From the NCBI GenBank assembly GCA_026988015.1, contig JALSMA010000034.1:1-64000 (forward strand): a stretch of DNA of 64,000 bases. Reading direction: 5' to 3'. This document shows, piece by piece, positions 1-64,000 of this stretch. The translations under genes were made by a program, and so were the position numbers. The notes beneath the pieces were generated by a model, which searched no databases, was not told the DNA's origin, and saw only the letters and a list, made by a program, of their open reading frames with translations. How positions within the stretch are numbered: the stretch's first letter is position 1; every line of letters starts with the position of its first letter. The DNA comes from Desulfobulbaceae bacterium. GTDB taxonomy: Bacteria; Desulfobacterota; Desulfobulbia; Desulfobulbales; Desulfocapsaceae.

Positions 1-200
1 TGTAACGTATCATGTGCAAGCCTTTTGTTGAGTATTGCTCTGTATGCTTGCATAGTGTACTACCTTTTTAAAGTCTTTACTCTACAATAACAGTTGGTTG
101 TGACTTTTTGAGGACAATCTAACTATAACCGGACACTAGTGACTTAAGATATGGTTATTTTATTTTTTTTATGAGATTGACTTGCTTAAAATAACATCAA

Positions 201-1511
201 TCACCACTCCTCGATACGCCTTCTAAAAAGATCCAGCTGACTCTTTCTTATGATATTCATATCAAGGTTATAGATATCCCGGGGAAAAAGAAATTCGGCA
301 ACCCCGGCATCGAAAATCCGTTTTACCTCATACTCATCGTGAGCTACATCCCTCTGGTAGATATAATTGAGGTATGATCGATTGGTGTGAATAATAAATT
401 CAACCCTCATCCCGCCTAAACGTGCAAAAAATTTAAGCATTGGAGTTTTTCCAGAACTTCCAGTTGCCCGTGAGGAGTATTTACCGCCAGTAAGGGTATC
501 TGATATATCCTCCAGCGTCATAAAAGAATCAGCCTTCAGGGCACTTTTGGTGAGATGTCTGACAAACATTTTAACCTCAGCAACTGAATTTAATACAGCC
601 ATAAGTCCGAGCTCATCATCCACTGCAGTTGCTGGATTTTTTTCATTTTTACGAAGTAGTTTTAATACTTTTGCGGCGGGTGGTTTTTTTCGCAGTGTTA
701 CGTAAACGGGAACATCTTTCCCTTTGTAGGAAAAACTTCTCCTTTTCACCAAGGTAAGCTTTTCACCAACGACAGGATTTTTTAAAAGACCTTCTTCCTC
801 ACTAAGCACAGAGACAGAATCACAGCTGAAATCTTGTTGTTTATGTTTACTGTGGAGATAGTTCAGAGTAAGGTCTCCAATTTTCAGAGAAGGGCTCCAT
901 ACATACTGGTTTAAAAAAATTATAAATTCAGAAAATTTAACAGCAATATCTGTCTCCCTTTCCCTTTGGTCAATAGACCCTGCAAGGTTCATGAGAACAA
1001 GTTTACGTTTTGCTTCAAAACGGGCTTTTTTATGAAAACGTCTGTTAAAGTAAATAAGCAGAAGATCTACCGGATTGTGAGTGGTTTCTATTTCATTACT
1101 TGTTTCAATATGGGAACTATATGGAGCAAGAACCTTTCCTCGCAGAGAGTTGACAACATCATCAGCAGTGGCAGCATACCCTTGAAGAAAGCGGTCAATA
1201 TCCTGGTGTGAGAGAGCAATCCCAAACATATTACCAAGAAGTTTGTTGGCCCGGACAGTTGCCTTATTCTTCAAAACTTCATTATTGAAAAAAACAGAAA
1301 TTTCATTAAAACTCGAAACTCCCAGAAAATCAAAAATCTGATTCCTGACGGCTCTATATTTAGTTTTTAAGAGCTGATTACCCTGCAGGCTCTTCACCCA
1401 CTTTCTACTTTCTCTTGAAAAAAGATACAGTGATGGCGGTTCATCCTGCACAGAGAATGGTCCCCCCTGTAACATTGAAGTAAATATTGATTTCTCGTTT
1501 AGCAGAGTCAT
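201..1511 (-). CDS. Conserved-looking hypothetical protein, 436 aa
   Basis: I do not recognise the family. The 436 residues show no signal peptide, no membrane segment and no familiar nucleotide- or metal-binding motif; the protein is rich in Lys/Arg and in predicted helices and looks cytoplasmic. Its ATG shares the ATGA tetranucleotide with the stop of the upstream AI-2E-family gene, so the two are probably translationally coupled, and it is the last gene of the leftward gyrA-gpsA run. The length, coupling and lack of internal stops make it a real gene. No terminator is visible in the 200 bases that follow it. Function cannot be assigned from the sequence. Confidence 0.75.
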   Translation of the reverse strand: MTLLNEKSIFTSMLQGGPFSVQDEPPSLYLFSRESRKWVKSLQGNQLLKTKYRAVRNQIFDFLGVSSFNEISVFFNNEVLKNKATVRANKLLGNMFGIALSHQDIDRFLQGYAATADDVVNSLRGKVLAPYSSHIETSNEIETTHNPVDLLLIYFNRRFHKKARFEAKRKLVLMNLAGSIDQRERETDIAVKFSEFIIFLNQYVWSPSLKIGDLTLNYLHSKHKQQDFSCDSVSVLSEEEGLLKNPVVGEKLTLVKRRSFSYKGKDVPVYVTLRKKPPAAKVLKLLRKNEKNPATAVDDELGLMAVLNSVAEVKMFVRHLTKSALKADSFMTLEDISDTLTGGKYSSRATGSSGKTPMLKFFARLGGMRVEFIIHTNRSYLNYIYQRDVAHDEYEVKRIFDAGVAEFLFPRDIYNLDMNIIRKSQLDLFRRRIEEW

Positions 1512-2626
1512 GACGTCTCTGTTTCCACTGTCAGAGGGAAACCGGAGTGTTCGGTTTGAGAACTGTGAAGATTTGCTGCAGCAAGGGTAAGTGCGATAAC
1601 AGATGGTCCGATAATTAAGCCCCAGAAGCCAAAACTTGCAATACCTGCAAGTATTGACATGAGTATTAATATCTCATTCATTGCATACTCAAAACCAAAA
1701 ATCCGCTTCAAATAACTAATAAATATAATTCTTAGAATATTATCTATAAAAAATCCCATTAACCCCCAGACAACTAAGAGGATGATGACAACATTTATAT
1801 AATTCCCTGCAAATATTTCGAGGGCTAGTATTGGTATATAAACCAAAGCAGCACCAATAATAGGAATAACCGAACAGAACCCTGACAAAACACCAAGATA
1901 AAAGGCATCATAATTACCAATAAAGGTCATCATGGTGCCAAAGGTTAATCCCTGGGCAAGCATATTGAACAGCGTTCCATAAAAAACCACAGCCACTGTT
2001 CCTGTGCACTCTCGATAGAGATATTTTTCATCCTCAAAACTAGTTGGCATTATCCGGGCTGCAAAGGCAAGAATCTGTCGACCGTACAGATTGAACAGAA
2101 AATAAAAAATAAGTATCCATGTTATCTGAACAACAATTCCACCTGCACCGGAAGCAACTCCATTAACAGCCTTATAGATAGTCTCCATAGAAATGTTTTT
2201 CAGAACAGAAAACCCTTCCGTTTTCAATGTGTTAAGAAAGTTATGAATAACTGGAATTGAATCAGTTAAAGCAACAACTTTATCCACCATTTCCATGGTA
2301 ACACTTTTGATATGCTCAATATCAAGCGATGCCATCTGTCCGTAGGTTTCTGAAATAAAATAGACAAATGGTGCAAAAATAAGACAGAGGAAAAAAAGGG
2401 TAAGGAGTGAAGCACTTATAAAGTTGCTTTTACTTTTTATAATGGCGGGCAGGGAAGAGGTGTCCAGAAGCCTTACAAGCATTATTAATGCATGACTTGT
2501 ACAGAGTGACAGTACAGCGGCAACTAAGATATAATGGAGATATGAGGAGAATATATAAAGAGATGCTGCAAGGAGGAAAAGAGTTAGATATGAGAGAAAA
2601 CGAGCTCCTTCATCATTTTTATTCAA
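1508..2626 (-). CDS. AI-2E family transporter (PerM/YdiK-like membrane protein)
   Basis: A 372-residue polytopic inner-membrane protein with about seven to eight hydrophobic segments, a hydrophilic loop around residues 95-150, and the C-terminal glycine-rich helices (GLIIGPSVIALTLA) typical of the AI-2E transporter/PerM family. The family includes exporters and Na+/H+ antiporters; the substrate here is unknown and the name should not be taken as evidence for AI-2 transport. The only sensible start is TTG at 2626, with a GGGAG ribosome-binding site seven bases upstream; this start lies 8 bases inside the end of gpsA. The stop overlaps the start of the next gene, so the three are one transcription unit. 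Confidence 0.85.
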   Translation of the reverse strand: MNKNDEGARFLSYLTLFLLAASLYIFSSYLHYILVAAVLSLCTSHALIMLVRLLDTSSLPAIIKSKSNFISASLLTLFFLCLIFAPFVYFISETYGQMASLDIEHIKSVTMEMVDKVVALTDSIPVIHNFLNTLKTEGFSVLKNISMETIYKAVNGVASGAGGIVVQITWILIFYFLFNLYGRQILAFAARIMPTSFEDEKYLYRECTGTVAVVFYGTLFNMLAQGLTFGTMMTFIGNYDAFYLGVLSGFCSVIPIIGAALVYIPILALEIFAGNYINVVIILLVVWGLMGFFIDNILRIIFISYLKRIFGFEYAMNEILILMSILAGIASFGFWGLIIGPSVIALTLAAANLHSSQTEHSGFPLTVETETS

Positions 2627-3656
2627 CCTTTAACTCCCTTGTTAAAAGATCTTTAACAGCTTTTGAACACTCTTTATCCTTATACAAAATCTGGTAGACC
2701 TGTTCAAGAATGGGCATTTCCACCTCCATCTTTGAAACAAGATCATGAACTGACTTGGTGGTTTTAACCCCCTCTGCTACCATTTCCATTTCATCAAGGA
2801 TTTGATTGAGTTTCTTTCCTTCACCAAGTTTTAAACCAACTGTGCGGTTTCGACTGAGATCACCGGTACAGGTAAGAACCAGATCGCCAAGACCGGAAAG
2901 GCCGGAAAAAGTAGCTTGATCAGCCCCCATGGCCACCCCCATACGGGTAATTTCAGCAAGTCCTCTGGTAATAAGTGCAGCCCTGCTGTTTAAACCATAG
3001 CCGAGACCGTCACAAATTCCTGCTGCTATGGCTACAATATTTTTAAGTGCGCCACTTACCTCTAGGCCAATCATATCCTGAACTGCATAAACCCGGAAAA
3101 ATTCACTTCCAAAGACATTCTGAAGAAACTGTGCCGGTTCAAGTTCATCACATCCTACCGTTACCAGAGTAGGTAATCCCTGTGATACTTCTTTGGCAAA
3201 CGAAGGACCTGACAAGACTCCAAGGGTAAGATTTTTGGAGGTTAAGGCACTTCCGAGACTATTTCCCATGACCTGAGTCATTGTCATCAGAGTATTATTT
3301 TCTATTCCTTTAACTGCAGAAACTACAAATGCTCCGGTCTTTAAATAGGGAATAAGTTTTTCAAATACTGCCCGGTATCCATGGGAAGGTACCACCATAC
3401 AGACTACATCAGCACCTGTGGCAGCCTCTTTGAGATCGTATTCTACTTCAAGATTTGGCAAAAAAGAAAATCCTGGAAGATATTTTCTGTTTTCCCGGTC
3501 CTTTTTTAAATTGAGAACATGATCCTCATTATGTCCCCAAAGGACAGTGCGAAGGCCTTTACCGGATAAAACTCCAGCAAGTGCTGTTCCCCAGGAACCA
3601 GCACCTATAACAGATATTTTTCTGACTTCCTGTTTATTCTTCAAGACCTTGTTCAC
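2619..3656 (-). CDS. gpsA: Glycerol-3-phosphate dehydrogenase [NAD(P)+]
   Basis: Reduces dihydroxyacetone phosphate to sn-glycerol-3-phosphate, the backbone for phospholipids; cytoplasmic. The 345-residue length is normal. The N-terminal Rossmann motif [10 protein letters not shown] lies at residues 18-27, and the C-terminal half carries the expected GLGDLVLTC and SRNR segments plus the conserved ALKN lysine region. Translation appears to start at GTG 3656, which sits 23 bases inside the end of gyrA; no clear Shine-Dalgarno sequence precedes it, so expression probably depends on coupling to gyrA. It also overlaps the next gene by 8 bases. Confidence 0.95.
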
Positions 3657-6123
3657 TGTCTATTTCAATTTCATCATCAGAATCGTCTTCAGCTGCCACC
3701 AGATCCATGGCTACAACCTTTTCATTCTCAGCAAGATTAATTAGTCCTACACCTTGGGTAGTACGCCCTATAACCCGAACATTCCCCATGGGCATGCGTA
3801 TCATCTTACCTGAATCGGCAATGAGCATAACCTCAGAATCGTCATCTACCTGCATTGCACCGACAACAAACCCATTTCGTTCACTGGCTTTAATAGCGAT
3901 AATACCAAGTCCGCCACGTTTCTGAACACGATAATCAGCAACAGGACTTCGTTTACCGTATCCATTTTCAGTTACAGTAAGAATTGAGGAATCCGAATCT
4001 ATCACAATGGATCCCACAACAGTATCTCCCTCTTTAAGCCTGATACCACGAACACCAGCAGCTGTTCTACCCATGGTGCGCACATCATCTTCATGGAAAT
4101 GGATAGAGGCACCATTTTTAGAAAGAAGGAATATGGTGTCATCACCGGTAAGAATATGAGCGGAAATTATCTCGTCATCTTCATTTATGGTAAGAGCTTT
4201 CTTACCACGCTTCAAAGGTTTTATAAATTCCTGAAGACTGGTCTTTTTAACCCTACCCAGCCTTGTTACCATAAGAATGGTTTTGTTACTCTTTTCATTT
4301 TGCAGATCAGCAACAGGGAGAATAGCTGCAACTTTTTCATCTTCAGCAAGATTAAGAAGATTAACAACGGCTTTACCCCTGGCGGTTCGACCGGCAAGAG
4401 GTAACTGGTATACTTTGCGCCAGAATATCTTTCCATGATTTGTAAAAAACAGGAAAGTGTCATGGGTGGATGCAACATAGAGATTTGATACAAAATCCTC
4501 TTCCACATTTTTTACACCGAAAACTCCCTTACCACCCCTCCTCTGCGATCTGTATATACTTACAGGGTTACGTTTAATATATCCGGTATGCGTAACAGTA
4601 ACCGCCATATCCTCCTGGGTTATCATATCTTCTGGAAGAATTTCATCCACGGCATCTATAATCTCGGTACGTCTCTCATCACCATAGGTCTCCTTTATCT
4701 CAACGAATTCCTTGCGGATAATTTCCATAACAAGATCTTCGTCGCCAAGAATTGTCCTCAGCCTGTCAATCTCAGCCATTATTTCCTTATAATCCCGGAT
4801 AATTTTGTCACGCTCAAGGCCGGTAAGACGTTGAAGACGCATATCAAGGATGGATTGTGCCTGGATTTCAGAGAGTTCAAAACGACTTATCAATCCAACC
4901 TTTGCAACTGCAGGATTTTTCGATCCCTTAATCAACTCAACAACTTCATCAAGATTTGTTATCGCTATTTTAAGCCCTTCAAGGAGGTGTGCTTTTTCCT
5001 CAGCTTTCTTTAGTTCAAAGGCAGTACGACGATAAACAATAACCTTACGATGAAGAACAAAATACTCGAGAATCTGTTTTAAATTAAGAACTTCTGGCTT
5101 GTTATTAACAATGGCCAGAAAAATAATACCGAAAGAACGCTGTAGAGGGGTCATTTTGTAGAGCTGATTTATCACCACCTCTGCAATCGAATCTTTTTTC
5201 AACTCTATAACTATGCGGAGTCCATGCCTGTCAGATTCATCACGGACTTCAGATATAGCACTTATCTTTTTATCTTTTACAAGTTGTGCAATCTTGGTAA
5301 CCAGAGTTGCTTTGTTCTGTTGATATGGAATTTCAGTGACAATAATGGCTTCACGTTTTCCACCTTTCATGGTCTCTACATGGGTCCGTGACCGCATTAG
5401 AACACTGCCACGACCGGTTTCATATGCCTCTCTGATCCCTGCGCGACCACAAATAAAAGCTCCTGTGGGAAAATCAGGGCCAGTTATTATGGTTATTAAT
5501 TCATGAACAGTAATATTGGGATTTGCCACCATCGCAATAAGACCATTCATAACCTCTGTCAGGTTATGGGGTGGTATATTGGTTGCCATACCCACAGCAA
5601 TGCCAGAAGAACCATTTACCAGTAAATTAGGTATTTTACTGGGCATAACCAGAGGTTCAGTCATGGAATTATCGTAGTTGGGACCAAAATCTACGGTATC
5701 TTTCTCAAGATCAGCAACTATTTCCCTGTCAATACGAGTCATCCTAGCTTCAGTATAACGCATGGCAGCAGGGGAATCACCATCCATGGATCCAAAGTTA
5801 CCCTGCCCATCTACCAGAGGATACCGCATGGAGAAATCCTGGGCCATACGAACAATTGTGTCATAAGCAGCAGTATCGCCATGTGGATGATATTTACCTA
5901 TTACATCACCGACAATACGGGCTGATTTAACATAAGGTCTGTTGTATTGAACACCAAGCTCCCGCATGGCGAACAGAGATCTACGATGAACCGGTTTCAA
6001 ACCATCGCGAACATCTGGCAGAGCTCTCCCGATAATGACACTCATGGCATAATCGAGATATGATTTTCTCATCTCCTTTTCAATGGAGATTGTAGGATTT
6101 TTGTCTTGTTCTTCAGTCGTCAT
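3634..6123 (-). CDS. gyrA: DNA gyrase subunit A
   Basis: Type IIA topoisomerase breakage-reunion subunit, introducing negative supercoils with GyrB. The ATG at 6123 is preferred: it is preceded by a GGA at 7-base spacing and gives MTTEEQ; an in-frame TTG at 6135 adds four residues without a better site. From this start the catalytic tyrosine is Tyr123 (RYTEARM), the winged-helix HPHGD motif is at 79-83, and the GyrA box (QRRGGKG) in the C-terminal beta-pinwheel marks it as gyrase rather than ParC. The quinolone-determining positions are Thr84 and Asp88. The C-terminus ends in an acidic tail, as in many GyrA proteins. It follows gyrB by 56 bases. Confidence 0.97.
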
Positions 6124-6179
6124 ATAAAATTCCAAATGTATACTGCATTATGCTACATCATTTTACGATGTGACCTTTT

Positions 6180-8618
<2,439 letters not shown>

Positions 8619-8671
8619 TTAAAAATATTACTAAAACAGCAATATAAACTCACAGAGTTATTTTATATAAT

Positions 8672-9802
8672 TTACAACTGCATAGGCATAATTATACTCA
8701 AAAATCCCTTATCTGAATCCGATTTCATCAAGCAGGGGCTGTTATTGGAATTAATATAAGCATCCACATTATCACATTCCATAACCTGGAGAGCATCTAT
8801 GAAATAACGGCAGTTAAATCCGAGAAGGAGCGGTTCACCATCATATTGAATATCAAGAATATCTTTTGCGTTACCAAGATCAATGTTCTGCGAACTTAGA
8901 ATCATTTTTTCGTTTTCAATCTCAAGCTGAATGGTATGAAAAATGTCCTCTGTAAAGAGGTTGATACGTTTTAAGGAATCAAGGAATGGGATTCGTTCAA
9001 TACGGATTTTGTTTTCGAGCTGTACTGCATCTACAATGGCACCATATTGAGGAAATTCACCCTGTTTCAGACGAATAACCATTATGGATTCGGTATCTTT
9101 TACAATAAGTTGTTTCTCTTCGAAGGAGATTTCAACAGTGTCACGAGTATCACAGAATTTTTTTAACTCCTGGATACCTTTTTTGGGAATTAATGTTCCA
9201 AGGGTGATATTGAGAAGATCTACATCTGCTGCAACATCTTTTTCCATGATGGTAAGGCGATGGCCATCGGAGGATATCATCCGTATAAAAGATCTCCCAT
9301 CTCTCTTCTCTGTTTCAATTAGAACATTCGTCAGGGAGTAAGCGTTTTCTTCTTCATTGGCCACAGAAAAAATAACTTTTTCAATCAAGTCTGAAAAATT
9401 TCCAGCTTCAAATGATATAAAATTATCGTCTGAAAATTCAGGGAAATCAGGAAAATCATTATCAGCCATTCCGGCAAGGTTATAAGTACTGAGTCCGGCG
9501 GATATGATGACCCAGCTGTTTTCAGTCTCTTTGATGGTTATGGTGTCGGAACCTGATTCCCTGACAATTTCAAAAATTTTCTTGCTAGGAAGGGTTAAAC
9601 TACCCTGGTCATGTATTTCAGCTGGAACTTTTACGCGTAAACCAATTTCCAGATCTGTTCCAGTGAGAACAATACCATTGGCTGTTGTTTCAATAAGAAT
9701 GTTGGAGAGAATAGCCAGAGTAACCCGTTTATTGGTTATGTTCTGGAGACTGTTCAAACCCTCCATAAAATCATTTCGTGATATAGTGCAATTGAGTGTC
9801 AT
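8672..9802 (-). CDS. dnaN: DNA polymerase III beta subunit (sliding clamp)
   Basis: Ring-shaped processivity clamp for DNA polymerase III. The three repeated clamp folds span about 376 residues and the C-terminus ends in the hydrophobic IMPMQL peptide typical of DnaN. Two ATGs lie six bases apart; the second (9802, MTLNCTIS) is chosen because AAAGGG precedes it at about 8 bases, while the first (9808) is only 2 bases from the same site. dnaA is not adjacent: upstream is an AT-rich gap and a divergent serine hydrolase. dnaN heads the leftward dnaN-gyrB-gyrA run. Confidence 0.96.
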   Translation of the reverse strand: MTLNCTISRNDFMEGLNSLQNITNKRVTLAILSNILIETTANGIVLTGTDLEIGLRVKVPAEIHDQGSLTLPSKKIFEIVRESGSDTITIKETENSWVIISAGLSTYNLAGMADNDFPDFPEFSDDNFISFEAGNFSDLIEKVIFSVANEEENAYSLTNVLIETEKRDGRSFIRMISSDGHRLTIMEKDVAADVDLLNITLGTLIPKKGIQELKKFCDTRDTVEISFEEKQLIVKDTESIMVIRLKQGEFPQYGAIVDAVQLENKIRIERIPFLDSLKRINLFTEDIFHTIQLEIENEKMILSSQNIDLGNAKDILDIQYDGEPLLLGFNCRYFIDALQVMECDNVDAYINSNNSPCLMKSDSDKGFLSIIMPMQL

Positions 9803-10163
9803 GGGCATTTCCCTTTATTAAATAATCTTTTTATTATTGTTATTAAGGGGTGTAATATGTTTAAAAGGAAAGTAACATATTATTATAATTAGTTATTTTA
9901 TAAACAGTGTATTGTGAAAAAAAAGTGAGGTTTTGTTAACTTTACGTTTTAAACAGCTTCTTAACAGGATTATGAATAAAGTCTGAACAAATGGTGTTAA
10001 AATTTTGTTAAAATCCTCTTAAATATCTATGTTTTTTAATGGAAAAACAATATGATAATTAAATTATGCATTTTGCGTTATTCTAGTGTAAAACTGGGGA
10101 AAAAACAAGAAATTAAACAACTCTATTTCTTTCTTGATAGCAGTACTTTTAGGGAATTTTGGC
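9803..10163. other. AT-rich divergent intergenic region
   Basis: About 360 bases between divergent dnaN and the serine hydrolase, strongly A/T-rich with runs such as a TTTTGTTAA motif repeated near 9932 and 10011. It must hold promoters for both flanking genes. I looked for DnaA boxes (TTATNCACA on either strand) because of the dnaN neighbourhood and found none better than two mismatches, so I do not call an origin here. Confidence 0.4.
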
Positions 10164-11267
10164 GTGGATGAAAAAAGAATAAGATTAATAAAAGATTTAT
10201 TCACAACTGCCTTGGATAATAAGGTTTTTTCTGCTGCAGCGCTGGGTATTGCTACATATAAAAAAAATGCTTATCACCGTTTTACTGGTTATTATGGGTA
10301 TGATGGGGGAAAAGTCAATTTAGAGATTAATGAAAACCATATTTTTGATCTGGCTTCTTTAACAAAACCTCTGGCAACGGTTCCTGTTCTTCTTACACTT
10401 TTTGAAAGAAGGGTTTTGCATCCCGATACACGCCTGACGAACATATTTAAAAAATGTCCCGCTGATAAAAAAAACATAAAGATACGTGATTTGATGTCGC
10501 ATAAAGCTGGATTTGTCGCTCACAGGGAATACTATAAAGATATCATAAAATATGATTATCAAAATAAAAAATCATATTTGTTAGGGAGAATTTTAGAAGA
10601 AAAGCTGGAAAAAAAATATTTAGATAAACACCTGTACAGTGATATCGGATTTATGCTTCTTGGACTTATTGTAGAAAAACAAACTGGAATGAAGATGGGT
10701 GAGTTGGTTGAAAATACTATTTATGGACCGTTATCGCTCCAAAATGAACTTTTTTTCCCGGGTATATATGAAAAAAAAGATAATAAGATGTATGTCGCCA
10801 CGAAAATGGGTTTACAGGGCAGGGAAACGCTTTCTGGGATAGTGCATGATGATAACAGCAGGGCAGTGGGTGGGGAAACAGGACATGCCGGATTATTTGG
10901 AAGCTTGAAAGGTGTACTCTCTTTCTGTGAAAACCTTCTTGATCAATGGCAGGGAAGATCGGTGCATCCTTCCTATTCAGCACATCTGCTGAAAGATGTA
11001 CTAACTAGGGTAGAACGATCAGACTGGACCATGGGTTTTGATACGGTTTCAGATAAAAATTCGAGTAGTGGAGAATATTTTTCCCAAAGGAGTGTGGGAC
11101 ATTTAGGGTTTACAGGTACTTCCTTCTGGATGGATCCGGAAAAAGATTGCGTGGTTGTGTTACTCAGTAACAGGGTTTATTATGGTGATGATAATAGGAA
11201 AATAAAAAAGTTTCGCCCTGTTATTCATGATCTGTTAATGGCGGAATCCATTAAAAACCCCCTATGA
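10164..11267 (+). CDS. Class C beta-lactamase-fold serine hydrolase
   Basis: Member of the beta-lactamase/transpeptidase-like family. From the chosen start the motifs fall in order: SLTK (Ser65, Lys68) nucleophile, Tyr158-Ser-Asp in place of Y-x-N, and HLGFTG near residue 313 in place of KTG. The HxGFTG form is common in esterase/peptidase-like members, so resistance to beta-lactams should not be inferred. No signal peptide is visible, suggesting a cytoplasmic enzyme. GTG 10164 is preferred because AGGGA lies 8 bases upstream; an in-frame TTG at 10134 adds ten residues. The gene is Lys/Asn-rich and A/T-rich. Its last codons form one arm of a strong terminator. Confidence 0.85.
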   Translation: MDEKRIRLIKDLFTTALDNKVFSAAALGIATYKKNAYHRFTGYYGYDGGKVNLEINENHIFDLASLTKPLATVPVLLTLFERRVLHPDTRLTNIFKKCPADKKNIKIRDLMSHKAGFVAHREYYKDIIKYDYQNKKSYLLGRILEEKLEKKYLDKHLYSDIGFMLLGLIVEKQTGMKMGELVENTIYGPLSLQNELFFPGIYEKKDNKMYVATKMGLQGRETLSGIVHDDNSRAVGGETGHAGLFGSLKGVLSFCENLLDQWQGRSVHPSYSAHLLKDVLTRVERSDWTMGFDTVSDKNSSSGEYFSQRSVGHLGFTGTSFWMDPEKDCVVVLLSNRVYYGDDNRKIKKFRPVIHDLLMAESIKNPL

Positions 11268-11295
11268 TTCAAAAAAAGTACAATAGGGGGTTTTT
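11253..11295. terminator. Bidirectional intrinsic terminator
   Basis: Perfect 13-bp stem: AAAAACCCCCTAT at 11253-11265 pairs with ATAGGGGGTTTTT at 11283-11295, loop of 17 bases. The A-run on one side and T-run on the other make it work in both directions, ending the serine hydrolase (+) and the tusA-dsrE operon (-). The left arm includes the last codons and the first base of the hydrolase stop. Confidence 0.85.
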
Positions 11296-11319
11296 ACAAA
11301 CAAGTAATTACATGCGACG

Positions 11320-11493
11320 CTACCACCAGCTGATGGTCTGATCTGCTGCAAAAATCTTGTCAACCAGTGCATCATAATCGGGGGAATCCACGTAAAGGTC
11401 GAAGCTGTCTGCTTCTCTGTCTCTGGTGACAATTTCAACAAGTTTCTTGGTGGTATCATCCGGCTCTGAACGATAAACATTGAGAATTTTCAT
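11320..11493 (-). CDS. Small (57 aa) protein of the sulfur-relay cluster
   Basis: A 57-residue reading frame beginning MKILNVYRSEPDD and ending TISWW. It has an excellent AGGAG site (in CAGGAGTGAAATT) before the ATG at 11493 and lies 19 bases after the DsrE-like gene on the same strand, so I call it a real gene although it is short. I do not recognise the family; it is acidic, with no cysteine, no signal peptide and no membrane segment. The position at the end of a tusA-dsrE-dsrE operon suggests a role as a partner of the DsrE-like proteins, but this is inference from context only. A bidirectional terminator follows at once. Confidence 0.75.
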   Translation of the reverse strand: MKILNVYRSEPDDTTKKLVEIVTRDREADSFDLYVDSPDYDALVDKIFAADQTISWW

Positions 11494-11512
11494 AATTTCA
11501 CTCCTGAACAGT

Positions 11513-11818
11513 TTAGATAATGCCGTAAGGGATAATGTGGGTCATGTCGCGAAGCTTCTCACCAAGCTCTTCAATGGTGATAGGCTCCAAGTCATTTATT
11601 TCACAGTTTGCTGCTTTTGTAGCAAAAACATCACCTTCCATATCACGGAGCATCTCAAGAGATTCAGCCTGAAGTTCATTGAATTTGTCCATTTCAACTT
11701 CGTCCATTACACAACCATAGGCGTACATATTCTCAACTGCAAGCCCAAGAGCTGAGCGGATACCGTCCACCACACACTCTTTATTACGATACATAAGACA
11801 TACTTTATTATATTCCAT
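11513..11818 (-). CDS. DsrE-like sulfur-relay protein (small, 101 aa)
   Basis: A 101-residue protein whose beta-alpha pattern (KVCLMYRNKE, then GIRSALGLAVENMYA) resembles the DsrE/DsrF/TusC fold, though the match is by eye and remote. Three cysteines are present: one near the N-terminus (KVCLMY), one at KECVVDG and one at AANCEIND. It starts at ATG 11818 with AGGGGG upstream and lies 9 bases behind the 104-residue DsrE-like gene. In the operon tusA-dsrE-dsrE-orf57 it probably accepts or relays persulfide sulfur. Alternative: a structural partner without transfer activity. Confidence 0.7.
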   Translation of the reverse strand: MEYNKVCLMYRNKECVVDGIRSALGLAVENMYAYGCVMDEVEMDKFNELQAESLEMLRDMEGDVFATKAANCEINDLEPITIEELGEKLRDMTHIIPYGII

Positions 11819-11827
11819 GGGAACCCC

Positions 11828-12142
11828 CTATAAACTTAAGTAACAATCGTAATCTTCAATGATTATTCCATGCTGAGCCTGGGTCGCCATCTTACTGGCA
11901 TCCAGACCCTCAGGAATATCGTCTATGTCGTATCCCATGTTCTTATAACTGTCGACACAAATAGAAACATCGGCAATTTTACAAAGCTCTGCAAACTCAG
12001 GTTCTTTTTTTGCATTATGGGTGGAATCCCAGGTAAAAAACACTTTAACATTGGATCCTTTAGCTTTAGCAGCTTTGGTTATCCCCATTATGTGTTTAAA
12101 CTGGTTAGGGTTGGTCACAAATATTCCAAGACTTTTGGACAT
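11828..12142 (-). CDS. DsrE family / peroxiredoxin-like sulfur-relay protein
   Basis: A 104-residue protein with the DsrE-type start (SLGIFVTNPNQFKHIMGITKAA), a KVFFTWDSTHN central strand and a conserved-looking LCKIADVSICVDSYKNMG segment holding two cysteines. Such proteins bind or transfer sulfane sulfur with TusA in sulfur-oxidising, sulfate-reducing and disproportionating bacteria. A GGAGG site lies five bases before ATG 12142. It stands 52 bases behind tusA and directly ahead of a second DsrE-like gene. Substrate and direction of sulfur flow cannot be read from the sequence. Confidence 0.8.
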   Translation of the reverse strand: MSKSLGIFVTNPNQFKHIMGITKAAKAKGSNVKVFFTWDSTHNAKKEPEFAELCKIADVSICVDSYKNMGYDIDDIPEGLDASKMATQAQHGIIIEDYDCYLSL

Positions 12143-12194
12143 ACTATCCTCCAGGAAATTACTTATTAATCGTTAGTATTAGCAAAAAACGAGA

Positions 12195-12452
12195 TTAGCC
12201 CTTTTTAACAAAAAAGCTGATATAACCTGACTGCTCTTTTTCTCCAAGATACTCATGTCCAGCACGACTGCACCAACCTGGAAGGTCATTTCTTGAACCG
12301 GGATCTGTACCATCAATCTGAAGAATCTCGCCGGAGGCAAGTTTTCCGATTTCCTTTTTGGTACGAAGAAGAGGCATGGGACAACTTAGTCCTTTTGCAT
12401 CAAGGGTGGCGTTTACAGCGATTCCGTCTTCGGCAACTTTCAAGTCACTCAT
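12195..12452 (-). CDS. tusA: TusA family sulfurtransferase
   Basis: An 85-residue TusA/SirA-fold protein. The hallmark CPMPLL motif follows LDAKGLS near the N-terminus and holds the persulfide-carrying cysteine; a second cysteine lies in PGWCSRAGHE. ATG 12452 is chosen over an upstream in-frame TTG because GGAGG is exactly eight bases before it. It heads a leftward operon with two DsrE-like genes and a 57-residue ORF, and is divergent from a YeeE/YedE-type transporter. This layout points to import or handling of sulfane sulfur or thiosulfate rather than tRNA thiolation, but that is inference. Confidence 0.92.
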   Translation of the reverse strand: MSDLKVAEDGIAVNATLDAKGLSCPMPLLRTKKEIGKLASGEILQIDGTDPGSRNDLPGWCSRAGHEYLGEKEQSGYISFFVKKG

Positions 12453-12794
12453 AGTATTTTCCTCCAAGAAATAGTGTTCGGTAGACTTATAAACATAATT
12501 GTTTGTTTAGTCTGAATAAGTTCTGCCAGTGTGTGTTGAAATACACTAAAAAGATCTCAACAAATCTATACTTTAGGTGTGAGGTTATGTCAAGAGCAAA
12601 GTGAATGACTATTCAAGCAAACAATTGATATCTAATCTACTGTTTTAGCGAGAAAAGTTCTTGTTATTTGTGGCTTAGAAAATGGCCACAATACTTTATG
12701 ATACTTGACAAAAGATGTGGGCAAGGGTAAAGAAAAGTCTGACGGGGATAACAAACCGTTATTAAATATGAGATCATACGGAGGGAGGAGAATT
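12453..12794. promoter_or_regulatory. Divergent tusA / yeeE regulatory region
   Basis: 342 bases between divergent starts, A/T-rich. An imperfect inverted repeat with AGACT/AGTCT ends lies at 12483-12513, close to tusA, and a second with ACACTAAA / TTTAGGTGT arms at 12543-12580. Either could be an operator controlling one or both units. No riboswitch or small gene is evident. Confidence 0.4.
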
Positions 12795-14054
12795 ATGAGT
12801 GAAGAAAGTGTGATGGGAAATAAGATCAAATCACTTTACAAGACGTGTTGTAAATCTGAATGGAATCCTATGTTAACAGGAGTTATTGTAGCGTTTCTGT
12901 CCATCCTGATAATGGCCTGGTGGCGTCCTTGGGGAGCTGTGGGTGCCATTCGAAACTGGGGCGACTGGATCGTTTATGGGTTGAATATCATTATTGGTGC
13001 TGAAGATGGACTTCTTGGTCTTTATGATGAGGCTCCTAAAAGTGCTTTTATCAGCTCAGGTTCAGTTATTGGTATAGGATTTATTGCCGGCGCCTTTATA
13101 TCAGCCTGTCTTGGAAAAGATTTTGCTTTTCGTATTCCACCTTATCGTGAAATGCTTAAGGCTGTTATTGCAGGAATTTTGATGGGAATTGGTGCCACAT
13201 TTGCCGGTGGTTGTAATGTAGGTGGAATGTACAGTGCAATCGGAAATCTTTCCGCCAGTGGCTTCACCATGTGGATAGGCTTGGTGGCTGGGGTTCTTCT
13301 GGGATTGAAACTGCTCTATCTGGAAATGGAACATATATCCTGGGGAGATGGTGGTTCCGGGACCATAAATATTCCTGAAATAGTGCAGAATATTTTGGCA
13401 GCAGTTGCAATAGCGGCTGTTGTCTGGGGTGCTTACACTTATGCTGGAAATGAAGACAGTGATTATATAGCATCACTGGGTGGTATAATAATGATTGCCT
13501 GCGGACTTGGCTATACCATGCAGCGTGGTCGCTGGTGTATGGTACAGGGTTTTCGCGAGCCACACATGACCGGAGACTGTACCCTTGCAAAATCTGTTGC
13601 ACTGTCAATCCTGCTCCTTGCCATTGGTGGTGCTGTGTTGAAGTATAGCGTACCCATTGCCCACGGTGGAGATCCTGTTCTTCATCCTGCAAACTATGTT
13701 CGTGGAACATTTGGCTGGGGTTCTATTGTAGGTGGTTTCATTTTCGGTCTTGGTGCCATGTTGGCTGGTGGTTGTGGTACCGGTACCCTGTGGCGTGTTG
13801 GTGAGGGACAGGTAAAACTTATTATGGTTGTGCCTTTCTTTGCCATTGCCAACTCTTTGATGACCAAATGGTTCCAGAATTTTGGACCTGATGAAATCAA
13901 TCTTGAAAAAGCTGGAAAACTGGGTTCCTATATGTACCTTCCTGATGTTATGGGATATGGGGGTAGTCTGTTGTTAATAGCTTTTATCATGATGGTATGG
14001 TACCTGGTTGTGACCTGGAATGAGGACACCAATAAGTTGATTGTACCCATGTGA
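12795..14054 (+). CDS. YeeE/YedE family (TsuA-like) sulfur-compound transporter
   Basis: A 419-residue polytopic inner-membrane protein with two homologous halves, each carrying the family's glycine-cysteine signature: GGCNVGG in the first half and AGGCGTGTLWRVGEGQ in the second, plus YTMQRGRWCMVQGFREP in the middle. Members such as TsuA import thiosulfate through a pathway of cysteines; others lie beside TusA and DsrE genes. ATG 12795 is chosen because of the very strong GGAGGGAGGAG just upstream. It is divergent from tusA-dsrE-dsrE, which suggests sulfur taken up here is handed to TusA. An intrinsic terminator follows. Confidence 0.9.
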   Translation: MSEESVMGNKIKSLYKTCCKSEWNPMLTGVIVAFLSILIMAWWRPWGAVGAIRNWGDWIVYGLNIIIGAEDGLLGLYDEAPKSAFISSGSVIGIGFIAGAFISACLGKDFAFRIPPYREMLKAVIAGILMGIGATFAGGCNVGGMYSAIGNLSASGFTMWIGLVAGVLLGLKLLYLEMEHISWGDGGSGTINIPEIVQNILAAVAIAAVVWGAYTYAGNEDSDYIASLGGIIMIACGLGYTMQRGRWCMVQGFREPHMTGDCTLAKSVALSILLLAIGGAVLKYSVPIAHGGDPVLHPANYVRGTFGWGSIVGGFIFGLGAMLAGGCGTGTLWRVGEGQVKLIMVVPFFAIANSLMTKWFQNFGPDEINLEKAGKLGSYMYLPDVMGYGGSLLLIAFIMMVWYLVVTWNEDTNKLIVPM

Positions 14055-14107
14055 TAAAGAAAAAATATGTATCCCTGTCGATTGGCATAGGATAGTAAGC
14101 GATTTGG

Positions 14108-14145
14108 AATCGCAGTTTCTTCTGGTAGAAACTGCGATTTTTTTT
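14108..14145 (+). terminator. Intrinsic terminator of yeeE
   Basis: Perfect 13-bp stem, AATCGCAGTTTCT (14108-14120) with AGAAACTGCGATT (14127-14139), 6-base loop, followed by an eight-T run. The loop is followed downstream by about 180 bases with no gene before the formyl-THF cyclo-ligase. Confidence 0.9.
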
Positions 14146-14327
14146 ACCTTGAATCTGTGCCTCGGATATGACTCTTTCTAGAGTCCATCCTGCTTTCAAC
14201 ATTTTTATGACTTCATCAAGTAATGGGTAAAAAATATAACCCGTCTCCCTTCATATTTATTTCAAAAAAAATTCTTCTTTATATATTCTGATTAGACTTT
14301 ATGGCCCACTTCCTATAAAATTGCCTT

Positions 14328-14930
14328 ATGGACCAACAAAAACTCCGTAAAAATATCCTCTTGAAGCGTGATGCACTAAGCATTTCCGTACAGGAAATAA
14401 ACAGTTTTAAGGTCACAACAACTGTTGAAAAACTTCGACAATTTAAGTCTGCTGATACCATTTTAATTTATGTAGACTTTCGTTCTGAGCTAGGTACAAG
14501 AAAGCTGATGGAGTATATTTTAAACCGAGGAAAAACCCTTGTGGTACCGGTAACTCTAGTTAAAGAGAGGGATCTGTTGCCGGTTGCTATCTCTAATCCT
14601 AGCAAAGAACTGATTTCCGGCTATTGTTCGATCCCGGAACCCATTGAATCACTTCGAACCACAGCTGTGGTATCACCAGATGAGATTGATATTATATTTT
14701 TGCCGGGATCTGTTTTTGATGAACGCGGTGGCAGAATGGGCTACGGTGGTGGGTATTATGACAGGTTTGTCTCCCAAAAAGCACCACAGGCTCTGCGGGT
14801 GGGGTTGGCTCATGATATGCAGCTTGTAAAAGAGGCACCGCTTCATAAACATGATGAACTCCTGGATTTTGTGATAACCGAAAAACGAACAATTATTGGA
14901 AAGAGAAAAGAGAGAGAGGCAGATGCGTAA
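14328..14930 (+). CDS. 5-formyltetrahydrofolate cyclo-ligase
   Basis: Converts 5-formyl-THF to 5,10-methenyl-THF using ATP; cytoplasmic folate salvage (YgfA/MTHFS family). At 200 residues the length is standard. The N-terminal RKNILLKRDAL helix supplies the usual basic ATP-binding residues, and the C-terminal Gly-rich loop GYGGGYYDRF lies at residues 138-147. It overlaps the start of the deacetylase-like gene by 8 bases, so the two are likely co-transcribed. I looked for a 6S RNA upstream, as in gamma-proteobacteria, and saw no convincing structure. Confidence 0.93.
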   Translation: MDQQKLRKNILLKRDALSISVQEINSFKVTTTVEKLRQFKSADTILIYVDFRSELGTRKLMEYILNRGKTLVVPVTLVKERDLLPVAISNPSKELISGYCSIPEPIESLRTTAVVSPDEIDIIFLPGSVFDERGGRMGYGGGYYDRFVSQKAPQALRVGLAHDMQLVKEAPLHKHDELLDFVITEKRTIIGKRKEREADA

Positions 14931-15987
14931 AACGGCAATATTCAAAGACCCCCTTTTTCTAGATCATGATCCCGGGTTTGATCACCCGGAATCTCCACGG
15001 CGGCTAAAGGTTATCAATGAGGTACTTGACCGGAAGAACGTCAAAAACCTGTTTTTATATCCAGAATTTTCCCCTGCAACGCACAAAATACTTTCACTGA
15101 CCCACAGTAAAAAACTAATAAACAGGGTGGCGGAGACAGCAGGTAAGATTTTTGATGCCTTGGATCCTGATACAAAAACCTCACCTGACTCGTACGTAGC
15201 TGCAATTCTGGCTGTTGGTGCGATGATTAAAGGGGTTGATCTGCTTGTTGACGGAGAAATAGATAACGGCTTTGCTCTGGTCCGCCCTCCTGGTCACCAT
15301 GCGGAAAAAGACAGGTCTATGGGCTTTTGTCTCTTTAACAATGTTGCGGTGGCTGCAGATTATGCCATATCCCATTGTGGAATGGATCGGGTCATGATCG
15401 TGGATTGGGATCTTCACCATGGTAACGGTACCCAGCGGTCCTTCTATAATACCAACAAGGTGCTATATGTATCAACACATCAGTTCCCCTATTATCCGGG
15501 AACCGGAGATTTACATGAAACAGGAAAGGGTGAAGGGGAGGGATATACGGTAAATATTCCTCTTCCAGGGTATCAGGGTGATCTGGATTATGCCACTATA
15601 TTCAATGAAATTATAATTCCAGTCGGCAGGGAATATGATCCTGATCTTATATTGATTTCATGCGGTTTTGATATCTACAAAGGTGACCCGCTTGGTGCTA
15701 TGGAGGTAACTGCAGGTGGTTTTGCCTGTTTGACGAGACAGATGGTTGGTTTGGCTGATGAGGTTTGTGGGGGAAAGATCCTGGTAACTCTGGAGGGTGG
15801 TTATGACTTAACCGGGCAGCGTGAAGGGGCCATGGCCGTTTTATCTGAGCTCCTTGGAGAAAAACTTGATACTGGTTACCCTGCCAATTTTGATGAAAAA
15901 CTCTTAAAAACGCTTATCATGGAAAAATCAGTGCATCCTGCTATTGATCAGGCACGGAATGTTGCAAAAAGATATTGGAAACTGTAA
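14923..15987 (+). CDS. Histone deacetylase family protein (acetoin utilisation AcuC-like)
   Basis: A 354-residue Zn-dependent deacetylase of the arginase/HDAC fold. Landmark motifs from ATG 14923: RPPGHHAE (His125, His126) for the charge relay, GFCLFNNVAVAA, the Zn-binding VDWDLHHGNGTQ (Asp163, His165), YPGTGDLHE, GFDIYKGDPLG (second Zn aspartate) and LEGGYDL. Bacterial members deacetylate acetylpolyamines, acetoin-pathway enzymes or acetylated lysines; the substrate here is not known. ATG 14923 is preferred over an earlier TTG because it follows a purine-rich AGAGAGAGG stretch. It overlaps the previous gene by 8 bases. Confidence 0.92.
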   Translation: MRKTAIFKDPLFLDHDPGFDHPESPRRLKVINEVLDRKNVKNLFLYPEFSPATHKILSLTHSKKLINRVAETAGKIFDALDPDTKTSPDSYVAAILAVGAMIKGVDLLVDGEIDNGFALVRPPGHHAEKDRSMGFCLFNNVAVAADYAISHCGMDRVMIVDWDLHHGNGTQRSFYNTNKVLYVSTHQFPYYPGTGDLHETGKGEGEGYTVNIPLPGYQGDLDYATIFNEIIIPVGREYDPDLILISCGFDIYKGDPLGAMEVTAGGFACLTRQMVGLADEVCGGKILVTLEGGYDLTGQREGAMAVLSELLGEKLDTGYPANFDEKLLKTLIMEKSVHPAIDQARNVAKRYWKL

Positions 15988-16165
15988 AATTCTTCTTATC
16001 AAAACCTGATCTATTTACAATGTTGCTCCACTGAGCTGTAAAGTCCAGTTATTTAGATTTTTTCAAAAATATCTTATTGTGAATTTTGTAGTTGTATTTC
16101 AGTATTTTATTAAAAAAACTCCTTACAAAGCCGTCACGGATTCATGAGTTTAATTGATGTTAGTT

Positions 16166-16195
16166 AACTACCTCTGCTTTGGGCAGTGAGTAGTT
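16166..16195 (+). promoter_or_regulatory. Hairpin abutting the ribosome-binding site of the HD-GYP gene
   Basis: AACTAC (16166-16171) and CTGC (16174-16177) pair with GCAG (16183-16186) and GTAGTT (16190-16195), with a small internal loop and a TTTGG apical loop. The 3' arm ends immediately before the GAGGAAAAGG Shine-Dalgarno stretch (16196-16205) and the weak TTG start, so folding could influence translation. Short stem; modest evidence. Confidence 0.3.
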
Positions 16196-16209
16196 GAGGA
16201 AAAGGTATT

Positions 16210-17319
16210 TTGGAGACAACACGGGCAAAAATTCTGGTTGCAGATGACGACAACATAGTTCGTGTCACTGTGTCGAAAATACTCGAGATGTTCGGTTATG
16301 AGGTTGTTTCCGTAACAGATGGGATGTATGTCGTTGAAAACATAGACAACAGTTACGATGTTATCCTACTTGACATCAATATGCCGATAATGGATGGATT
16401 TGAAACCATAGAGGCTTTAAATAACCTGAATTATGATATTCCGGTTATCTTTCTAACAGGTGCAGGTTCCATGGATTATGCTGTAAAAGCCATCAATCAC
16501 GGCGCCTATGACTTTTTAACAAAACCCATTGAAGATCTTGACATTTTTAATGTGAAAATTCGGAGGGCCGTTGAAAAGCGGATGTTTATCCGTCGGGAAG
16601 AACAATACAAGCGGGAGCTTGAAAAGGACGTTCGAGCTAAGACTTCTGAACTTGAGAAGACCAATAAACTGTTACTCATGTATAGTAACAGCCTTGAGAA
16701 TGCAACAGTTCAGTTGATGTCCAGCCTCCAGAATGCCATGGAGGAAAAAGATTTTTACACAGCAGGGCACACCATGCGTGTCACAGAGTATGCTGTACTC
16801 CTGGGCCTTGCCATGAGTCTTCCTGAGAACGATATTGTTGTGTTAAGACGAGCTGCTCAGTTTCATGATATTGGTAAACTGGTAATAGACCTCACCTGTA
16901 TCCAAAAACCGGGAAAGCTGACAGATGAAGAGTGGGCTCTGATCAGAAAACACCCTGTTGTCGGAGCGAATATCATCAAGCCTCTGGGGTTTATGGAACG
17001 GGAACATTTCATAATTCGTCATCACCATGAGCGGATGGATGGTAAAGGGTATCCGGACGGACTTGGTGGTGATGAGCTTGATCTTTTGACGAAGATACTG
17101 ATCGTGGTAGACAGCTATGATGCCATGACCTCCAGGAGAAATTATCGTCGCAATATGGATATGAAAGAGGCTGTGGGAGAGCTTAACAACTGTGCCGGAA
17201 AACACTTTGATAAGGAATGTGTTGAGGCATTTAGCGAGGCTATTGTGGACTTTACCTCCACAACAGATGTTTTTTCAAGGGAGTATCTGGACAATTTCAC
17301 CATAGACCGGGAAAACTAA
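16210..17319 (+). CDS. Response regulator with HD-GYP cyclic-di-GMP phosphodiesterase domain
   Basis: A 369-residue RpfG-like regulator. The receiver domain occupies residues 1-120, with acidic residues at 12-14 and the phospho-acceptor Asp55 in LLDINMP, and Lys105 in FLTKP. A coiled-coil linker (about 125-160) joins it to the HD-GYP domain, which has HTMRVTEYA (His187), FHDIGK (His219-Asp220), HHHERMDGKGYPDGL (residues 271-285) and DSYDAMTSRR. All catalytic residues are present, so it should hydrolyse c-di-GMP. It starts at TTG 16210 behind GAGGAAAAGG. No partner histidine kinase is adjacent. Confidence 0.93.
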   Translation: METTRAKILVADDDNIVRVTVSKILEMFGYEVVSVTDGMYVVENIDNSYDVILLDINMPIMDGFETIEALNNLNYDIPVIFLTGAGSMDYAVKAINHGAYDFLTKPIEDLDIFNVKIRRAVEKRMFIRREEQYKRELEKDVRAKTSELEKTNKLLLMYSNSLENATVQLMSSLQNAMEEKDFYTAGHTMRVTEYAVLLGLAMSLPENDIVVLRRAAQFHDIGKLVIDLTCIQKPGKLTDEEWALIRKHPVVGANIIKPLGFMEREHFIIRHHHERMDGKGYPDGLGGDELDLLTKILIVVDSYDAMTSRRNYRRNMDMKEAVGELNNCAGKHFDKECVEAFSEAIVDFTSTTDVFSREYLDNFTIDREN

Positions 17320-17367
17320 TAGGTATGTATCCTTGGAGTGAATATTTAATAAAAAAACTTAAAAACA

Positions 17368-17652
17368 ATGAAGATATCACGTAAAGAAGTAGAACATGTC
17401 GCGAGCCTTGCCAGGTTGAACATGAGTGAGAAGGAGCTGGAAAGAATGACCGGCCAGCTTGATACCATACTCTCTTATGTGGATAAACTCGATGAGCTTG
17501 AAACCACCGGAGTTACTCCTACCACTCATGCGTTTTCCATAAACAATGCCTTTCGAGAAGATGAAGTGCAGGAATCCCTTTCCGTGAAAGAAGCCCTTGC
17601 CAATGGTCCAAATGAGAATGGAGAAGCATTTGTGGTTCCCAGAATTATTTAG
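17368..17652 (+). CDS. gatC: Asp-tRNA(Asn)/Glu-tRNA(Gln) amidotransferase subunit C
   Basis: Small 94-residue subunit that clamps GatA and GatB in the tRNA-dependent amidotransferase. The sequence has the family pattern: ISRKEVEHVASLARLNMSE at the N-terminus, the LDELETTGVTPTTH middle segment and an FREDEV...ANGPNENGEAFVVPRII tail. It precedes gatA by 139 bases; gatB is not in the window. A short GAACC/GGTTC hairpin with a T-run lies just ahead of gatA and may modulate the ratio of the two products. Confidence 0.95.
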   Translation: MKISRKEVEHVASLARLNMSEKELERMTGQLDTILSYVDKLDELETTGVTPTTHAFSINNAFREDEVQESLSVKEALANGPNENGEAFVVPRII

Positions 17653-17750
17653 TTCCATGGAGTGACTCACGGTATTACAGGTTTACAGATACTGAAAGGT
17701 AATCTGTCGCGGCAGTTTTCTCTCAGTGGCTGAAATATAATAGATTTCCT

Positions 17751-17774
17751 GAACCTTTTTATGGTTCTTTTTTT
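17751..17774 (+). terminator. Weak terminator/attenuator between gatC and gatA
   Basis: GAACC (17751-17755) pairs with GGTTC (17763-17767) over a 7-base loop and is followed by seven or more T residues. The stem is only five pairs, so termination would be partial at most. It lies 18 bases ahead of the gatA start. Confidence 0.35.
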
Positions 17775-17791
17775 ATTTTGAGGCGTTAGTA

Positions 17792-19249
17792 ATGAATCCC
17801 TACGAATTAACAATTAGCCAGGCAAGAACGGCGCTTGACAACAAAGAACTGTCTTCCCGTGAATTGACCAGTAGTTGTCTGGAACGAATAAGAAGTGTTG
17901 ATGATACTGTTCACTCCTTTATTTCTGTTACTGAAAAAAAGGCTCTGCAGCAGGCTGACGCTGCAGACAAAGAGATTGCTCAGGGAACACCTGCTCCACT
18001 CTGCGGAATTCCCTTTTCCCTGAAGGACCTTCTCTGTACCCGGGGCGTGACCACAACCTGTGGTTCAAAAATTCTGGAAAACTTTGTTCCTCCTTATGAT
18101 GCCACTGTGGTGGAGAAACTGAAGGGTCAAGGTGCTGTTATTGTAGGTAAGGTTGCCATGGATGAGTTTGCGATGGGATCAACCTCGGAAAACTGTGCCT
18201 TTACTATCCCTGAAAATCCATGGAAACCTGGTTTTGTTGCCGGGGGATCATCTGGGGGATCGGCTACTTCTGTGGCTGCCATGGAGTGTCTTGCTTCCCT
18301 GGGGTCAGATACGGGTGGTTCCATCAGGCAGCCCGCATCGCTCTGTGGTGTTGTGGGGCTGAAACCAACCTATGGTAGAGTATCCCGTTATGGTCTGGTG
18401 GCCTTTGCCTCATCGTTGGATCAGATAGGACCACTTACCCGTGATGTAACAGATTCGGCCATGATGATGAATGGGATATCCGGATATGACAAGCGGGATT
18501 CTACTTCGGTAAAACAGGATATCCCTGATTTTACTAAGGCACTGAGTGAGGGAATGAAAGGGGTGCGGGTGGGAATTCCCAGTGAGTATTTTGGTGAAGG
18601 TCTGAACAATGAAGTTGCCACCGTGGTTGAGAGCGCCATACAGTCATTGAGGGACGCAGGTGCGGAGATCGTGGAAGTTTCCCTGCCCCATACCGAGTAT
18701 TGTGTAGCGGTATATTATCTGATCGCTTCAGCTGAGGCCAGTTCCAACCTTGCCCGTTATGATGGTGTTGTCTATGGCTATCGGGATCAGAATGCGGAAT
18801 CGCTCATTGATATGTACCGGGAAACGCGCTCCAATGGTTTTGGAGATGAGGTTAAGAGGCGCATCCTCATTGGTACCTATGCCCTGTCCTCTGGATATTA
18901 TGATGCTTATTATAAAAAAGCCTCCCAGGTACGAACTCTGATCCTCAATGATTTCCGAAATGCTTATGAGTCCTGTGATTTGATTATTTCTCCGGTGACC
19001 CCCACCCCTGCTTGGAAGCGTGGAGCACATGCTGGTGATCCACTTGCCATGTATCTCTCTGATGTTTTGACTATTTCTGCGAACCTGGCTGGTATCCCTG
19101 GATTATCGGTTCCCGGTGGCTTCAGTAATGATGGGCTTCCCATCGGTATTCAATTGCAGGGACCTCATTTTCAGGAGGAAGTGTTGTTGAAAGCTGCATA
19201 CAATCTGGAACTTGCCACAGAGTTGGGTAACAGATGTCCCGATATTTGA
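17792..19249 (+). CDS. gatA: Asp-tRNA(Asn)/Glu-tRNA(Gln) amidotransferase subunit A
   Basis: Amidase-signature subunit that releases ammonia from glutamine for conversion of Glu-tRNA(Gln) to Gln-tRNA(Gln). The catalytic triad is intact: Lys78 (SLKDL), Ser153 in GGSSGGSA and the nucleophile Ser177 in TGGSIRQP, at nearly the same positions as in characterised GatA proteins. Length of 485 is normal. GAGGCG precedes ATG 17792. The pathway implies that this organism makes Gln-tRNA and/or Asn-tRNA indirectly. The hisC gene follows with its start 37 bases beyond the gatA stop. Confidence 0.97.
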   Translation: MNPYELTISQARTALDNKELSSRELTSSCLERIRSVDDTVHSFISVTEKKALQQADAADKEIAQGTPAPLCGIPFSLKDLLCTRGVTTTCGSKILENFVPPYDATVVEKLKGQGAVIVGKVAMDEFAMGSTSENCAFTIPENPWKPGFVAGGSSGGSATSVAAMECLASLGSDTGGSIRQPASLCGVVGLKPTYGRVSRYGLVAFASSLDQIGPLTRDVTDSAMMMNGISGYDKRDSTSVKQDIPDFTKALSEGMKGVRVGIPSEYFGEGLNNEVATVVESAIQSLRDAGAEIVEVSLPHTEYCVAVYYLIASAEASSNLARYDGVVYGYRDQNAESLIDMYRETRSNGFGDEVKRRILIGTYALSSGYYDAYYKKASQVRTLILNDFRNAYESCDLIISPVTPTPAWKRGAHAGDPLAMYLSDVLTISANLAGIPGLSVPGGFSNDGLPIGIQLQGPHFQEEVLLKAAYNLELATELGNRCPDI

Positions 19250-19286
19250 TAAGAGGGAAGGTTCCCTTGTAACGGAGGAAAACATA

Positions 19287-20402
19287 GTGAAGGCACAGGT
19301 TCCAGATTATATTAGATCCATTGTTCCTTACCCCCCTGGAAAACCCATCGAAGAACTGGAGCGGGAATATGGGGTCAGGAACTCCATAAAACTTGCATCC
19401 AATGAAAATGCCTGGGGGGCATCTCCAAAGGCTGTGCAGGCTATCAGTGGAGCTCTGAACAATTTGCACAGGTATCCTGATGGGTCAAATTATTATCTGG
19501 TGCAGATCATTGCTGAAAAAATGGGATTTTCACCGGAAGAGGTGGTTGTTGGAAATGGCTCTGATGATATCATTGAGTTTCTGGTAAAGGCTTATGTGGA
19601 AAAGGGAGATGAGGTGATAACAAGCCACCCGTCCTTCCTTATGTACCAGAAAGTGGTTCAGGTACGGGGAGGGCTGAACAGGATATTTCCCCTCAAAGGG
19701 ATGCACCATGATCTTGAGGCTATTCTCGGGGCAGTCACCGATAAAACCCGCCTCATCTTTCTTGATAACCCCAATAATCCTACAGCCACTGCAATTTCAC
19801 CGGGTGATCTTTACACCTTTCTCAGCGAAGTGCCGGAAGAGGTTATTGTGGTACTTGATGAGGCTTATCGTGATTTTATGGATGCTGAGGTACAGGTGGA
19901 TGTGTATTCCCTTATTCAAAATTCAAAGAGACGTTGTGGGGTTGTGGCTCTGCGTACTTTTTCAAAGGCATATGGGTTGGCGGGTATCCGGGTTGGATAT
20001 GGTCTGATGAGTGCTGAGATTGCAGGTTATCTGCACCGGGTACGACAGCCTTTCAATGTGAACCAGCTTGCCCAGGTAGCTGCAATAGCCGCTCTGAACG
20101 ACACTGAGTTTTATGAGCAGACCCTGCAGAAAACCAGGAAGGGTATGGAATGGTTGCAGCAGGAGGTTGAAAAACTCGGGTGTGGTGCTTATGCTTCGCA
20201 GACCAATTTTTTTCTTATTGATGTTAAAGGGGATGCTGCTGCTCTCTATGAAGCCATGCTTCATAAGGGGGTTATTATCAGGTCCATGAAGGCCTATGGC
20301 TATACCAATGTGATACGTGTAACTGTGGGAACCACAGAGGAAAATAGTCGCTTTGTTTCAACACTTGGTGATTGTCTTTTGGAGCTGGGTTATGTCTCCT
20401 AA
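19287..20402 (+). CDS. hisC: Histidinol-phosphate aminotransferase
   Basis: PLP-dependent class I/II aminotransferase of histidine biosynthesis. From GTG 19287 the protein is 371 residues, with LASNENAWG and YPDGS near the N-terminus, DNPNNPTA for the cofactor, and the PLP lysine at about 227 in TFSKAYGLAG, followed by IRVGYG. The frame is open upstream into gatA, but the GTG is chosen because GGAGG lies eight bases before it and the resulting N-terminus (KAQVPDYIRSIVPYPPGKP) fits the family. The cmk start lies 11 bases inside the 3' end. No other his genes are nearby, so an aromatic aminotransferase role is a minor alternative. Confidence 0.92.
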   Translation: MKAQVPDYIRSIVPYPPGKPIEELEREYGVRNSIKLASNENAWGASPKAVQAISGALNNLHRYPDGSNYYLVQIIAEKMGFSPEEVVVGNGSDDIIEFLVKAYVEKGDEVITSHPSFLMYQKVVQVRGGLNRIFPLKGMHHDLEAILGAVTDKTRLIFLDNPNNPTATAISPGDLYTFLSEVPEEVIVVLDEAYRDFMDAEVQVDVYSLIQNSKRRCGVVALRTFSKAYGLAGIRVGYGLMSAEIAGYLHRVRQPFNVNQLAQVAAIAALNDTEFYEQTLQKTRKGMEWLQQEVEKLGCGAYASQTNFFLIDVKGDAAALYEAMLHKGVIIRSMKAYGYTNVIRVTVGTTEENSRFVSTLGDCLLELGYVS

Positions 20403-21081
20403 GCAGAAGATAGTTACAATTGATGGTCCCTCGGGGGTGGGAAAGTCCACAATCAGCCGTAAGGTTGCAGCCAGTCTTTCGTTTACCTACCTTGATACCG
20501 GGGCAATGTACCGGGCCGTCGGGTTGAAGTTGAAGGAGAATGGTATTGATCTTTCTGATGATTTTGCTGTGCGCAGCTGTCTGGCTGACACTTCGCTGGA
20601 ACTTCTGCCGCCGGCAGAAGGATGTGATGATGTTGGGGTTATCCTTGATGGCCGTAATGTAAGTGATCTTATTCGCAGCCCGGAGATGGCCATGGTGGCA
20701 TCTGGGGCATCGGCTGTACCAGCCGTGCGGGAGAAGTTGACTTTGATGCAGCAGCAGATAGGAAGGGCTGGTTGCATTGTTGCCGAGGGAAGAGATACCG
20801 GAACTGTGGTCTTTCCGAATGCTGCCTGGAAATTTTACCTGGATGCTGACCCGGAAGTGCGAATGAAAAGGCGAGCCGATCAATTGCGTGCTAATGGGAA
20901 GGCAGTGGATGAGGCGGAGTTACTGGCGATGATTATCAAACGTGATCATGATGATAAAAATCGCAACGTGGCACCACTTGCCAAGGCGGAGGGTGCCCAT
21001 GTTATAGACACCGGGGTGTTAAGTATTGAGGGAGTGACAGAAACCATGTTGACTGTTATTGGCCGTCAGTACGGGGAGTGA
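20392..21081 (+). CDS. cmk: Cytidylate kinase
   Basis: Phosphorylates CMP and dCMP to the diphosphates; cytoplasmic. The 229-residue protein has the P-loop GPSGVGKST at residues 12-20, YLDTGAMYRAVG, the GRDTGTVVFP motif and RRADQLR in the lid. ATG 20392 is chosen (MSPKQKIVTIDG) because GGAG precedes it at 7 bases; the frame is open further upstream inside hisC. It overlaps the end of hisC and closes the gatC-gatA-hisC-cmk run, ending at a bidirectional terminator. Confidence 0.96.
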   Translation: MSPKQKIVTIDGPSGVGKSTISRKVAASLSFTYLDTGAMYRAVGLKLKENGIDLSDDFAVRSCLADTSLELLPPAEGCDDVGVILDGRNVSDLIRSPEMAMVASGASAVPAVREKLTLMQQQIGRAGCIVAEGRDTGTVVFPNAAWKFYLDADPEVRMKRRADQLRANGKAVDEAELLAMIIKRDHDDKNRNVAPLAKAEGAHVIDTGVLSIEGVTETMLTVIGRQYGE

Positions 21082-21130
21082 AGGGCCAGCAAGGTGTAAA
21101 AGAGTCTGCTTATTCTGGTGGCGCAAAAGA

Positions 21131-21169
21131 AAAAAGGGCTGTGAAGATATTTTCACGACCCTTTTTTTT
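21131..21169. terminator. Bidirectional terminator between cmk and pal
   Basis: GGG and GTGAA (around 21136-21145) pair with TTCAC and CCC (21152-21161), with a 2x2 internal mismatch, flanked by an A-run on the left and eight Ts on the right. It lies between convergent cmk and pal and can serve both. Confidence 0.75.
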
Positions 21170-21186
21170 ATAACCTGTACGAGGAT

Positions 21187-21822
21187 CTATTCAACAATAA
21201 AATCGGCCCGTCTATTTTGGGCCCAGTCTGATTCGGTTTGACCGGTGAAAAGCGGACGTTCTTCACCATAACTGACTGTACGGATGCGGGCAGGGTTGAC
21301 TCCCAAGTTTACCATGTACTCTTTGGCGTTTATGGCGCGTCGTTCTGCAAGTGCCAGATTGTACTCATTGGTGCCGCGTTCGTCACTGTTCCCTTCAATG
21401 ATTATTACCACACTGGGATTTTCTTTCATATAATCTGCATTTGAGGCGAGGATTGGAGCCATGGCGGCTGTGATACCGGCTTGGTCAAAATCATAATAGA
21501 TGGGGCTGAATACCATGGCGGAACGGCCATAGGTGGCACGGTACTCTTCTGATTGCTGGTCAGCATCACTGTTAATGGAAAGGCCGCCATTGTCACCAGG
21601 ATTGCTGCTGATAATGGGCTCTTCATCGGCTAGTCCTGTACTTGAAAATCCATCATCATCGGCTGCTGGGTAGTTTATATTGGTACCACCGGAGATGGTT
21701 GACCCTTGAGCAGGGGTTCCGTCAGGTGGAACAACGGTTTTTTTACTGCAGCCAGAACTGAGCAGAGTAAGAGAAGAGAGGAGTGCAGCGGTGATAAATG
21801 CTGATCTTAGCATGGGATTCAT
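21187..21822 (-). CDS. pal: Peptidoglycan-associated lipoprotein (Pal/OmpA family)
   Basis: Outer-membrane lipoprotein that binds peptidoglycan through its OmpA domain, part of the Tol-Pal envelope system. From ATG 21822 (GAGG six bases upstream) the signal peptide ends at a lipobox LSSGC with Cys25. A Ser/Gly/Asp-rich linker of about 80 residues follows, then the OmpA-like domain with the meso-DAP-binding EGNSDERGTNEYNLALAERRA region and a conserved VSYGEERP. No tolB or tolQRA is in the window. A second possible start at 21834 adds four residues. Confidence 0.9.
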   Translation of the reverse strand: MNPMLRSAFITAALLSSLTLLSSGCSKKTVVPPDGTPAQGSTISGGTNINYPAADDDGFSSTGLADEEPIISSNPGDNGGLSINSDADQQSEEYRATYGRSAMVFSPIYYDFDQAGITAAMAPILASNADYMKENPSVVIIIEGNSDERGTNEYNLALAERRAINAKEYMVNLGVNPARIRTVSYGEERPLFTGQTESDWAQNRRADFIVE

Positions 21823-22273
21823 ATCTGGCCTCATAGGGGAAAAACTCAGTATAGGGAATAGAAAAAATAGTTCGTGTCTCCATTACGTTACATTCTAGTC
21901 GTAAAAGAATAGACGTCAAGAATTTTTCGCTTCTCTCACTAGTTATCGAGAATAACCTTGCCCTGGAACAGGGTTCATGGTATCGAATTTCATTATTATC
22001 TGGCAATATTATAAATATTGCCACTGTGTGTTACTGAGAAAAATGGAATGCAAATCTGCTCTCCTTGTTAATGTGGATGAGGGAGGCCAGCAATAGGCTG
22101 TATTTAATTGATAAAAAGAGACGGCAGAGGCGGTTTTACGGTAGATTTTTAGGTGGCAGCAGCGCTTTTTTCCTTGTCACTATCCACCATGCATGTTAAC
22201 GGTTTTCCAAAAATAAGTTACATTGACAGGGCTTCTTTGTCCTGATCTTAATCAAATTAACAGGGAGAAAGAA
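21823..22273. other. Intergenic region with 9-bp palindrome
   Basis: About 450 bases between divergent pal and the amino-acid-binding protein gene. The only clear structure is a perfect 9-bp inverted repeat, TGGCAATAT (22001-22009) and ATATTGCCA (22015-22023), centred on TATAA, which looks like an operator or promoter element; a short CCCTG-GAA-CAGGG palindrome lies nearby at about 21960. No small gene is supported. Confidence 0.4.
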
Positions 22274-23008
22274 ATGTTTAAAAAATTCGTATTGACTCTG
22301 GCCATGCTGATCTGTGTCAGCACCTCTGCCATGGCACAGAAGACCATCGTTTTTGCAGTAGATGCCACCTGGCCCCCTATGGAATTTCTGAATTCAGATA
22401 AACAGATCGTCGGTTATTCCATCGACTATATGACTGCAGCGGCCAAGGCAGCCGGGTTCACACCGATTTTTAAGAATGTTGCCTGGGATGGTATTTTTGC
22501 AGGACTTGCAACCGGGAAGTATGATGCAGTCTGTTCTTCCGTATCCATCACTGAAAAACGGAAAAAAAGTATGGATTTTTCCACTCCTTACTTCAAGGTA
22601 CGTCAGGCGCTGATTGTTCCCAAAGACTCTACTGTGAAATCCCTTGCTGATCTCAAAGGTCAGAAGGTTGGCGGGCAAATTGGAACCACAGGATACTTTG
22701 CCATTAAGGGTGCTGATGGTGTTATTCCAAAATCTTATGACGAGGTTGGTCTTGCCATGGAAGACCTCAAGGTTGGTCGCATTGCAGCTGTTGTCTGTGA
22801 TGATCCTGTTGCTGCAAACTATGCCATGGCTCAGTATAAAGACAGTCTCAAAATTGCCACCACCATTGAAACCGGTGAAGTTGAGTACTACGGGATTGCC
22901 ATCAAGAAAGGGAACACGGAAATTCTTGAGTTGGTGAATAAGGGTATTGAGGCTGTGAGCAAGACCCCTTACGTAAAGGAACTGCAGCAGAAGTGGATAG
23001 GCCAGTAA
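22274..23008 (+). CDS. Polar amino acid ABC transporter, periplasmic binding protein
   Basis: A 244-residue solute-binding protein of family 3. ATG 22274 follows AGGGAGA and gives a clear signal peptide (MFKKFVLTLAMLICV...) with cleavage after Ala21. The family signature AVDATWPPMEF opens the mature protein, with GYSIDYMTAAAKAAGF, WDGIFAGLATGKYDAVCSSVSITEKRKKSMDFSTPYF and GQIGTTGYFAIK following. It delivers an amino acid, probably polar or basic, to the permease encoded downstream. A very strong terminator-like hairpin separates it from the permease gene, so it is probably made in excess. Confidence 0.92.
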   Translation: MFKKFVLTLAMLICVSTSAMAQKTIVFAVDATWPPMEFLNSDKQIVGYSIDYMTAAAKAAGFTPIFKNVAWDGIFAGLATGKYDAVCSSVSITEKRKKSMDFSTPYFKVRQALIVPKDSTVKSLADLKGQKVGGQIGTTGYFAIKGADGVIPKSYDEVGLAMEDLKVGRIAAVVCDDPVAANYAMAQYKDSLKIATTIETGEVEYYGIAIKKGNTEILELVNKGIEAVSKTPYVKELQQKWIGQ

Positions 23009-23081
23009 TTCCGGCTCGTTCAGGAAGAGCCTGATTACGTATCCTCTACCTGACGCATGGAAGGTGGTGTTGTTTCTTGAG

Positions 23082-23128
23082 TCCGGTCTGTTCCGGCTAT
23101 TGCCGGAACAGACCGGATTTTTATTTTT
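23082..23128 (+). terminator. Strong terminator after the binding-protein gene
   Basis: Perfect 15-bp stem, TCCGGTCTGTTCCGG (23082-23096) with CCGGAACAGACCGGA (23103-23117), extendable by one C-G pair, followed by a T-rich tail. It lies between the binding-protein gene and the permease gene of one transport system. Confidence 0.88.
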
Positions 23129-23295
23129 TCAGTATCTTGAATCAGGTAGCCTTGGCTGATGTATTTTTTTGTTTACTTTCGATGCGTTTTTGTGTGCCGA
23201 AATTAAACAAAGAATTTGCGCCTCACAACTGAAGTATTTCAGGGTCTGTACTTACCATCCTAACCATCTGTTATTTTAACTTTTCACGAAAAATA

Positions 23296-24081
23296 ATGAG
23301 AGAAAAAAAAGTAGTTATTGAAGTTGGAGATGGTGCAGCCATACCTGATCCGAATGATGAGGGGTTGTTTACTGCATGGCGAATTTCATTTTTTGGAACC
23401 ATTGCCATCATTGTTTACCTTCTCGTCGCCAAACCGGACCCTTATGTTGATATTATAAAATTTTTACCTGATGGAATTGTGGTAACTTTCAAGGTGACTT
23501 TCGCTTCCATCGGTCTGGCCCTTATCCTTGGCCTTATTGCAGGTTTGGGGCGCATATCAAAAAACAGGTGGTTCAACCTTGCCGCATCAACCTATATTGA
23601 AGTCGTTCGTGGTATCCCGCTTCTGGTTCAGCTCTTTTATATCTATTTTGCCCTTGGTAATCTCATTCGGGTACCGGACATGGTTGCTGCTATCATTGCC
23701 ATGGGTTTTTGTTATGGAGCCTATATGGGTGAGGTCTTCAGGGCAGGTATCAACTCCATTGATGACGGTCAGACAGAGGCTTCGCTCTCCCTTGGCTTTA
23801 ATCGATCACAGACCATGCGTTACGTAATACTGCCACAGGCATGGCGCACCATTCTACCACCTGTTGGGAATGAGTTTATAGCTCTGTTGAAGGATACTTC
23901 TCTGGTCTCCATTCTTGCTGTGTCGGATATTTTACGCCGTGGTCGTGAGTTTGCCTCCGAGTCGTTTCTGTACTTTGAGACCTACACCATGATTGCCCTG
24001 ATCTATCTTCTTATTACCCTTGTACTTTCTAAAATCCTCAGCAATGTGGAAAACCGACTGAGTCACTATGAACGCCGTTAA
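23296..24081 (+). CDS. Amino acid ABC transporter permease
   Basis: Inner-membrane permease of the HisM/GlnP type, 261 residues. A hydrophilic N-terminal stretch of about 28 residues precedes the first membrane helix; the usual set of transmembrane helices follows, with the ATPase-docking EAA loop [29 protein letters not shown] near residues 160-190. Only one permease gene is present, so the channel is probably a homodimer. The last 14 bases overlap the start of the ATPase gene, indicating coupling. Confidence 0.93.
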
Positions 24082-24808
24082 CCCTATAATAACAATCACT
24101 AATGTAGTTAAGTATTTTGGCTCCTTTCGGGCCCTTGATGATGTTTCCCTCACCGTTGAACCGGGACAGAAGGTTGTGGTTCTTGGTCCCTCTGGATCGG
24201 GGAAATCTACACTTCTTCGTACCATAAACCAACTTGAAGAGATCAGTTCCGGTTCCATTGTGATTGATGGCCAGGAGATCAGCGACCCGAAAAATGATAT
24301 TAATCGTATTCGGGAGGAGGTGGGTATGGTATTTCAGAGTTTCAATCTTTTCCGTCATAAGACTGTACTTGAAAACTTAACTCTGGCCCCCATCAAGCTC
24401 AAAAAAGAACCGGTGAAAGAGGCAGAAAAGCGGGCAATGGAATTACTGGAAAAAGTGGGAATGGCAGATAAAGCTGCAAGTTTTCCAGTCCAGTTATCAG
24501 GAGGGCAGCAGCAGCGTGTGGCCATTGCCCGTGCCCTTGCGATGACTCCTAAAATAATGCTTTTTGACGAACCGACGTCAGCGCTGGACCCTGAAATGAT
24601 TGGTGAGGTGCTGGAGGTTATGGTCACCCTGGCCCGTGAAGGAATGACTATGGTTGTGGTTACCCATGAGATGGGATTTGCCCGTGAGGTGGGTGACAAG
24701 GTGGTCTTTATGGATGAGGGAAAGATAATAGAAATTGCTCCCCCGGACCAGTTTTTTGATCATCCTGAAAATGAACGAACCAGGAAATTTCTGGAGCAGA
24801 TCCTGTAG
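24068..24808 (+). CDS. Amino acid ABC transporter ATP-binding protein (GlnQ/HisP type)
   Basis: ATPase subunit, 246 residues. Walker A is GPSGSGKST at residues 40-48, the Q-loop lies in [10 protein letters not shown], the signature is LSGGQQQR and Walker B is [14 protein letters not shown], followed by the H-loop [10 protein letters not shown]. This is the standard polar amino acid transport ATPase. It overlaps the permease gene by 14 bases and completes the binding protein-permease-ATPase set. Confidence 0.95.
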
Positions 24809-25078
24809 AACCCCTCTCTTTTCACTTCATTTTTGTTCGAGTATCCAGTATCATATGACTTTACAGGAGAAAATTTATTACTTCATACCTTGTGTGAATT
24901 TGTGAACTGTATTAAGTTAAAGGTTTTCGTTAAATAGTCACCGCTGTTCAACTGTTCCTCAGTCGTCGACAGGGATGCATGTATTTTCAGTTGTTCGGTT
25001 GGGGGTGAGAACTCTCAATATATTCCTGGAGATGTGCAGGGATACTTGTGGCATCATAAAAACCAAAGAGTATTGCTT

Positions 25079-26431
25079 ATGAGTAAGCTGGGGAAAATGA
25101 TCTTGTTACTGGGGTTATGTATGGCTCCTGTGGGGGGATGGGCTTCTGGAGATATTTCCGGAGTACCGGAGGTCTGGACGGCGAGGAGCAGTGTTGAATT
25201 TTCACTTGCTCATAGCCCTGACAGCCGTGTTGCTCTGCAACGTATAAAGATGGCTGAAGCTGCCGTGGCCCAGGCCAGGGTGGGGTATTACCCTCAAGTT
25301 GATCTGTCTGCACAATATGGTCAAACCAATAATCCCATGTATTCGTTTGGGAATATACTTAACTTGGGAGCATTTGAACAGTCCATGGATTTTAACAATC
25401 CCGGTCGGACAGATGATCTTAATTTACGGGCTGGGGTACAATATCGTTTTTACAATGGCGGCAGGGATCAGGCTGCTGTTGAAGCGGCCGAGGCGCTATT
25501 TGCACAGTCTCAGATGGAACGTGAGGGGCTTAACTCCCGTCTCGCCTTTGAGGTCGTACGTGCCTTCCAGGCCATTGTCCAGGCCCAGGAGATGCTGGAG
25601 GCAAGGAAGGCATCCAGCGCTGCCATTGATGCTTCATTGGCGGTGGCTCAGGCTCGTTTTAATGCCGGAGATCTCCTGAAGGCTGATCTCCTTTATCTTG
25701 AGGTGCAGCAGTCTCGAGCCAGCGAGAATCTCATTCTAGCAGCACATCACCTAGAGCTCTCTCGGAAAATATTCTTGAATTTGCTGGGGCTGAAGGATGG
25801 TGAGGTTGTGATTGATTCAACAACAGACTGCGAAGAAGAGATCCCCGGTGAAAGAACTTACTCCAGCCGTCCTGAGTTAAAAAGTCTGGCCCATGCTGAA
25901 GAGGCGGCCGCTGCAGATCTTGAGGCTGCACGTGGCGGTAATTTTCCTACAGTGGATGGTTTTGCCTCATACCAGTATGACCAGGGCTATGTCGTGGATG
26001 GCAGCGGTGATTCATGGATGGCAGGGGTGAAAGTGAACTATCGCCTCTATGAGGGGAACAGTACCAGTGCTGCTGTGGCAAAGGCAATGGCTGCCCTGGC
26101 GACTATTCGTGCCCAGCGAAATAAATTGGAACTGGGGATGGATTTGGAGGTAAAACAGGCTGACCTCAGTTACCGTCAGGCTGTGGAGCGTCTGCAGGTA
26201 ACAGAAAAAATGGTGGAGCAGGCAGAAGAAAGTGCCCGCCTCAGTCGGACTCGTTTCAAAGAGGGAGTGATTCTTTCCTCCGATTTGATAGATGTTGAGA
26301 TGCGTCTTACTGATGCCCTTGTGAGGCAGAGTGTGGCTCGGGTCAATATCAGGGTGGCAAAGGCTGATTTAAGAAGGGCAATGGGATTACCGCAATTCGA
26401 TGGTATGACAAAAGAGAAGGTGGGTGAGTGA
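25079..26431 (+). CDS. TolC family outer-membrane efflux protein
   Basis: Outer-membrane channel of a tripartite pump, about 450 residues. ATG 25079 gives a signal peptide (MSKLGKMILLLGLCMAP...) ending near GWAS; an upstream GTG at 25034 is too close to its GGAG. The mature protein shows the two tandem TolC repeats, rich in Ala/Gln/Glu helices (AEAAVAQARVGYYPQVDLSA; later LEAARGGNFPTVDGFASY), characteristic of the periplasmic alpha-barrel. Its TGA overlaps the ATG of the adaptor gene, so outer-membrane channel, adaptor and RND pump form one operon. Confidence 0.9.
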   Translation: MSKLGKMILLLGLCMAPVGGWASGDISGVPEVWTARSSVEFSLAHSPDSRVALQRIKMAEAAVAQARVGYYPQVDLSAQYGQTNNPMYSFGNILNLGAFEQSMDFNNPGRTDDLNLRAGVQYRFYNGGRDQAAVEAAEALFAQSQMEREGLNSRLAFEVVRAFQAIVQAQEMLEARKASSAAIDASLAVAQARFNAGDLLKADLLYLEVQQSRASENLILAAHHLELSRKIFLNLLGLKDGEVVIDSTTDCEEEIPGERTYSSRPELKSLAHAEEAAAADLEAARGGNFPTVDGFASYQYDQGYVVDGSGDSWMAGVKVNYRLYEGNSTSAAVAKAMAALATIRAQRNKLELGMDLEVKQADLSYRQAVERLQVTEKMVEQAEESARLSRTRFKEGVILSSDLIDVEMRLTDALVRQSVARVNIRVAKADLRRAMGLPQFDGMTKEKVGE

Positions 26432-27477
26432 TGAACTGGAAGATGATAACAGCAACAGTAGTACTTCTTGGTGGAGTTGCAACTTTTCCCGGATGTAATG
26501 GGCAGGAGGAGCACCCAGGGGAGGGAACCCAGGCTTTACCCACTGTCACCGTGGCTGTTGAAGAGGTGCGGGAGGAGGTCGCTCGTTCCCGGATAGAGGT
26601 TGTGGGAACCTTAGAGGCTGTGGAGCGTGCATCGATTTCAGCCAGGATTTCTGGACAGGTTATTGAGCTTCCTGTTGTACTTGGATCAAAGGTCAATGCG
26701 GGTGATATGCTGGTCAAGATCAGTGCCGGGGAGATCTCAGCTAAGGTTTTACAGGCCGAGGCCCAACTCTCTCAAGCCCGTCGAAATCTTGCTCGTGAGA
26801 AGAAGCTTTTGAAGCAGGGAGCTTCCACCCAGGAGACGGTCAAGACTCTAACGGATGTGACTCGCATTGCCGAGGCCGCTTACAAAGAAGCGCAGACCAT
26901 GCTGGATTATACTATCATTACCGCACCTTTCTCTGGAACGGTTACCCGGAAAATAGCCAATATCGGTGACATGGCATCTCCGGGTATGGTTCTTCTTCAG
27001 ATCGAAAACGGGGAGAATCTTCAGGTTCTGGCTCAGGTTCCCGAGACACTTCTGCTCAGTGTTGTTGTGGGTGACGCTTTGTCCATAGAAGTGCCTTCTG
27101 CAAAAATAATTCTGATTGGAGAGGTTGCAGAGGTCGCACCAGCTGCAGACCCCATGTCCAGAACTGCTCCTGTGAAGATAGACATTGCTCCTGGAACAGA
27201 TCTCCGGGTTGGTCAGTTTGCCCGAATCAGTATTGAAGGATCGGAGGAAACCACGCTGATGGTAAGCCGTTCTGCTCTTGTACGGAGGGGACAGATGGAG
27301 ATGGTCTTTGTGGTTGATAAAGAAGGGGGGGCAGCCAGGATGCGTCTTGTTCGTACCGGTGCGGATTATGGGGATGAGGTTGAAATTGTTTCCGGCCTTG
27401 ATCCGGGAGATCTGGTTGTTGTTTCAAAAAGTGATGTGTTGCAGGATGGGCAACCATTGGATATCACAGTTCAATGA
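26431..27477 (+). CDS. RND efflux periplasmic adaptor (membrane fusion protein)
   Basis: Links the RND pump to the TolC channel. At 348 residues, it has an N-terminal signal with a lipobox-like FPGC (Cys22), so it is probably a lipoprotein, then the barrel-sandwich half [24 protein letters not shown], an alpha-hairpin (about 100-150) and the second lipoyl half [21 protein letters not shown]. The start ATG 26431 shares TGATG with the tolC-like stop, and the stop shares ATGA with the pump gene. Substrates cannot be inferred. Confidence 0.92.
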
Positions 27478-30400
27478 AAACAGATAATTTCGAACATCCG
27501 GGTTTTGCCGGAAGGATGGCAGCGGCCTTTGTTGATTCCAAGCTCACAGCTGTTGGGATTATAGCTTCAATGCTTCTTGGGGTTATGGCAATTGTTATGT
27601 TGCCGCGTGAGGAAGAACCACAGATCAAGGTTCCAATGATTGATGTCATGGTTTCCATGCCCGGGGCTACACCAGAGGAAGTTGAGAAACGTGTTTCCAT
27701 TCCCATGGAGAAGCTTCTTTATGAGCTTCCCGGTGTTGAGTATATTTATTCCACCTCCATGGCAGGCCAGAGTATGCTGGTGGTTCGATTTTATGTTGGT
27801 GAAGATCTTGAGACTTCTATTGTCCGGCTGAACCAGAAACTTGCCACAAATTTTGATCGCATTCCCCATGGGGTCTCTCCGCCTATTGTAAAACCACATA
27901 TAATTGATGATGTCTCTATTCTGGCGCTCACCTTTCATTCTAAAAAGTACGATCATTTCACCCTGCGGCGGCTGGCTGCAGAGGTGGATGATGCCGTAAA
28001 AAGTATTCACAATGTGGCAGAAACTACTCTTATTGGTGGAACCCGAAGAGAGGTTCGTATCCAGTTTGATCCCCTTCTCCTTAGCTCTCGAAATCTCACC
28101 GTTGCTGAGCTGATACCGGCACTGAAGCAGGCAAATCGCCAGAGTTACAGTGGCAAAGTTAAGGTGATGAATCAGGAAATTCTGCTTCAGACAGGAACAT
28201 TCCTCAAAAACAGTGACGAGATTGGACGTATTGTGGTGGGTGTCTATGGTGGCAGCCCTGTGTACCTTGATGAAGTGGCAACTATCATTGACGGCCCTGC
28301 GGAACCGGATAACTATGTTCTGTTCGGCACTGCGACGGGACATACTGAAGAAGCGGCAGTAACACTCTCCATAGCTAAACGACCAGGGTCAAATGCAGTG
28401 AGCGTGGTGGATGAAGTCTTGGAAAAAGTGGAGGCACTGAAGGGTACACTTATTCCGGATGATATATCCGTTGCTGTGACCAGAAACTATGGCGAGACAG
28501 CAGCAGAAAAATCTAATGAGCTCCTGCTTCATATGGGGATAGCCGTTTTTGGAGTCGCCATTCTGATTTTGTTTTTCCTGGGATGGCGCGAATCCACAGT
28601 GGTAATGCTTGCTATTCCATCGACTTTGGCTCTGACCTTAATGGTATTCTATCTCTACGGTTATACTCTGAATCGGATCACTCTTTTTGCCCTGATTTTC
28701 TCCATTGGAATCCTAGTGGATGATGCCATTGTGGTGGTTGAAAATATTGTCCGTCACATACGTCTGCCCGGAAATCAAGATAAATCTATGGTCACCATTG
28801 CCACAGAGGCGGTGATTGAGGTTGGGAATCCTACCATTTTGGCTACCTGGGCAGTTATTGCGGCTATTCTTCCCATGGCCTTTGTGGGTGGACTCATGGG
28901 CCCTTATATGCGCCCCATACCTATCGGGGCATCGGCTGCCATGATTTTTTCAGTGATCATTGCCTTCACGGTTACCCCTTGGGCATCAGTTCGGTTATTA
29001 CGAAAAAAGTGCAGTCCGTCAGAATGTGCAGTTGGGGGTGAGGGCTTTGATGAGGATCATGCTCCAGATGATTTCTTTACTCGTCTTTATCATCGGATAA
29101 TGGATCCGCTACTTGCAAGTGGGTTCGCTCGTTTTGTCTTTTTTGTGACTATCATAGCCATGCTTCTCGGAGCCTGCTCCATGGTTTACTTTGGGTTGGT
29201 AAAGGTGAAGATGCTGCCTTTTGACAACAAGAGTGAATTTCAGGTTATCCTTGATATGCCTGAGGGCTCAACCCTAGAGCAGACAACTCGGGTGTCCTTG
29301 GAGATGGCCGAGGTTATTAAGAATGATCCGGCAGTGGTGAATTATCAGGTTTATGCTGGCATTGCCTCGCCCTATAATTTTAACGGACTTGTCCGGCATT
29401 ACTTCATGCGCCAAGGTCCGACGGTGGCCGACATCCAGGTAAACCTCCTGCCAAAGGAAGAGAGAAGCCTGAAGAGTCATGATATTGCAGTTCGGGTTCG
29501 CCCGGCAATTGCAGTTATTGCTAAAAAATATGGTGCTGCTGTCGCGGTGGCAGAGGTTCCCCCGGGACCCCCGGTCCTGCAGACCCTTGTGGCTGAAATT
29601 TATGGTCCCAGTGATGCAGATCGGGTCAAGCTGGCCGGTGCGGTAAAGAATATTTTTGAATCAACGGAAGGAGTGGTAGATGTGGACTGGTACCGGGAGG
29701 CTGATCGCAGTCGTCTGGTGCTTACCGTTGACAAGGAAAAAGCAGCTTTGAATCATATCTCAGCTGGAGAAATTACTCGTACAGTGAAGATTGGAATGCA
29801 GGGCATGTCCATCGATATTTTTCACCAGCCGGAAGATAAGGAAGGGGTGAGCATTATCCTTGAAATGCCTCGTTCAATGCGGGTTTCCATAGATGCACTA
29901 CTCAGTATCGGGATGCGGTCGGTCATGAATCCAGCTGCCCCCCTGGTTCCTCTTCGTGAACTGGTTAAGGTGGATGAGGTCCCGGTGGAGCAGCCAATTT
30001 ACCGCAAGAACCTCAAACCCGTGATCTATGTAACGGGCGATGTGGCGGGAGCGGTGGAGAGTCCGGTGTATGCCATTTTTGATATGAACAAAAAGCTGGC
30101 AGAACTCGACCCTGCAGATTTTGGTGGATCTAGTGAAAATGTGGAGATTTATAATTTGAATCAGCCCTTTACCAATGCAGAACCATCCATGAAATGGGAC
30201 GGTGAATGGCATATTACTCTGGAAGTATTTCGCGATCTTGGCCTGGCTTTCTGTGTGGTGATGATCCTTATTTATATGCTTATGGTGGGCTGGTTTAAGG
30301 ACTACTTTACTCCTCTTGTGGTGATGGCAGCTATTCCGTTTTCACTTATTGGGGTACTTCCTGCTCACTGGGGGTTTGGGGCATTTTTTACTGCAACTTC

Positions 30401-30731
30401 CATGATTGGATTTATGGCGGGTGCCGGTATTGTGGTTCGAAACTCCATTATTCTCGTGGATTTCATCGAGCTCCGCATAAGTCATGGCCTCCCTCTTGCT
30501 GAAGCTGTGGTTGAGGCTGGTGCAGTACGTTTTCGTCCCATGCTTCTTACAGCACTTGCGGTGATGGTCGGGGCATCGGTGATCCTTGCCGACCCCATAT
30601 TCCAGGGGCTGGCGATTTCACTGATGTTTGGTGAAATAGCATCGCTGCTGGTGAGTCGTATGGCGGTTCCCGTACTCTATTATATGTTGAAAAAACGTGG
30701 AGAGCCCAAGCAAATCGAGATGATGTCCTGA
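27474..30731 (+). CDS. RND family efflux pump permease
   Basis: A 1085-residue proton-driven inner-membrane pump. It has the usual two repeats, each with one N-terminal helix, a large periplasmic porter region and five to six further helices. The proton-relay aspartates are visible in [14 protein letters not shown] in the first half, with the second-half counterpart [15 protein letters not shown]. The hydrophilic N-terminus and the [18 protein letters not shown] porter segment resemble the less-studied AcrB-like group with longer porter loops (about 40 residues longer than E. coli AcrB). Substrate unknown. The gene ends the tolC-adaptor-pump operon. Confidence 0.93.
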
Positions 30732-31091
30732 TTTGGGCTAAAGGAATTACAAGGAATCCGGAAAGGCTGATGAATCATAGTGGGGGGATTACTGAGTGGT
30801 CTCCAATGACGAGTTCAGATGGCTTGGGTCAATCCCCAAAAAGTGTTGACAAAAACAGGGCAAGTTAGTTATGTGTGATTATGTAATTGGCTAATCGTTT
30901 GATTTGGCAGGTGTGGTTTTCTAGTTTTTTGTGTACCGAATGTTCTATTCTACATCGAAAAACTTTCTTTTTATTTCTCAATAAATCAGAAACAAAAGTA
31001 GTGATGTCCTAATCGTTATACCTGTTACCAGATGACCTTGTGCCACAATGTGCCATTGTTTGTGGGCGGTTATTATGCAAGTGGAGGATAA
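30732..31091. other. Intergenic region upstream of the Cache-HAMP gene
   Basis: About 360 bases with no supported gene. A TTGACA at about 30842 followed after 18 bases by TATGTG is a possible sigma-70 promoter for the downstream gene; the -10 match is poor. No strong terminator was found after the RND pump gene. Confidence 0.3.
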
Positions 31092-32240
31092 ATGCTCTCG
31101 ATTAAAGTAAAGTTAACCATAGCATTATTACTAATGTCTCTTGTTCCCTTATCAACCATGGGAATGATAAATTATGTAAAAACCACTGAAGTGTTCGCAA
31201 ATTCTATTCAACGCTTCTTGCTTGATATTGCAAGGTCGAGAGAGTCAATACTTGAAAATTATATAAATACGACAGAATCTTCAGCAAAAGCTTTATCGGA
31301 TACTGATATATTTCAAAAATATATATCTTTTCCCAATGTAAATTCACTTTCTCCCAGTGAGTTGGAGGAATACAGGAAACTTGAATCTCTGGTTGAGAAT
31401 CTTCTGTACAGTTTTCAGAAAACGCACTGGGGACAGTATCACCATATATTTTTAATTAACAAGTCTCGCCAGATATCAGTCAGTCCAAACCACGGAGATG
31501 AATTGAAGGGCTCGCCTTCTTCTCATTTGATGGAAGATACCTCAAAAAACAAGTGGGTTTCCAAGGCTTTTGAAGAAGGAGTGACGACGGTATCTGACTT
31601 CTCAAGTTGGGTTGAGTCTGATCATAACCATCAGATGTTGTTTTTTCCGGTGAAGGATGCCACGGGAGTGACTCGGGCCGTAATCGGTTTTGAACTTCAA
31701 ATTCCTTATGAACAGGAACTGCTTTCAAAAGATTTGAAACTTGGTGAAACCGGTCGTATATTCCTTACAACGGCTGATGGGGATCCTATTGTCTATGAAG
31801 TAACTGAAAGCAAGGTAATGCTAGATGTAACTGGAGTCAGTGAGGCAAAGAGTGATGGCTTTTATACTGCTGTAAGGGAAAATTCAGCAGGAGTGGAAGT
31901 TATCAATTTGTACCTCAAGCACAAAAAATACCCCTGGATACTTGTTGCTGAGATTGAGGTCGATGAGGCTTACCGAGATCTCAAGCTGATTCAAACCAGC
32001 ATGGCAATTCTTTCACTTGTGACGCTTCTACTTGCGATTCTTTTTGCCATACTTCTGTCAAATTTGATCGTAAAACCCATTAACCACCTCACCAGTCAGA
32101 TTGAAGAGGTGAGTATGGGAGATCTGGACATCAAGATTGATGGTATGGAACGAAAAGATGAGATCGGGAAGCTGGTTCGTTCCTTCAACAGAACCATAAC
32201 CAGCCTCAAAATGATGATGAAAAACTATAAAAGCAGTTAG
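31092..32240 (+). CDS. Cache-HAMP membrane sensor without an output domain
   Basis: A 382-residue protein with an N-terminal membrane helix (about 7-28), a large periplasmic double-Cache-like ligand-binding region (about 30-300, including MEDTSKNKWVSKAFEEG and VTRAVIGFELQIPYE), a second helix (about 304-326) and a HAMP domain (NLIVKPINHLTSQIEEVSMGDLDIKI...RKDEIGKLVRSFN). It stops only a few residues after HAMP, with no methyl-accepting, kinase or cyclase domain. The stop is TAG and only about 80 bases separate it from the convergent gene, so it is not a broken chemoreceptor. It may signal through a separate partner. Confidence 0.85.
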   Translation: MLSIKVKLTIALLLMSLVPLSTMGMINYVKTTEVFANSIQRFLLDIARSRESILENYINTTESSAKALSDTDIFQKYISFPNVNSLSPSELEEYRKLESLVENLLYSFQKTHWGQYHHIFLINKSRQISVSPNHGDELKGSPSSHLMEDTSKNKWVSKAFEEGVTTVSDFSSWVESDHNHQMLFFPVKDATGVTRAVIGFELQIPYEQELLSKDLKLGETGRIFLTTADGDPIVYEVTESKVMLDVTGVSEAKSDGFYTAVRENSAGVEVINLYLKHKKYPWILVAEIEVDEAYRDLKLIQTSMAILSLVTLLLAILFAILLSNLIVKPINHLTSQIEEVSMGDLDIKIDGMERKDEIGKLVRSFNRTITSLKMMMKNYKSS

Positions 32241-32263
32241 TTCACGGTATAAATCCGTCACGG

Positions 32264-32306
32264 ACCAAGAATGGATTGATGGGCTGTGTTCTTCTCCATT
32301 CTTGGT
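32264..32306. terminator. Hairpin between convergent genes
   Basis: Perfect 12-bp stem: ACCAAGAATGGA (32264-32275) with TCCATTCTTGGT (32295-32306), 19-base loop. It sits between the Cache-HAMP gene and the convergent permease gene. No T-run follows on either strand, so it is a possible but atypical terminator. Confidence 0.45.
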
Positions 32307-32318
32307 GATGAATGCCTG

Positions 32319-33407
32319 TCAGAGAAGCATATTGAAAAGGTATCCGGTAAAGAGAATACCACTACCGACCACAGCTATGAAAACTGCGATCAGCTTGGGC
32401 TTAAGAACCTTGCGCAGGATTACTATTTCCGGTAGAGACAGGGCAATCACACTCATCATGAAGGCGAGAACTGTTCCCAGGGCTGCACCTTTACCAAGTA
32501 GAGCTTCAACTACAGGAACGATACCTGCGGCATTCGAATACATTGGGATTCCCACAAGAACTGCTGCCGGTACTGACCACCAGGAATCCTTCCCCATAAC
32601 CTTTGCCATGAAATCTTCAGGTATGTAACCGTGTATGACAGCACCTACTGCAATACCGACCAAGACATAGAGCCAGACTTTTCCTATAACTTCCCGAACT
32701 GCGTCTTTTCCTCGTATTATCCTGTCAGACCAGCTGGGTTTTTCTTCAAATACCAGTGCCTCTGCGGTACGCATTTCCTGTACCCACTCTTCGATCCAGT
32801 GTTCGAGGCCGAGCCGGCCAATGATCCATCCTGAAATAATGGCAATCAACAACCCGCTTGTGAGATAGATTGCAGCAACTTTCCATCCCAGTAATCCATA
32901 GAGAAGAATCAGCGCTATTTCATTTACCATTGGCGCTGCAATGAGAAACGAAAATGTAACTCCCAAGGGGACACCTGCCTGAACAAAACCCAGGAAAAGC
33001 GGGACTGCGGAGCAGGAACAGAAAGGGGTAACAATTCCGAGAAAGGCAGCCATGACATTACCAGCTGATTCCCGTTTTCCTGCAAGATACTTGCGAGTGC
33101 GTTCCTGGGTGAAAAATGAACGAATCATGCCGATGACAAAGACTATGAGGGTGAGCAACATCATAACCTTTGGGGCGTCATAGATAAAAAACTGAACGGC
33201 ATCGCCAAGGTGGCTTCCTTTGGAAAGGCCGAAAAGGTTGTAGGAAACAAATTGGGAAAAGGGTAGGAGTTGTCGGTAAATCAGGTACCAGAGAATTAGC
33301 CCCAGCAGGGCAATAGCAACCTGGCCAGGAGTTATCTTTCTGTTTTTAGTTTGTGGAGCTCCGGAGCAGCAGCTGTTGTTTGCTGAAAGGTTTGGAAGAG
33401 GTTTCAT
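32319..33407 (-). CDS. Permease of the ArsP/YraQ (DUF318) family
   Basis: A 362-residue polytopic membrane protein with the family motif TPFCSCSAVPLFLGF (Cys130, Cys132) and an N-terminal Cys-Cys pair at residues 13-14. Family members include ArsP, which exports trivalent organoarsenicals, and permeases linked to copper/zinc resistance. It shares ATGA with the upstream arsR-type gene whose sensor has a thiolate pair, so control by a soft metal or metalloid is likely. The exact substrate is unknown. The cytoplasmic loop around residues 205-240 is highly charged. Confidence 0.88.
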   Translation of the reverse strand: MKPLPNLSANNSCCSGAPQTKNRKITPGQVAIALLGLILWYLIYRQLLPFSQFVSYNLFGLSKGSHLGDAVQFFIYDAPKVMMLLTLIVFVIGMIRSFFTQERTRKYLAGKRESAGNVMAAFLGIVTPFCSCSAVPLFLGFVQAGVPLGVTFSFLIAAPMVNEIALILLYGLLGWKVAAIYLTSGLLIAIISGWIIGRLGLEHWIEEWVQEMRTAEALVFEEKPSWSDRIIRGKDAVREVIGKVWLYVLVGIAVGAVIHGYIPEDFMAKVMGKDSWWSVPAAVLVGIPMYSNAAGIVPVVEALLGKGAALGTVLAFMMSVIALSLPEIVILRKVLKPKLIAVFIAVVGSGILFTGYLFNMLL

Positions 33408-33769
33408 AATGGTAGTCTCGTGTATTGACTGCAGTTCGGTTCCCTGATAACCTTGGGAACGGTTTCAAGCATCTTCTCAAGAACTGGATCGTCCGACAGC
33501 CAGTCCGTGAGATTGGCAAGCATTGTTTTGGCGTATACTGATTCTTCTCCATCACTGAGTTGGTAGATGATCCATGACCCCTGTTTGTAGTAATGCACAA
33601 GGTCAGCCTCTTCGAGGAGTTTCATATGTTTGGATACTGTTGACTGGGCAAGCCCGATCAGGGGGTGAAGCTCACAGACACAGAGCTCCTGTTGATGTTG
33701 CAGCAGTTTGAGAATGCGGACCCGGTTAGGATCAGACAGTGCTTTCATCACCCGAATAAATTCTTTCAT
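33404..33769 (-). CDS. ArsR/SmtB family metalloregulator
   Basis: A 121-residue winged-helix repressor. ATG 33769 (AAGG upstream) gives MKEFIRVMKALSDPNRVRIL, the standard ArsR opening. The helix carrying the sensor is ELCVCEL, with Cys30 and Cys32 in the position that binds As(III)/Sb(III) in ArsR; the recognition helix is LAQSTVSKHMKLLEEADLV. It overlaps the permease gene by four bases and faces a divergent small Fe-S-type gene across 87 bases, so it may control both. A direct repeat in that gap is a candidate operator. Confidence 0.92.
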   Translation of the reverse strand: MKEFIRVMKALSDPNRVRILKLLQHQQELCVCELHPLIGLAQSTVSKHMKLLEEADLVHYYKQGSWIIYQLSDGEESVYAKTMLANLTDWLSDDPVLEKMLETVPKVIREPNCSQYTRLPL

Positions 33770-33803
33770 TGCAAACCTTTTTGGTGTGGATAGTTGAATC
33801 GTT

Positions 33804-33817
33804 ATATGGCGATATGG
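33804..33817. promoter_or_regulatory. Candidate ArsR operator
   Basis: Two copies of ATATGG, at 33804-33809 and 33812-33817, separated by CG, lie in the 87-base gap between the divergent arsR gene and the small Fe-S-type gene; ATCG and CGAT around the first copy (33798-33813) also form a short inverted repeat. The position suits autoregulation. Confidence 0.35.
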
Positions 33818-33856
33818 TAATGTGTGGTATGCTGAAGTCAAGACAAAAGGTAAATT

Positions 33857-34081
33857 ATGAGAAAAATAATCTGTTATTGTCATCATTACTCAGTGGATGA
33901 TCTGGAAGATGATCTGCTCCAGCATGGGCGATCCACCATACTCGAGTGGATCATTGTGTTGTCAGGAAAGGGCAGGTGTGATTGTAGTCACAACAATCCA
34001 AAGGGCAGGTGATGCCTTGATGATGTTCGCAGGGTTGTGAACAATAAATTGCAGTTGATGGGGAAGAAGCCAGTAGGATAA
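33857..34081 (+). CDS. Small BFD/CopZ-N-like [2Fe-2S] protein, candidate selenoprotein (in-frame TGA at codon 52)
   Basis: ATG 33857 with AAAAGG six bases upstream opens a frame starting MRKIICYCHHYSVDDLEDD and running to GRCDCSHNNPKGR, then TGA (34010-34012), then CLDDVRR and 15 more codons to TAA. The Cys pattern (CYC near the start, CDC at 41-43, NPxGRxCLxDV) is that of short bacterioferritin-associated-ferredoxin-like / CopZ N-terminal Fe-S proteins, in which, from memory, the position of the TGA is normally cysteine. A SECIS-like hairpin follows the TGA. I therefore read TGA as selenocysteine, giving 74 residues; the alternative is a nonsense mutation. It is divergent from arsR-permease and precedes rlmKL by 69 bases. 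Confidence 0.65.
34025..34042 (+). promoter_or_regulatory. SECIS-like hairpin
   Basis: GTTCGC (34025-34030) pairs with GTGAAC (34037-34042, one G-U pair) around the six-base loop AGGGTT. The loop G residues lie about 20 bases after the TGA at 34010-34012, close to the spacing in E. coli fdhF, whose apical loop is AGGUCU flanked by GC. The lower stem extends by T-A, G-U and T-A pairs with one mismatch (34021-34024 with 34043-34046). Confidence 0.55.
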
Positions 34082-34150
34082 GTTTTGCCTTTACCGGATC
34101 AACGGTATCTCCTATTGTGTATTTTAGTAAACAACATTACCTTTGTTGCT

Positions 34151-36301
34151 ATGGAAAATAACAATAGTATGTACACTCTTACAGCAAGCTGTGCCGCTGG
34201 TCTCGAAGAACTGGTCGGCCAGGAGGTTCGTGGATTTGGTGGGACGGATGTTGATCAGGCCAGGGGGCTTGTTACCTGGAAGGCGAGCCTGGAGTCGGCC
34301 TACCGTACCTGTCTCTGGTCTCGATATGCATCAAGGGTTTTTTTAAAGCTGAGAGATTACCCAGCTCCAAACGAAGACGCTCTCTACGATGGGGCTCTGC
34401 AGGTGAACTGGGCAGAGCATCTGGATACGGGTTCTACCTTTGCTGTGGATTGCAGTCTGTCCCACTCAGCGATCAGTCACAGCGGTTTCGCTGCCCTTCG
34501 GGTGAAGGATGCACTGGTGGATCAGTTTCGCGAAAAACTGGGGATACGTCCCTCCGTTTCTGTGGTACGTCCCGGTATCAGAATTCGTATTTATATTCAT
34601 AAGGATCATGCCACGCTCTCCCTTGACCTCAGTGGTGAAAGTCTCCATCGGCGTGGATATCGGAGAGAGGGCGGCAGTCTTGCTCCTCTGAAAGAGAGCC
34701 TGGCAGCAGCCATTGTCTCTTTGGCTGGCTGGAGCCCGGAAACAGGTCCTGATATTATGCTCCTGGATCCCATGTGTGGTTCTGGTACTCTGCTCATAGA
34801 AGCAGCCCTGATCTATGGGGATGCCGCCCCAGGGCTTTCCAGGAGCTACTTTGGGTTTAGTGGTTGGAAACAACATGACAAAGAGCTCTGGTCAAGGTTG
34901 GTGGATGAAGCTGTGGAAAGGGAGGAGGCCGGACTTGAACGGGAGTGGCCAATACTTCTGGGATATGATGCGGATCCGCGTGCCGTGGCTGTGGCCAGAA
35001 ACAATATAGAACATGCCTGCTATGAGGATAAGATTGTTATTAAACAGGGGCAGTTAGCCCAGCTCCGTCGTCCTGCCGCGCAGGGGATCATGATCGTGAA
35101 CCCCCCTTACGGCGAGCGGATTTCAGAATCTGATGAGGCGGAACAGTTACATCGTGCTCTGGGGCGTATCTGTAAAAAAGAACTGAGCGGCTGGCAGCTC
35201 GGGATATTTACTTCCAATCCTGATTTTGGTGACCGGATGGGGATCAGGTGGGATCGGACCCATCGCCTCTACAATGGATCCATCAACTGCCGCCTGTTTC
35301 GTGGTGTTGCCCCTCCCCTTGAAGAGGATACTTTTGAGTGGCATCTTGCGGCTGAGCCGGGACCTGATGAAGGAATAGAGTTTGGAAACAGGCTACGCAA
35401 AAATTCCAAAAAGTTTCTTAAGTGGGCAAGACGTGAGGGGCTGAAATGTTTTCGTGTCTACGACAGAGACCTCCCAGATTACAATGTTTCAGTGGATTTG
35501 TATGAAAAGTGGATTCATGTTCAGGAGTATGCCGCTCCTGATACGGTTGATGAAAAACTGGCTCAACGCCGTTTTCAACAGACTCTTCACCAGATTCGTC
35601 ACCTGTTCGGGGTGCGTAGGGATCGAGTTTTCCTGAAAAGGAGACAGAGACAGAAGGGAAAGGCCCAGTACCAGAAACAGGGCAGCCGTAAGAAGATGCA
35701 TGTGGTGCGGGAGGGTGACTGTTTTCTGCTGGTTAATTTCACAGATTATCTCGATACCGGGATATTTCCAGATCATAGGAACGTTCGACTGCGCATTGCC
35801 CGTGAAGCGGCAGGCAAGCGTTTTCTGAACCTCTTTGCCTATACTGGAACCGCGACGGTCCATGCCGCTGTTGGCGGTGCTGAATCAACCACCACCGTGG
35901 ATCTCTCTGGCAACTATCTGAACTGGACCCGCATGAATCTAGCTCTGAATGGTTTTGGCGGCTTGGCCCATGAAACTGTGCAGCGGGATTGTCTGGAGTG
36001 GCTGGCAGAAGACAGGCATGAGTATGATCTGATCTTTGTTGATCCTCCGACTTTTTCAAATACCAGGAAGGAGAGGCGGGTATTTGATGTACAGCGGGAT
36101 CATCGTCTGCTTATTGAAAAGGCGGTGGCTCGTCTGGCAGAGGGGGGGCTGCTTATCTTTTCCACAAATTTCAGACGATTTAAGCTGGATGAGTCCATTG
36201 AAAAATATTACGCAGTACGCAACATCAGCAGGGATACTATTCCTCTGGATTTTTCCAGAAACTCCAAAATTCATCACTGCTGGGAAATACGAAGAAAATA
36301 G
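34151..36301 (+). CDS. rlmKL: Bifunctional 23S rRNA methyltransferase RlmK/RlmL
   Basis: Two-domain enzyme, about 716 residues, modifying G2445 (N2) and G2069 (N7) of 23S rRNA. The first part has a THUMP domain, then a methyltransferase with DPMCGSGTLLIEAA and the catalytic NPPYGER; the second (RlmK) part has FLNLFAYTGTATVHAA and DPPTFSNT. The order and length match E. coli RlmL. ATG 34151 is the first plausible start, though no clear Shine-Dalgarno sequence is seen; ATG 34169 is an alternative. A thioredoxin-like gene follows after 9 bases. Confidence 0.93.
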   Translation: MENNNSMYTLTASCAAGLEELVGQEVRGFGGTDVDQARGLVTWKASLESAYRTCLWSRYASRVFLKLRDYPAPNEDALYDGALQVNWAEHLDTGSTFAVDCSLSHSAISHSGFAALRVKDALVDQFREKLGIRPSVSVVRPGIRIRIYIHKDHATLSLDLSGESLHRRGYRREGGSLAPLKESLAAAIVSLAGWSPETGPDIMLLDPMCGSGTLLIEAALIYGDAAPGLSRSYFGFSGWKQHDKELWSRLVDEAVEREEAGLEREWPILLGYDADPRAVAVARNNIEHACYEDKIVIKQGQLAQLRRPAAQGIMIVNPPYGERISESDEAEQLHRALGRICKKELSGWQLGIFTSNPDFGDRMGIRWDRTHRLYNGSINCRLFRGVAPPLEEDTFEWHLAAEPGPDEGIEFGNRLRKNSKKFLKWARREGLKCFRVYDRDLPDYNVSVDLYEKWIHVQEYAAPDTVDEKLAQRRFQQTLHQIRHLFGVRRDRVFLKRRQRQKGKAQYQKQGSRKKMHVVREGDCFLLVNFTDYLDTGIFPDHRNVRLRIAREAAGKRFLNLFAYTGTATVHAAVGGAESTTTVDLSGNYLNWTRMNLALNGFGGLAHETVQRDCLEWLAEDRHEYDLIFVDPPTFSNTRKERRVFDVQRDHRLLIEKAVARLAEGGLLIFSTNFRRFKLDESIEKYYAVRNISRDTIPLDFSRNSKIHHCWEIRRK

Positions 36302-36310
36302 GAATAGAAG

Positions 36311-36670
36311 ATGATACAGGAACTGAGCCCCGCTGAGGTGCGGGAGCGAATGGAAGAGAAAGGGGCCTTTGTGGTGAATATAGTTACAGCATGGTGTCCC
36401 GATTGTACCGAGCGGCAACAACCTAATTTTCCGGAATTTGTGAAGAAGATGGCGGCTGGAGGTGTGGTGGTGTATCAGTGCTGTGTCCAAGATGAAAAGC
36501 TGGTCTTTATCTCAGATGAGCACGATTCGCTGGTTAATGATTTTGGTGGTCATGGCTATCCGCGTACTGTGCTGATTCGGGATGGTAAGGTACTTGATTC
36601 CAGGAAGGAAGTGATGGATGGTCTTGCCTTGTCTATGCTGGCGGATGATTTTTTTAAACAGTTGCCTTAA
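36311..36670 (+). CDS. Thioredoxin-fold protein with WCPDC motif
   Basis: A 119-residue cytoplasmic thioredoxin-like protein. The redox motif is WCPDC (Cys29, Cys32) after the strand FVVNIVTA, and the cis-proline loop is GYPRTVLIRDGK, as in thioredoxins. Two further adjacent cysteines (YQCCVQDE) lie in the middle strand. It follows rlmKL by 9 bases and is probably co-transcribed. The CPDC active site differs from the CGPC of ordinary thioredoxins, so the partner is uncertain. Confidence 0.85.
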   Translation: MIQELSPAEVRERMEEKGAFVVNIVTAWCPDCTERQQPNFPEFVKKMAAGGVVVYQCCVQDEKLVFISDEHDSLVNDFGGHGYPRTVLIRDGKVLDSRKEVMDGLALSMLADDFFKQLP

Positions 36671-36698
36671 TGTTACAGCTTCCTGATGGTTTCTTCAG

Positions 36699-37613
36699 TT
36701 ATCTGTTGTGATCCTTTTTTCTATTCTTATACAGGGGACAGTTTTTGGGAAGGACCAGCTTAATTTCCTTTGGAAGCACCTTGAAGCAGATGTGTTTCTC
36801 TCTGATTGGTTCTCCGTCGAGGTTAATGGAGTTGTTTGCATCGGTCCATGTTTCAACCCAGCTGGAGCGAAAACGTTTTACATATTTTCCTAGAACTTGC
36901 GGTTCCCGCATCTCCTGAATAACCTGTGCAACATCGGTAATGGGAAAGAGCAGGATAACCACGATATCCAGGAGACCATCATTGATACAAGCATCGGGTG
37001 CCAGAATCTGTCCACCACCCGCCTGCCTGCCATTGCAAACCGCTGCCACCACAGCTTCTCCTTCCATGTCAATACCTTCTGCTCGAAGCCGGCCATGGTT
37101 GGGGGTGAAGTTGAGTGATTTTATAACAGCAGTCAAGGCGTAGGCCCCGCCGCCAAGAAAGTTTTTGAGCTGAGGAGGTGTTTCTGCTGTGACCTGAGAA
37201 CCGAAGCCACCGGAGGCGACATTGACAAAAAACCTCTTGTTGGCCTGTACAATATCAACAGCGTTGCTCGTTCCGGACAGCGCAAGGGTAAGGGCCTCAA
37301 ATGGTGTCTGAGGAATGGTGCAGGATGTGGCAAAATCATTGGCAGTACCAAGGGGCAGAATGGCAAGCTCGGGCCTCTTATCTTTGTCTATTCCAGCAAG
37401 GCCATTGATAACCTCATTAAGGGTACCATCGCCGCCACCGGAAACAATGCGTTTAACCCCATCCCGACTTGCCTCACGAACCAGCCTCTCTCCGTCACCC
37501 TGCTCCCAGGTGACCCGTACCTGGATATCAGCTGACTGACTGCGCAGTGTGTATACTGCAGTGCGGATTTCTTCCTGTTCTGCCTTTTTTCCGTTGAGGA
37601 TGAGTCGTATCAT
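36699..37613 (-). CDS. YegS/diacylglycerol-kinase family lipid kinase
   Basis: A 304-residue kinase of the DAGK catalytic-domain family. The nucleotide loop SGGGDGTLNEVINGL lies near residues 58-72, followed by LPLGTANDFA and the C-terminal LDGEPI segment; the metal-binding VAAVCNGRQAGGG loop is present. Length and motifs match the YegS group, which phosphorylates lipids such as phosphatidylglycerol or diacylglycerol at the inner membrane. It is convergent with the thioredoxin-like gene and lies just beyond the ure operon terminator. Confidence 0.9.
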   Translation of the reverse strand: MIRLILNGKKAEQEEIRTAVYTLRSQSADIQVRVTWEQGDGERLVREASRDGVKRIVSGGGDGTLNEVINGLAGIDKDKRPELAILPLGTANDFATSCTIPQTPFEALTLALSGTSNAVDIVQANKRFFVNVASGGFGSQVTAETPPQLKNFLGGGAYALTAVIKSLNFTPNHGRLRAEGIDMEGEAVVAAVCNGRQAGGGQILAPDACINDGLLDIVVILLFPITDVAQVIQEMREPQVLGKYVKRFRSSWVETWTDANNSINLDGEPIREKHICFKVLPKEIKLVLPKNCPLYKNRKKDHNR

Positions 37614-37690
37614 TTAAAACCTGATTCAGAGTGTATGGGATCATCCTGCTGCTTCAGTCTTGTTGTATCACGATATGTTTCTTTTGGAAA

Positions 37691-37728
37691 AGAAAAATAT
37701 CCGGAATACATGACGTATTCAGGGATAT
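37691..37728 (-). terminator. Terminator of the urt-ure operon
   Basis: ATATCC-GAATAC (37697-37702, 37704-37709) pairs with GTATTC and GGATAT (37715-37720, 37723-37728) with small bulges and a 5-base loop. Read on the minus strand the hairpin is followed by TTTTTCTTTT. It lies 45 bases after the ureG stop. Confidence 0.75.
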
Positions 37729-37772
37729 GTTTTTCAAATAACATATTGAAAATGAAAGTATCTGAATCATAA

Positions 37773-38405
37773 TCAAGCAGGCTTTGGAGCCAGCATACCT
37801 TCACGGACGATGAATTCCAGGATGTCACCTACACCCTGTCCAGTTTTCATGTTGGTAAAAACATAGGGGCGTGTACCACGCATCTTTTTAGTGTCTCGAT
37901 CCATGACCGACAATGAAGCACCCACCAGGGGGGCAAGATCTGTTTTATTGATCACCAGCAGGTCAGAGCGGGTGATTCCCGGACCGCCTTTGCGTGGAAT
38001 CTTGTCTCCTGCGGCCACGTCAATGACATAGATGGCGAGATCTGCCAGTTCCGGGCTGAAGGTGGCGCTGAGATTGTCGCCACCACTTTCAATGATGATC
38101 AAATCTAGATTCGGGAATGTTTTTATGAAATCGGCCACGGCAGCAAGATTCATGGAAGCATCTTCGCGAATGGCGGTGTGAGGACAGCCACCGGTTTCGA
38201 CTCCGGTGATGCGTTCAGCCGGCAGGGCCTCATTGCTGGTGAGAAATTTTGCGTCCTCTCTGGTATAGATATCGTTGGTAACAACGCATACTTCATAGAT
38301 ATCACGCATTTTGTGGCACAGGGCCTGGATGAGTGCTGTTTTTCCGGAACCCACTGGACCGCCGATACCGAGGCGGAGGATGGAGTTGTTTTTTGAATGT
38401 GTCAT
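37773..38405 (-). CDS. ureG: Urease accessory GTPase UreG
   Basis: GTPase that powers nickel delivery to apo-urease, 210 residues. From ATG 38405 (GAGG upstream) the P-loop GPVGSGKT is at residues 16-23, the invariant [14 protein letters not shown] (Cys-Pro-His nickel/zinc site) is present, with [18 protein letters not shown] and NKTDL for guanine. The frame is open upstream but that extension has no family match. It is the last gene of the operon and is followed by a terminator. Confidence 0.96.
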
Positions 38406-38448
38406 TGGTTTTTCCTCGTAAGGTGTGATGGTCATGGTTGCAGTGATC

Positions 38449-39120
38449 CTATGATCTGTAAAGTCTGGTATACTGTGTTTCGTGAAGGCAGCAGGCGAGA
38501 GTGAAGGCCGGGCTTGCAGCACCGATTTCGGCATCACTGCACGCTAATCCCTTGTCCACATTTCTGGCCACCGAAGAGCTGAGCTGTAGTAACAGCTGCT
38601 GCCCCTGGCTCTGGCCCAGGGGGATAATCTTGACTCCGGTGAGGAGTTGATTGTCCAGCCAGGACCAGACATAACCAAGGGCAGCCTCTCGCATACTGAT
38701 ATGCCACTTTATGGCCATGTAAACATATCCTGCAAGCTGGCTCTTTTTCAGAATATGTGCCGGGAAATTAGAATCCAGTAGATTGAGGCTTTCCAGCAGA
38801 CTGTACAGTGCCCGGCCTCTGGTCTGCTCTTCCGCCTGCATCTCAGAGCTTTCACGGCAGGCAAAGAGCAGGTCGGACCACTGTTCCAGGTCGGATATTT
38901 CACCGCATTCAATGACTTCAAACATCCGCCTAAAGATGGGAACATCAATATGAACCATGGAGTTGGAAATCAGATCTGAGAGCCATTGTTCAAGGCTTGA
39001 TTTATCATGCACCCATCCGGCTTCCACAGCCCATTCGAGGCCCTGTGAGTAACTGAAGGCACCGGTGGGCAGGTTGGGGCTTACCAGATGGAGAAGATGC
39101 AGCAGAGAGTGACTATTCAT
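38449..39120 (-). CDS. ureF: Urease accessory protein UreF
   Basis: A 223-residue all-helical protein that acts with UreD/UreH and UreG in nickel insertion. Family hallmarks: [24 protein letters not shown] at the N-terminus and [10 protein letters not shown] at the very C-terminus. ATG 39120 is chosen because it gives the standard start and lies 8 bases inside ureE, consistent with coupling; upstream in-frame codons belong to the ureE tail. Located between ureE and ureG, as in most urease operons. Confidence 0.94.
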
Positions 39121-39559
39121 GGTGGTGACTGCGGCTGGTATCATCATAGGCACCGTTTTCCGGCTCAAAGGGGCTTTCATGGATGTGGGTGTCAAAACCC
39201 AGTGCCTGGATCATCTCATCCAGCACATGATCATGGGGGTAGGCCAGTGTATTTGGCTCGATCTGAAGATCCACATGGCGGTTGCCAAGGTGGTAGCAGA
39301 GGCGCGACAGTTGCAGGGAGTCATCACTTACAACCCTTGAGAGTTTTTCTCTAGCGGCCACTATTTGCACCCCGATACCATCCTCACTAACAAGAACATC
39401 TCCTCCCCTGAGGATGGTGCCCCGTTCCAGAAAGATCCTGGCCTCCTCGCCGTTATCAAGAATTACTCTCTGGCGGCTTCTGGTTCGTTTATTCCAGGGC
39501 AGGGTGAGGGTGCTGTGAACTGGTCTTGGGGGTTCTGTTTTTATGGTGAGTGTAATCAT
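39113..39559 (-). CDS. ureE: Urease accessory protein UreE (nickel metallochaperone)
   Basis: A 148-residue nickel-binding dimeric chaperone. The N-terminal peptide-binding-like domain contains RVILDNGEEARIFLERGTILRGGDVL; the metal-binding C-terminal domain carries LCYHLGNRHVDLQI and LAYPHDHVLDEMIQALGF. The C-terminus ends in a short SHHHE cluster, much shorter than the His-rich tails of enterobacterial UreE, implying little nickel storage. It follows ureC by 8 bases. Confidence 0.94.
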   Translation of the reverse strand: MITLTIKTEPPRPVHSTLTLPWNKRTRSRQRVILDNGEEARIFLERGTILRGGDVLVSEDGIGVQIVAAREKLSRVVSDDSLQLSRLCYHLGNRHVDLQIEPNTLAYPHDHVLDEMIQALGFDTHIHESPFEPENGAYDDTSRSHHHE

Positions 39560-39567
39560 GTTTTTTC

Positions 39568-41271
39568 TCAGAAAAGAAAGTAGCGTTGGGCCATGGGCAG
39601 GGTGACTGCGGGTTCACAGTGCAGCAGTTCTCCGTCTGCACGAACTTGGTAAGTTTGCGAGTCAACCTCAATTTCAGGCTGGTAGTCGTTAAGTATCATG
39701 TCTTTTTTTCTTACACTCCGGCATCCTTTTACCACCCCCATCAAGCTCCTGAGTTTGAGTCGTTCTGCGATACCGTTATCAGCTGCAGCCGTCGAGAGAA
39801 AAGTCATGGAGGTAGCATTTTGTGCAAGGCCAAGGGAGGCAAACATTGGTCGGTAATGGACAGGCTGTGGTGAGGGGATAGAGGCATTGGGATCTCCCAT
39901 GGGGGCAGCGGCTATCATTCCACCTTTTATGATCAGGCTCGGTTTAACCCCGAACAGGGCAGGTTTCCACAGAACCAGATCGGCAAGCTTACCGGTTTCA
40001 ATGGAACCCACCTCATGGCTGATACCATGAGCTATAGCCGGATTAATTGTGTACTTGGCTATATAGCGTCTGGCACGGATATTGTCATGGCGGCCAGGGT
40101 CACCATTGAGGCTGCCACGCTGCACCTTCATCTTGTGGGCCGTTTGCCAGGTGCGGATGATTACTTCTCCCACACGGCCCATGGCCTGGGAATCTGAAGC
40201 AATCATTGAGAATGCCCCGAGGTCATGGAGGATGTCTTCGGCAGCTATGGTTTCCCTGCGGATACGGGATTCTGCAAAGGCTACATCTTCGGCAATCTTC
40301 GGGTCAAGGTGGTGGCAGACCATGAGCATGTCCAGGTGTTCATCCACGGTGTTTATGGTGTAGGGCCGTGTGGGATTGGTGGATGATGGCAGAACATTGC
40401 TGAGACCACAGGCTCGAATGATATCCGGGGCATGGCCACCTCCTGCCCCTTCGGTGTGATAAGTGTGGATGCAACGGTCTTTAAAGGCGGCAATGGTCTG
40501 TTCCACAAATCCAGATTCATTTAAGGTGTCGGTGTGGATGGCCACCTGTACGTCCATCTTTTCGGCAACTGTGAGGCAGTTATCGATGGAGGCAGGTGTT
40601 GTTCCCCAGTCCTCATGGAGCTTCAGTCCCATTGCCCCTGCCTGGAGTTGCTCCATGAGTGAATCTGGAAGGCTGGCATTACCTTTACCTAGAAATCCCA
40701 GGTTCATAGGGAGTGAATCTGCGGCCTCGAGCATACGGTGAATGTTCCAGGTGCCAGGAGTGCAGGTGGTTGCGTTGGTTCCGGTGGCGGGCCCTGTTCC
40801 GCCGCCAAGCATTGTGGTGATACCACTGTTCAGGGCTTCTTCTATCTGCTGGGGACAGATGAAATGGATGTGAGAGTCAATTCCGCCTGCTGTGACAATA
40901 GAGCCTTCTCCGGCAATAGCTTCTGTGCCAGGCCCGATGATGATATCAACACCGGGCTGCACGTCAGGGTTTCCCGCCTTGCCTATGCCACTGATACGGC
41001 CGTTTTTGACTCCTATGTCTGCCTTGATGATTCCCCAGTGATCAAGGATAAGCGCATTGGTGATCACCAGATCGGCCACATCTGCTCCTGTCCGCTGGCT
41101 CTGGCCCATGCCGTCCCGTATCACTTTGCCACCGCCGAATTTTACTTCATCGCCATAGATGCAGCGGTCTTCCTCAACCTCTATCCATAACTCAGTATCG
41201 GCGAGACGAACTCGGTCACCGATTGTAGGACCGAACATCTCAGCGTAGGCCCTGCGATCTATATCCGTCAT
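39568..41271 (-). CDS. ureC: Urease subunit alpha
   Basis: Catalytic subunit of nickel urease, 567 residues. All metal ligands are at the same positions as in Klebsiella urease: His134 and His136 (IDSHIH), carbamylated Lys217 (GLKLHED), His246 (AIHTDT), His272 (YHTEG) and Asp360 (ASDSQAMG); the catalytic flap His320 lies in VCHHLD. The enzyme should therefore be active, giving ammonia and carbonate from urea. It shares ATGA with ureB and is followed by ureE, ureF and ureG. Confidence 0.98.
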
Positions 41272-41588
41272 GCCGTATCCTCCTCAAGTTTTCCCATGAT
41301 AGCACCGTTGAACCCGTATACTGTTCTTTCTCCGCCGTAGGCTACAAGCTCCACCTCACGGCACTGACCGGGTTCAAAGCGGATAGCGGTTCCTGCCGCG
41401 ATATTGAGACGAAAGCCGCGGCTCTGGTCGCGTTCAAAGAGCAGGGCGGGATTGGTCTCAAAGAAGTGGTAGTGCGATCCAACCTGAATCGGCCTGTCGC
41501 CACTGTTAGAAACTGTTATTTTTCTGGTGCTTCGACCCCGATTGATCTCGATGACACCTTCTGTTGTAATTATTTCTCCGGGTTTCAT
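41268..41588 (-). CDS. ureB: Urease subunit beta
   Basis: Small structural subunit, 106 residues, opening [19 protein letters not shown] and carrying the family signature [11 protein letters not shown] and [12 protein letters not shown]. The start and stop overlap ureA and ureC by four bases each, so the three structural genes are tightly coupled. The subunits are separate rather than fused, the usual bacterial arrangement. Confidence 0.96.
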
Positions 41589-41899
41589 GGTTTCCTCTTC
41601 ACAATAGGGTTGTGGACGGTGACAAGTTTTGTTCCATCCGGGAATGTCGCTTCCACCTGGACATTATCCACCATGTCAGCAATGCCATCCATGACGTCAT
41701 CTGTGCCAAGGAGGCTGCGGCCATAATCCATGAGTTCAGCGACGGACCGTCCATCCCGTGCCCCTTCCAGGATTGCCGCACTGATATAGGCTACGGCTTC
41801 AGGATAGTTCAGTTTCAGGCCACGTTTTTTTCTTCGCTCTGCAAGCAGACCTGCTGTGAAGAGTATGAGTTTGTCTTTCTCTCTGGGGGTGAGTTCCAT
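41585..41899 (-). CDS. ureA: Urease subunit gamma
   Basis: Small subunit of 104 residues with the family opening [23 protein letters not shown] and the [21 protein letters not shown] segment. GGAGG lies eight bases before ATG 41899. The last four bases overlap ureB. It is the first structural subunit gene, 30 bases downstream of ureD. Confidence 0.97.
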
Positions 41900-41929
41900 G
41901 TCGTTGTCCTCCGGTATTGCTGTGTTGAC

Positions 41930-42781
41930 TTATGTGGCCCAGATCCGGGGCGCACAAGCTGGTCTGGAAATAATTTCAGGGCGTAATATCTGCCAGATAT
42001 ATGCAAAAAAGTCCTGGGCTGCAAAGGTAGAATGGCCCAGGTAGCGGATTACAAGCAGGTCATGGTGGAGCAGGGTAGCTGCTGTGAGTGAATGTTTTTC
42101 CTCCGCAGGGATAGTGCGGATCAGTTCAAGGTGTTCAACAGTACCGCTGGTCAGGATAAAGGTGGATGTTACCGGGTAATTTCTTAACCCAGTACTTCGC
42201 ATCAGATCTTGTCTGGTTTTGATCCGCAGCTGGTCAAGAAAAACTATTTTTTTGTCCCGATACAGGCTGAGGCGGCTGTGAAAAACTCCACTGTTGAACG
42301 GTTCCCGGTTTACAGGAAGGCCGAGACAGAGGATCTCCCATCCCATAAACGTGGCATTTGGCGCCAGGTCAATACGGGTGGAGAGAGAGGCTCTGGCCCC
42401 AGGAAAAACGATGGCATCTTGAGGGAGCCATTCAAGGCAGGCTTTGTCTGCCACTCTCAGCAATTGTTTCTGGACAGCAAGCTGCCCCTGAGATCGATAA
42501 AACTTTGTGGCTCCGGGGGTGGTTATGCAGACAGAACTACTGTCTCCAAGTTCCACATCAATCTCCAGTATGTCACCGCCAACCACTCCACCAGGCGGGT
42601 GCAGAATACAGGTATGGCAGACCTCGTTTCCTTCGGGGTAGAGGGGACGTTGCACCACTAACGGCCCCTGATGGCGGTTACGAACAAGGATGGTTTCATG
42701 GTCGTTGTTCTCATAGCCAAGCTCGAGATGACCGGTCCAGCCGCCACTCTGTGGCAGGTGTTGTTCAGTTGCTACGTTCAT
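41930..42781 (-). CDS. ureD: Urease accessory protein UreD/UreH
   Basis: A 283-residue scaffold protein that with UreF and UreG activates apo-urease. Recognisable features are HPPGGVVGGDILEIDVEL, TTPGATKFYRSQGQLA, WLPQDAIVFPGARASLSTRIDL and the C-terminal LLVIRYLGHSTFAAQDFFAYIW. The family is divergent but these segments are characteristic. It lies 12 bases after urtE, placing the transporter and enzyme genes in one transcript. Confidence 0.94.
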   Translation of the reverse strand: MNVATEQHLPQSGGWTGHLELGYENNDHETILVRNRHQGPLVVQRPLYPEGNEVCHTCILHPPGGVVGGDILEIDVELGDSSSVCITTPGATKFYRSQGQLAVQKQLLRVADKACLEWLPQDAIVFPGARASLSTRIDLAPNATFMGWEILCLGLPVNREPFNSGVFHSRLSLYRDKKIVFLDQLRIKTRQDLMRSTGLRNYPVTSTFILTSGTVEHLELIRTIPAEEKHSLTAATLLHHDLLVIRYLGHSTFAAQDFFAYIWQILRPEIISRPACAPRIWAT

Positions 42782-42793
42782 TTTCCTGACCAG

Positions 42794-43489
42794 TTACACC
42801 GTGAGATATTGACGGATCAGGGACTCGTTGAGGTCGTTCATGGCGCCCGTGGCAACACTGCGGCCCCGATCAAGGATGGCGAATCTGTCAGCAACACTCC
42901 TTGCAAAGGGGAGTTTCTGCTCCACCAGGAGAACGGTCATATTGAGCTCTGTTTTGAGACGGTTAATGATGTTTCCTATTTCCTGGACGATATTGGGCTG
43001 TATCCCCTCCGTGGGCTCATCAAGAATGAGCAGGCTGGGATCAAGCACCAAGGCACGTCCAATGGCCAGCTGCTGCTGTTGTCCACCAGAGAGATCACCG
43101 CCGCGCCGGGCCAGCATCTCATGCAATACCGGAAAGAGTTCAAAGACCAGATCAGGGATCTTTTTCTTTTTGACCCTTCCGGTGGAGAGCCCTATTTCCA
43201 GGTTCTCTTGTACCGTAAGCAGAGGAAAGATCTGCCGTCCCTGAGGGACATAACCGATTCCAATTGCTGCCCGTTTTTCTGCGGCAAGCCGAATTATACT
43301 GTTACCCTTGAGAGCCATATCTCCGGAGTGGATGGGGAGCAGGCCCATTATGCCGTTTAGAAGAGTGGTTTTCCCAACGCCATTACGACCCATGAGGCAG
43401 GTACACTGTCCTTTGGGCACGGTGAGTTCTATGTCCCAGAGGGTGTGGCTTTCTCCGTAATAGAGGTTTAATCCTTCAATGTGCAGCAT
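42794..43489 (-). CDS. urtE: Urea ABC transporter ATP-binding protein UrtE
   Basis: LivF-like ATPase of the urea importer, 231 residues. Walker A GRNGVGKTT is at 34-42, the signature is LSGGQQQQLAIGRAL and Walker B LLILDEPTEGIQPNIVQEIG; the ending ESLIRQYLTV matches UrtE. It follows urtD by two bases and precedes ureD by 12. Assignment as urea rather than branched-chain amino acid transporter rests on the urtABCDE-ure context and the characteristic UrtA/UrtB partners. Confidence 0.94.
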   Translation of the reverse strand: MLHIEGLNLYYGESHTLWDIELTVPKGQCTCLMGRNGVGKTTLLNGIMGLLPIHSGDMALKGNSIIRLAAEKRAAIGIGYVPQGRQIFPLLTVQENLEIGLSTGRVKKKKIPDLVFELFPVLHEMLARRGGDLSGGQQQQLAIGRALVLDPSLLILDEPTEGIQPNIVQEIGNIINRLKTELNMTVLLVEQKLPFARSVADRFAILDRGRSVATGAMNDLNESLIRQYLTV

Positions 43490-43491
43490 AG

Positions 43492-44322
43492 TTATTCTCC
43501 AAGATAGACCTCTATGACCCGCTGGTCGTTTTGGATTTCGTCCATGCTGCCTTCGGCAAGTACTGTACCCTGATGCAGTACTGTGACCTTACTGGCAATT
43601 GAGCGGACAAAATCCATATCATGTTCCACCACAATGACACTGTGGGTTCCGGCCAGTGAAGTGAGCAGGTCGGCAGTTCGTTCCATCTCCTGATGGGTCA
43701 TTCCAGCTGCCGGTTCATCAACAAGGAGCAGTTTGGGGTTCTGCATCAGGAGCATGCCGATCTCAAGCCACTGCTTTTGACCATGGGACAGGGAACCTGC
43801 AAGTTGTTCAGCCTCTTCCTGAAGACCTATGACAGAAAGAACTTCATGGATACGCCCCTCTTCCTCACTGGAAAGGCGGGCTCGCAAGATGTTCCAGACG
43901 CCTTTGTCTCCTGCCATGGCAAGTTCCAGGTTGTCCATGACCCGGTGCATCGCAAAAATGGTTGGTTTTTGGAATTTACGACCGATACCTGCCGCTGCTA
44001 TTTCCGGTTCATCCATCTTGAGGAGATTGATCTGTTGGCCAAACCATGCGGATCCGCTGTCCGGCGTCGTCTTTCCGGTGATGATATCCATCATGGTGGT
44101 CTTGCCTGCTCCGTTGGGGCCTATGATGCAGCGCAGTTCGCCGTCACCTATGTAGAGATTCAGGTCATTGATGGCCTTGAATCCGTCGAAACTCTTATTG
44201 ATTCCTTCAAGGTAGAGAATTACCCCGTGGCTGAGATCAAGATCGGGGGGGGTGTCGGGGATGAGAAATTCAAAGAGCTGATCCCGGCGCATGAAGTTAC
44301 GCATTTTATCAAGTGAGTTCAT
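43492..44322 (-). CDS. urtD: Urea ABC transporter ATP-binding protein UrtD
   Basis: LivG-like ATPase, 276 residues. An N-terminal extension of about 35 residues typical of UrtD precedes the core; Walker A GPNGAGKTT lies at 68-76, the FQKPTIFAMHRVMDNLELAM Q-loop region is UrtD-like, the signature is LSHGQKQWLEIGMLL and Walker B LLLVDEPAAGMTHQE. The start shares ATGA with urtC. Confidence 0.94.
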   Translation of the reverse strand: MNSLDKMRNFMRRDQLFEFLIPDTPPDLDLSHGVILYLEGINKSFDGFKAINDLNLYIGDGELRCIIGPNGAGKTTMMDIITGKTTPDSGSAWFGQQINLLKMDEPEIAAAGIGRKFQKPTIFAMHRVMDNLELAMAGDKGVWNILRARLSSEEEGRIHEVLSVIGLQEEAEQLAGSLSHGQKQWLEIGMLLMQNPKLLLVDEPAAGMTHQEMERTADLLTSLAGTHSVIVVEHDMDFVRSIASKVTVLHQGTVLAEGSMDEIQNDQRVIEVYLGE

Positions 44323-45407
44323 GTAGTTGCATCCTTTCTGCGTAGAAGTCCGGTGACTCCGTGGGGTAGCAGCAGAGTTACCAGCACAAAGAGGGCACCC
44401 AGTGCAAAGAGCCAGGCATCTGGCATGGCAGCGGTGAGATAACTTTTGGAGTAGTTTACCATCAGGGCCCCGGCAACTGCGCCGTAAAGTGTGGCTCTAC
44501 CACCAACAGCCACCCAGATCACAATCTCAATGGAACCCAGAGGCGAAAATTCATTGGGGTTGATGATCCCCACCTGGGGGACGTAGAGGGCCCCGGCTAC
44601 CCCTGTCAGCATTGCGGAAAATGCGAATATCCAGAGTTTTACATTTTCAACCCTGTAGCCGATGAAGCGGGTTCTGTCCTCCTGGTCACGGATGGCTGTA
44701 CAAACTCGGCCGAGGCGTGATCTGCTGATGTAAAGACAGCTCAGATAACCAAAGCCAAGGGCCAGGGCAGATGCGATAAAAAGCATGGCTCTGGTGGTAT
44801 CGGATTGCAGTGAAAATCCGAGAATATCCTTGAAATCGGTGAGTCCGTTGTTGCCGCCAAAGCCCATCTCATTTCTGAAAAAGGCAAGCAGCAGCGCATA
44901 GGTGAGTGCCTGGGTCATGATGGAGAGATAGACCCCGGTGACCCGGGAGCGAAAGGCCAGCCATCCGAAGGCCAGGGCAAGGAGTCCTGGAATCAGCAAC
45001 ACCATGAGCATGGCAAACCAGAACCACTGAAATCCGTGCCAGAACCAGGGAAGTTGTTCCCAGTTAAGAAAGACCATAAAGTCGGGAAGAACGGGGTTGC
45101 CATATACCCCCCGGTTGCCAATCTGACGCATCAGGTACATGCCCATGGCATAGCCGCCAAGGGCAAAGAATGCACCATGTCCAAGGCTTAATATTCCCAT
45201 ATACCCCCAGACCAGATCTACGGCAACAGCCAGCAGCGCGTAGCAGAGGTATTTTCCCAGCAGAGTCATGGTATAGGTTTGAATGTGGAACAGACTGCTC
45301 TCTGGCAGGAGCAGGTTGCAGGCAGGAACAACGATGGTGACCAGTGCCAGCAGAGCAAGGGTAAAGCTGCTGCCGCGATCCTTGTTGAGTAGTTTTAGAA
45401 GTATCAT
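44319..45407 (-). CDS. urtC: Urea ABC transporter permease UrtC
   Basis: LivM-like permease, 362 residues, with about ten membrane segments. GYMGILSLGHGAFFALGGYAMG near residues 68-90 and the VGGRATLYGAVAGALMVN segment are the characteristic permease motifs; the long loop after residue 90 (RQIGNRGVYGNPVLPDFMVFL) is UrtC-like. It follows urtB by six bases and overlaps urtD by four. Confidence 0.93.
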   Translation of the reverse strand: MILLKLLNKDRGSSFTLALLALVTIVVPACNLLLPESSLFHIQTYTMTLLGKYLCYALLAVAVDLVWGYMGILSLGHGAFFALGGYAMGMYLMRQIGNRGVYGNPVLPDFMVFLNWEQLPWFWHGFQWFWFAMLMVLLIPGLLALAFGWLAFRSRVTGVYLSIMTQALTYALLLAFFRNEMGFGGNNGLTDFKDILGFSLQSDTTRAMLFIASALALGFGYLSCLYISRSRLGRVCTAIRDQEDRTRFIGYRVENVKLWIFAFSAMLTGVAGALYVPQVGIINPNEFSPLGSIEIVIWVAVGGRATLYGAVAGALMVNYSKSYLTAAMPDAWLFALGALFVLVTLLLPHGVTGLLRRKDATT

Positions 45408-45413
45408 GGTTTT

Positions 45414-47036
45414 TTACTCCGCAGCGCGGCCCTTCTGCGGGAATAATCCCTGGGGGCGTTTCTGGATAAAGAGAATAATAAAGATAAGGATGATGATCTT
45501 GGCCAGTACAGCACCAGCCCATGGTTCGATGAACTTGTTGGCAACACCGAGGGTCAGACCACCGATGAGGGTACCCCAGAGGTTACCCACGCCACCGAAC
45601 ACCACAACCATGAAGGAATCAATAATGTAGGCCTGACCGAGGTTGGGGCCCACATTGGTCAGCTGGGCAAGAGCGACTCCGGCAATACCTGCAATACCGG
45701 ACCCCAGTCCGAAAGTCAGTGCATCCACCTTTGCAGCTTGGACCCCCATTGCCCGTGCCATGGCACGGTTCTGAGATACGGCACGAACCTGCAGGCCAAG
45801 AGAGCTTTTACGCAGCAGCAGGTAAAGCCCTGCAAAGACCAACAGGGAGAAAATCAGGATGGTAATACGGTTGGTGGTGAGTGAGAGGATGGGGTTGATT
45901 TGGATTGAGCCGCTCATCCAGGCAGGAGTAGCCACACTGCGGTTTAGCGGGGAAAAAATAGAGCGTACTGTCTGCTGCAGAATAAGGCTGATTCCAAATG
46001 TTGCCAGCAGGGTTTCCAGGGGCCGTCCATATAAAAACCTGATAACTGAGCGTTCTATGATAATGCCGGTGATGCCAGAGACCAGAAATGCGGCCGGAAT
46101 GGAGAGAAACAGAGCAAGACCGATGTAGCCTGGCATAAGCTGCTGGATAACATAGGTGGTATAGGCCCCAAGCATAATCAGTTCACCATGAGCCATATTG
46201 ATGACCCCTATCACCCCAAAGGTTATGGCAAGACCGATGGCGGCAAGTACCAGTACAGATCCAAGGCTGAGGCCAAAGAAGAGTTTTTCCACAAGACCGA
46301 AGAAGGAGACTTTTGATTGAATGGATCTCTGCACCGCAAGGGCTTCTTTGCGCAGGGATTCATCGAGATTATCCTGTGCCAAAAGGGTGGAGACCTCATT
46401 GCGTACTGCAGGATCAAGGTTACCACGAAGATTGCCGAGAGCGGTGAGTATAGTTTGCCGGTCTTTACTGCGAAGTGTGGCGATATCCCTGGCGGTGGCC
46501 AGTTCTTCTCTCACCTTGCTGTCAGTCTCAGTCAGCAGCAGCTCTGAGAGCAGTATGCTGTCTTCCGGAGTCAGGCTAACAATGAGAAGGCTTACTGCCT
46601 GAAGGCGGATTGTGGAGTCGGGATCTCTGAGATCAATACGGGCAAGGCTTGTTTTCAGATATCCTCGCAGGGAGTTGTTGATGGTAATTTTTTTGAGTTT
46701 TCGTTTTTTAATCAGTCCCAAATCTTCAGCAGTGAGTACTGTTTCGATCCGGGCCTTGCCACCGTCAATGTCAGCATATACCAGCCTGTTGTCCTTTTTG
46801 ACTCTGTAGAGATTACCGGCAAGAAGGGCCTGCAGCAGCACTTTGGCGCGGGAATCATCACTTGTTGCGATCTGTTGGATGGCAAGCCGCTTTTCCTTGA
46901 AATTCCCTTTAATGAGAATGGTGATTCCTTCTGTGAACTGTTCGTTGTTTACCGCGGCAAAAGAGGGGTGCGGCAGGAGGAACAGTATTAGTAGAAGAAC
47001 AGGGAGTTTGCAGTAGGTCCTGATTGAGTGGTGCAT
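45414..47036 (-). CDS. urtB: Urea ABC transporter permease UrtB
   Basis: At 540 residues it is far longer than a LivH permease because of the UrtB-specific N-terminal extension: a signal-like segment, then about 210 residues of helical HEAT-like repeats outside the membrane (IRLQAVSLLIVSL, SKVREELATARDIATL), followed by a LivH-type permease core with GVINMAHGELIMLGAYTTYVIQ and VFGGVGNLWGTLIGG. A strong hairpin separates it from urtA. The extension supports urea as substrate. Confidence 0.94.
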   Translation of the reverse strand: MHHSIRTYCKLPVLLLILFLLPHPSFAAVNNEQFTEGITILIKGNFKEKRLAIQQIATSDDSRAKVLLQALLAGNLYRVKKDNRLVYADIDGGKARIETVLTAEDLGLIKKRKLKKITINNSLRGYLKTSLARIDLRDPDSTIRLQAVSLLIVSLTPEDSILLSELLLTETDSKVREELATARDIATLRSKDRQTILTALGNLRGNLDPAVRNEVSTLLAQDNLDESLRKEALAVQRSIQSKVSFFGLVEKLFFGLSLGSVLVLAAIGLAITFGVIGVINMAHGELIMLGAYTTYVIQQLMPGYIGLALFLSIPAAFLVSGITGIIIERSVIRFLYGRPLETLLATFGISLILQQTVRSIFSPLNRSVATPAWMSGSIQINPILSLTTNRITILIFSLLVFAGLYLLLRKSSLGLQVRAVSQNRAMARAMGVQAAKVDALTFGLGSGIAGIAGVALAQLTNVGPNLGQAYIIDSFMVVVFGGVGNLWGTLIGGLTLGVANKFIEPWAGAVLAKIIILIFIILFIQKRPQGLFPQKGRAAE

Positions 47037-47072
47037 GGGGGTCTCAGTTTCGCCAAAAGATTTGTGGTATTT

Positions 47073-47103
47073 AGCTGCTGCCTGATGGTGGCAGGCAGCA
47101 GCT
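47073..47103 (-). promoter_or_regulatory. Hairpin between urtA and urtB
   Basis: Perfect 12-bp stem: AGCTGCTGCCTG (47073-47084) and CAGGCAGCAGCT (47092-47103), 7-base loop. It lies 19 bases after the urtA stop, has no U-run on the minus strand, and is better read as an mRNA-stabilising or attenuating element that raises urtA over the distal genes. Confidence 0.65.
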
Positions 47104-47122
47104 GGGATTTGAGGGAGTATGT

Positions 47123-48409
47123 TTATTTGCTACCGCTGCATTCACCTGTTTTTACATTGAAATTTCCGCAAGAAAGCGGGCTGCGCCAGTCTGAGATAAG
47201 ATCCTTTGACCCTTCAAGATAGTCAGACCAGGCATCACCCACAACCATTCCTGAGGTCTGCCAAACCACCTCAAACTGGCCATCTTCCTGGATCTCACCA
47301 ATGAGGACGGGCTTGGTTATATGATGGTTGGGCATCATGGCGGAATAGCCACCGGAGAGGTTGGGAACAGTAACGCCGATAATGGCCTGTTGTACTGCGT
47401 CAGAATCTGTGGTGCCTGCTTTTTCAACTGCTTTCACCCACATGCTGAATCCGATGTAGTGTGCTTCCATGGGATCATTGGTGACCCTTGTTTCGCTCTT
47501 GATAAATGTCTGCCAGTTCTCGATGAAGGAATCATTCACCTCATTGTCCACACTCATAAAGTAGTTCCAAGCGGCCAGGTGACCAACCAGTGGACGGGTG
47601 TCAATTCCTGAGAGCTCCTCTTCGCCAACGGAGAAGGCAATCACAGGAATGGTGTCGGCGGTGATCCCTTGGTTGCCAAGCTCTTTATAAAAGGGAACAT
47701 TTGCATCGCCGTTAATGGTGGAGACAACAGCGGTCTTTTTTCCTTCAGAACCGAATTTTTTGATGTCTGAAACGATGGACTGCCAGTCGGAATGACCAAA
47801 AGGGGTGTAGTTGATCATGATGTCCGCATCGGCTACTCCTTTTGATTTAAGGTAGGCCTCAAGGATCTTGTTGGTGGTTCGTGGATAAACATAGTCGGTG
47901 CCCGCAAGGACCCATCGTTTTACCTGCATGTCATTCATCAGATAATTGACTGCCGGGATGGCCTGTTGATTGGGAGCTGCTCCTGTGTAAAAGACATTCT
48001 TTGACGATTCTTCACCTTCATACTGAACCGGATAAAAAAGCAGGCTGTTCAGTTCCTCAAAGACTGGAAGCACTGATTTGCGGGAGACTGAGGTCCAGCA
48101 GCCAAAGACAGAGGCTACCTTCTCCTTTTCGATGAGCTCGCGGGCCTTTTCAGCAAAGAGAGGCCAGTCTGAGGCTGGATCAATGACCACCGCTTCAAGT
48201 TGCTTGCCAAGAAGGCCGCCCTTCTTGTTTTGTTCCTCTATGAGCATCAGCATGGTGTCCTTTAATGTGGTCTCACTGATGGCCATTGTTCCTGACAGGG
48301 AGTGCAGTACACCTACTTTGATGGTGTCGGCTGCCAAGGCCTGAGCTCCAAATATGGATCCTATGGATAGGGCACAGCCGAGGGTGGCTGTCAGTAATTT
48401 CGTTTTCAT
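47123..48409 (-). CDS. urtA: Urea ABC transporter substrate-binding protein UrtA
   Basis: Periplasmic urea/short-chain amide receptor, 428 residues. A signal peptide (MKTKLLTATLGCALSIG...) is cleaved around AQALAA. The mature start IKVGVLHSLSGTMAISE, VFGCWTSVSRKSVLPVFEE, LFYPVQYEGEESSKNVFYTGAAPNQQ and GTDYVYPRTTNKI are specific to UrtA/FmdD-type receptors rather than LivJ. It is the first gene of the twelve-gene urt-ure operon and is preceded by a sigma-54 promoter. Confidence 0.95.
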   Translation of the reverse strand: MKTKLLTATLGCALSIGSIFGAQALAADTIKVGVLHSLSGTMAISETTLKDTMLMLIEEQNKKGGLLGKQLEAVVIDPASDWPLFAEKARELIEKEKVASVFGCWTSVSRKSVLPVFEELNSLLFYPVQYEGEESSKNVFYTGAAPNQQAIPAVNYLMNDMQVKRWVLAGTDYVYPRTTNKILEAYLKSKGVADADIMINYTPFGHSDWQSIVSDIKKFGSEGKKTAVVSTINGDANVPFYKELGNQGITADTIPVIAFSVGEEELSGIDTRPLVGHLAAWNYFMSVDNEVNDSFIENWQTFIKSETRVTNDPMEAHYIGFSMWVKAVEKAGTTDSDAVQQAIIGVTVPNLSGGYSAMMPNHHITKPVLIGEIQEDGQFEVVWQTSGMVVGDAWSDYLEGSKDLISDWRSPLSCGNFNVKTGECSGSK

Positions 48410-48492
48410 TTTCTCTCCTTTCTCTGGTGTTGTTGAAAAACACTTCGTTTTTTCCAGTGACGAAGCTGTTTTTTGGTTTCTGTTCTTCAGAT

Positions 48493-48508
48493 TGCACAGG
48501 TTGTGCCA
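48493..48508 (-). promoter_or_regulatory. Sigma-54 promoter for urtA
   Basis: On the minus strand, TGGCAC-AACCT-GTGCA: the -24 GG (plus-strand 48506-48507) and the -12 GC (48494-48495) are ten bases apart, as RpoN requires. The predicted start site is near 48482, about 73 bases before the urtA ATG. The -12 element is GTGCA rather than TTGCA, a one-base departure from consensus. Confidence 0.65.
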
Positions 48509-48615
48509 GTACTGCCGGACAGTCCAGCGATTACTGTAACTTCCCGTTTTAACGGTCTTGGTTATTTTCCACTTCGCGGACTGGATATGGGGAAATGTTA
48601 CGAAGGCTACCTAAA

Positions 48616-48628
48616 TGTAAACTTTACA
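48616..48628. promoter_or_regulatory. Palindrome in the urtA-nifE divergent region
   Basis: TGTAAA-C-TTTACA, a perfect 6-bp inverted repeat around one base. It is about 110 bases upstream of the urtA sigma-54 promoter, a typical enhancer distance. It does not match NtrC or NifA sites; the cognate protein is unknown. Confidence 0.35.
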
Positions 48629-48784
48629 ACTAAGAATCTGACAGTTATGTGTAGTTATGTGACATGGGTGGATGATCCACTTCTTTTTTGTAGGGAGAGT
48701 GGCAGCTGCCTGCGGAAGGGAGTGAAAGGTCTGTGACAGGAGGTGAAGAAGAGAACAGACAAAAGGGAAGGAAGTCTTCCATTT

Positions 48785-48800
48785 TGTCTGTTTTGTGACA
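48785..48800 (+). promoter_or_regulatory. NifA-type upstream activator sequence
   Basis: TGT-CTGTTTTGTG-ACA matches the NifA site TGT-N10-ACA exactly. It lies 89 bases upstream of the -24 GG of the nifE sigma-54 promoter. It is the only perfect match I found between urtA and nifE. Confidence 0.6.
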
Positions 48801-48888
48801 ATTTCCGGGCAGCACCGAGTGCCACTGGATGTAGCATTCATCCATCTATTTACCTGAAGAAACGTCATTAGTGGCAGTTTTACTGTTC

Positions 48889-48904
48889 TGGCACAGGGGT
48901 TGCT
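48889..48904 (+). promoter_or_regulatory. Sigma-54 promoter for nifE
   Basis: TGGCAC-AGGGG-TTGCT: the -24 GG (48890-48891) and the -12 GC (48902-48903) are ten bases apart, and the match to the RpoN consensus TGGCAC-N5-TTGCA misses only the last base. The predicted start is near 48914, about 68 bases before the nifE ATG. Confidence 0.75.
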
Positions 48905-48981
48905 TTTACAACCCCACAATAGCTGTCTGTTTATGGTTTTACTCCATGACCGGGCACAAACTGCAAAAGAGAAGGATAATT

Positions 48982-50361
48982 ATGGAACCATTGGATGAAC
49001 GAAAAGACCAGATCCACCGCACCGGGGAGCAGCCCTTCACCCTAGTATGCAACAAAGATTCTCTCGCAGGTGCTGTGAGCCAGCGAGCCTGCGTGTTCTG
49101 TGGCTCCAGGGTGGTACTCTATCCCATTGCGGATGCTCTGCATCTGGTACATGGCCCTATCGGTTGTGCCGTCTACACCTGGGATATTCGGGGAGCACTA
49201 TCCTCAGGACCTGAGCTGCATCGCCTCTCATTCTCAACTGATCTCCAGGAGCTTGATGTGGTTTTCGGGGGTGAAAAAAAGCTCACTGCAGCTCTTCTTG
49301 AACTCATAGAGCGCCACGGCCCAAAGGCGGCCTTTGTTTATGCCACCTGTATTGTGGGTATCATTGGAGATGATGTTGAGGCTGTATGCCGAGAGGTGGA
49401 GAAAAAGAGCGGTATACCCGTTATTCCGGTTCAGTCTGAGGGATTCAAAGGAAATAAGCGGGCAGGGTACACAGCGGCCTGCAATGCCATGGCAAGGTTA
49501 ATCGGTACCGGGGATACAGAAGCTATCACCCCCCATTCCATTAACATTTTGGGTGACTTTAACCTGGCTGGAGAAATCTGGATGATCCGTGAGTATTTTG
49601 AGCGTATGGGAGTTGAGGTTGTGGCCAATATCACAGGTGATGGCCGGGTGGCTGACATCAGTCGTGCCCACGGCGCGGCTCTGAATGTCGTGCAGTGTTC
49701 CGGCTCCACCATGGATCTGGCCCGGATGATGGAAAGAGATTATACAATTCCATCAATCAGAGTTTCCTATTTCGGGGTGGAGGATATGGCCCAGGCCCTC
49801 TATGACGTGGCTGAGTTTTTCGAGGATGCTCCTGAAATTCTCGAACGGGCAAAGGATATCGTAAAAGGGGAGCTACAGGAACTTCTTCCAGAACTTGCTT
49901 TTTACAAGGAAGAACTTTCCGGAAAAAAGGCAGCCATCTACGTGGGCGGAACGTTCAAGGCTTTTTCACTGGTTAAGGCTTTTCGCCTCCTGGGGATGGA
50001 AGTGGTGATGGTGGGTTCTCAAACAGGGACAGAAGATGAGTACCGGGAACTAGCGGAAATCACAGATCCCGGGACCATCATCGTGGATGATACTAATCCC
50101 CTGGAGTTGACCAGCTTTCTGGAAGAAAAACGGGTTGATATCTTTGTCGGTGGGGTAAAAGAACGTCCCATTGCCTACAAACTCGGGGTGGGGTTTTGTG
50201 ATCATAACCATGAACGTAAAGAAGCCCTGGCCGGGTTTACAGGAATGCTCAATTTTGCCCGTGAGGTTCACTCATCAGTGATGAGTCCGGTGTGGCGTTT
50301 TACTCCCCAGAGAGAACGCCTTGATGCTGCAGAACCGCAGCTTCTGGCAGTCAATAATTAA
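48982..50361 (+). CDS. nifE: Nitrogenase FeMo-cofactor scaffold protein NifE
   Basis: NifD-like subunit of the NifEN scaffold on which the FeMo-cofactor precursor from NifB matures; cytoplasmic. ATG 48982 follows GAAGGA and gives 459 residues. The metal-cluster cysteines are at about 37 (QRACVFCG), 62 (GPIGCAVY) and 123 (YATCIVGIIGDD), the positions expected for NifE. Typical NifE segments such as GYTAACNAM and INILGDFNLAGE follow. The NifD-type cofactor-ligating His region is absent, separating it from NifD. It heads nifE-nifN-nifB and is divergent from urtA. Confidence 0.95.
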   Translation: MEPLDERKDQIHRTGEQPFTLVCNKDSLAGAVSQRACVFCGSRVVLYPIADALHLVHGPIGCAVYTWDIRGALSSGPELHRLSFSTDLQELDVVFGGEKKLTAALLELIERHGPKAAFVYATCIVGIIGDDVEAVCREVEKKSGIPVIPVQSEGFKGNKRAGYTAACNAMARLIGTGDTEAITPHSINILGDFNLAGEIWMIREYFERMGVEVVANITGDGRVADISRAHGAALNVVQCSGSTMDLARMMERDYTIPSIRVSYFGVEDMAQALYDVAEFFEDAPEILERAKDIVKGELQELLPELAFYKEELSGKKAAIYVGGTFKAFSLVKAFRLLGMEVVMVGSQTGTEDEYRELAEITDPGTIIVDDTNPLELTSFLEEKRVDIFVGGVKERPIAYKLGVGFCDHNHERKEALAGFTGMLNFAREVHSSVMSPVWRFTPQRERLDAAEPQLLAVNN

Positions 50362-50395
50362 TATTATGTAAGCTAAGCTATCAACAGGGAAAACC

Positions 50396-51751
50396 ATGTC
50401 AAAAAATCCTCGAAACTATGTTGCAACCACCAATGCCTGCAAACTCTGTACTCCGCTGGGGGCCACCTTGGCATTTAAGGGGATTGAGGGGGCTGTGCCG
50501 TATCTTCACGGTTCCCAAGGCTGTGCCACTTATATGCGCCGTTATATCATCAGTCACTTTAATGAACCAATAGATATTGCCTCCTCGTCACTGAGTGAAA
50601 AACACGCGGTTTATGGAGGTGGACCTAATCTTAAAATGGGACTTTTGAATGTGACTGAGAAGTACCATCCGGCCCTTATCGGTATCGCCACCACCTGTCT
50701 CACCGAGACCATTGGTGATGATGTGGCCATGTTTCTCAAGGAATATGATCAGGAGGTGGAGGGAGAAAAACCGCTCATGGTGCAGGTGGCCACCCCGAGC
50801 TACAGTGGCTCACACATGGAGGGGTTTCATGATGCCGTGACCTCTGTAGTAAAAACACTTGCCAGCAGGAAAGGAAGCCGGAATGCTGAGGTGAACCTGC
50901 TGCCTGGGTTTGTCTCCCCAGCAGATATTCGCTATCTCAAAGAAATACTCAGTGACTTTCAGATTTCTGCAACAGTTCTTCCTGATATATCAGATACCTT
51001 GGATGGCAGAGCAGCAGATGTATATGAGAAAATCCAGTCTGGTGGAACACCGCTGGATTCTATCTCTAACATGGGGAATGCACAGGCCACAGTGGAGTTT
51101 GGACACACCATGGGTTCTGAGAGCGGGGGACGAGTTTTGAAAGATCGTTTCGGGGTGGAGAATTTTTGTCTGGATATGCCCATGGGTATCAGTGCGACAG
51201 ATCTCTTTTTTGATCATTTGCAACGAATCAGTGGAACTCAGGTACCGGAGAAGTATTTGGCAGAACGGGGACGGCTGGTGGATTCCTATGTGGATGGTCA
51301 TAAGTATCTCTATGGGAAAAAGGCCATCGTGTATGGAGAAGAGGACCTGGTGGTAGGGCTTTGCGCATTGCTTGCAGAGATCGGGGTCATGCCCATGCTC
51401 TGTGCCTCGGGAGGAAAGAGTGGCAAGCTTAAAGAACGGATTTCTGCGGTAAGTGCATCTCTTTTGCCAGAGCCACCACATGTATTTGAAAACATGGATT
51501 TTTATGACATCAGTGAGCTCGCTGAGAAGATGGATCCGGATCTGATTGTTGGGAACTCCAAGGGGTACCCTCTAGCCAAAAAACTTTCCATCCCCCTCAT
51601 AAGAGTGGGATTTCCCATTCATGATCGCATGGGGGGACAGCGTATTCTCCATCTGGGATATAGAGGGGCACAGAATCTTTTTGATCTGGTGGTGAATGCA
51701 TGTATTGCGAGAAAACAGGAGCAGTCACCGGTTGGCTATTCATATATGTAA
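50396..51751 (+). CDS. nifN: Nitrogenase FeMo-cofactor scaffold protein NifN
   Basis: NifK-like partner of NifE, 451 residues. Cys15, Cys18 (NACKLCTPLGA) and Cys43 (HGSQGCATYMRRY) lie at the N-terminus with FNEPIDIASSSLSEKHAVYGG, all specific to NifN; later segments TTCLTETIGDD and VPEKYLAERGRLVDSYVDGHKYLYGK are standard. It starts 34 bases after nifE. The pair should form the NifEN heterotetramer. Confidence 0.95.
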   Translation: MSKNPRNYVATTNACKLCTPLGATLAFKGIEGAVPYLHGSQGCATYMRRYIISHFNEPIDIASSSLSEKHAVYGGGPNLKMGLLNVTEKYHPALIGIATTCLTETIGDDVAMFLKEYDQEVEGEKPLMVQVATPSYSGSHMEGFHDAVTSVVKTLASRKGSRNAEVNLLPGFVSPADIRYLKEILSDFQISATVLPDISDTLDGRAADVYEKIQSGGTPLDSISNMGNAQATVEFGHTMGSESGGRVLKDRFGVENFCLDMPMGISATDLFFDHLQRISGTQVPEKYLAERGRLVDSYVDGHKYLYGKKAIVYGEEDLVVGLCALLAEIGVMPMLCASGGKSGKLKERISAVSASLLPEPPHVFENMDFYDISELAEKMDPDLIVGNSKGYPLAKKLSIPLIRVGFPIHDRMGGQRILHLGYRGAQNLFDLVVNACIARKQEQSPVGYSYM

Positions 51752-51842
51752 AAACAAAATAAAATAGGGACTTTAGACAGATGGCTGTCTGCCGGATATT
51801 AGAGCACAAACATGAGAAAAGAGAAATTCAATGGAGTCTGTT

Positions 51843-53129
51843 ATGAATACAATAAATAATGCATCCCCTGACCTGTCACGCCACCCCTGTTTTAATGTTA
51901 AGGTAAAGGGGAAATTCGGGCGGGTTCATCTCCCCGTCGCTCCGAAGTGCAATATCAAGTGTAACTACTGTAATCGCAAGTATGACTGTGTCAATGAGTC
52001 AAGGCCTGGAGTGACCTCCACAATTCTCAGTCCGGAGCAGGCGCTGAGATACATAGACAAGGTTCTGGTGGCAGAACCACGTATCACTGTGGCGGGAATT
52101 GCAGGACCGGGAGATCCCTTTGCAAATGCCAATGAAACTCTGACCACCATGCAGTTGTTGCGGCAGAAATATCCGGATATTATCCTTTGTTTATCAAGCA
52201 ATGGTCTTGGTCTTGCTCCCTATGTGGATGAGGTGGCAGATATCGGGGTTTCCCATGTCACTGTCACGGTAAACGGTATAGATCCAGAGATTACAAAGAA
52301 TATCTACTCTTTTGTAAGAGACGGCAAGGTTATTTATCAGGGTGTTCAGGCTGCAGAACTTCTTCTGGCGCGGCAATTCAAGGCCATAGAGAAACTTAAG
52401 GCCAGGGGGGTAACGGTGAAGATCAACTTCATAACCATTCCTGGAGTGAACGATCATCACGCAGAAGATACAGCGGCTGTCATGGCAGCTATGGGGGTGG
52501 ATCTTTTCAATTGCATGGCCATGCTTCCCAATGCTGAGACCCCATTTGCTGATCTTTCCGAGCCCGATAAACCTCTGATGAACACACTGCGCAACAGCTG
52601 CGAAAAGCATCTTCCCCAGATGAGGCACTGTAAACGTTGTCGGGCGGATGCTGTGGGCCTTCTGGGCAGGGATAAGTCTACGGAGATGGCAGGATGCCTG
52701 AACGCTTGTGCCACCATGCCGGCATCTTCTGTAAAGGTACGGCCCTATGTGGCTGTGGCCAGTCTTGAAGGAATGCTTGTTAACCAGCATCTGGGCGAGA
52801 CCAGGAAATTCCTGATATATACCAGAACGGAGAAGGGGTATGATCTGGTTGAGGAACGCCCGGCACCACCTCCCGGAGGGGGGATCGGGCGCTGGGAGGC
52901 GATGACAAGAATTTTTCATGATTGCCGAGCCGTTCTGGTGAGCGATATGGGAATATCACCAAAGGAGGTGTTTCACAGGGCCGGTATTGATCCAGTCACC
53001 ATGTCTGGATTTATCGAGGCTGGTCTTGATGCGGTCTACACAGGAAAGGGGAGAGCATCGCTGAAAAAAAGGACGAAAAAGAGTTGCGGAACAGCACAGT
53101 GCATGGGAACAGGGAGCGGTTGCGGTTGA
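51843..53129 (+). CDS. nifB: Nitrogenase cofactor biosynthesis protein NifB (radical SAM + NifX-like)
   Basis: Radical SAM enzyme that builds the 8Fe core NifB-co with its central carbide. ATG 51843 is chosen because GGAG lies six bases upstream; ATG 51831 would add four residues. Cys36, Cys40 and Cys43 form the CxxxCxxC SAM cluster in APKCNIKCNYC, AGPGDPFAN is the SAM-binding segment, and RHCKRCRADAVGLLGRD supplies additional cluster ligands. From about residue 300 a NifX/NafY-like domain follows (VAVASLEGMLVNQHLGE), making the two-domain form. The C-terminus is Lys- and Cys-rich (KKSCGTAQCMGTGSGCG). It is third in nifENB. Confidence 0.95.
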   Translation: MNTINNASPDLSRHPCFNVKVKGKFGRVHLPVAPKCNIKCNYCNRKYDCVNESRPGVTSTILSPEQALRYIDKVLVAEPRITVAGIAGPGDPFANANETLTTMQLLRQKYPDIILCLSSNGLGLAPYVDEVADIGVSHVTVTVNGIDPEITKNIYSFVRDGKVIYQGVQAAELLLARQFKAIEKLKARGVTVKINFITIPGVNDHHAEDTAAVMAAMGVDLFNCMAMLPNAETPFADLSEPDKPLMNTLRNSCEKHLPQMRHCKRCRADAVGLLGRDKSTEMAGCLNACATMPASSVKVRPYVAVASLEGMLVNQHLGETRKFLIYTRTEKGYDLVEERPAPPPGGGIGRWEAMTRIFHDCRAVLVSDMGISPKEVFHRAGIDPVTMSGFIEAGLDAVYTGKGRASLKKRTKKSCGTAQCMGTGSGCG

Positions 53130-53304
53130 ATGTTATGTTTCTTGCTATTACGTTGAATGGCGAGGTTTTTTGGGTAACATATTGATGGAAAAATGGATTT
53201 ACCTTGACCCTTTACTGTGGGAAAAGGTAAGAAAGGAGGAGTAAAAAAAAATCTGTCCATTAGTTCCCGAGGCAGAGATAATCCTAAATACGTGAAAGGT
53301 AAAA

Positions 53305-53655
53305 ATGGCGAGTAGAGTTCATCTCCAAAGTTTTTTAATGAAGTTATGTGTCCTGGCAGCGCTCGGTTTTTTGACTGCTTGTAGCCAGAGAATGTACGGA
53401 GTGGTAAAGGTTGAATCCATTCCCCCCGGCGCCGAGGTCATTAATTTAAAAGATGATACCCACCTTGGAATGACCCCGCTGCTGGTGACCTGGGAGAGCG
53501 ATGATGAAGACACAAGGCACGCTACGGTGGAGTTGCGTAAGGTCGGATATGTAGAGGAAATAGCCTCTTTCTGGGTGAAACTTCGTCATAAAACAAAGGA
53601 TGCTGCCATTGCCGAGCCTCAGTCTGTAACCATTGAACTCAAAAAAAAGAAATAG
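53305..53655 (+). CDS. Small lipoprotein with PEGA-like domain
   Basis: A 116-residue predicted lipoprotein with lipobox LTAC (Cys26). The mature part has the PEGA-type strand pattern VESIPPGAEVIN...LGMTPLLVTWE, as found in cell-surface proteins. AAAGG precedes ATG 53305. It is followed after nine bases by another small lipoprotein gene with a related VPKGAHVLY segment, suggesting an old duplication. Function unknown. Confidence 0.75.
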   Translation: MASRVHLQSFLMKLCVLAALGFLTACSQRMYGVVKVESIPPGAEVINLKDDTHLGMTPLLVTWESDDEDTRHATVELRKVGYVEEIASFWVKLRHKTKDAAIAEPQSVTIELKKKK

Positions 53656-53664
53656 AGGATACCG

Positions 53665-54066
53665 ATGAACAACAATAAATACTGTCAGGTTTTTTTTCGT
53701 TGTGCGTGGCTGGCGGTACTCTTGATAGTTCTTGTTTCCCTGCCAGGGTGCTCAGGCCAGAAAACGGTTAAATTTAAGATCAACTCTGTACCTAAAGGTG
53801 CTCATGTTTTGTATCAGGTGGTAGGTGGTAGTAACTCCTGCCAGGGCCAGTGGATTTATCTGGGTAGCACCCCGGTTCAGGGAGTACGGAAGTTTGATGA
53901 AAAACAGCTTGAGGGAACTGATAAGGTGATCCTCAAAATTATGAACAGCGGTTATTACGACCAGACCAAGGAATGGGATGGCCCCGGATTCTGGGAAGAG
54001 ATTGAAGAGCGTGAGGTCGTTTTCTGGACTCCGGATCTGGTTCCGGCACCAATAGAAGAAAAGTAG
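53665..54066 (+). CDS. Small lipoprotein, hypothetical
   Basis: A 133-residue predicted lipoprotein; the signal ends at LPGC (Cys29). The mature part starts with KINSVPKGAHVLYQVVGG, similar to the preceding PEGA-like lipoprotein, and then has an aromatic, acidic C-terminus (EWDGPGFWEEIEEREVVFW). It sits nine bases behind that gene and is probably co-expressed. Function unknown; an envelope role is inferred only from the lipobox. Confidence 0.75.
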   Translation: MNNNKYCQVFFRCAWLAVLLIVLVSLPGCSGQKTVKFKINSVPKGAHVLYQVVGGSNSCQGQWIYLGSTPVQGVRKFDEKQLEGTDKVILKIMNSGYYDQTKEWDGPGFWEEIEEREVVFWTPDLVPAPIEEK

Positions 54067-54084
54067 AATACTCAGGATTGTCAT

Positions 54085-54300
54085 ATGTATCTACCCGCCT
54101 TGGCAAGGGATCTTTATAAGAGTCAGAAAGCAGTGGAGGCTCTTGAGCTGATTTTGCGGGAGACTGCAGCATCTGAGCAGAATGCAGTGAAGGAAGAGCT
54201 GCGTCAGGCAAGGTCCGAACTTACCCAGTTGAAAAATATCTTGGAAGGACGGAAAGAGCATTCCAGGGCCTCTTTCTATAAGCCCGGGCCTCGTTTTTAG
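54085..54300 (+). CDS. Small coiled-coil protein, hypothetical (71 aa)
   Basis: A 71-residue frame (MYLPALARDLYKSQKAVEALE...) with AGGA eight bases before the ATG and a heptad-like, Glu/Lys/Leu-rich central helix ending in a basic tail. It starts 18 bases after the second lipoprotein gene. No cysteine, signal or membrane segment. The ribosome site and composition favour a real gene, but the family is not recognised. Confidence 0.5.
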   Translation: MYLPALARDLYKSQKAVEALELILRETAASEQNAVKEELRQARSELTQLKNILEGRKEHSRASFYKPGPRF

Positions 54301-54826
54301 GTTCTTTGCAGTGCATAGTCTTCTTGAAATATCGTTTCAGGAAAGTCAAACCTGACACTTTTGTACTCTTTTATATCATGGCCACATTTGATGGCCTCGT
54401 AAAACGGTCAATTGATAGATGGTTAAGTAAAAAACTTCAGATGCGAGGCGCGTATTGTTTGTTTTATTACGATGCCATCACATTTAATCAAAAGTCGTCC
54501 CAGTGATAGTCATTAATGTTTCCTCAGATACACCTGAATCCGTGGGTGTTCGATGGGGCGGGATCATTTCTGTGAGGAAAATCCACTCCAGTGGCAGGGC
54601 AGACAGAGTTTTGCATCTAAGTTTCTGATGAAACAGTTGATGATGTTCTCGATGTTGTCACGTCTTCCAGGATTTTTTTCCGTCTGTATTGTCTTTTTAG
54701 ATCTCTATGCGGTATGCTTTTATTACGTAGTGGTTATTTGGTGTTTTTTTACTTGTCATTCTGGAAGGATCTGACTATCTATTGATACGCAACAATGGTT
54801 GCATAAATCGTTAGGATATCAAAACC
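54301..54826. other. Long intergenic region with inverted-repeat element
   Basis: About 526 bases with no supported gene; open frames here have odd composition and poor starts. It contains the imperfect inverted repeat annotated separately at 54384-54487. The last 50 bases provide AGGA before the adenylate cyclase start. Confidence 0.4.
54384..54487. repeat. Imperfect inverted-repeat (REP/MITE-like) element
   Basis: The left arm includes TTTGATGGCCTCGTAA (from about 54387) and the right arm, read on the other strand, includes TGTGATGGCATCGTAA (to about 54484); arms differ at a few positions and are about 55 bases apart. The GATGGC-TCGTAA core is one I associate with dispersed repeats of Desulfobacterota genomes, from memory only. 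Only one copy is seen in this window. Confidence 0.4.
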
Positions 54827-56002
54827 ATGCATGATGCTGCAGAAATGAAATTATTACAGAATCAACAGAATATCAGCTTCTACCGAAAAATAAGGATAAG
54901 TCTTGCTTTGATGGGGATTATTCCCTTTCTTTCAGCCGCCTACTTTTTTATCCAGAGAGATAATATTTCCAGTACCCTTGTTACTCTCTGCTCAGCATTG
55001 GTGCTTTTTTGCATACTTGTGGGGTTCACTCTGTTGAGAAACTCTTCAGATCAGATGCAGGCATTGGCTCAGAAGACTGCAATAGCAACAAAATTCGGGG
55101 AACTCCCCCAACCTCTTGATATTAATGTTGAAGGAGAGTTAAAGGATATTGCAACAAATTTTAATGTTGTTGTTGAGCGGCTTAACAAGGCCAATCGTGA
55201 TATTCAGAGTAGGAGTTTTCAGTTGCAGGAGTTTGCAAGCGACCTGTCCGAGTCATACGAACATCTTGAAAGGGAAAATCGACTTCGTAATCAGCTGTGT
55301 CGCTATGTCGGAAGGGATCTCGTTGAGAAGTTGATGGTTTCAAGAGATGGGCAGCTCCTCAAGAATGAAAGAAAAAATGTAACCATCATGTTTGCTGATA
55401 TCCGCTCTTTCACTGCAATTTCGGAACACATGGAGCCTGAAAAGGTTGTTGCCATGCTCAATGAGTATTTTTCCGTGATGATTGATATCCTTTTCAAGCA
55501 TAACGGTATGCTTGATAAGTTTGTGGGAGATCAGATTATGGCCGTATTTGGCCATATGTCCAACGAGAAAAGTGGTGCCAGATCTGCGGTGCGAGCGGCC
55601 CTTGAGATGCAGAAGGCAACAGCTGTTCTTATGAGAAAGCGGGCAGCACGGGGCCAGCCCACGTTTACAATCGGTATTGGTATCAACACAGGCAGTGCCA
55701 TTTTAGCCAGCGTCGGGTCTGAAAACAGAAAGGACTATACAGTTATCGGTGACACTGTGAACACTGCAGCACGTCTTGAGAGTCATGCGTCGGGGCGGGA
55801 AATTGTCATTGGTGAGCGCACCGGCATTCACCTTCCTAAGAAGTTGCCTCGTGGTACCAGGCAGGAGCTGAAGATGAAAAATCGTTCTGAACCACTTTCC
55901 TGCTACACCTTGATCCCCAAGGGAAATAAAGTGGTGAAGATAGTGAAAAGACCTAAATCGTCTTCTGTGAAGGTTATTCCTCCTGTACAGGCTGCTTGCT
56001 GA
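54827..56002 (+). CDS. Membrane-bound class III adenylate cyclase
   Basis: A 391-residue protein: two membrane helices (about 22-42 and 49-71), a HAMP-like/coiled-coil linker (75-160) and a class III nucleotide cyclase domain (180-350). Metal-binding Asp191 (FADIRSF) and Asp235 (KFVGDQ) are present, Lys231 is in the purine-specifying position, and Asn312/Arg316 (VNTAAR) are the transition-state residues, so it should make cAMP. There is almost no periplasmic domain, so input may come through the membrane part. The gene end overlaps that of the convergent CysZ-like gene by 29 bases. Confidence 0.88.
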   Translation: MHDAAEMKLLQNQQNISFYRKIRISLALMGIIPFLSAAYFFIQRDNISSTLVTLCSALVLFCILVGFTLLRNSSDQMQALAQKTAIATKFGELPQPLDINVEGELKDIATNFNVVVERLNKANRDIQSRSFQLQEFASDLSESYEHLERENRLRNQLCRYVGRDLVEKLMVSRDGQLLKNERKNVTIMFADIRSFTAISEHMEPEKVVAMLNEYFSVMIDILFKHNGMLDKFVGDQIMAVFGHMSNEKSGARSAVRAALEMQKATAVLMRKRAARGQPTFTIGIGINTGSAILASVGSENRKDYTVIGDTVNTAARLESHASGREIVIGERTGIHLPKKLPRGTRQELKMKNRSEPLSCYTLIPKGNKVVKIVKRPKSSSVKVIPPVQAAC

Positions 56003-56768
56003 GCTCATTCTTTTTGCCTTTTTCGATGGCCACAAAGTTGAGTGTACTGTGCACGGTCATTAGCGGAAAGATCATGGCAATAAAAAAAATGTTCAGCAAA
56101 GGGATCAGGCTGAGCAGAGCCGGTAGGATTCCCAGTCGCAGTGATTGTTTGTTGTTGGCCTTCAGCCAGGAAATTTTTTGTCCAAGGCTCCAGCGTCTGC
56201 GGGAACTTGGATAGTCAACAAACATCAAAGCTGAGTAGTAGGTGTAAAGTAGGAGCACAATAATCTGTCCCACTCCTGGGATAAAGTTGGCAATCAATGC
56301 CGCAATCGTTACTGCTATACCAAAAATTCCTATCTTAATCCCTTCCCAGAGATCAATGAGCAGTCCTTTGATGTTCAGTGCCGCATCTGGTTCGAAATTT
56401 TCTCCAGCATGCCTTTTTTCCGTTGCGGTACTTAGAAAAACATAGCCCGGTGCCGAGAGGCTGTAGGCTATGAGAAAGGCAACATAAAAAGCCACCACCC
56501 TGCTTATAATCAGAAAACCCCAGTGCATGACCTCCCAGCCCAGATACTTTGTCCAGCCCCAGATACCGATGGCTTCCGGTTGTATCAGAAAGAAGCTGCC
56601 GGTGAGACTGTCAACGAGATCAACGGTGAGGAAGTATCCAGCCCAGGTAAATGCAGCTGTGACAAGTACCAGGATAGCACTCCATGCCAGCAGATTTCTG
56701 GAGCGCAGTAAGAAGGCAAAAGAATAGGAGAGTGGTATCCATTGTGTGGTGGGCGTTGTATTTTTCAT
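55974..56768 (-). CDS. EI24/CysZ-like membrane protein
   Basis: A 264-residue inner-membrane protein with about six hydrophobic segments and the central motif LIANFIPGVGQIIVLLLYTYYSALMFVDYP, together with RRRWSLGQKISWLKANNKQSLRLG, typical of the EI24 (CysZ/YhjD-like) domain. CysZ members import sulfate, but many homologues are uncharacterised, so the sulfate role is only a possibility. The 3' end overlaps the adenylate cyclase gene by 29 bases. Confidence 0.8.
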   Translation of the reverse strand: MKNTTPTTQWIPLSYSFAFLLRSRNLLAWSAILVLVTAAFTWAGYFLTVDLVDSLTGSFFLIQPEAIGIWGWTKYLGWEVMHWGFLIISRVVAFYVAFLIAYSLSAPGYVFLSTATEKRHAGENFEPDAALNIKGLLIDLWEGIKIGIFGIAVTIAALIANFIPGVGQIIVLLLYTYYSALMFVDYPSSRRRWSLGQKISWLKANNKQSLRLGILPALLSLIPLLNIFFIAMIFPLMTVHSTLNFVAIEKGKKNELSKQPVQEE

Positions 56769-56887
56769 GGTGAATATAATAGGGCTTTTAATGCTGTGAG
56801 TAAAGGGGGGATCTGTTCTTTTTCCCGAGACAGCTTTGTGCTACTATGATGAAGAAATAATATCTCGCTGAAGGAGCATGGAAGGGG

Positions 56888-58252
56888 ATGGTAAAAAAAC
56901 AGGAAACAGCTTTTGTATGCACCGATTGTGGAGCAGATTTCAGCCGCTGGCTGGGGCAGTGCAGTGTCTGTAAAGAGTGGAATACCGTCAAGGAAGTTCG
57001 GCTGGGAAAACCTTCTGTCAGTCGTCGGTCTGCCGGGTATAGCGGCAGGCAGTCTGCTGTTCAGCTGTTAGCTGAGGTTGACAGAAGTCGTTCTGAAAGG
57101 CTATCAACGGGGATTGACGAATTTGATCGGGTACTGGGGCTGGGAATAGTCTGCGGATCAGTGGTGCTTATTGGCGGGGCACCGGGAGCCGGCAAATCGA
57201 CCCTGCTTCTTCAGGCACTGGCAAAGAGTGCAGTCTCAGGTATCACGGTACTCTATGTTTCCGGTGAGGAATCTCCACAACAGATTGCGGATCGTGCAGA
57301 TCGTCTTGACCTGCCTGCTGATAATATAAGGATGCTTGCCGAGACATCGGTTGAAGAGATTTGTGCCGTGATGGACAGGGAGCAGCCACGACTGGTGGTG
57401 ATTGATTCCATACAGGTGGTACACTCGAAGGCTTCTGATTCTGCACCGGGTTCCATTTCTCAGGTGCGTGAGTCTGCTGCAATTCTTACCCGGTATGCTA
57501 AGGAGACCAATACCTCTGTTTTCATGGTTGGTCATGTCACCAAAGATCAGTCTCTGGCAGGTCCCATGACGCTGAGTCATATTGTGGATGCACAAGTTGT
57601 GCTTTCATCCACCGATGATGCGAGATATCGTATTTTACGGGCTGACAAGAACCGTTTTGGCAGTGTGGGAGAGCTTGGGTTTTTTGCCATGACCGACAGG
57701 GGGTTGAAAGAGGTCAAAAATCCCTCTGCAATGTTTTTGTCACGATCTGACACGCCAGCATCAGGCAGTGCAGTGACAGTGGTGTGGGAAGGGACCCGGC
57801 CACTGCTGGTTGAGATACAGGCGCTGGTCACGGAAAGCCAGTCGGGGAACCCGAGGCGCCTCGCGGTGGGTATGGATCAGAACAGAATTGCCATGTTGCT
57901 GGCTGTTCTTGCCAAACATGGCGGTCTGGCCACAGCAAGTGATGAAGTTTATGTAAATGTGGTGGGGGGGATTCGGGTCACTGAGACCAGTTCCGACCTT
58001 GCCGCAATGGTGGGCATAGTGTCAAGTCTACAGGACAGGGTGATTCCCCATGAGGCTCTTTTTTTTGGGGAAATCGGTCTTAGCGGTGAGATCAGACCAG
58101 TTGCCAATGGAGAGGCCAGGCTGAAAGAGGCTGCAAAGCATGGCTTTCGCAAGGCAGTGATACCCAAGGCCAATGCTCCGCAAAAGCTGGTGAAGGGCCT
58201 GGAAATTGTGGCAGTTTCCAGTCTGGCTGAAGTTCTTGAGGCTATGTATTGA
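56888..58252 (+). CDS. radA: DNA repair protein RadA (Sms)
   Basis: RecA-like branch-migration ATPase, 454 residues. A zinc finger with Cys11, Cys14, Cys25 and Cys28 opens the protein; the P-loop GGAPGAGKST is at about 96-105; the RadA-specific KNRFGSVGE motif lies in the middle; and the C-terminal Lon-like domain contains VNVVGGIRVTETSSDLA and LFFGEIGLSGEIRPV. The stop is five bases from that of the convergent PepSY gene. Standard length; no anomalies. Confidence 0.96.
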   Translation: MVKKQETAFVCTDCGADFSRWLGQCSVCKEWNTVKEVRLGKPSVSRRSAGYSGRQSAVQLLAEVDRSRSERLSTGIDEFDRVLGLGIVCGSVVLIGGAPGAGKSTLLLQALAKSAVSGITVLYVSGEESPQQIADRADRLDLPADNIRMLAETSVEEICAVMDREQPRLVVIDSIQVVHSKASDSAPGSISQVRESAAILTRYAKETNTSVFMVGHVTKDQSLAGPMTLSHIVDAQVVLSSTDDARYRILRADKNRFGSVGELGFFAMTDRGLKEVKNPSAMFLSRSDTPASGSAVTVVWEGTRPLLVEIQALVTESQSGNPRRLAVGMDQNRIAMLLAVLAKHGGLATASDEVYVNVVGGIRVTETSSDLAAMVGIVSSLQDRVIPHEALFFGEIGLSGEIRPVANGEARLKEAAKHGFRKAVIPKANAPQKLVKGLEIVAVSSLAEVLEAMY

Positions 58253-58257
58253 CGGGG

Positions 58258-58809
58258 TCAGGACAGAAGTATTCCCACAATCAGAAGAGCCACTCCTCCG
58301 CCTGTAAGTATCCAGTCCAGAGGACGATAGCGGAAGATAATCAACCCGGTCAGAGTCAGCAGTAAGATGGCAATACAGGTAAAATCGGCAATGACCAACC
58401 AGGTGGTACTGGTTTTGAATACCTTGTGGATACTGTTGAGTCTGTTCCAGGGCTGTTGCGGGCTTTTGTCAATTTTCTTCATTTCCCCCTTCTTAGGGTC
58501 AATGATAAAAGTTGTCTTTCCGTGTGACCCGTAGAGAAATTCTATGGTCTGACCGCCCCGTATCCGGATTACAGTGGGATCATCACTGCGGCCTATCTGC
58601 TCTTTGTAAAAATCAATGAACTGACGCATGATTGCGGTGTCCGATTTCTTGACACTGGAGGTTGTAATTTCCTTGTCTATGAAGTAGTCAAAGCTTTTCC
58701 TGTGGTTTAACAGGATACCGGTGAGACAGTAAAAGATCACCAGTGCAGCCAGTGTCAATCCGGTCCAGCGGTGCAGTTTACGAAACAGATGCAGGGTTGA
58801 AGGTTTCAT
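58258..58809 (-). CDS. PepSY-associated membrane protein
   Basis: A 183-residue protein with the PepSY-TM opening (LHRWTGLTLAALVIFYCLTGILLNHR), a periplasmic PepSY-like region (about 35-125; TVIRIRGGQTIEFLYGSHG, TTFIIDPKKGEMKKI), the WNRLNSIHK segment and two further helices at the C-terminus. Such proteins accompany iron or flavin/heme reductase systems and siderophore uptake. It is divergent from the riboswitch-cbiK unit, but no direct link is shown. Confidence 0.8.
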   Translation of the reverse strand: MKPSTLHLFRKLHRWTGLTLAALVIFYCLTGILLNHRKSFDYFIDKEITTSSVKKSDTAIMRQFIDFYKEQIGRSDDPTVIRIRGGQTIEFLYGSHGKTTFIIDPKKGEMKKIDKSPQQPWNRLNSIHKVFKTSTTWLVIADFTCIAILLLTLTGLIIFRYRPLDWILTGGGVALLIVGILLS

Positions 58810-58948
58810 GTTGTTAGAAGTGGTAGTTATGATATTGTTTTTGATCTGTTTCCCATTTCAGTGAACGGTACCAGTAAAGATGTCGATACACTCTATATGG
58901 TGTCGGCAATGTTGTCAAACACTGAATGTATGGTTTCGGTGAACTTTC

Positions 58949-58977
58949 TTGACACTGAAATGATCTCATAGTAGACT
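58949..58977 (+). promoter_or_regulatory. Sigma-70 promoter of the cobalamin riboswitch transcript
   Basis: TTGACA (58949-58954), a 17-base spacer and TAGACT (58972-58977). The predicted start at about 58984 is a few bases ahead of the riboswitch P1 stem, which fits well. Confidence 0.65.
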
Positions 58978-58988
58978 CCTATGCAGTA

Positions 58989-59152
58989 TTTTCAGGTTCT
59001 GCGAAAGCAGATGAAGAGGGAATCCGGTGTAAATCCGGGATGGGCCCGCCGCTGTAACCGGGGACGAATTTCGCTGAAAGCCACTGTCATTATTGAGTGA
59101 TGGGAAGGCGCGAAAAGAGGGTGATCCGGAAGTCAGAAGACCTGCCTGAAAA
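58989..59152 (+). ncRNA. Cobalamin (B12) riboswitch aptamer
   Basis: The closing P1 stem pairs TTTTCAGG (58989-58996) with CCTGAAAA (59145-59152). In order inside it are AGAGGGAATCCGGTGTAAAT, the B12-box region CCGCCGCTGTAACCGG, GCCACTG, ATGGGAAGG and the AGTCAGAAGACCTGCC signature. All conserved blocks of the class are present, so it should bind adenosylcobalamin or a related corrinoid. Confidence 0.95.
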
Positions 59153-59212
59153 AGATTTCATGTCCTAGGCAAAGGAGTGAGATTGTAGATATATCTGGGA
59201 TAAAGACGGGAC

Positions 59213-59250
59213 ATCTCGGGTCAATTATTCAATTGGTCCGGGATTTTTTT
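59213..59250 (+). terminator. Riboswitch expression-platform terminator
   Basis: ATCTCGGGTCAATT (59213-59226) pairs with AATTGGTCCGGGAT (59231-59244) over all 14 positions, allowing three G-U pairs, with an ATTC loop and a T7 run. It lies between the B12 aptamer and the cbiK ribosome-binding site, implying cobalamin-dependent premature termination. Confidence 0.8.
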
Positions 59251-59283
59251 GTTTTCCCGGATCGTGAAGAGGAGGTTCCTATT

Positions 59284-60270
59284 ATGAGGGTAACAATTTT
59301 TTTTACGATAGCACTGCTGTTTCTTTGTGCCGCAACTACAAGTTTTGCCAGTGATGCCTGGAAGGTAGAACACAAGAATGCCGTGGTACTGGCCATGTTT
59401 GGAACAACGGTGGAGCCGGCCCTTGAGGGGTTGCTCAATATCCGGACCAAGATGATAAAAAAGTATCCGAATACTCCTGTGCGGATAGCTTTCACTTCAA
59501 ACATTATTCGTAAAAAATGGCAGCATCGAGCGGAAGATCCAGCCTATATCAAGGCCCATCCTGAAATTCCAGCGGAAGTTCTTCATGTAAAAACACCGCT
59601 AGCCACCATTGCTGATTTACAGAATGAGGGCTATGATACCATCGTTGTTCAGCCGACTCATATTGCCATGGGTGAAGAGTTCCTTGATCTTGCTACTTAT
59701 GTTGACAGCCTGATGCGGATGGGTACAATGAAAAAACCCAAGTATAAACCCTTCCACAAAGTAGTACTTGGTCGCCCTGCTCTTGGAACATACGGCATGA
59801 ATCATCCTTACGCTGAAGATATTATGACTGTAGCCAAGGCGTTATCCGGGGATGCAGAAATTGCCAGGAAAGAGAAGGCTGCTCTGGTTTATATGGGGCA
59901 CGGCAATGAATATTTTCCTTCAGCAGGCGCCTACCTTGAGTTTGCTGCCCGGATGAGGGAACTCTATCCTGATGTTGTGACAACAATTGGAAATGTTGAA
60001 GGTTTTCCAGCGATAGCTGATGTTATGGACAATCTGAAGCTCTATGGTGTAAAAAAAGTGGTCTTAAAACCCTGCATGGTGGTGGCTGGGGATCATTCCA
60101 TGAATGATATGGCCGGGCCTGATGCTGATTCTTGGAAGTCTGTTCTTGAAAAGAATGGTTTTGAGGTGGTAACAGTTGAACGTGGTCTTGGTGAAGAAGA
60201 TGCCTTTGCTGATATCTTTATCTCCCATGCTGAGGATGCCGCAAAAGATGCTGGTATTGTCTTGAAGTAA
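59284..60270 (+). CDS. cbiK: Periplasmic sirohydrochlorin cobaltochelatase (CbiK, CbiKp type)
   Basis: Class II chelatase inserting Co(II) into sirohydrochlorin. ATG 59284 has GGAGG about nine bases upstream and gives 328 residues with a clear signal peptide (MRVTIFFTIALLFLCAATT...) cleaved near SFA-SD. Metal-binding residues are His206 (MGHGNEY), Glu239 (NVEGFP) and His271 (GDHSMND), with E-to-H spacing as in characterised CbiK. Export recalls the periplasmic CbiKp of Desulfovibrio, which binds heme and may act in metal or tetrapyrrole transport rather than B12 synthesis. It is controlled by a B12 riboswitch. Confidence 0.92.
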   Translation: MRVTIFFTIALLFLCAATTSFASDAWKVEHKNAVVLAMFGTTVEPALEGLLNIRTKMIKKYPNTPVRIAFTSNIIRKKWQHRAEDPAYIKAHPEIPAEVLHVKTPLATIADLQNEGYDTIVVQPTHIAMGEEFLDLATYVDSLMRMGTMKKPKYKPFHKVVLGRPALGTYGMNHPYAEDIMTVAKALSGDAEIARKEKAALVYMGHGNEYFPSAGAYLEFAARMRELYPDVVTTIGNVEGFPAIADVMDNLKLYGVKKVVLKPCMVVAGDHSMNDMAGPDADSWKSVLEKNGFEVVTVERGLGEEDAFADIFISHAEDAAKDAGIVLK

Positions 60271-60313
60271 TATCAGATACTCCCCTGGAACATCAGGGGT
60301 GTATTTGTCCACT

Positions 60314-60344
60314 GGCTGTTGTCTGCTTTGGGCAGGCAACAGCC
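60314..60344 (+). terminator. Hairpin after cbiK
   Basis: GGCTGTTGTCTGC (60314-60326) pairs with GCAGGCAACAGCC (60332-60344), 13 pairs with one G-U, 5-base loop. A ten-T run lies about 20 bases beyond rather than directly behind it, so termination may be partial and the next genes may be read through from cbiK. Confidence 0.55.
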
Positions 60345-60553
60345 GGCCCAGTAGTTGAATTCTCTTTTTTTTTTCGTTTTTCCTAATAGTTCTCCGGTCT
60401 CTTCAGTTGTCTTTCTGCAGCGCTTTTTATAGTCTCCTTTTGTTCCCGGTGTTGATATCACTATTTTCTTTACGGGCTTGTTATTCCAGACGAAGAGTCG
60501 TAAAATGTCCTTTATTAAAGGACAACAATCAATCAAATGACAAGGAGAAATTC

Positions 60554-61159
60554 ATGGATTTTAAAGAACACCTTAAAATTGCCTGGGAGACCACCCTGCA
60601 GTTTGTGGTGCCGGTTATTTTGCTCACTCTGGTTCAGATGCTTGTCATTACCATCAGTCTGGGAATTCTGGCACCGGTAACCACCGCAGGGTATGTTCAG
60701 TCTCTGCTGAGGGCCATTCGCGAGGGACGCGAACCCAGGGTTGGAGATCTGTTTTCTGAGATGCGCCTCTTTTTGCCCCTGTTTGTTTATGGGTTGCTGG
60801 TGGTACTTTTGACGTTTCTCGGACTTATGCTGCTGGTAGTACCCGGTTTGCTTGTTGCTGCATTTATTGTATTTTCGACGATCTACATGATTCCTCTTAT
60901 GACAGACAGGGATATGGGGCTGATTGAGGCCATTAAAGAGTCCTGGGCCATGGCTGTTCGTAAACCAGTGGATGATCAACTGGTATTTATGGTTCTTTAT
61001 CTCCTTATTCTTTCCATTGGTGGTTCCATTCCTCTGGCGCTGCTTTTTGCTCAGCCCCTTGCAACTTTTCTGATGCTGATTGTTTATGAAGAACGTCTGC
61101 TGGATGATCAACTGGTAATTGATCAGGAGCCTCCCCCGGTTCCTGATCAGGATGCGTGA
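60554..61159 (+). CDS. Polytopic membrane protein, hypothetical
   Basis: A 201-residue protein starting at ATG 60554 (MDFKEHLKIAWETTL), with AAGGAG seven bases upstream; the frame is open further upstream without a good start. About five hydrophobic segments follow, with LGILAPVTTAGYVQSLLRAIREGREPRVGDLFSEMRLF between them, resembling DUF975/YciC-type or glycerophosphodiester phosphodiesterase membrane domains, a weak resemblance. The acidic, Pro-rich C-terminus (QEPPPVPDQDA) is cytoplasmic. It ends 13 bases before the large radical SAM fusion gene, so the two are probably one operon. Confidence 0.75.
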   Translation: MDFKEHLKIAWETTLQFVVPVILLTLVQMLVITISLGILAPVTTAGYVQSLLRAIREGREPRVGDLFSEMRLFLPLFVYGLLVVLLTFLGLMLLVVPGLLVAAFIVFSTIYMIPLMTDRDMGLIEAIKESWAMAVRKPVDDQLVFMVLYLLILSIGGSIPLALLFAQPLATFLMLIVYEERLLDDQLVIDQEPPPVPDQDA

Positions 61160-61172
61160 GTGGCAACAGTAG

Positions 61173-64000
61173 ATGAAAAAAAATGATCACAGTGGTGTTG
61201 ACGGGTGGGAGCGCTTTGAACTCCCTGAAGGTGCTTTGTATATACAGCCTGAAATTCCGGACTGGATAGTTGTTTCAGAAGGGGCTGATCAGGTAATCAG
61301 GTCTGGTGAAGTCCATGCCGCCGGAAGCTATGAAGGGGAATTGTTGCGTGGTGCTTTTAGCGTGGAATCGGAACAGCCTTATGCAGGGAGAGCTGCGACA
61401 CTTGGGCTCAATCACCTGAAAGAGTGTTGGTTTCATATTACCGACACCTGTAATCTCAGCTGTCGGCACTGCCTCTTTGCGGCATCGCCTGCAAAGAGGC
61501 AGCATCTTAGCCACAAGTTGTTAAACAGGAGTGTGGCGGAGGCACTGGCCCTTGGCTGTCGCCTCTTTTCCTTCACTGGTGGCGAACCTTTCCTTTACCC
61601 TGATTTTTTGTCCATCGTTGAGAGTCTTCTTCAGGAAAATCGTGATGTGCATGTCGCTGTACTCACTAACGGTACACTGCTTAAGCGGTCTCTTGATCTG
61701 ATTGCAACCTTTGACAGGCTTCATCTTCAGGTAAGTCTTGATGGTGTTGAAGAGAGTCATGACAGGCTGCGTGGCAGGGGAAGTTACCGGAAACTGATGG
61801 AAAACCTTGTTTCCATGCGTGCCGTAGCAGTTCCTTTCACCCTTTCAGTGGCCATAAGCCGTGAGAATATCAGGGATTTGTCACATATCGTAGATGTTGC
61901 GGATGAAGTTGGGGCATCTTCCATTCACCTGCTCTACCATTTTGTCCGGGGAAACGGCAGTCAGGATCAGTTTGTTACTCCCGGGGAGATTTTTCCCTAC
62001 CTTCTGGCGGCCTGGAAACGAGCCACTGAACTGGGTTTGACCATTGATAATATTGAGAGTTTGCGGAGTCAGGTCTTTTCAACACCTGGTACCAGGTATG
62101 ATCTTTCCAATACTGCCTGGGAATCTCTGGCTATCGGTCCGGATGGTGTGATCTACCCATCACCTGCACTGGTTGGTATGGAAGAATGTTCCTGCGGGCA
62201 CCTGGAACAGGGTCTGTCTGAAGTGTGGAAAACGAGTCCGGTTCTCAATGCTGTTCGTAAATCGAGCCTCAAGGACTCCTGCCGCTATCAAAACAATTCT
62301 TTGAAATATCTGGTGGGTGGTGGCGATATCGATCACAGTTTCTTGTCTGGGGGAGAATGGGTGGGCTATGATCCTTACCTTGCACTGTACAATCGTATTG
62401 CTCTGCAACTGATTGAAGAGCAGGTGGCCACCTATTGTTATCAGGGTAAGGGACTTGTTTTACTGCGAATGGGAGATGTACGGCATGATTGTCTGGAGAT
62501 GGATGACGCGGGAACAGACGTTGCTTTGACTCACTGTAACTGTCTTATCTCACTGGCGTCAGACTCCGGGCACAGTTCTGTGAGAGAGTTTTATGGTGAG
62601 GCGGCAGTTTTGGCCAAAGAGGATATTATCAATCCACTGGCACCGGCCCAGGCAGAGGCTGACTTTCTCCCGGAGAAAACCCGGAAACATTCATACGGCT
62701 GTGGCAGTCCGGTGACGGATGGTGCTCCCCAGGAAGGTGAGACCCTAGTTGACCTGGGTTCCGGTTCCGGTATTGAGTGTTTTATGGCATCGGATTCTGT
62801 GGGGAAGAGCGGGTTTGTTTACGGCATTGATATGACAGATGAAATGCTCGCTCTTGCCAACAAGTCAAAGGCAGAGGTTGCAGAACACCTAGGTTATGCC
62901 AATGTGGAATTTAGAAAGGGCTTTCTTGAGGCAATTCCCTTGAATGAAGGAGTTGCAGATGTGGTTATCTCAAACTGTGTAATCAATCTCAGTCCTGATA
63001 AGCGGATGACATATCAGGAAATCTATAGGATTTTAAAGCCCGGTGGCAGGTTGGTGGTTTCAGATATAGTAACTGATATCGCCATTCCTGCTCGATTGAA
63101 AAATAATGTGCGATATCGTGGAGAGTGTCTTGGCGGGGCCATGCAGCAGGAAGAGCTGGTTGCCATGATGGAGGCGACCGGATTCACTGCAATTCACTTT
63201 ATAAAGCGTTTTCCTTACCGTCAGGTCGAGGGAATGGACTTTTATTCACTCACTTATGAGGCCGTCCGCCCAGCCGTTGAGGTAGCGGAATCAGTCACCT
63301 TCAACGATGTGATTTACAGGGGTCCCCATGGAGCGATCCATACTGAATCCGGGATTTTGCTGATAAAGGGACGGCGGATGACACTCCCTGTTCATGAACT
63401 GGCTGGGTTAGGGGACTCTGTTTTTGTCCTTGATGACCAGGGGGCTGTCAGTAATGTGGAGATGAAAAATTCCTGTTGTACTCTCCAGACAGAGATTAAT
63501 GGGCTCACAGAGAGTTGCTGTGATTCTGTTGAACTAGATTGTTGTGATGGCAGCGATATCTCCGGAGTGGAAAAGGGGCGAAAGGATGCAGGCTGTATGG
63601 TTTGCGGGGCTGATTTACATTATTTTATTGACCCGAAAGAGATGGCCTGCAGCTATTGCGGTCGTTCGTTTTCTGTCAATGGATGTTGTGCCAACAGCCA
63701 TTTTGTCTGTGACAGCTGTCATAAGCAAAGTGGAACTGAGGTGATCAGAGCGATCTGCAGTGCTACTGGAGAGCAGGATCTTATTCGCTTGCTGGAATTG
63801 ATCCGTAGCCACCCGGCCATCCCCATGCATGGGCCTGAGCACCACGCCATGATACCAGGCATCATCCTGGCCTGCTACAGGAATTCCGGCGGAGACATTA
63901 AGGCAGAAACCATTGTTACCGGTATCCGGCGCGGCGGAGATATTCCCGGTGGTGTATGTGGCTTCTGGGGCGCGTGCGGTGCAGCGGTAGGAGCCGGGAT
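61173..64000 (+). CDS. Radical SAM / ArsM-like methyltransferase / DUF5714-like fusion protein (3' end outside window)
   Basis: One open frame of at least 942 codons from ATG 61173 (a TAG directly precedes it) to the window edge. Residues 1-85: N-terminal domain of unknown type. About 86-400: radical SAM domain with CNLSCRHC (Cys93, Cys97, Cys100), GGEPF (136-140) and a Cys-containing CSCGHL tail. About 480-690: class I methyltransferase with VDLGSGSG (526-533) and cysteines 510, 602 (SNCVINLSPDK) and 652 (ECLGGAM) placed as in arsenite methyltransferase ArsM. About 700-800: beta-rich region with Cys-Cys pairs at 768-769, 782-783 and 790-791. From 808: zinc ribbon (CMVCG, CSYCG) and a DUF5714-like HGPEHHAMIPGIIL (from 886) and GGVCGFWGACGAA. 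Substrate unknown. Confidence 0.85.
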   Translation, partial: MKKNDHSGVDGWERFELPEGALYIQPEIPDWIVVSEGADQVIRSGEVHAAGSYEGELLRGAFSVESEQPYAGRAATLGLNHLKECWFHITDTCNLSCRHCLFAASPAKRQHLSHKLLNRSVAEALALGCRLFSFTGGEPFLYPDFLSIVESLLQENRDVHVAVLTNGTLLKRSLDLIATFDRLHLQVSLDGVEESHDRLRGRGSYRKLMENLVSMRAVAVPFTLSVAISRENIRDLSHIVDVADEVGASSIHLLYHFVRGNGSQDQFVTPGEIFPYLLAAWKRATELGLTIDNIESLRSQVFSTPGTRYDLSNTAWESLAIGPDGVIYPSPALVGMEECSCGHLEQGLSEVWKTSPVLNAVRKSSLKDSCRYQNNSLKYLVGGGDIDHSFLSGGEWVGYDPYLALYNRIALQLIEEQVATYCYQGKGLVLLRMGDVRHDCLEMDDAGTDVALTHCNCLISLASDSGHSSVREFYGEAAVLAKEDIINPLAPAQAEADFLPEKTRKHSYGCGSPVTDGAPQEGETLVDLGSGSGIECFMASDSVGKSGFVYGIDMTDEMLALANKSKAEVAEHLGYANVEFRKGFLEAIPLNEGVADVVISNCVINLSPDKRMTYQEIYRILKPGGRLVVSDIVTDIAIPARLKNNVRYRGECLGGAMQQEELVAMMEATGFTAIHFIKRFPYRQVEGMDFYSLTYEAVRPAVEVAESVTFNDVIYRGPHGAIHTESGILLIKGRRMTLPVHELAGLGDSVFVLDDQGAVSNVEMKNSCCTLQTEINGLTESCCDSVELDCCDGSDISGVEKGRKDAGCMVCGADLHYFIDPKEMACSYCGRSFSVNGCCANSHFVCDSCHKQSGTEVIRAICSATGEQDLIRLLELIRSHPAIPMHGPEHHAMIPGIILACYRNSGGDIKAETIVTGIRRGGDIPGGVCGFWGACGAAVGAG

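Follow-up and report, generated by a model that had tools for sequence, protein, structure and literature searches.

Forms 1 and 2 of a (2Fe-2S)-binding protein of the copper chaperone CopZ family are named as selenoprotein families in the excerpted text of two reviews, PMC13188914 (the newer) and PMC9312934. In these excerpts, Table 1 of PMC13188914 gives domain cd10141 and the motif GxUC for form 1 and the motif CU for form 2, with the wording "predicted with high confidence", and PMC9312934 lists form 1 without a motif. The former paper credits both forms to its reference 61, which is PMC2398784. The terms CopZ, copper chaperone, and 2Fe-2S are absent from the main text both of that paper and of PMC5029168. 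Across the part of the literature that was covered, no paper was found that reports form 1 within an ars or a mer operon. The gene described here is one that a conventional gene finder would cut at an in-frame TGA or miss, yet it has 116 copies with that TGA in one bacterial class, and, judging from comparison of these copies, its product is almost certainly a 74-residue selenoprotein.

The window, the whole stretch of 64,000 nucleotides that was analyzed (positions 1 to 64,000, forward strand, of contig JALSMA010000034.1 in assembly GCA_026988015.1, from a Desulfobulbaceae bacterium), has the following features at this locus, given with the evidence for each.

33857–34081, plus strand: predicted selenoprotein gene, 74 aa, Sec as residue 52, [2Fe-2S] BFD/CopZ-N-like (frame, family matches, comparison, predicted fold)
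33845–33851, plus strand: weak Shine-Dalgarno sequence, AAAAGGT (sequence)
34010–34012, plus strand: in-frame TGA taken as selenocysteine, U52 (TGA in 116 of 119 copies, Cys in 3, TAA or TAG in 0)
34024–34043, plus strand: predicted bacterial SECIS hairpin, stem 34025–34031/34036–34042, loop GGGU at 34032–34035 (folding and comparison)
33404–33769, minus strand: gene for an ArsR/SmtB-family metalloregulator, divergent from the selenoprotein gene (NF033788; HTH_5; inferred start)
32319–33407, minus strand: gene for an ArsP_1-family permease with an FCSCS motif, 4 bases shared with the arsR gene (PF03773, E = 2e-78)

The frame opens at an ATG (33857), runs for 51 codons to the TGA, which is codon 52, and continues for 22 codons beginning CLDDV to a TAA at 34079–34081, a layout that the original prediction had described and that is present in full. 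The ribosome-binding site had been called good as well; the ATG stands, but the Shine-Dalgarno sequence is graded as weak. The read-through product has CYC near the N-terminus, CDC in the middle of the protein, and NPKGR-U-C-LDDV later, and its soft ligands number six (C6, C8, C41, C43, U52, and C53).

Homologs from related genomes carry either Sec or Cys at the position of the TGA. A first protein search of 56 genomes, that of the window and 55 relatives, matched 30, among which 27 have a TGA copy at the same place (two copies in G010), G025 and G055 have Cys copies, and G012 has an N-terminal piece only. The extra stops in the copies of G010 and G023 fall downstream of the Sec codon. Homologs with Cys at the UGA position include L028 and L029. 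A profile search over 257 genomes of the window's class matched 119 genomes, and 120 regions were examined, the window included. The motif is present in 119 regions; the remaining one (L075, from G012) retains just an N-terminal portion of the gene, which is apparently broken or frameshifted. Codon 52 is TGA in 116 of the 119 copies, Cys in three (L073, L074, and L275), and TAA or TAG in none, although the genome search tolerates stops and reads through them. These counts leave out 11 short or broken places (two each in G186:C65 and G226:C50 and one each in G073, G083, G056, G244:C22, G168, G199, and G200:C213) and a second, weak match in G004 (C35, E = 0.008). Both the alignment of homologs at this position and the search for other stop codons there thus agree with a predicted swap of Sec for Cys. 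Cys directly follows the TGA or Cys position in 119 of 119 copies, the U-C pair being kept in 116 of 116 Sec copies, and in every one of the latter the frame stays open for 13–53 residues past the TGA. The peptide encoded there is conserved: all 116 have C at +1, 105 have L at +2, and 112 have V at +5. In other phyla, relatives have Cys-Cys at the same place (293 confirmed, 80 kept), but the pattern used in that scan itself required CC, which means that these numbers say nothing on their frequency. When the window protein alone was compared with the genome contigs in a first scan, 212 pattern matches were returned and zero relatives were confirmed.

A hairpin had been predicted just 3′ of the TGA, with loop Gs about 20 bases downstream, and it is found with these Gs at 20–22 nt and with a further closing U-A pair (34024/34043). 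Folded as a single 54-nt sequence, the window copy is not significant (z = −0.34; matched by 62 of 200 shuffles), and single-sequence folding was dropped as evidence for a SECIS in favor of comparison. Across 27 aligned copies, 94.2% of the cells in the seven-pair stem are paired and 15 cells carry changes on both sides; when the stem is slid, pairing is 29.6–64.6%. Stem cells at the same offsets are paired in 95% of cases in 116 Sec copies versus 45% in 81 Cys copies (78 of the 80 Cys loci, those with enough sequence, and the three Cys copies of the class), the latter coming mostly from other phyla and having peptides similar, not identical, to those of Sec copies. Six or seven of the seven pairs form in 113 of 116 Sec copies, and the loop Gs are retained in 107 and 110 of the 116. 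The mean minimum free energy of a 24-nt piece is −10.4 kcal/mol in Sec copies versus −4.7 (sd 0.2) in 100 synonymous-codon shuffles; the hairpin is thus far more stable than the shuffles and is not explained by the encoded peptide. By the same measure, the mean of the Cys set (−2.0) is close to that of its own shuffles (−1.7, sd 0.14). One stem pair is C-G in 69, U-A in 39, and U-G in 7 Sec copies, and on a tree built from DNA upstream of the TGA, which excludes the hairpin bases, double changes between U-A and C-G at this pair number at least 10. A test of independent pairs over supported branches gave means of 3.4 in the same direction, 0 in the opposite direction, and 2.6 without a difference, too few for significance.

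Comparison of the copies indicates that the hairpin just after the TGA is a bacterial SECIS and that selection maintains codon 52, a UGA, as Sec with this element just 3′ of it. We read the TGA as Sec because it is TGA in nearly all class copies and another stop codon in none, and because the stem is paired far more fully in Sec copies than in Cys copies. If the TGA were instead an ordinary stop, the gene would encode a 51-residue protein or be a pseudogene, with a downstream frame open by chance. A gene finder would end the gene there, and the hairpin of the window taken singly lends this reading some support, but a chance frame is at odds with the conserved peptide after the TGA, with the lack of TAA and TAG, and with a hairpin conserved in TGA copies and not in Cys copies. 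An ordinary stop or pseudogene is therefore very improbable, being ruled out by these three lines as far as sequence can do so.

The host has the machinery to decode UGA as Sec: the genome of the window has SelA (597 bits, cut-off 268), SelB (375 bits, cut-off 242), SelD (374 bits, cut-off 125), and a tRNA-Sec with anticodon UCA (76.1 bits), the complete set that the original prediction had proposed to look for. The SelD gene (L044 1501–2442, minus strand, G000:C17) has an in-frame TGA, read as SGUAAK, and looks to encode a selenoprotein itself. We take this TGA to be at the usual Sec/Cys site of SelD, and a Sec-bearing SelD is consistent with UGA being decoded as Sec in this genome. At E ≤ 1e−60, SelB was not found in 4 of 27 Sec-carrying genomes (G003, G017, G019, and G029). 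Co-occurrence with SelB was rejected as a test because SelB is in 49 of 56 genomes at this threshold, which makes it uninformative.

Family models place the protein near the N-terminal domain of CopZ (CopZ-N). The window copy scores 45.3 bits against NF047645 (CopZ_Nterm_CC; cut-off 100), over profile positions 86–137 of 138, and 33 bits against the C-terminal part of NF045877 (CopZ_Nterm_CU; cut-off 190), and in an alignment of 27 members these models match 27 and 26, respectively. The Pfam model Fer2_BFD (PF04324) does not match the window copy; it matches 18 of the 27 aligned members at E ≤ 0.01, and one member that was scored reached 21.6 bits versus a gathering threshold of 26. The only Pfam match of the window protein, a viral family at E = 0.11, is at chance level and was set aside. 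In a profile search of the PDB, the sole significant relative is 2hu9, the N-terminal domain of CopZ (E = 3.4e−6), in which CYC...C...NPSGRCC lines up and the counterpart of U52 is, by counting, Cys118; the pattern CxC...C...NPxG-x-[CU]-C is present in the window protein. An AlphaFold2 model from 44 alignment rows has a pLDDT of 95.2 and a pTM of 0.83. Its VIA-align Z values are modest: the best match is Bfd at Z 6.2 (rmsd 2.3 over 53 residues), and 2hu9, at Z 3.9 (rmsd 2.0 over 59), ranks below Rev1 chains that are unrelated and score Z 4.2. Foldseek alone returned nothing for the predicted model at E ≤ 0.001. Cys relatives are often longer, 50 of the 79 with a frame that was read having 139 to 183 residues and, by eye, an extra N-terminal Cys-rich part. 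The kinship to BFD and CopZ-N that had been predicted is thus backed by NCBIfam matches below cut-off, by the profile match to 2hu9, and, more weakly, by the predicted fold. The likeness to CopZ-N is partial: the BFD-like part is kept, and the N-terminal Cys-rich part is missing. Family matches and, less strongly, the modeled fold support a stand-alone [2Fe-2S] BFD-like domain that is related to the C-terminal half of CopZ-N.

In the window, the divergent gene that had been predicted to encode an ArsR-type repressor passes the cut-off of NF033788 (92.1 bits versus 55, E = 1.4e−26). For the ArsP_1 permease encoded next to it, the nearest NCBIfam models, SaoE and SO_0444, are both below cut-off; several relatives have a homolog of this permease encoded upstream of their selenoprotein gene. 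Between the divergent genes, a search for an ArsR operator found a 6-base palindrome only, and a promoter scan found two promoter-like sites versus 1.1 expected, both on the minus strand. Sec was also sought in the neighboring permease family, where all 17 sites of the FCSC/LCSC type are Cys-x-Cys; five further matches to the pattern with U were rejected, their frames being judged by eye as noncoding. A plasmid search gave six records, every one below 60% identity. On the plus strand, the selenoprotein gene is followed by rlmKL, which is a near neighbor in 3 of 116 copies, the window included, and is probably unrelated to it. Elsewhere in the window, a small thioredoxin/redoxin-like protein with a WCPDC motif is encoded after rlmKL (36311–36670, plus strand), with a homolog, by eye, after rlmKL in L050. 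A cobalamin riboswitch is at 58977–59163 (plus strand, 127.7 bits). A match to RF02514 (5_ureB_sRNA; 40840–41120, plus strand, 109 bits), perhaps the ureB coding sequence itself, is near a UreG-like gene, assigned by eye (37773–38537, minus strand).

Across the class, blastp probes detect an ars- or mer-type neighbor within 2.5 kb of 36 of 116 Sec copies (ArsR at 20, ArsP_1 permease at 17, low-molecular-weight arsenate reductase at 20, MerR at 7, MerA-like at 5, and MerT at 3). The probes find none at the other 80, where many flanks are short and ended by contig ends. Probe matches are concentrated near the gene, with 20 in 121 kb within 2.5 kb versus 5 in 238 kb farther away at 27 loci (L046 to L072, flanks of up to about 8 kb), and four of the five far matches belong to clusters in L052 and L067 already counted as near. 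In L060, L063, L197, L245, and L248, genes on one strand are in the order arsR, permease, Sec gene, and arsenate reductase, and in L211 and L230 the order is MerR, Sec gene, MerT, and then MerA. When representatives were checked with family models, the MerA of L211 and the ArsR of L063 passed NCBIfam cut-offs, and the arsenate reductases, MerR, and MerT were below NCBIfam equivalog cut-offs, those tested passing the cut-offs of Pfam. Matches to the MerA-like probe may include other flavoproteins, the one checked being that of L211.

Other surroundings also recur. In 23 Sec copies (e.g., L070 and L266), a homologous permease is directly downstream, and that of L266, the one tested, is TauE/SafE. 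CrcB-like and DUF190-like genes, assigned by eye, recur at 17 and 15 of 116 loci, respectively, as a second neighborhood. Given the 80 copies without an ars- or mer-type neighbor and the 23 with another permease, the partner or substrate may vary among Sec copies. The 80 Cys loci have, by eye, MerR-type (31), MerT/P-like (31), ArsR-type (24), HMA/MerP-like (23), and MerA-like (16) neighbors, and in planctomycete MAGs (L081, L087, L091, L104, L110, and L151) the Cys domain is, by eye, seemingly fused to a MerT-like membrane segment. These neighbors suggest a part for the protein in handling soft metals that are toxic, arsenic and mercury among them.

The likeliest role, in our view, is that of a partner protein in detoxification operons that either binds soft metal(loid)s or has a redox function. 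Its place in the window would be next to the divergent arsR–arsP_1 unit, where it would serve in the cytoplasm as a binding or redox partner in the detoxification of metal(loid)s, with arsenite-type or mercury ions as the best candidates. Four of the six soft ligands would hold the [2Fe-2S] cluster, and the spare ligands and a selenolate beside the last cluster ligand would bind or reduce the metal(loid), the selenolate next to the cluster serving as soft ligand or electron relay. A metal(loid)-binding role has, in our judgment, about an even chance. We hold more tentatively, and rather doubtfully, the specific proposal that the protein is a compact metallochaperone encoded in ars- and mer-type operons. 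Its Sec-Cys pair, adjacent to the cluster or among its ligands, would capture arsenite or mercury and pass it to a transporter of the ArsP_1 or MerT type, and selenium would be used because of its affinity toward soft metal(loid)s and not for catalysis. Compatible with other roles is the idea that U52 itself ligates the cluster, which would make this a natural selenolate-ligated iron-sulfur protein. U52 is among just six soft ligands, U-C is kept in all Sec copies, and the Cys residues in the aligned part of Archaeoglobus fulgidus CopZ-N are, by counting, only C75, C77, C109, C118, and C119, so the last pair must supply the fourth ligand. However, the cluster ligands of 2HU9 are presumably Cys75, Cys77, Cys109, and Cys119, that is, C119 and not the counterpart of U52, and this would place U52 beside a cluster ligand instead of making it one. 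We consider ligation by U52 unlikely.

The selenoprotein could also be real and its job redox instead of metal delivery, with the Sec-Cys pair by the cluster acting as an electron donor or reductase toward arsenate reductase, a sulfur compound, or a thiol. The solved structure that ranks highest, Bfd, is an electron-donating ferredoxin, 16 of 116 copies have a low-molecular-weight arsenate reductase of the thioredoxin class encoded no more than about 400 bp away, and the TauE/SafE-like permease that follows the gene in 23 copies is in line with a redox function as well. Against it, Cys relatives adjoin MerR-, MerT-, and MerP-like genes and, by eye, some are fused to MerT-like segments, so that metal handling is indicated, and in the window and L046 the ArsP_1 permease adjoins the Sec gene with no reductase found nearby. 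We regard a purely redox job as a serious possibility that nevertheless falls somewhat short of probable.

Relative to described proteins, the window protein is closest in kind to form 1, with the same domain type by name and a G-R-U-C that fits GxUC; its likeness to the form 1 representative WP_245779778.1 is by motif and domain name, and the excerpted passages give neither function nor neighborhood for that protein. It matches the C-terminal part of NF047645, a putative iron-sulfur cluster-binding metallochaperone, but at 45.3 versus 100 bits, without the N-terminal part and with Sec for the first Cys of the pair. Likewise, NF045877 (the Csac_0668 family, form 2) has a related domain that scores 33 bits, under a cut-off of 190, but Sec is second in the pair there, by the listed motif, and first in the window. 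Full CopZ has a zinc site and an HMA domain. The A. fulgidus CopZ-N (2hu9) shares with the window protein a profile match, an aligned Cys pattern, and a superposition of 2.0 Å over 59 residues, whereas the latter covers only about residues 70 to 130 and has Sec for Cys118. Bfd, the bacterioferritin-associated [2Fe-2S] ferredoxin, gives the best VIA-align rows (4e6k_G and 6e6r, Z of 6.2 and 5.7), but Foldseek gave no match at E ≤ 0.001, Bfd is not known to contain Sec, and its Cys spacing differs. NF045683, a MerT/CopZ fusion-like heavy metal transport selenoprotein, joins by name the parts that are separate and side by side in L211 and L230, and its MerT part aligns with the MerT of L211 at a score below cut-off; the 74-residue window protein, unlike this fusion, is without a membrane part and has no MerT gene beside it in the window. 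The kind of gene, by motif and domain name, is thus one already listed by others as form 1, and the context is an addition, possibly one known to others. This context makes an uncharacterized selenoprotein entry into a testable idea, namely that Sec can act as a ligand for soft metals when arsenic and mercury are detoxified. The protein would also offer a natural system with selenium beside, or on, an iron-sulfur cluster.
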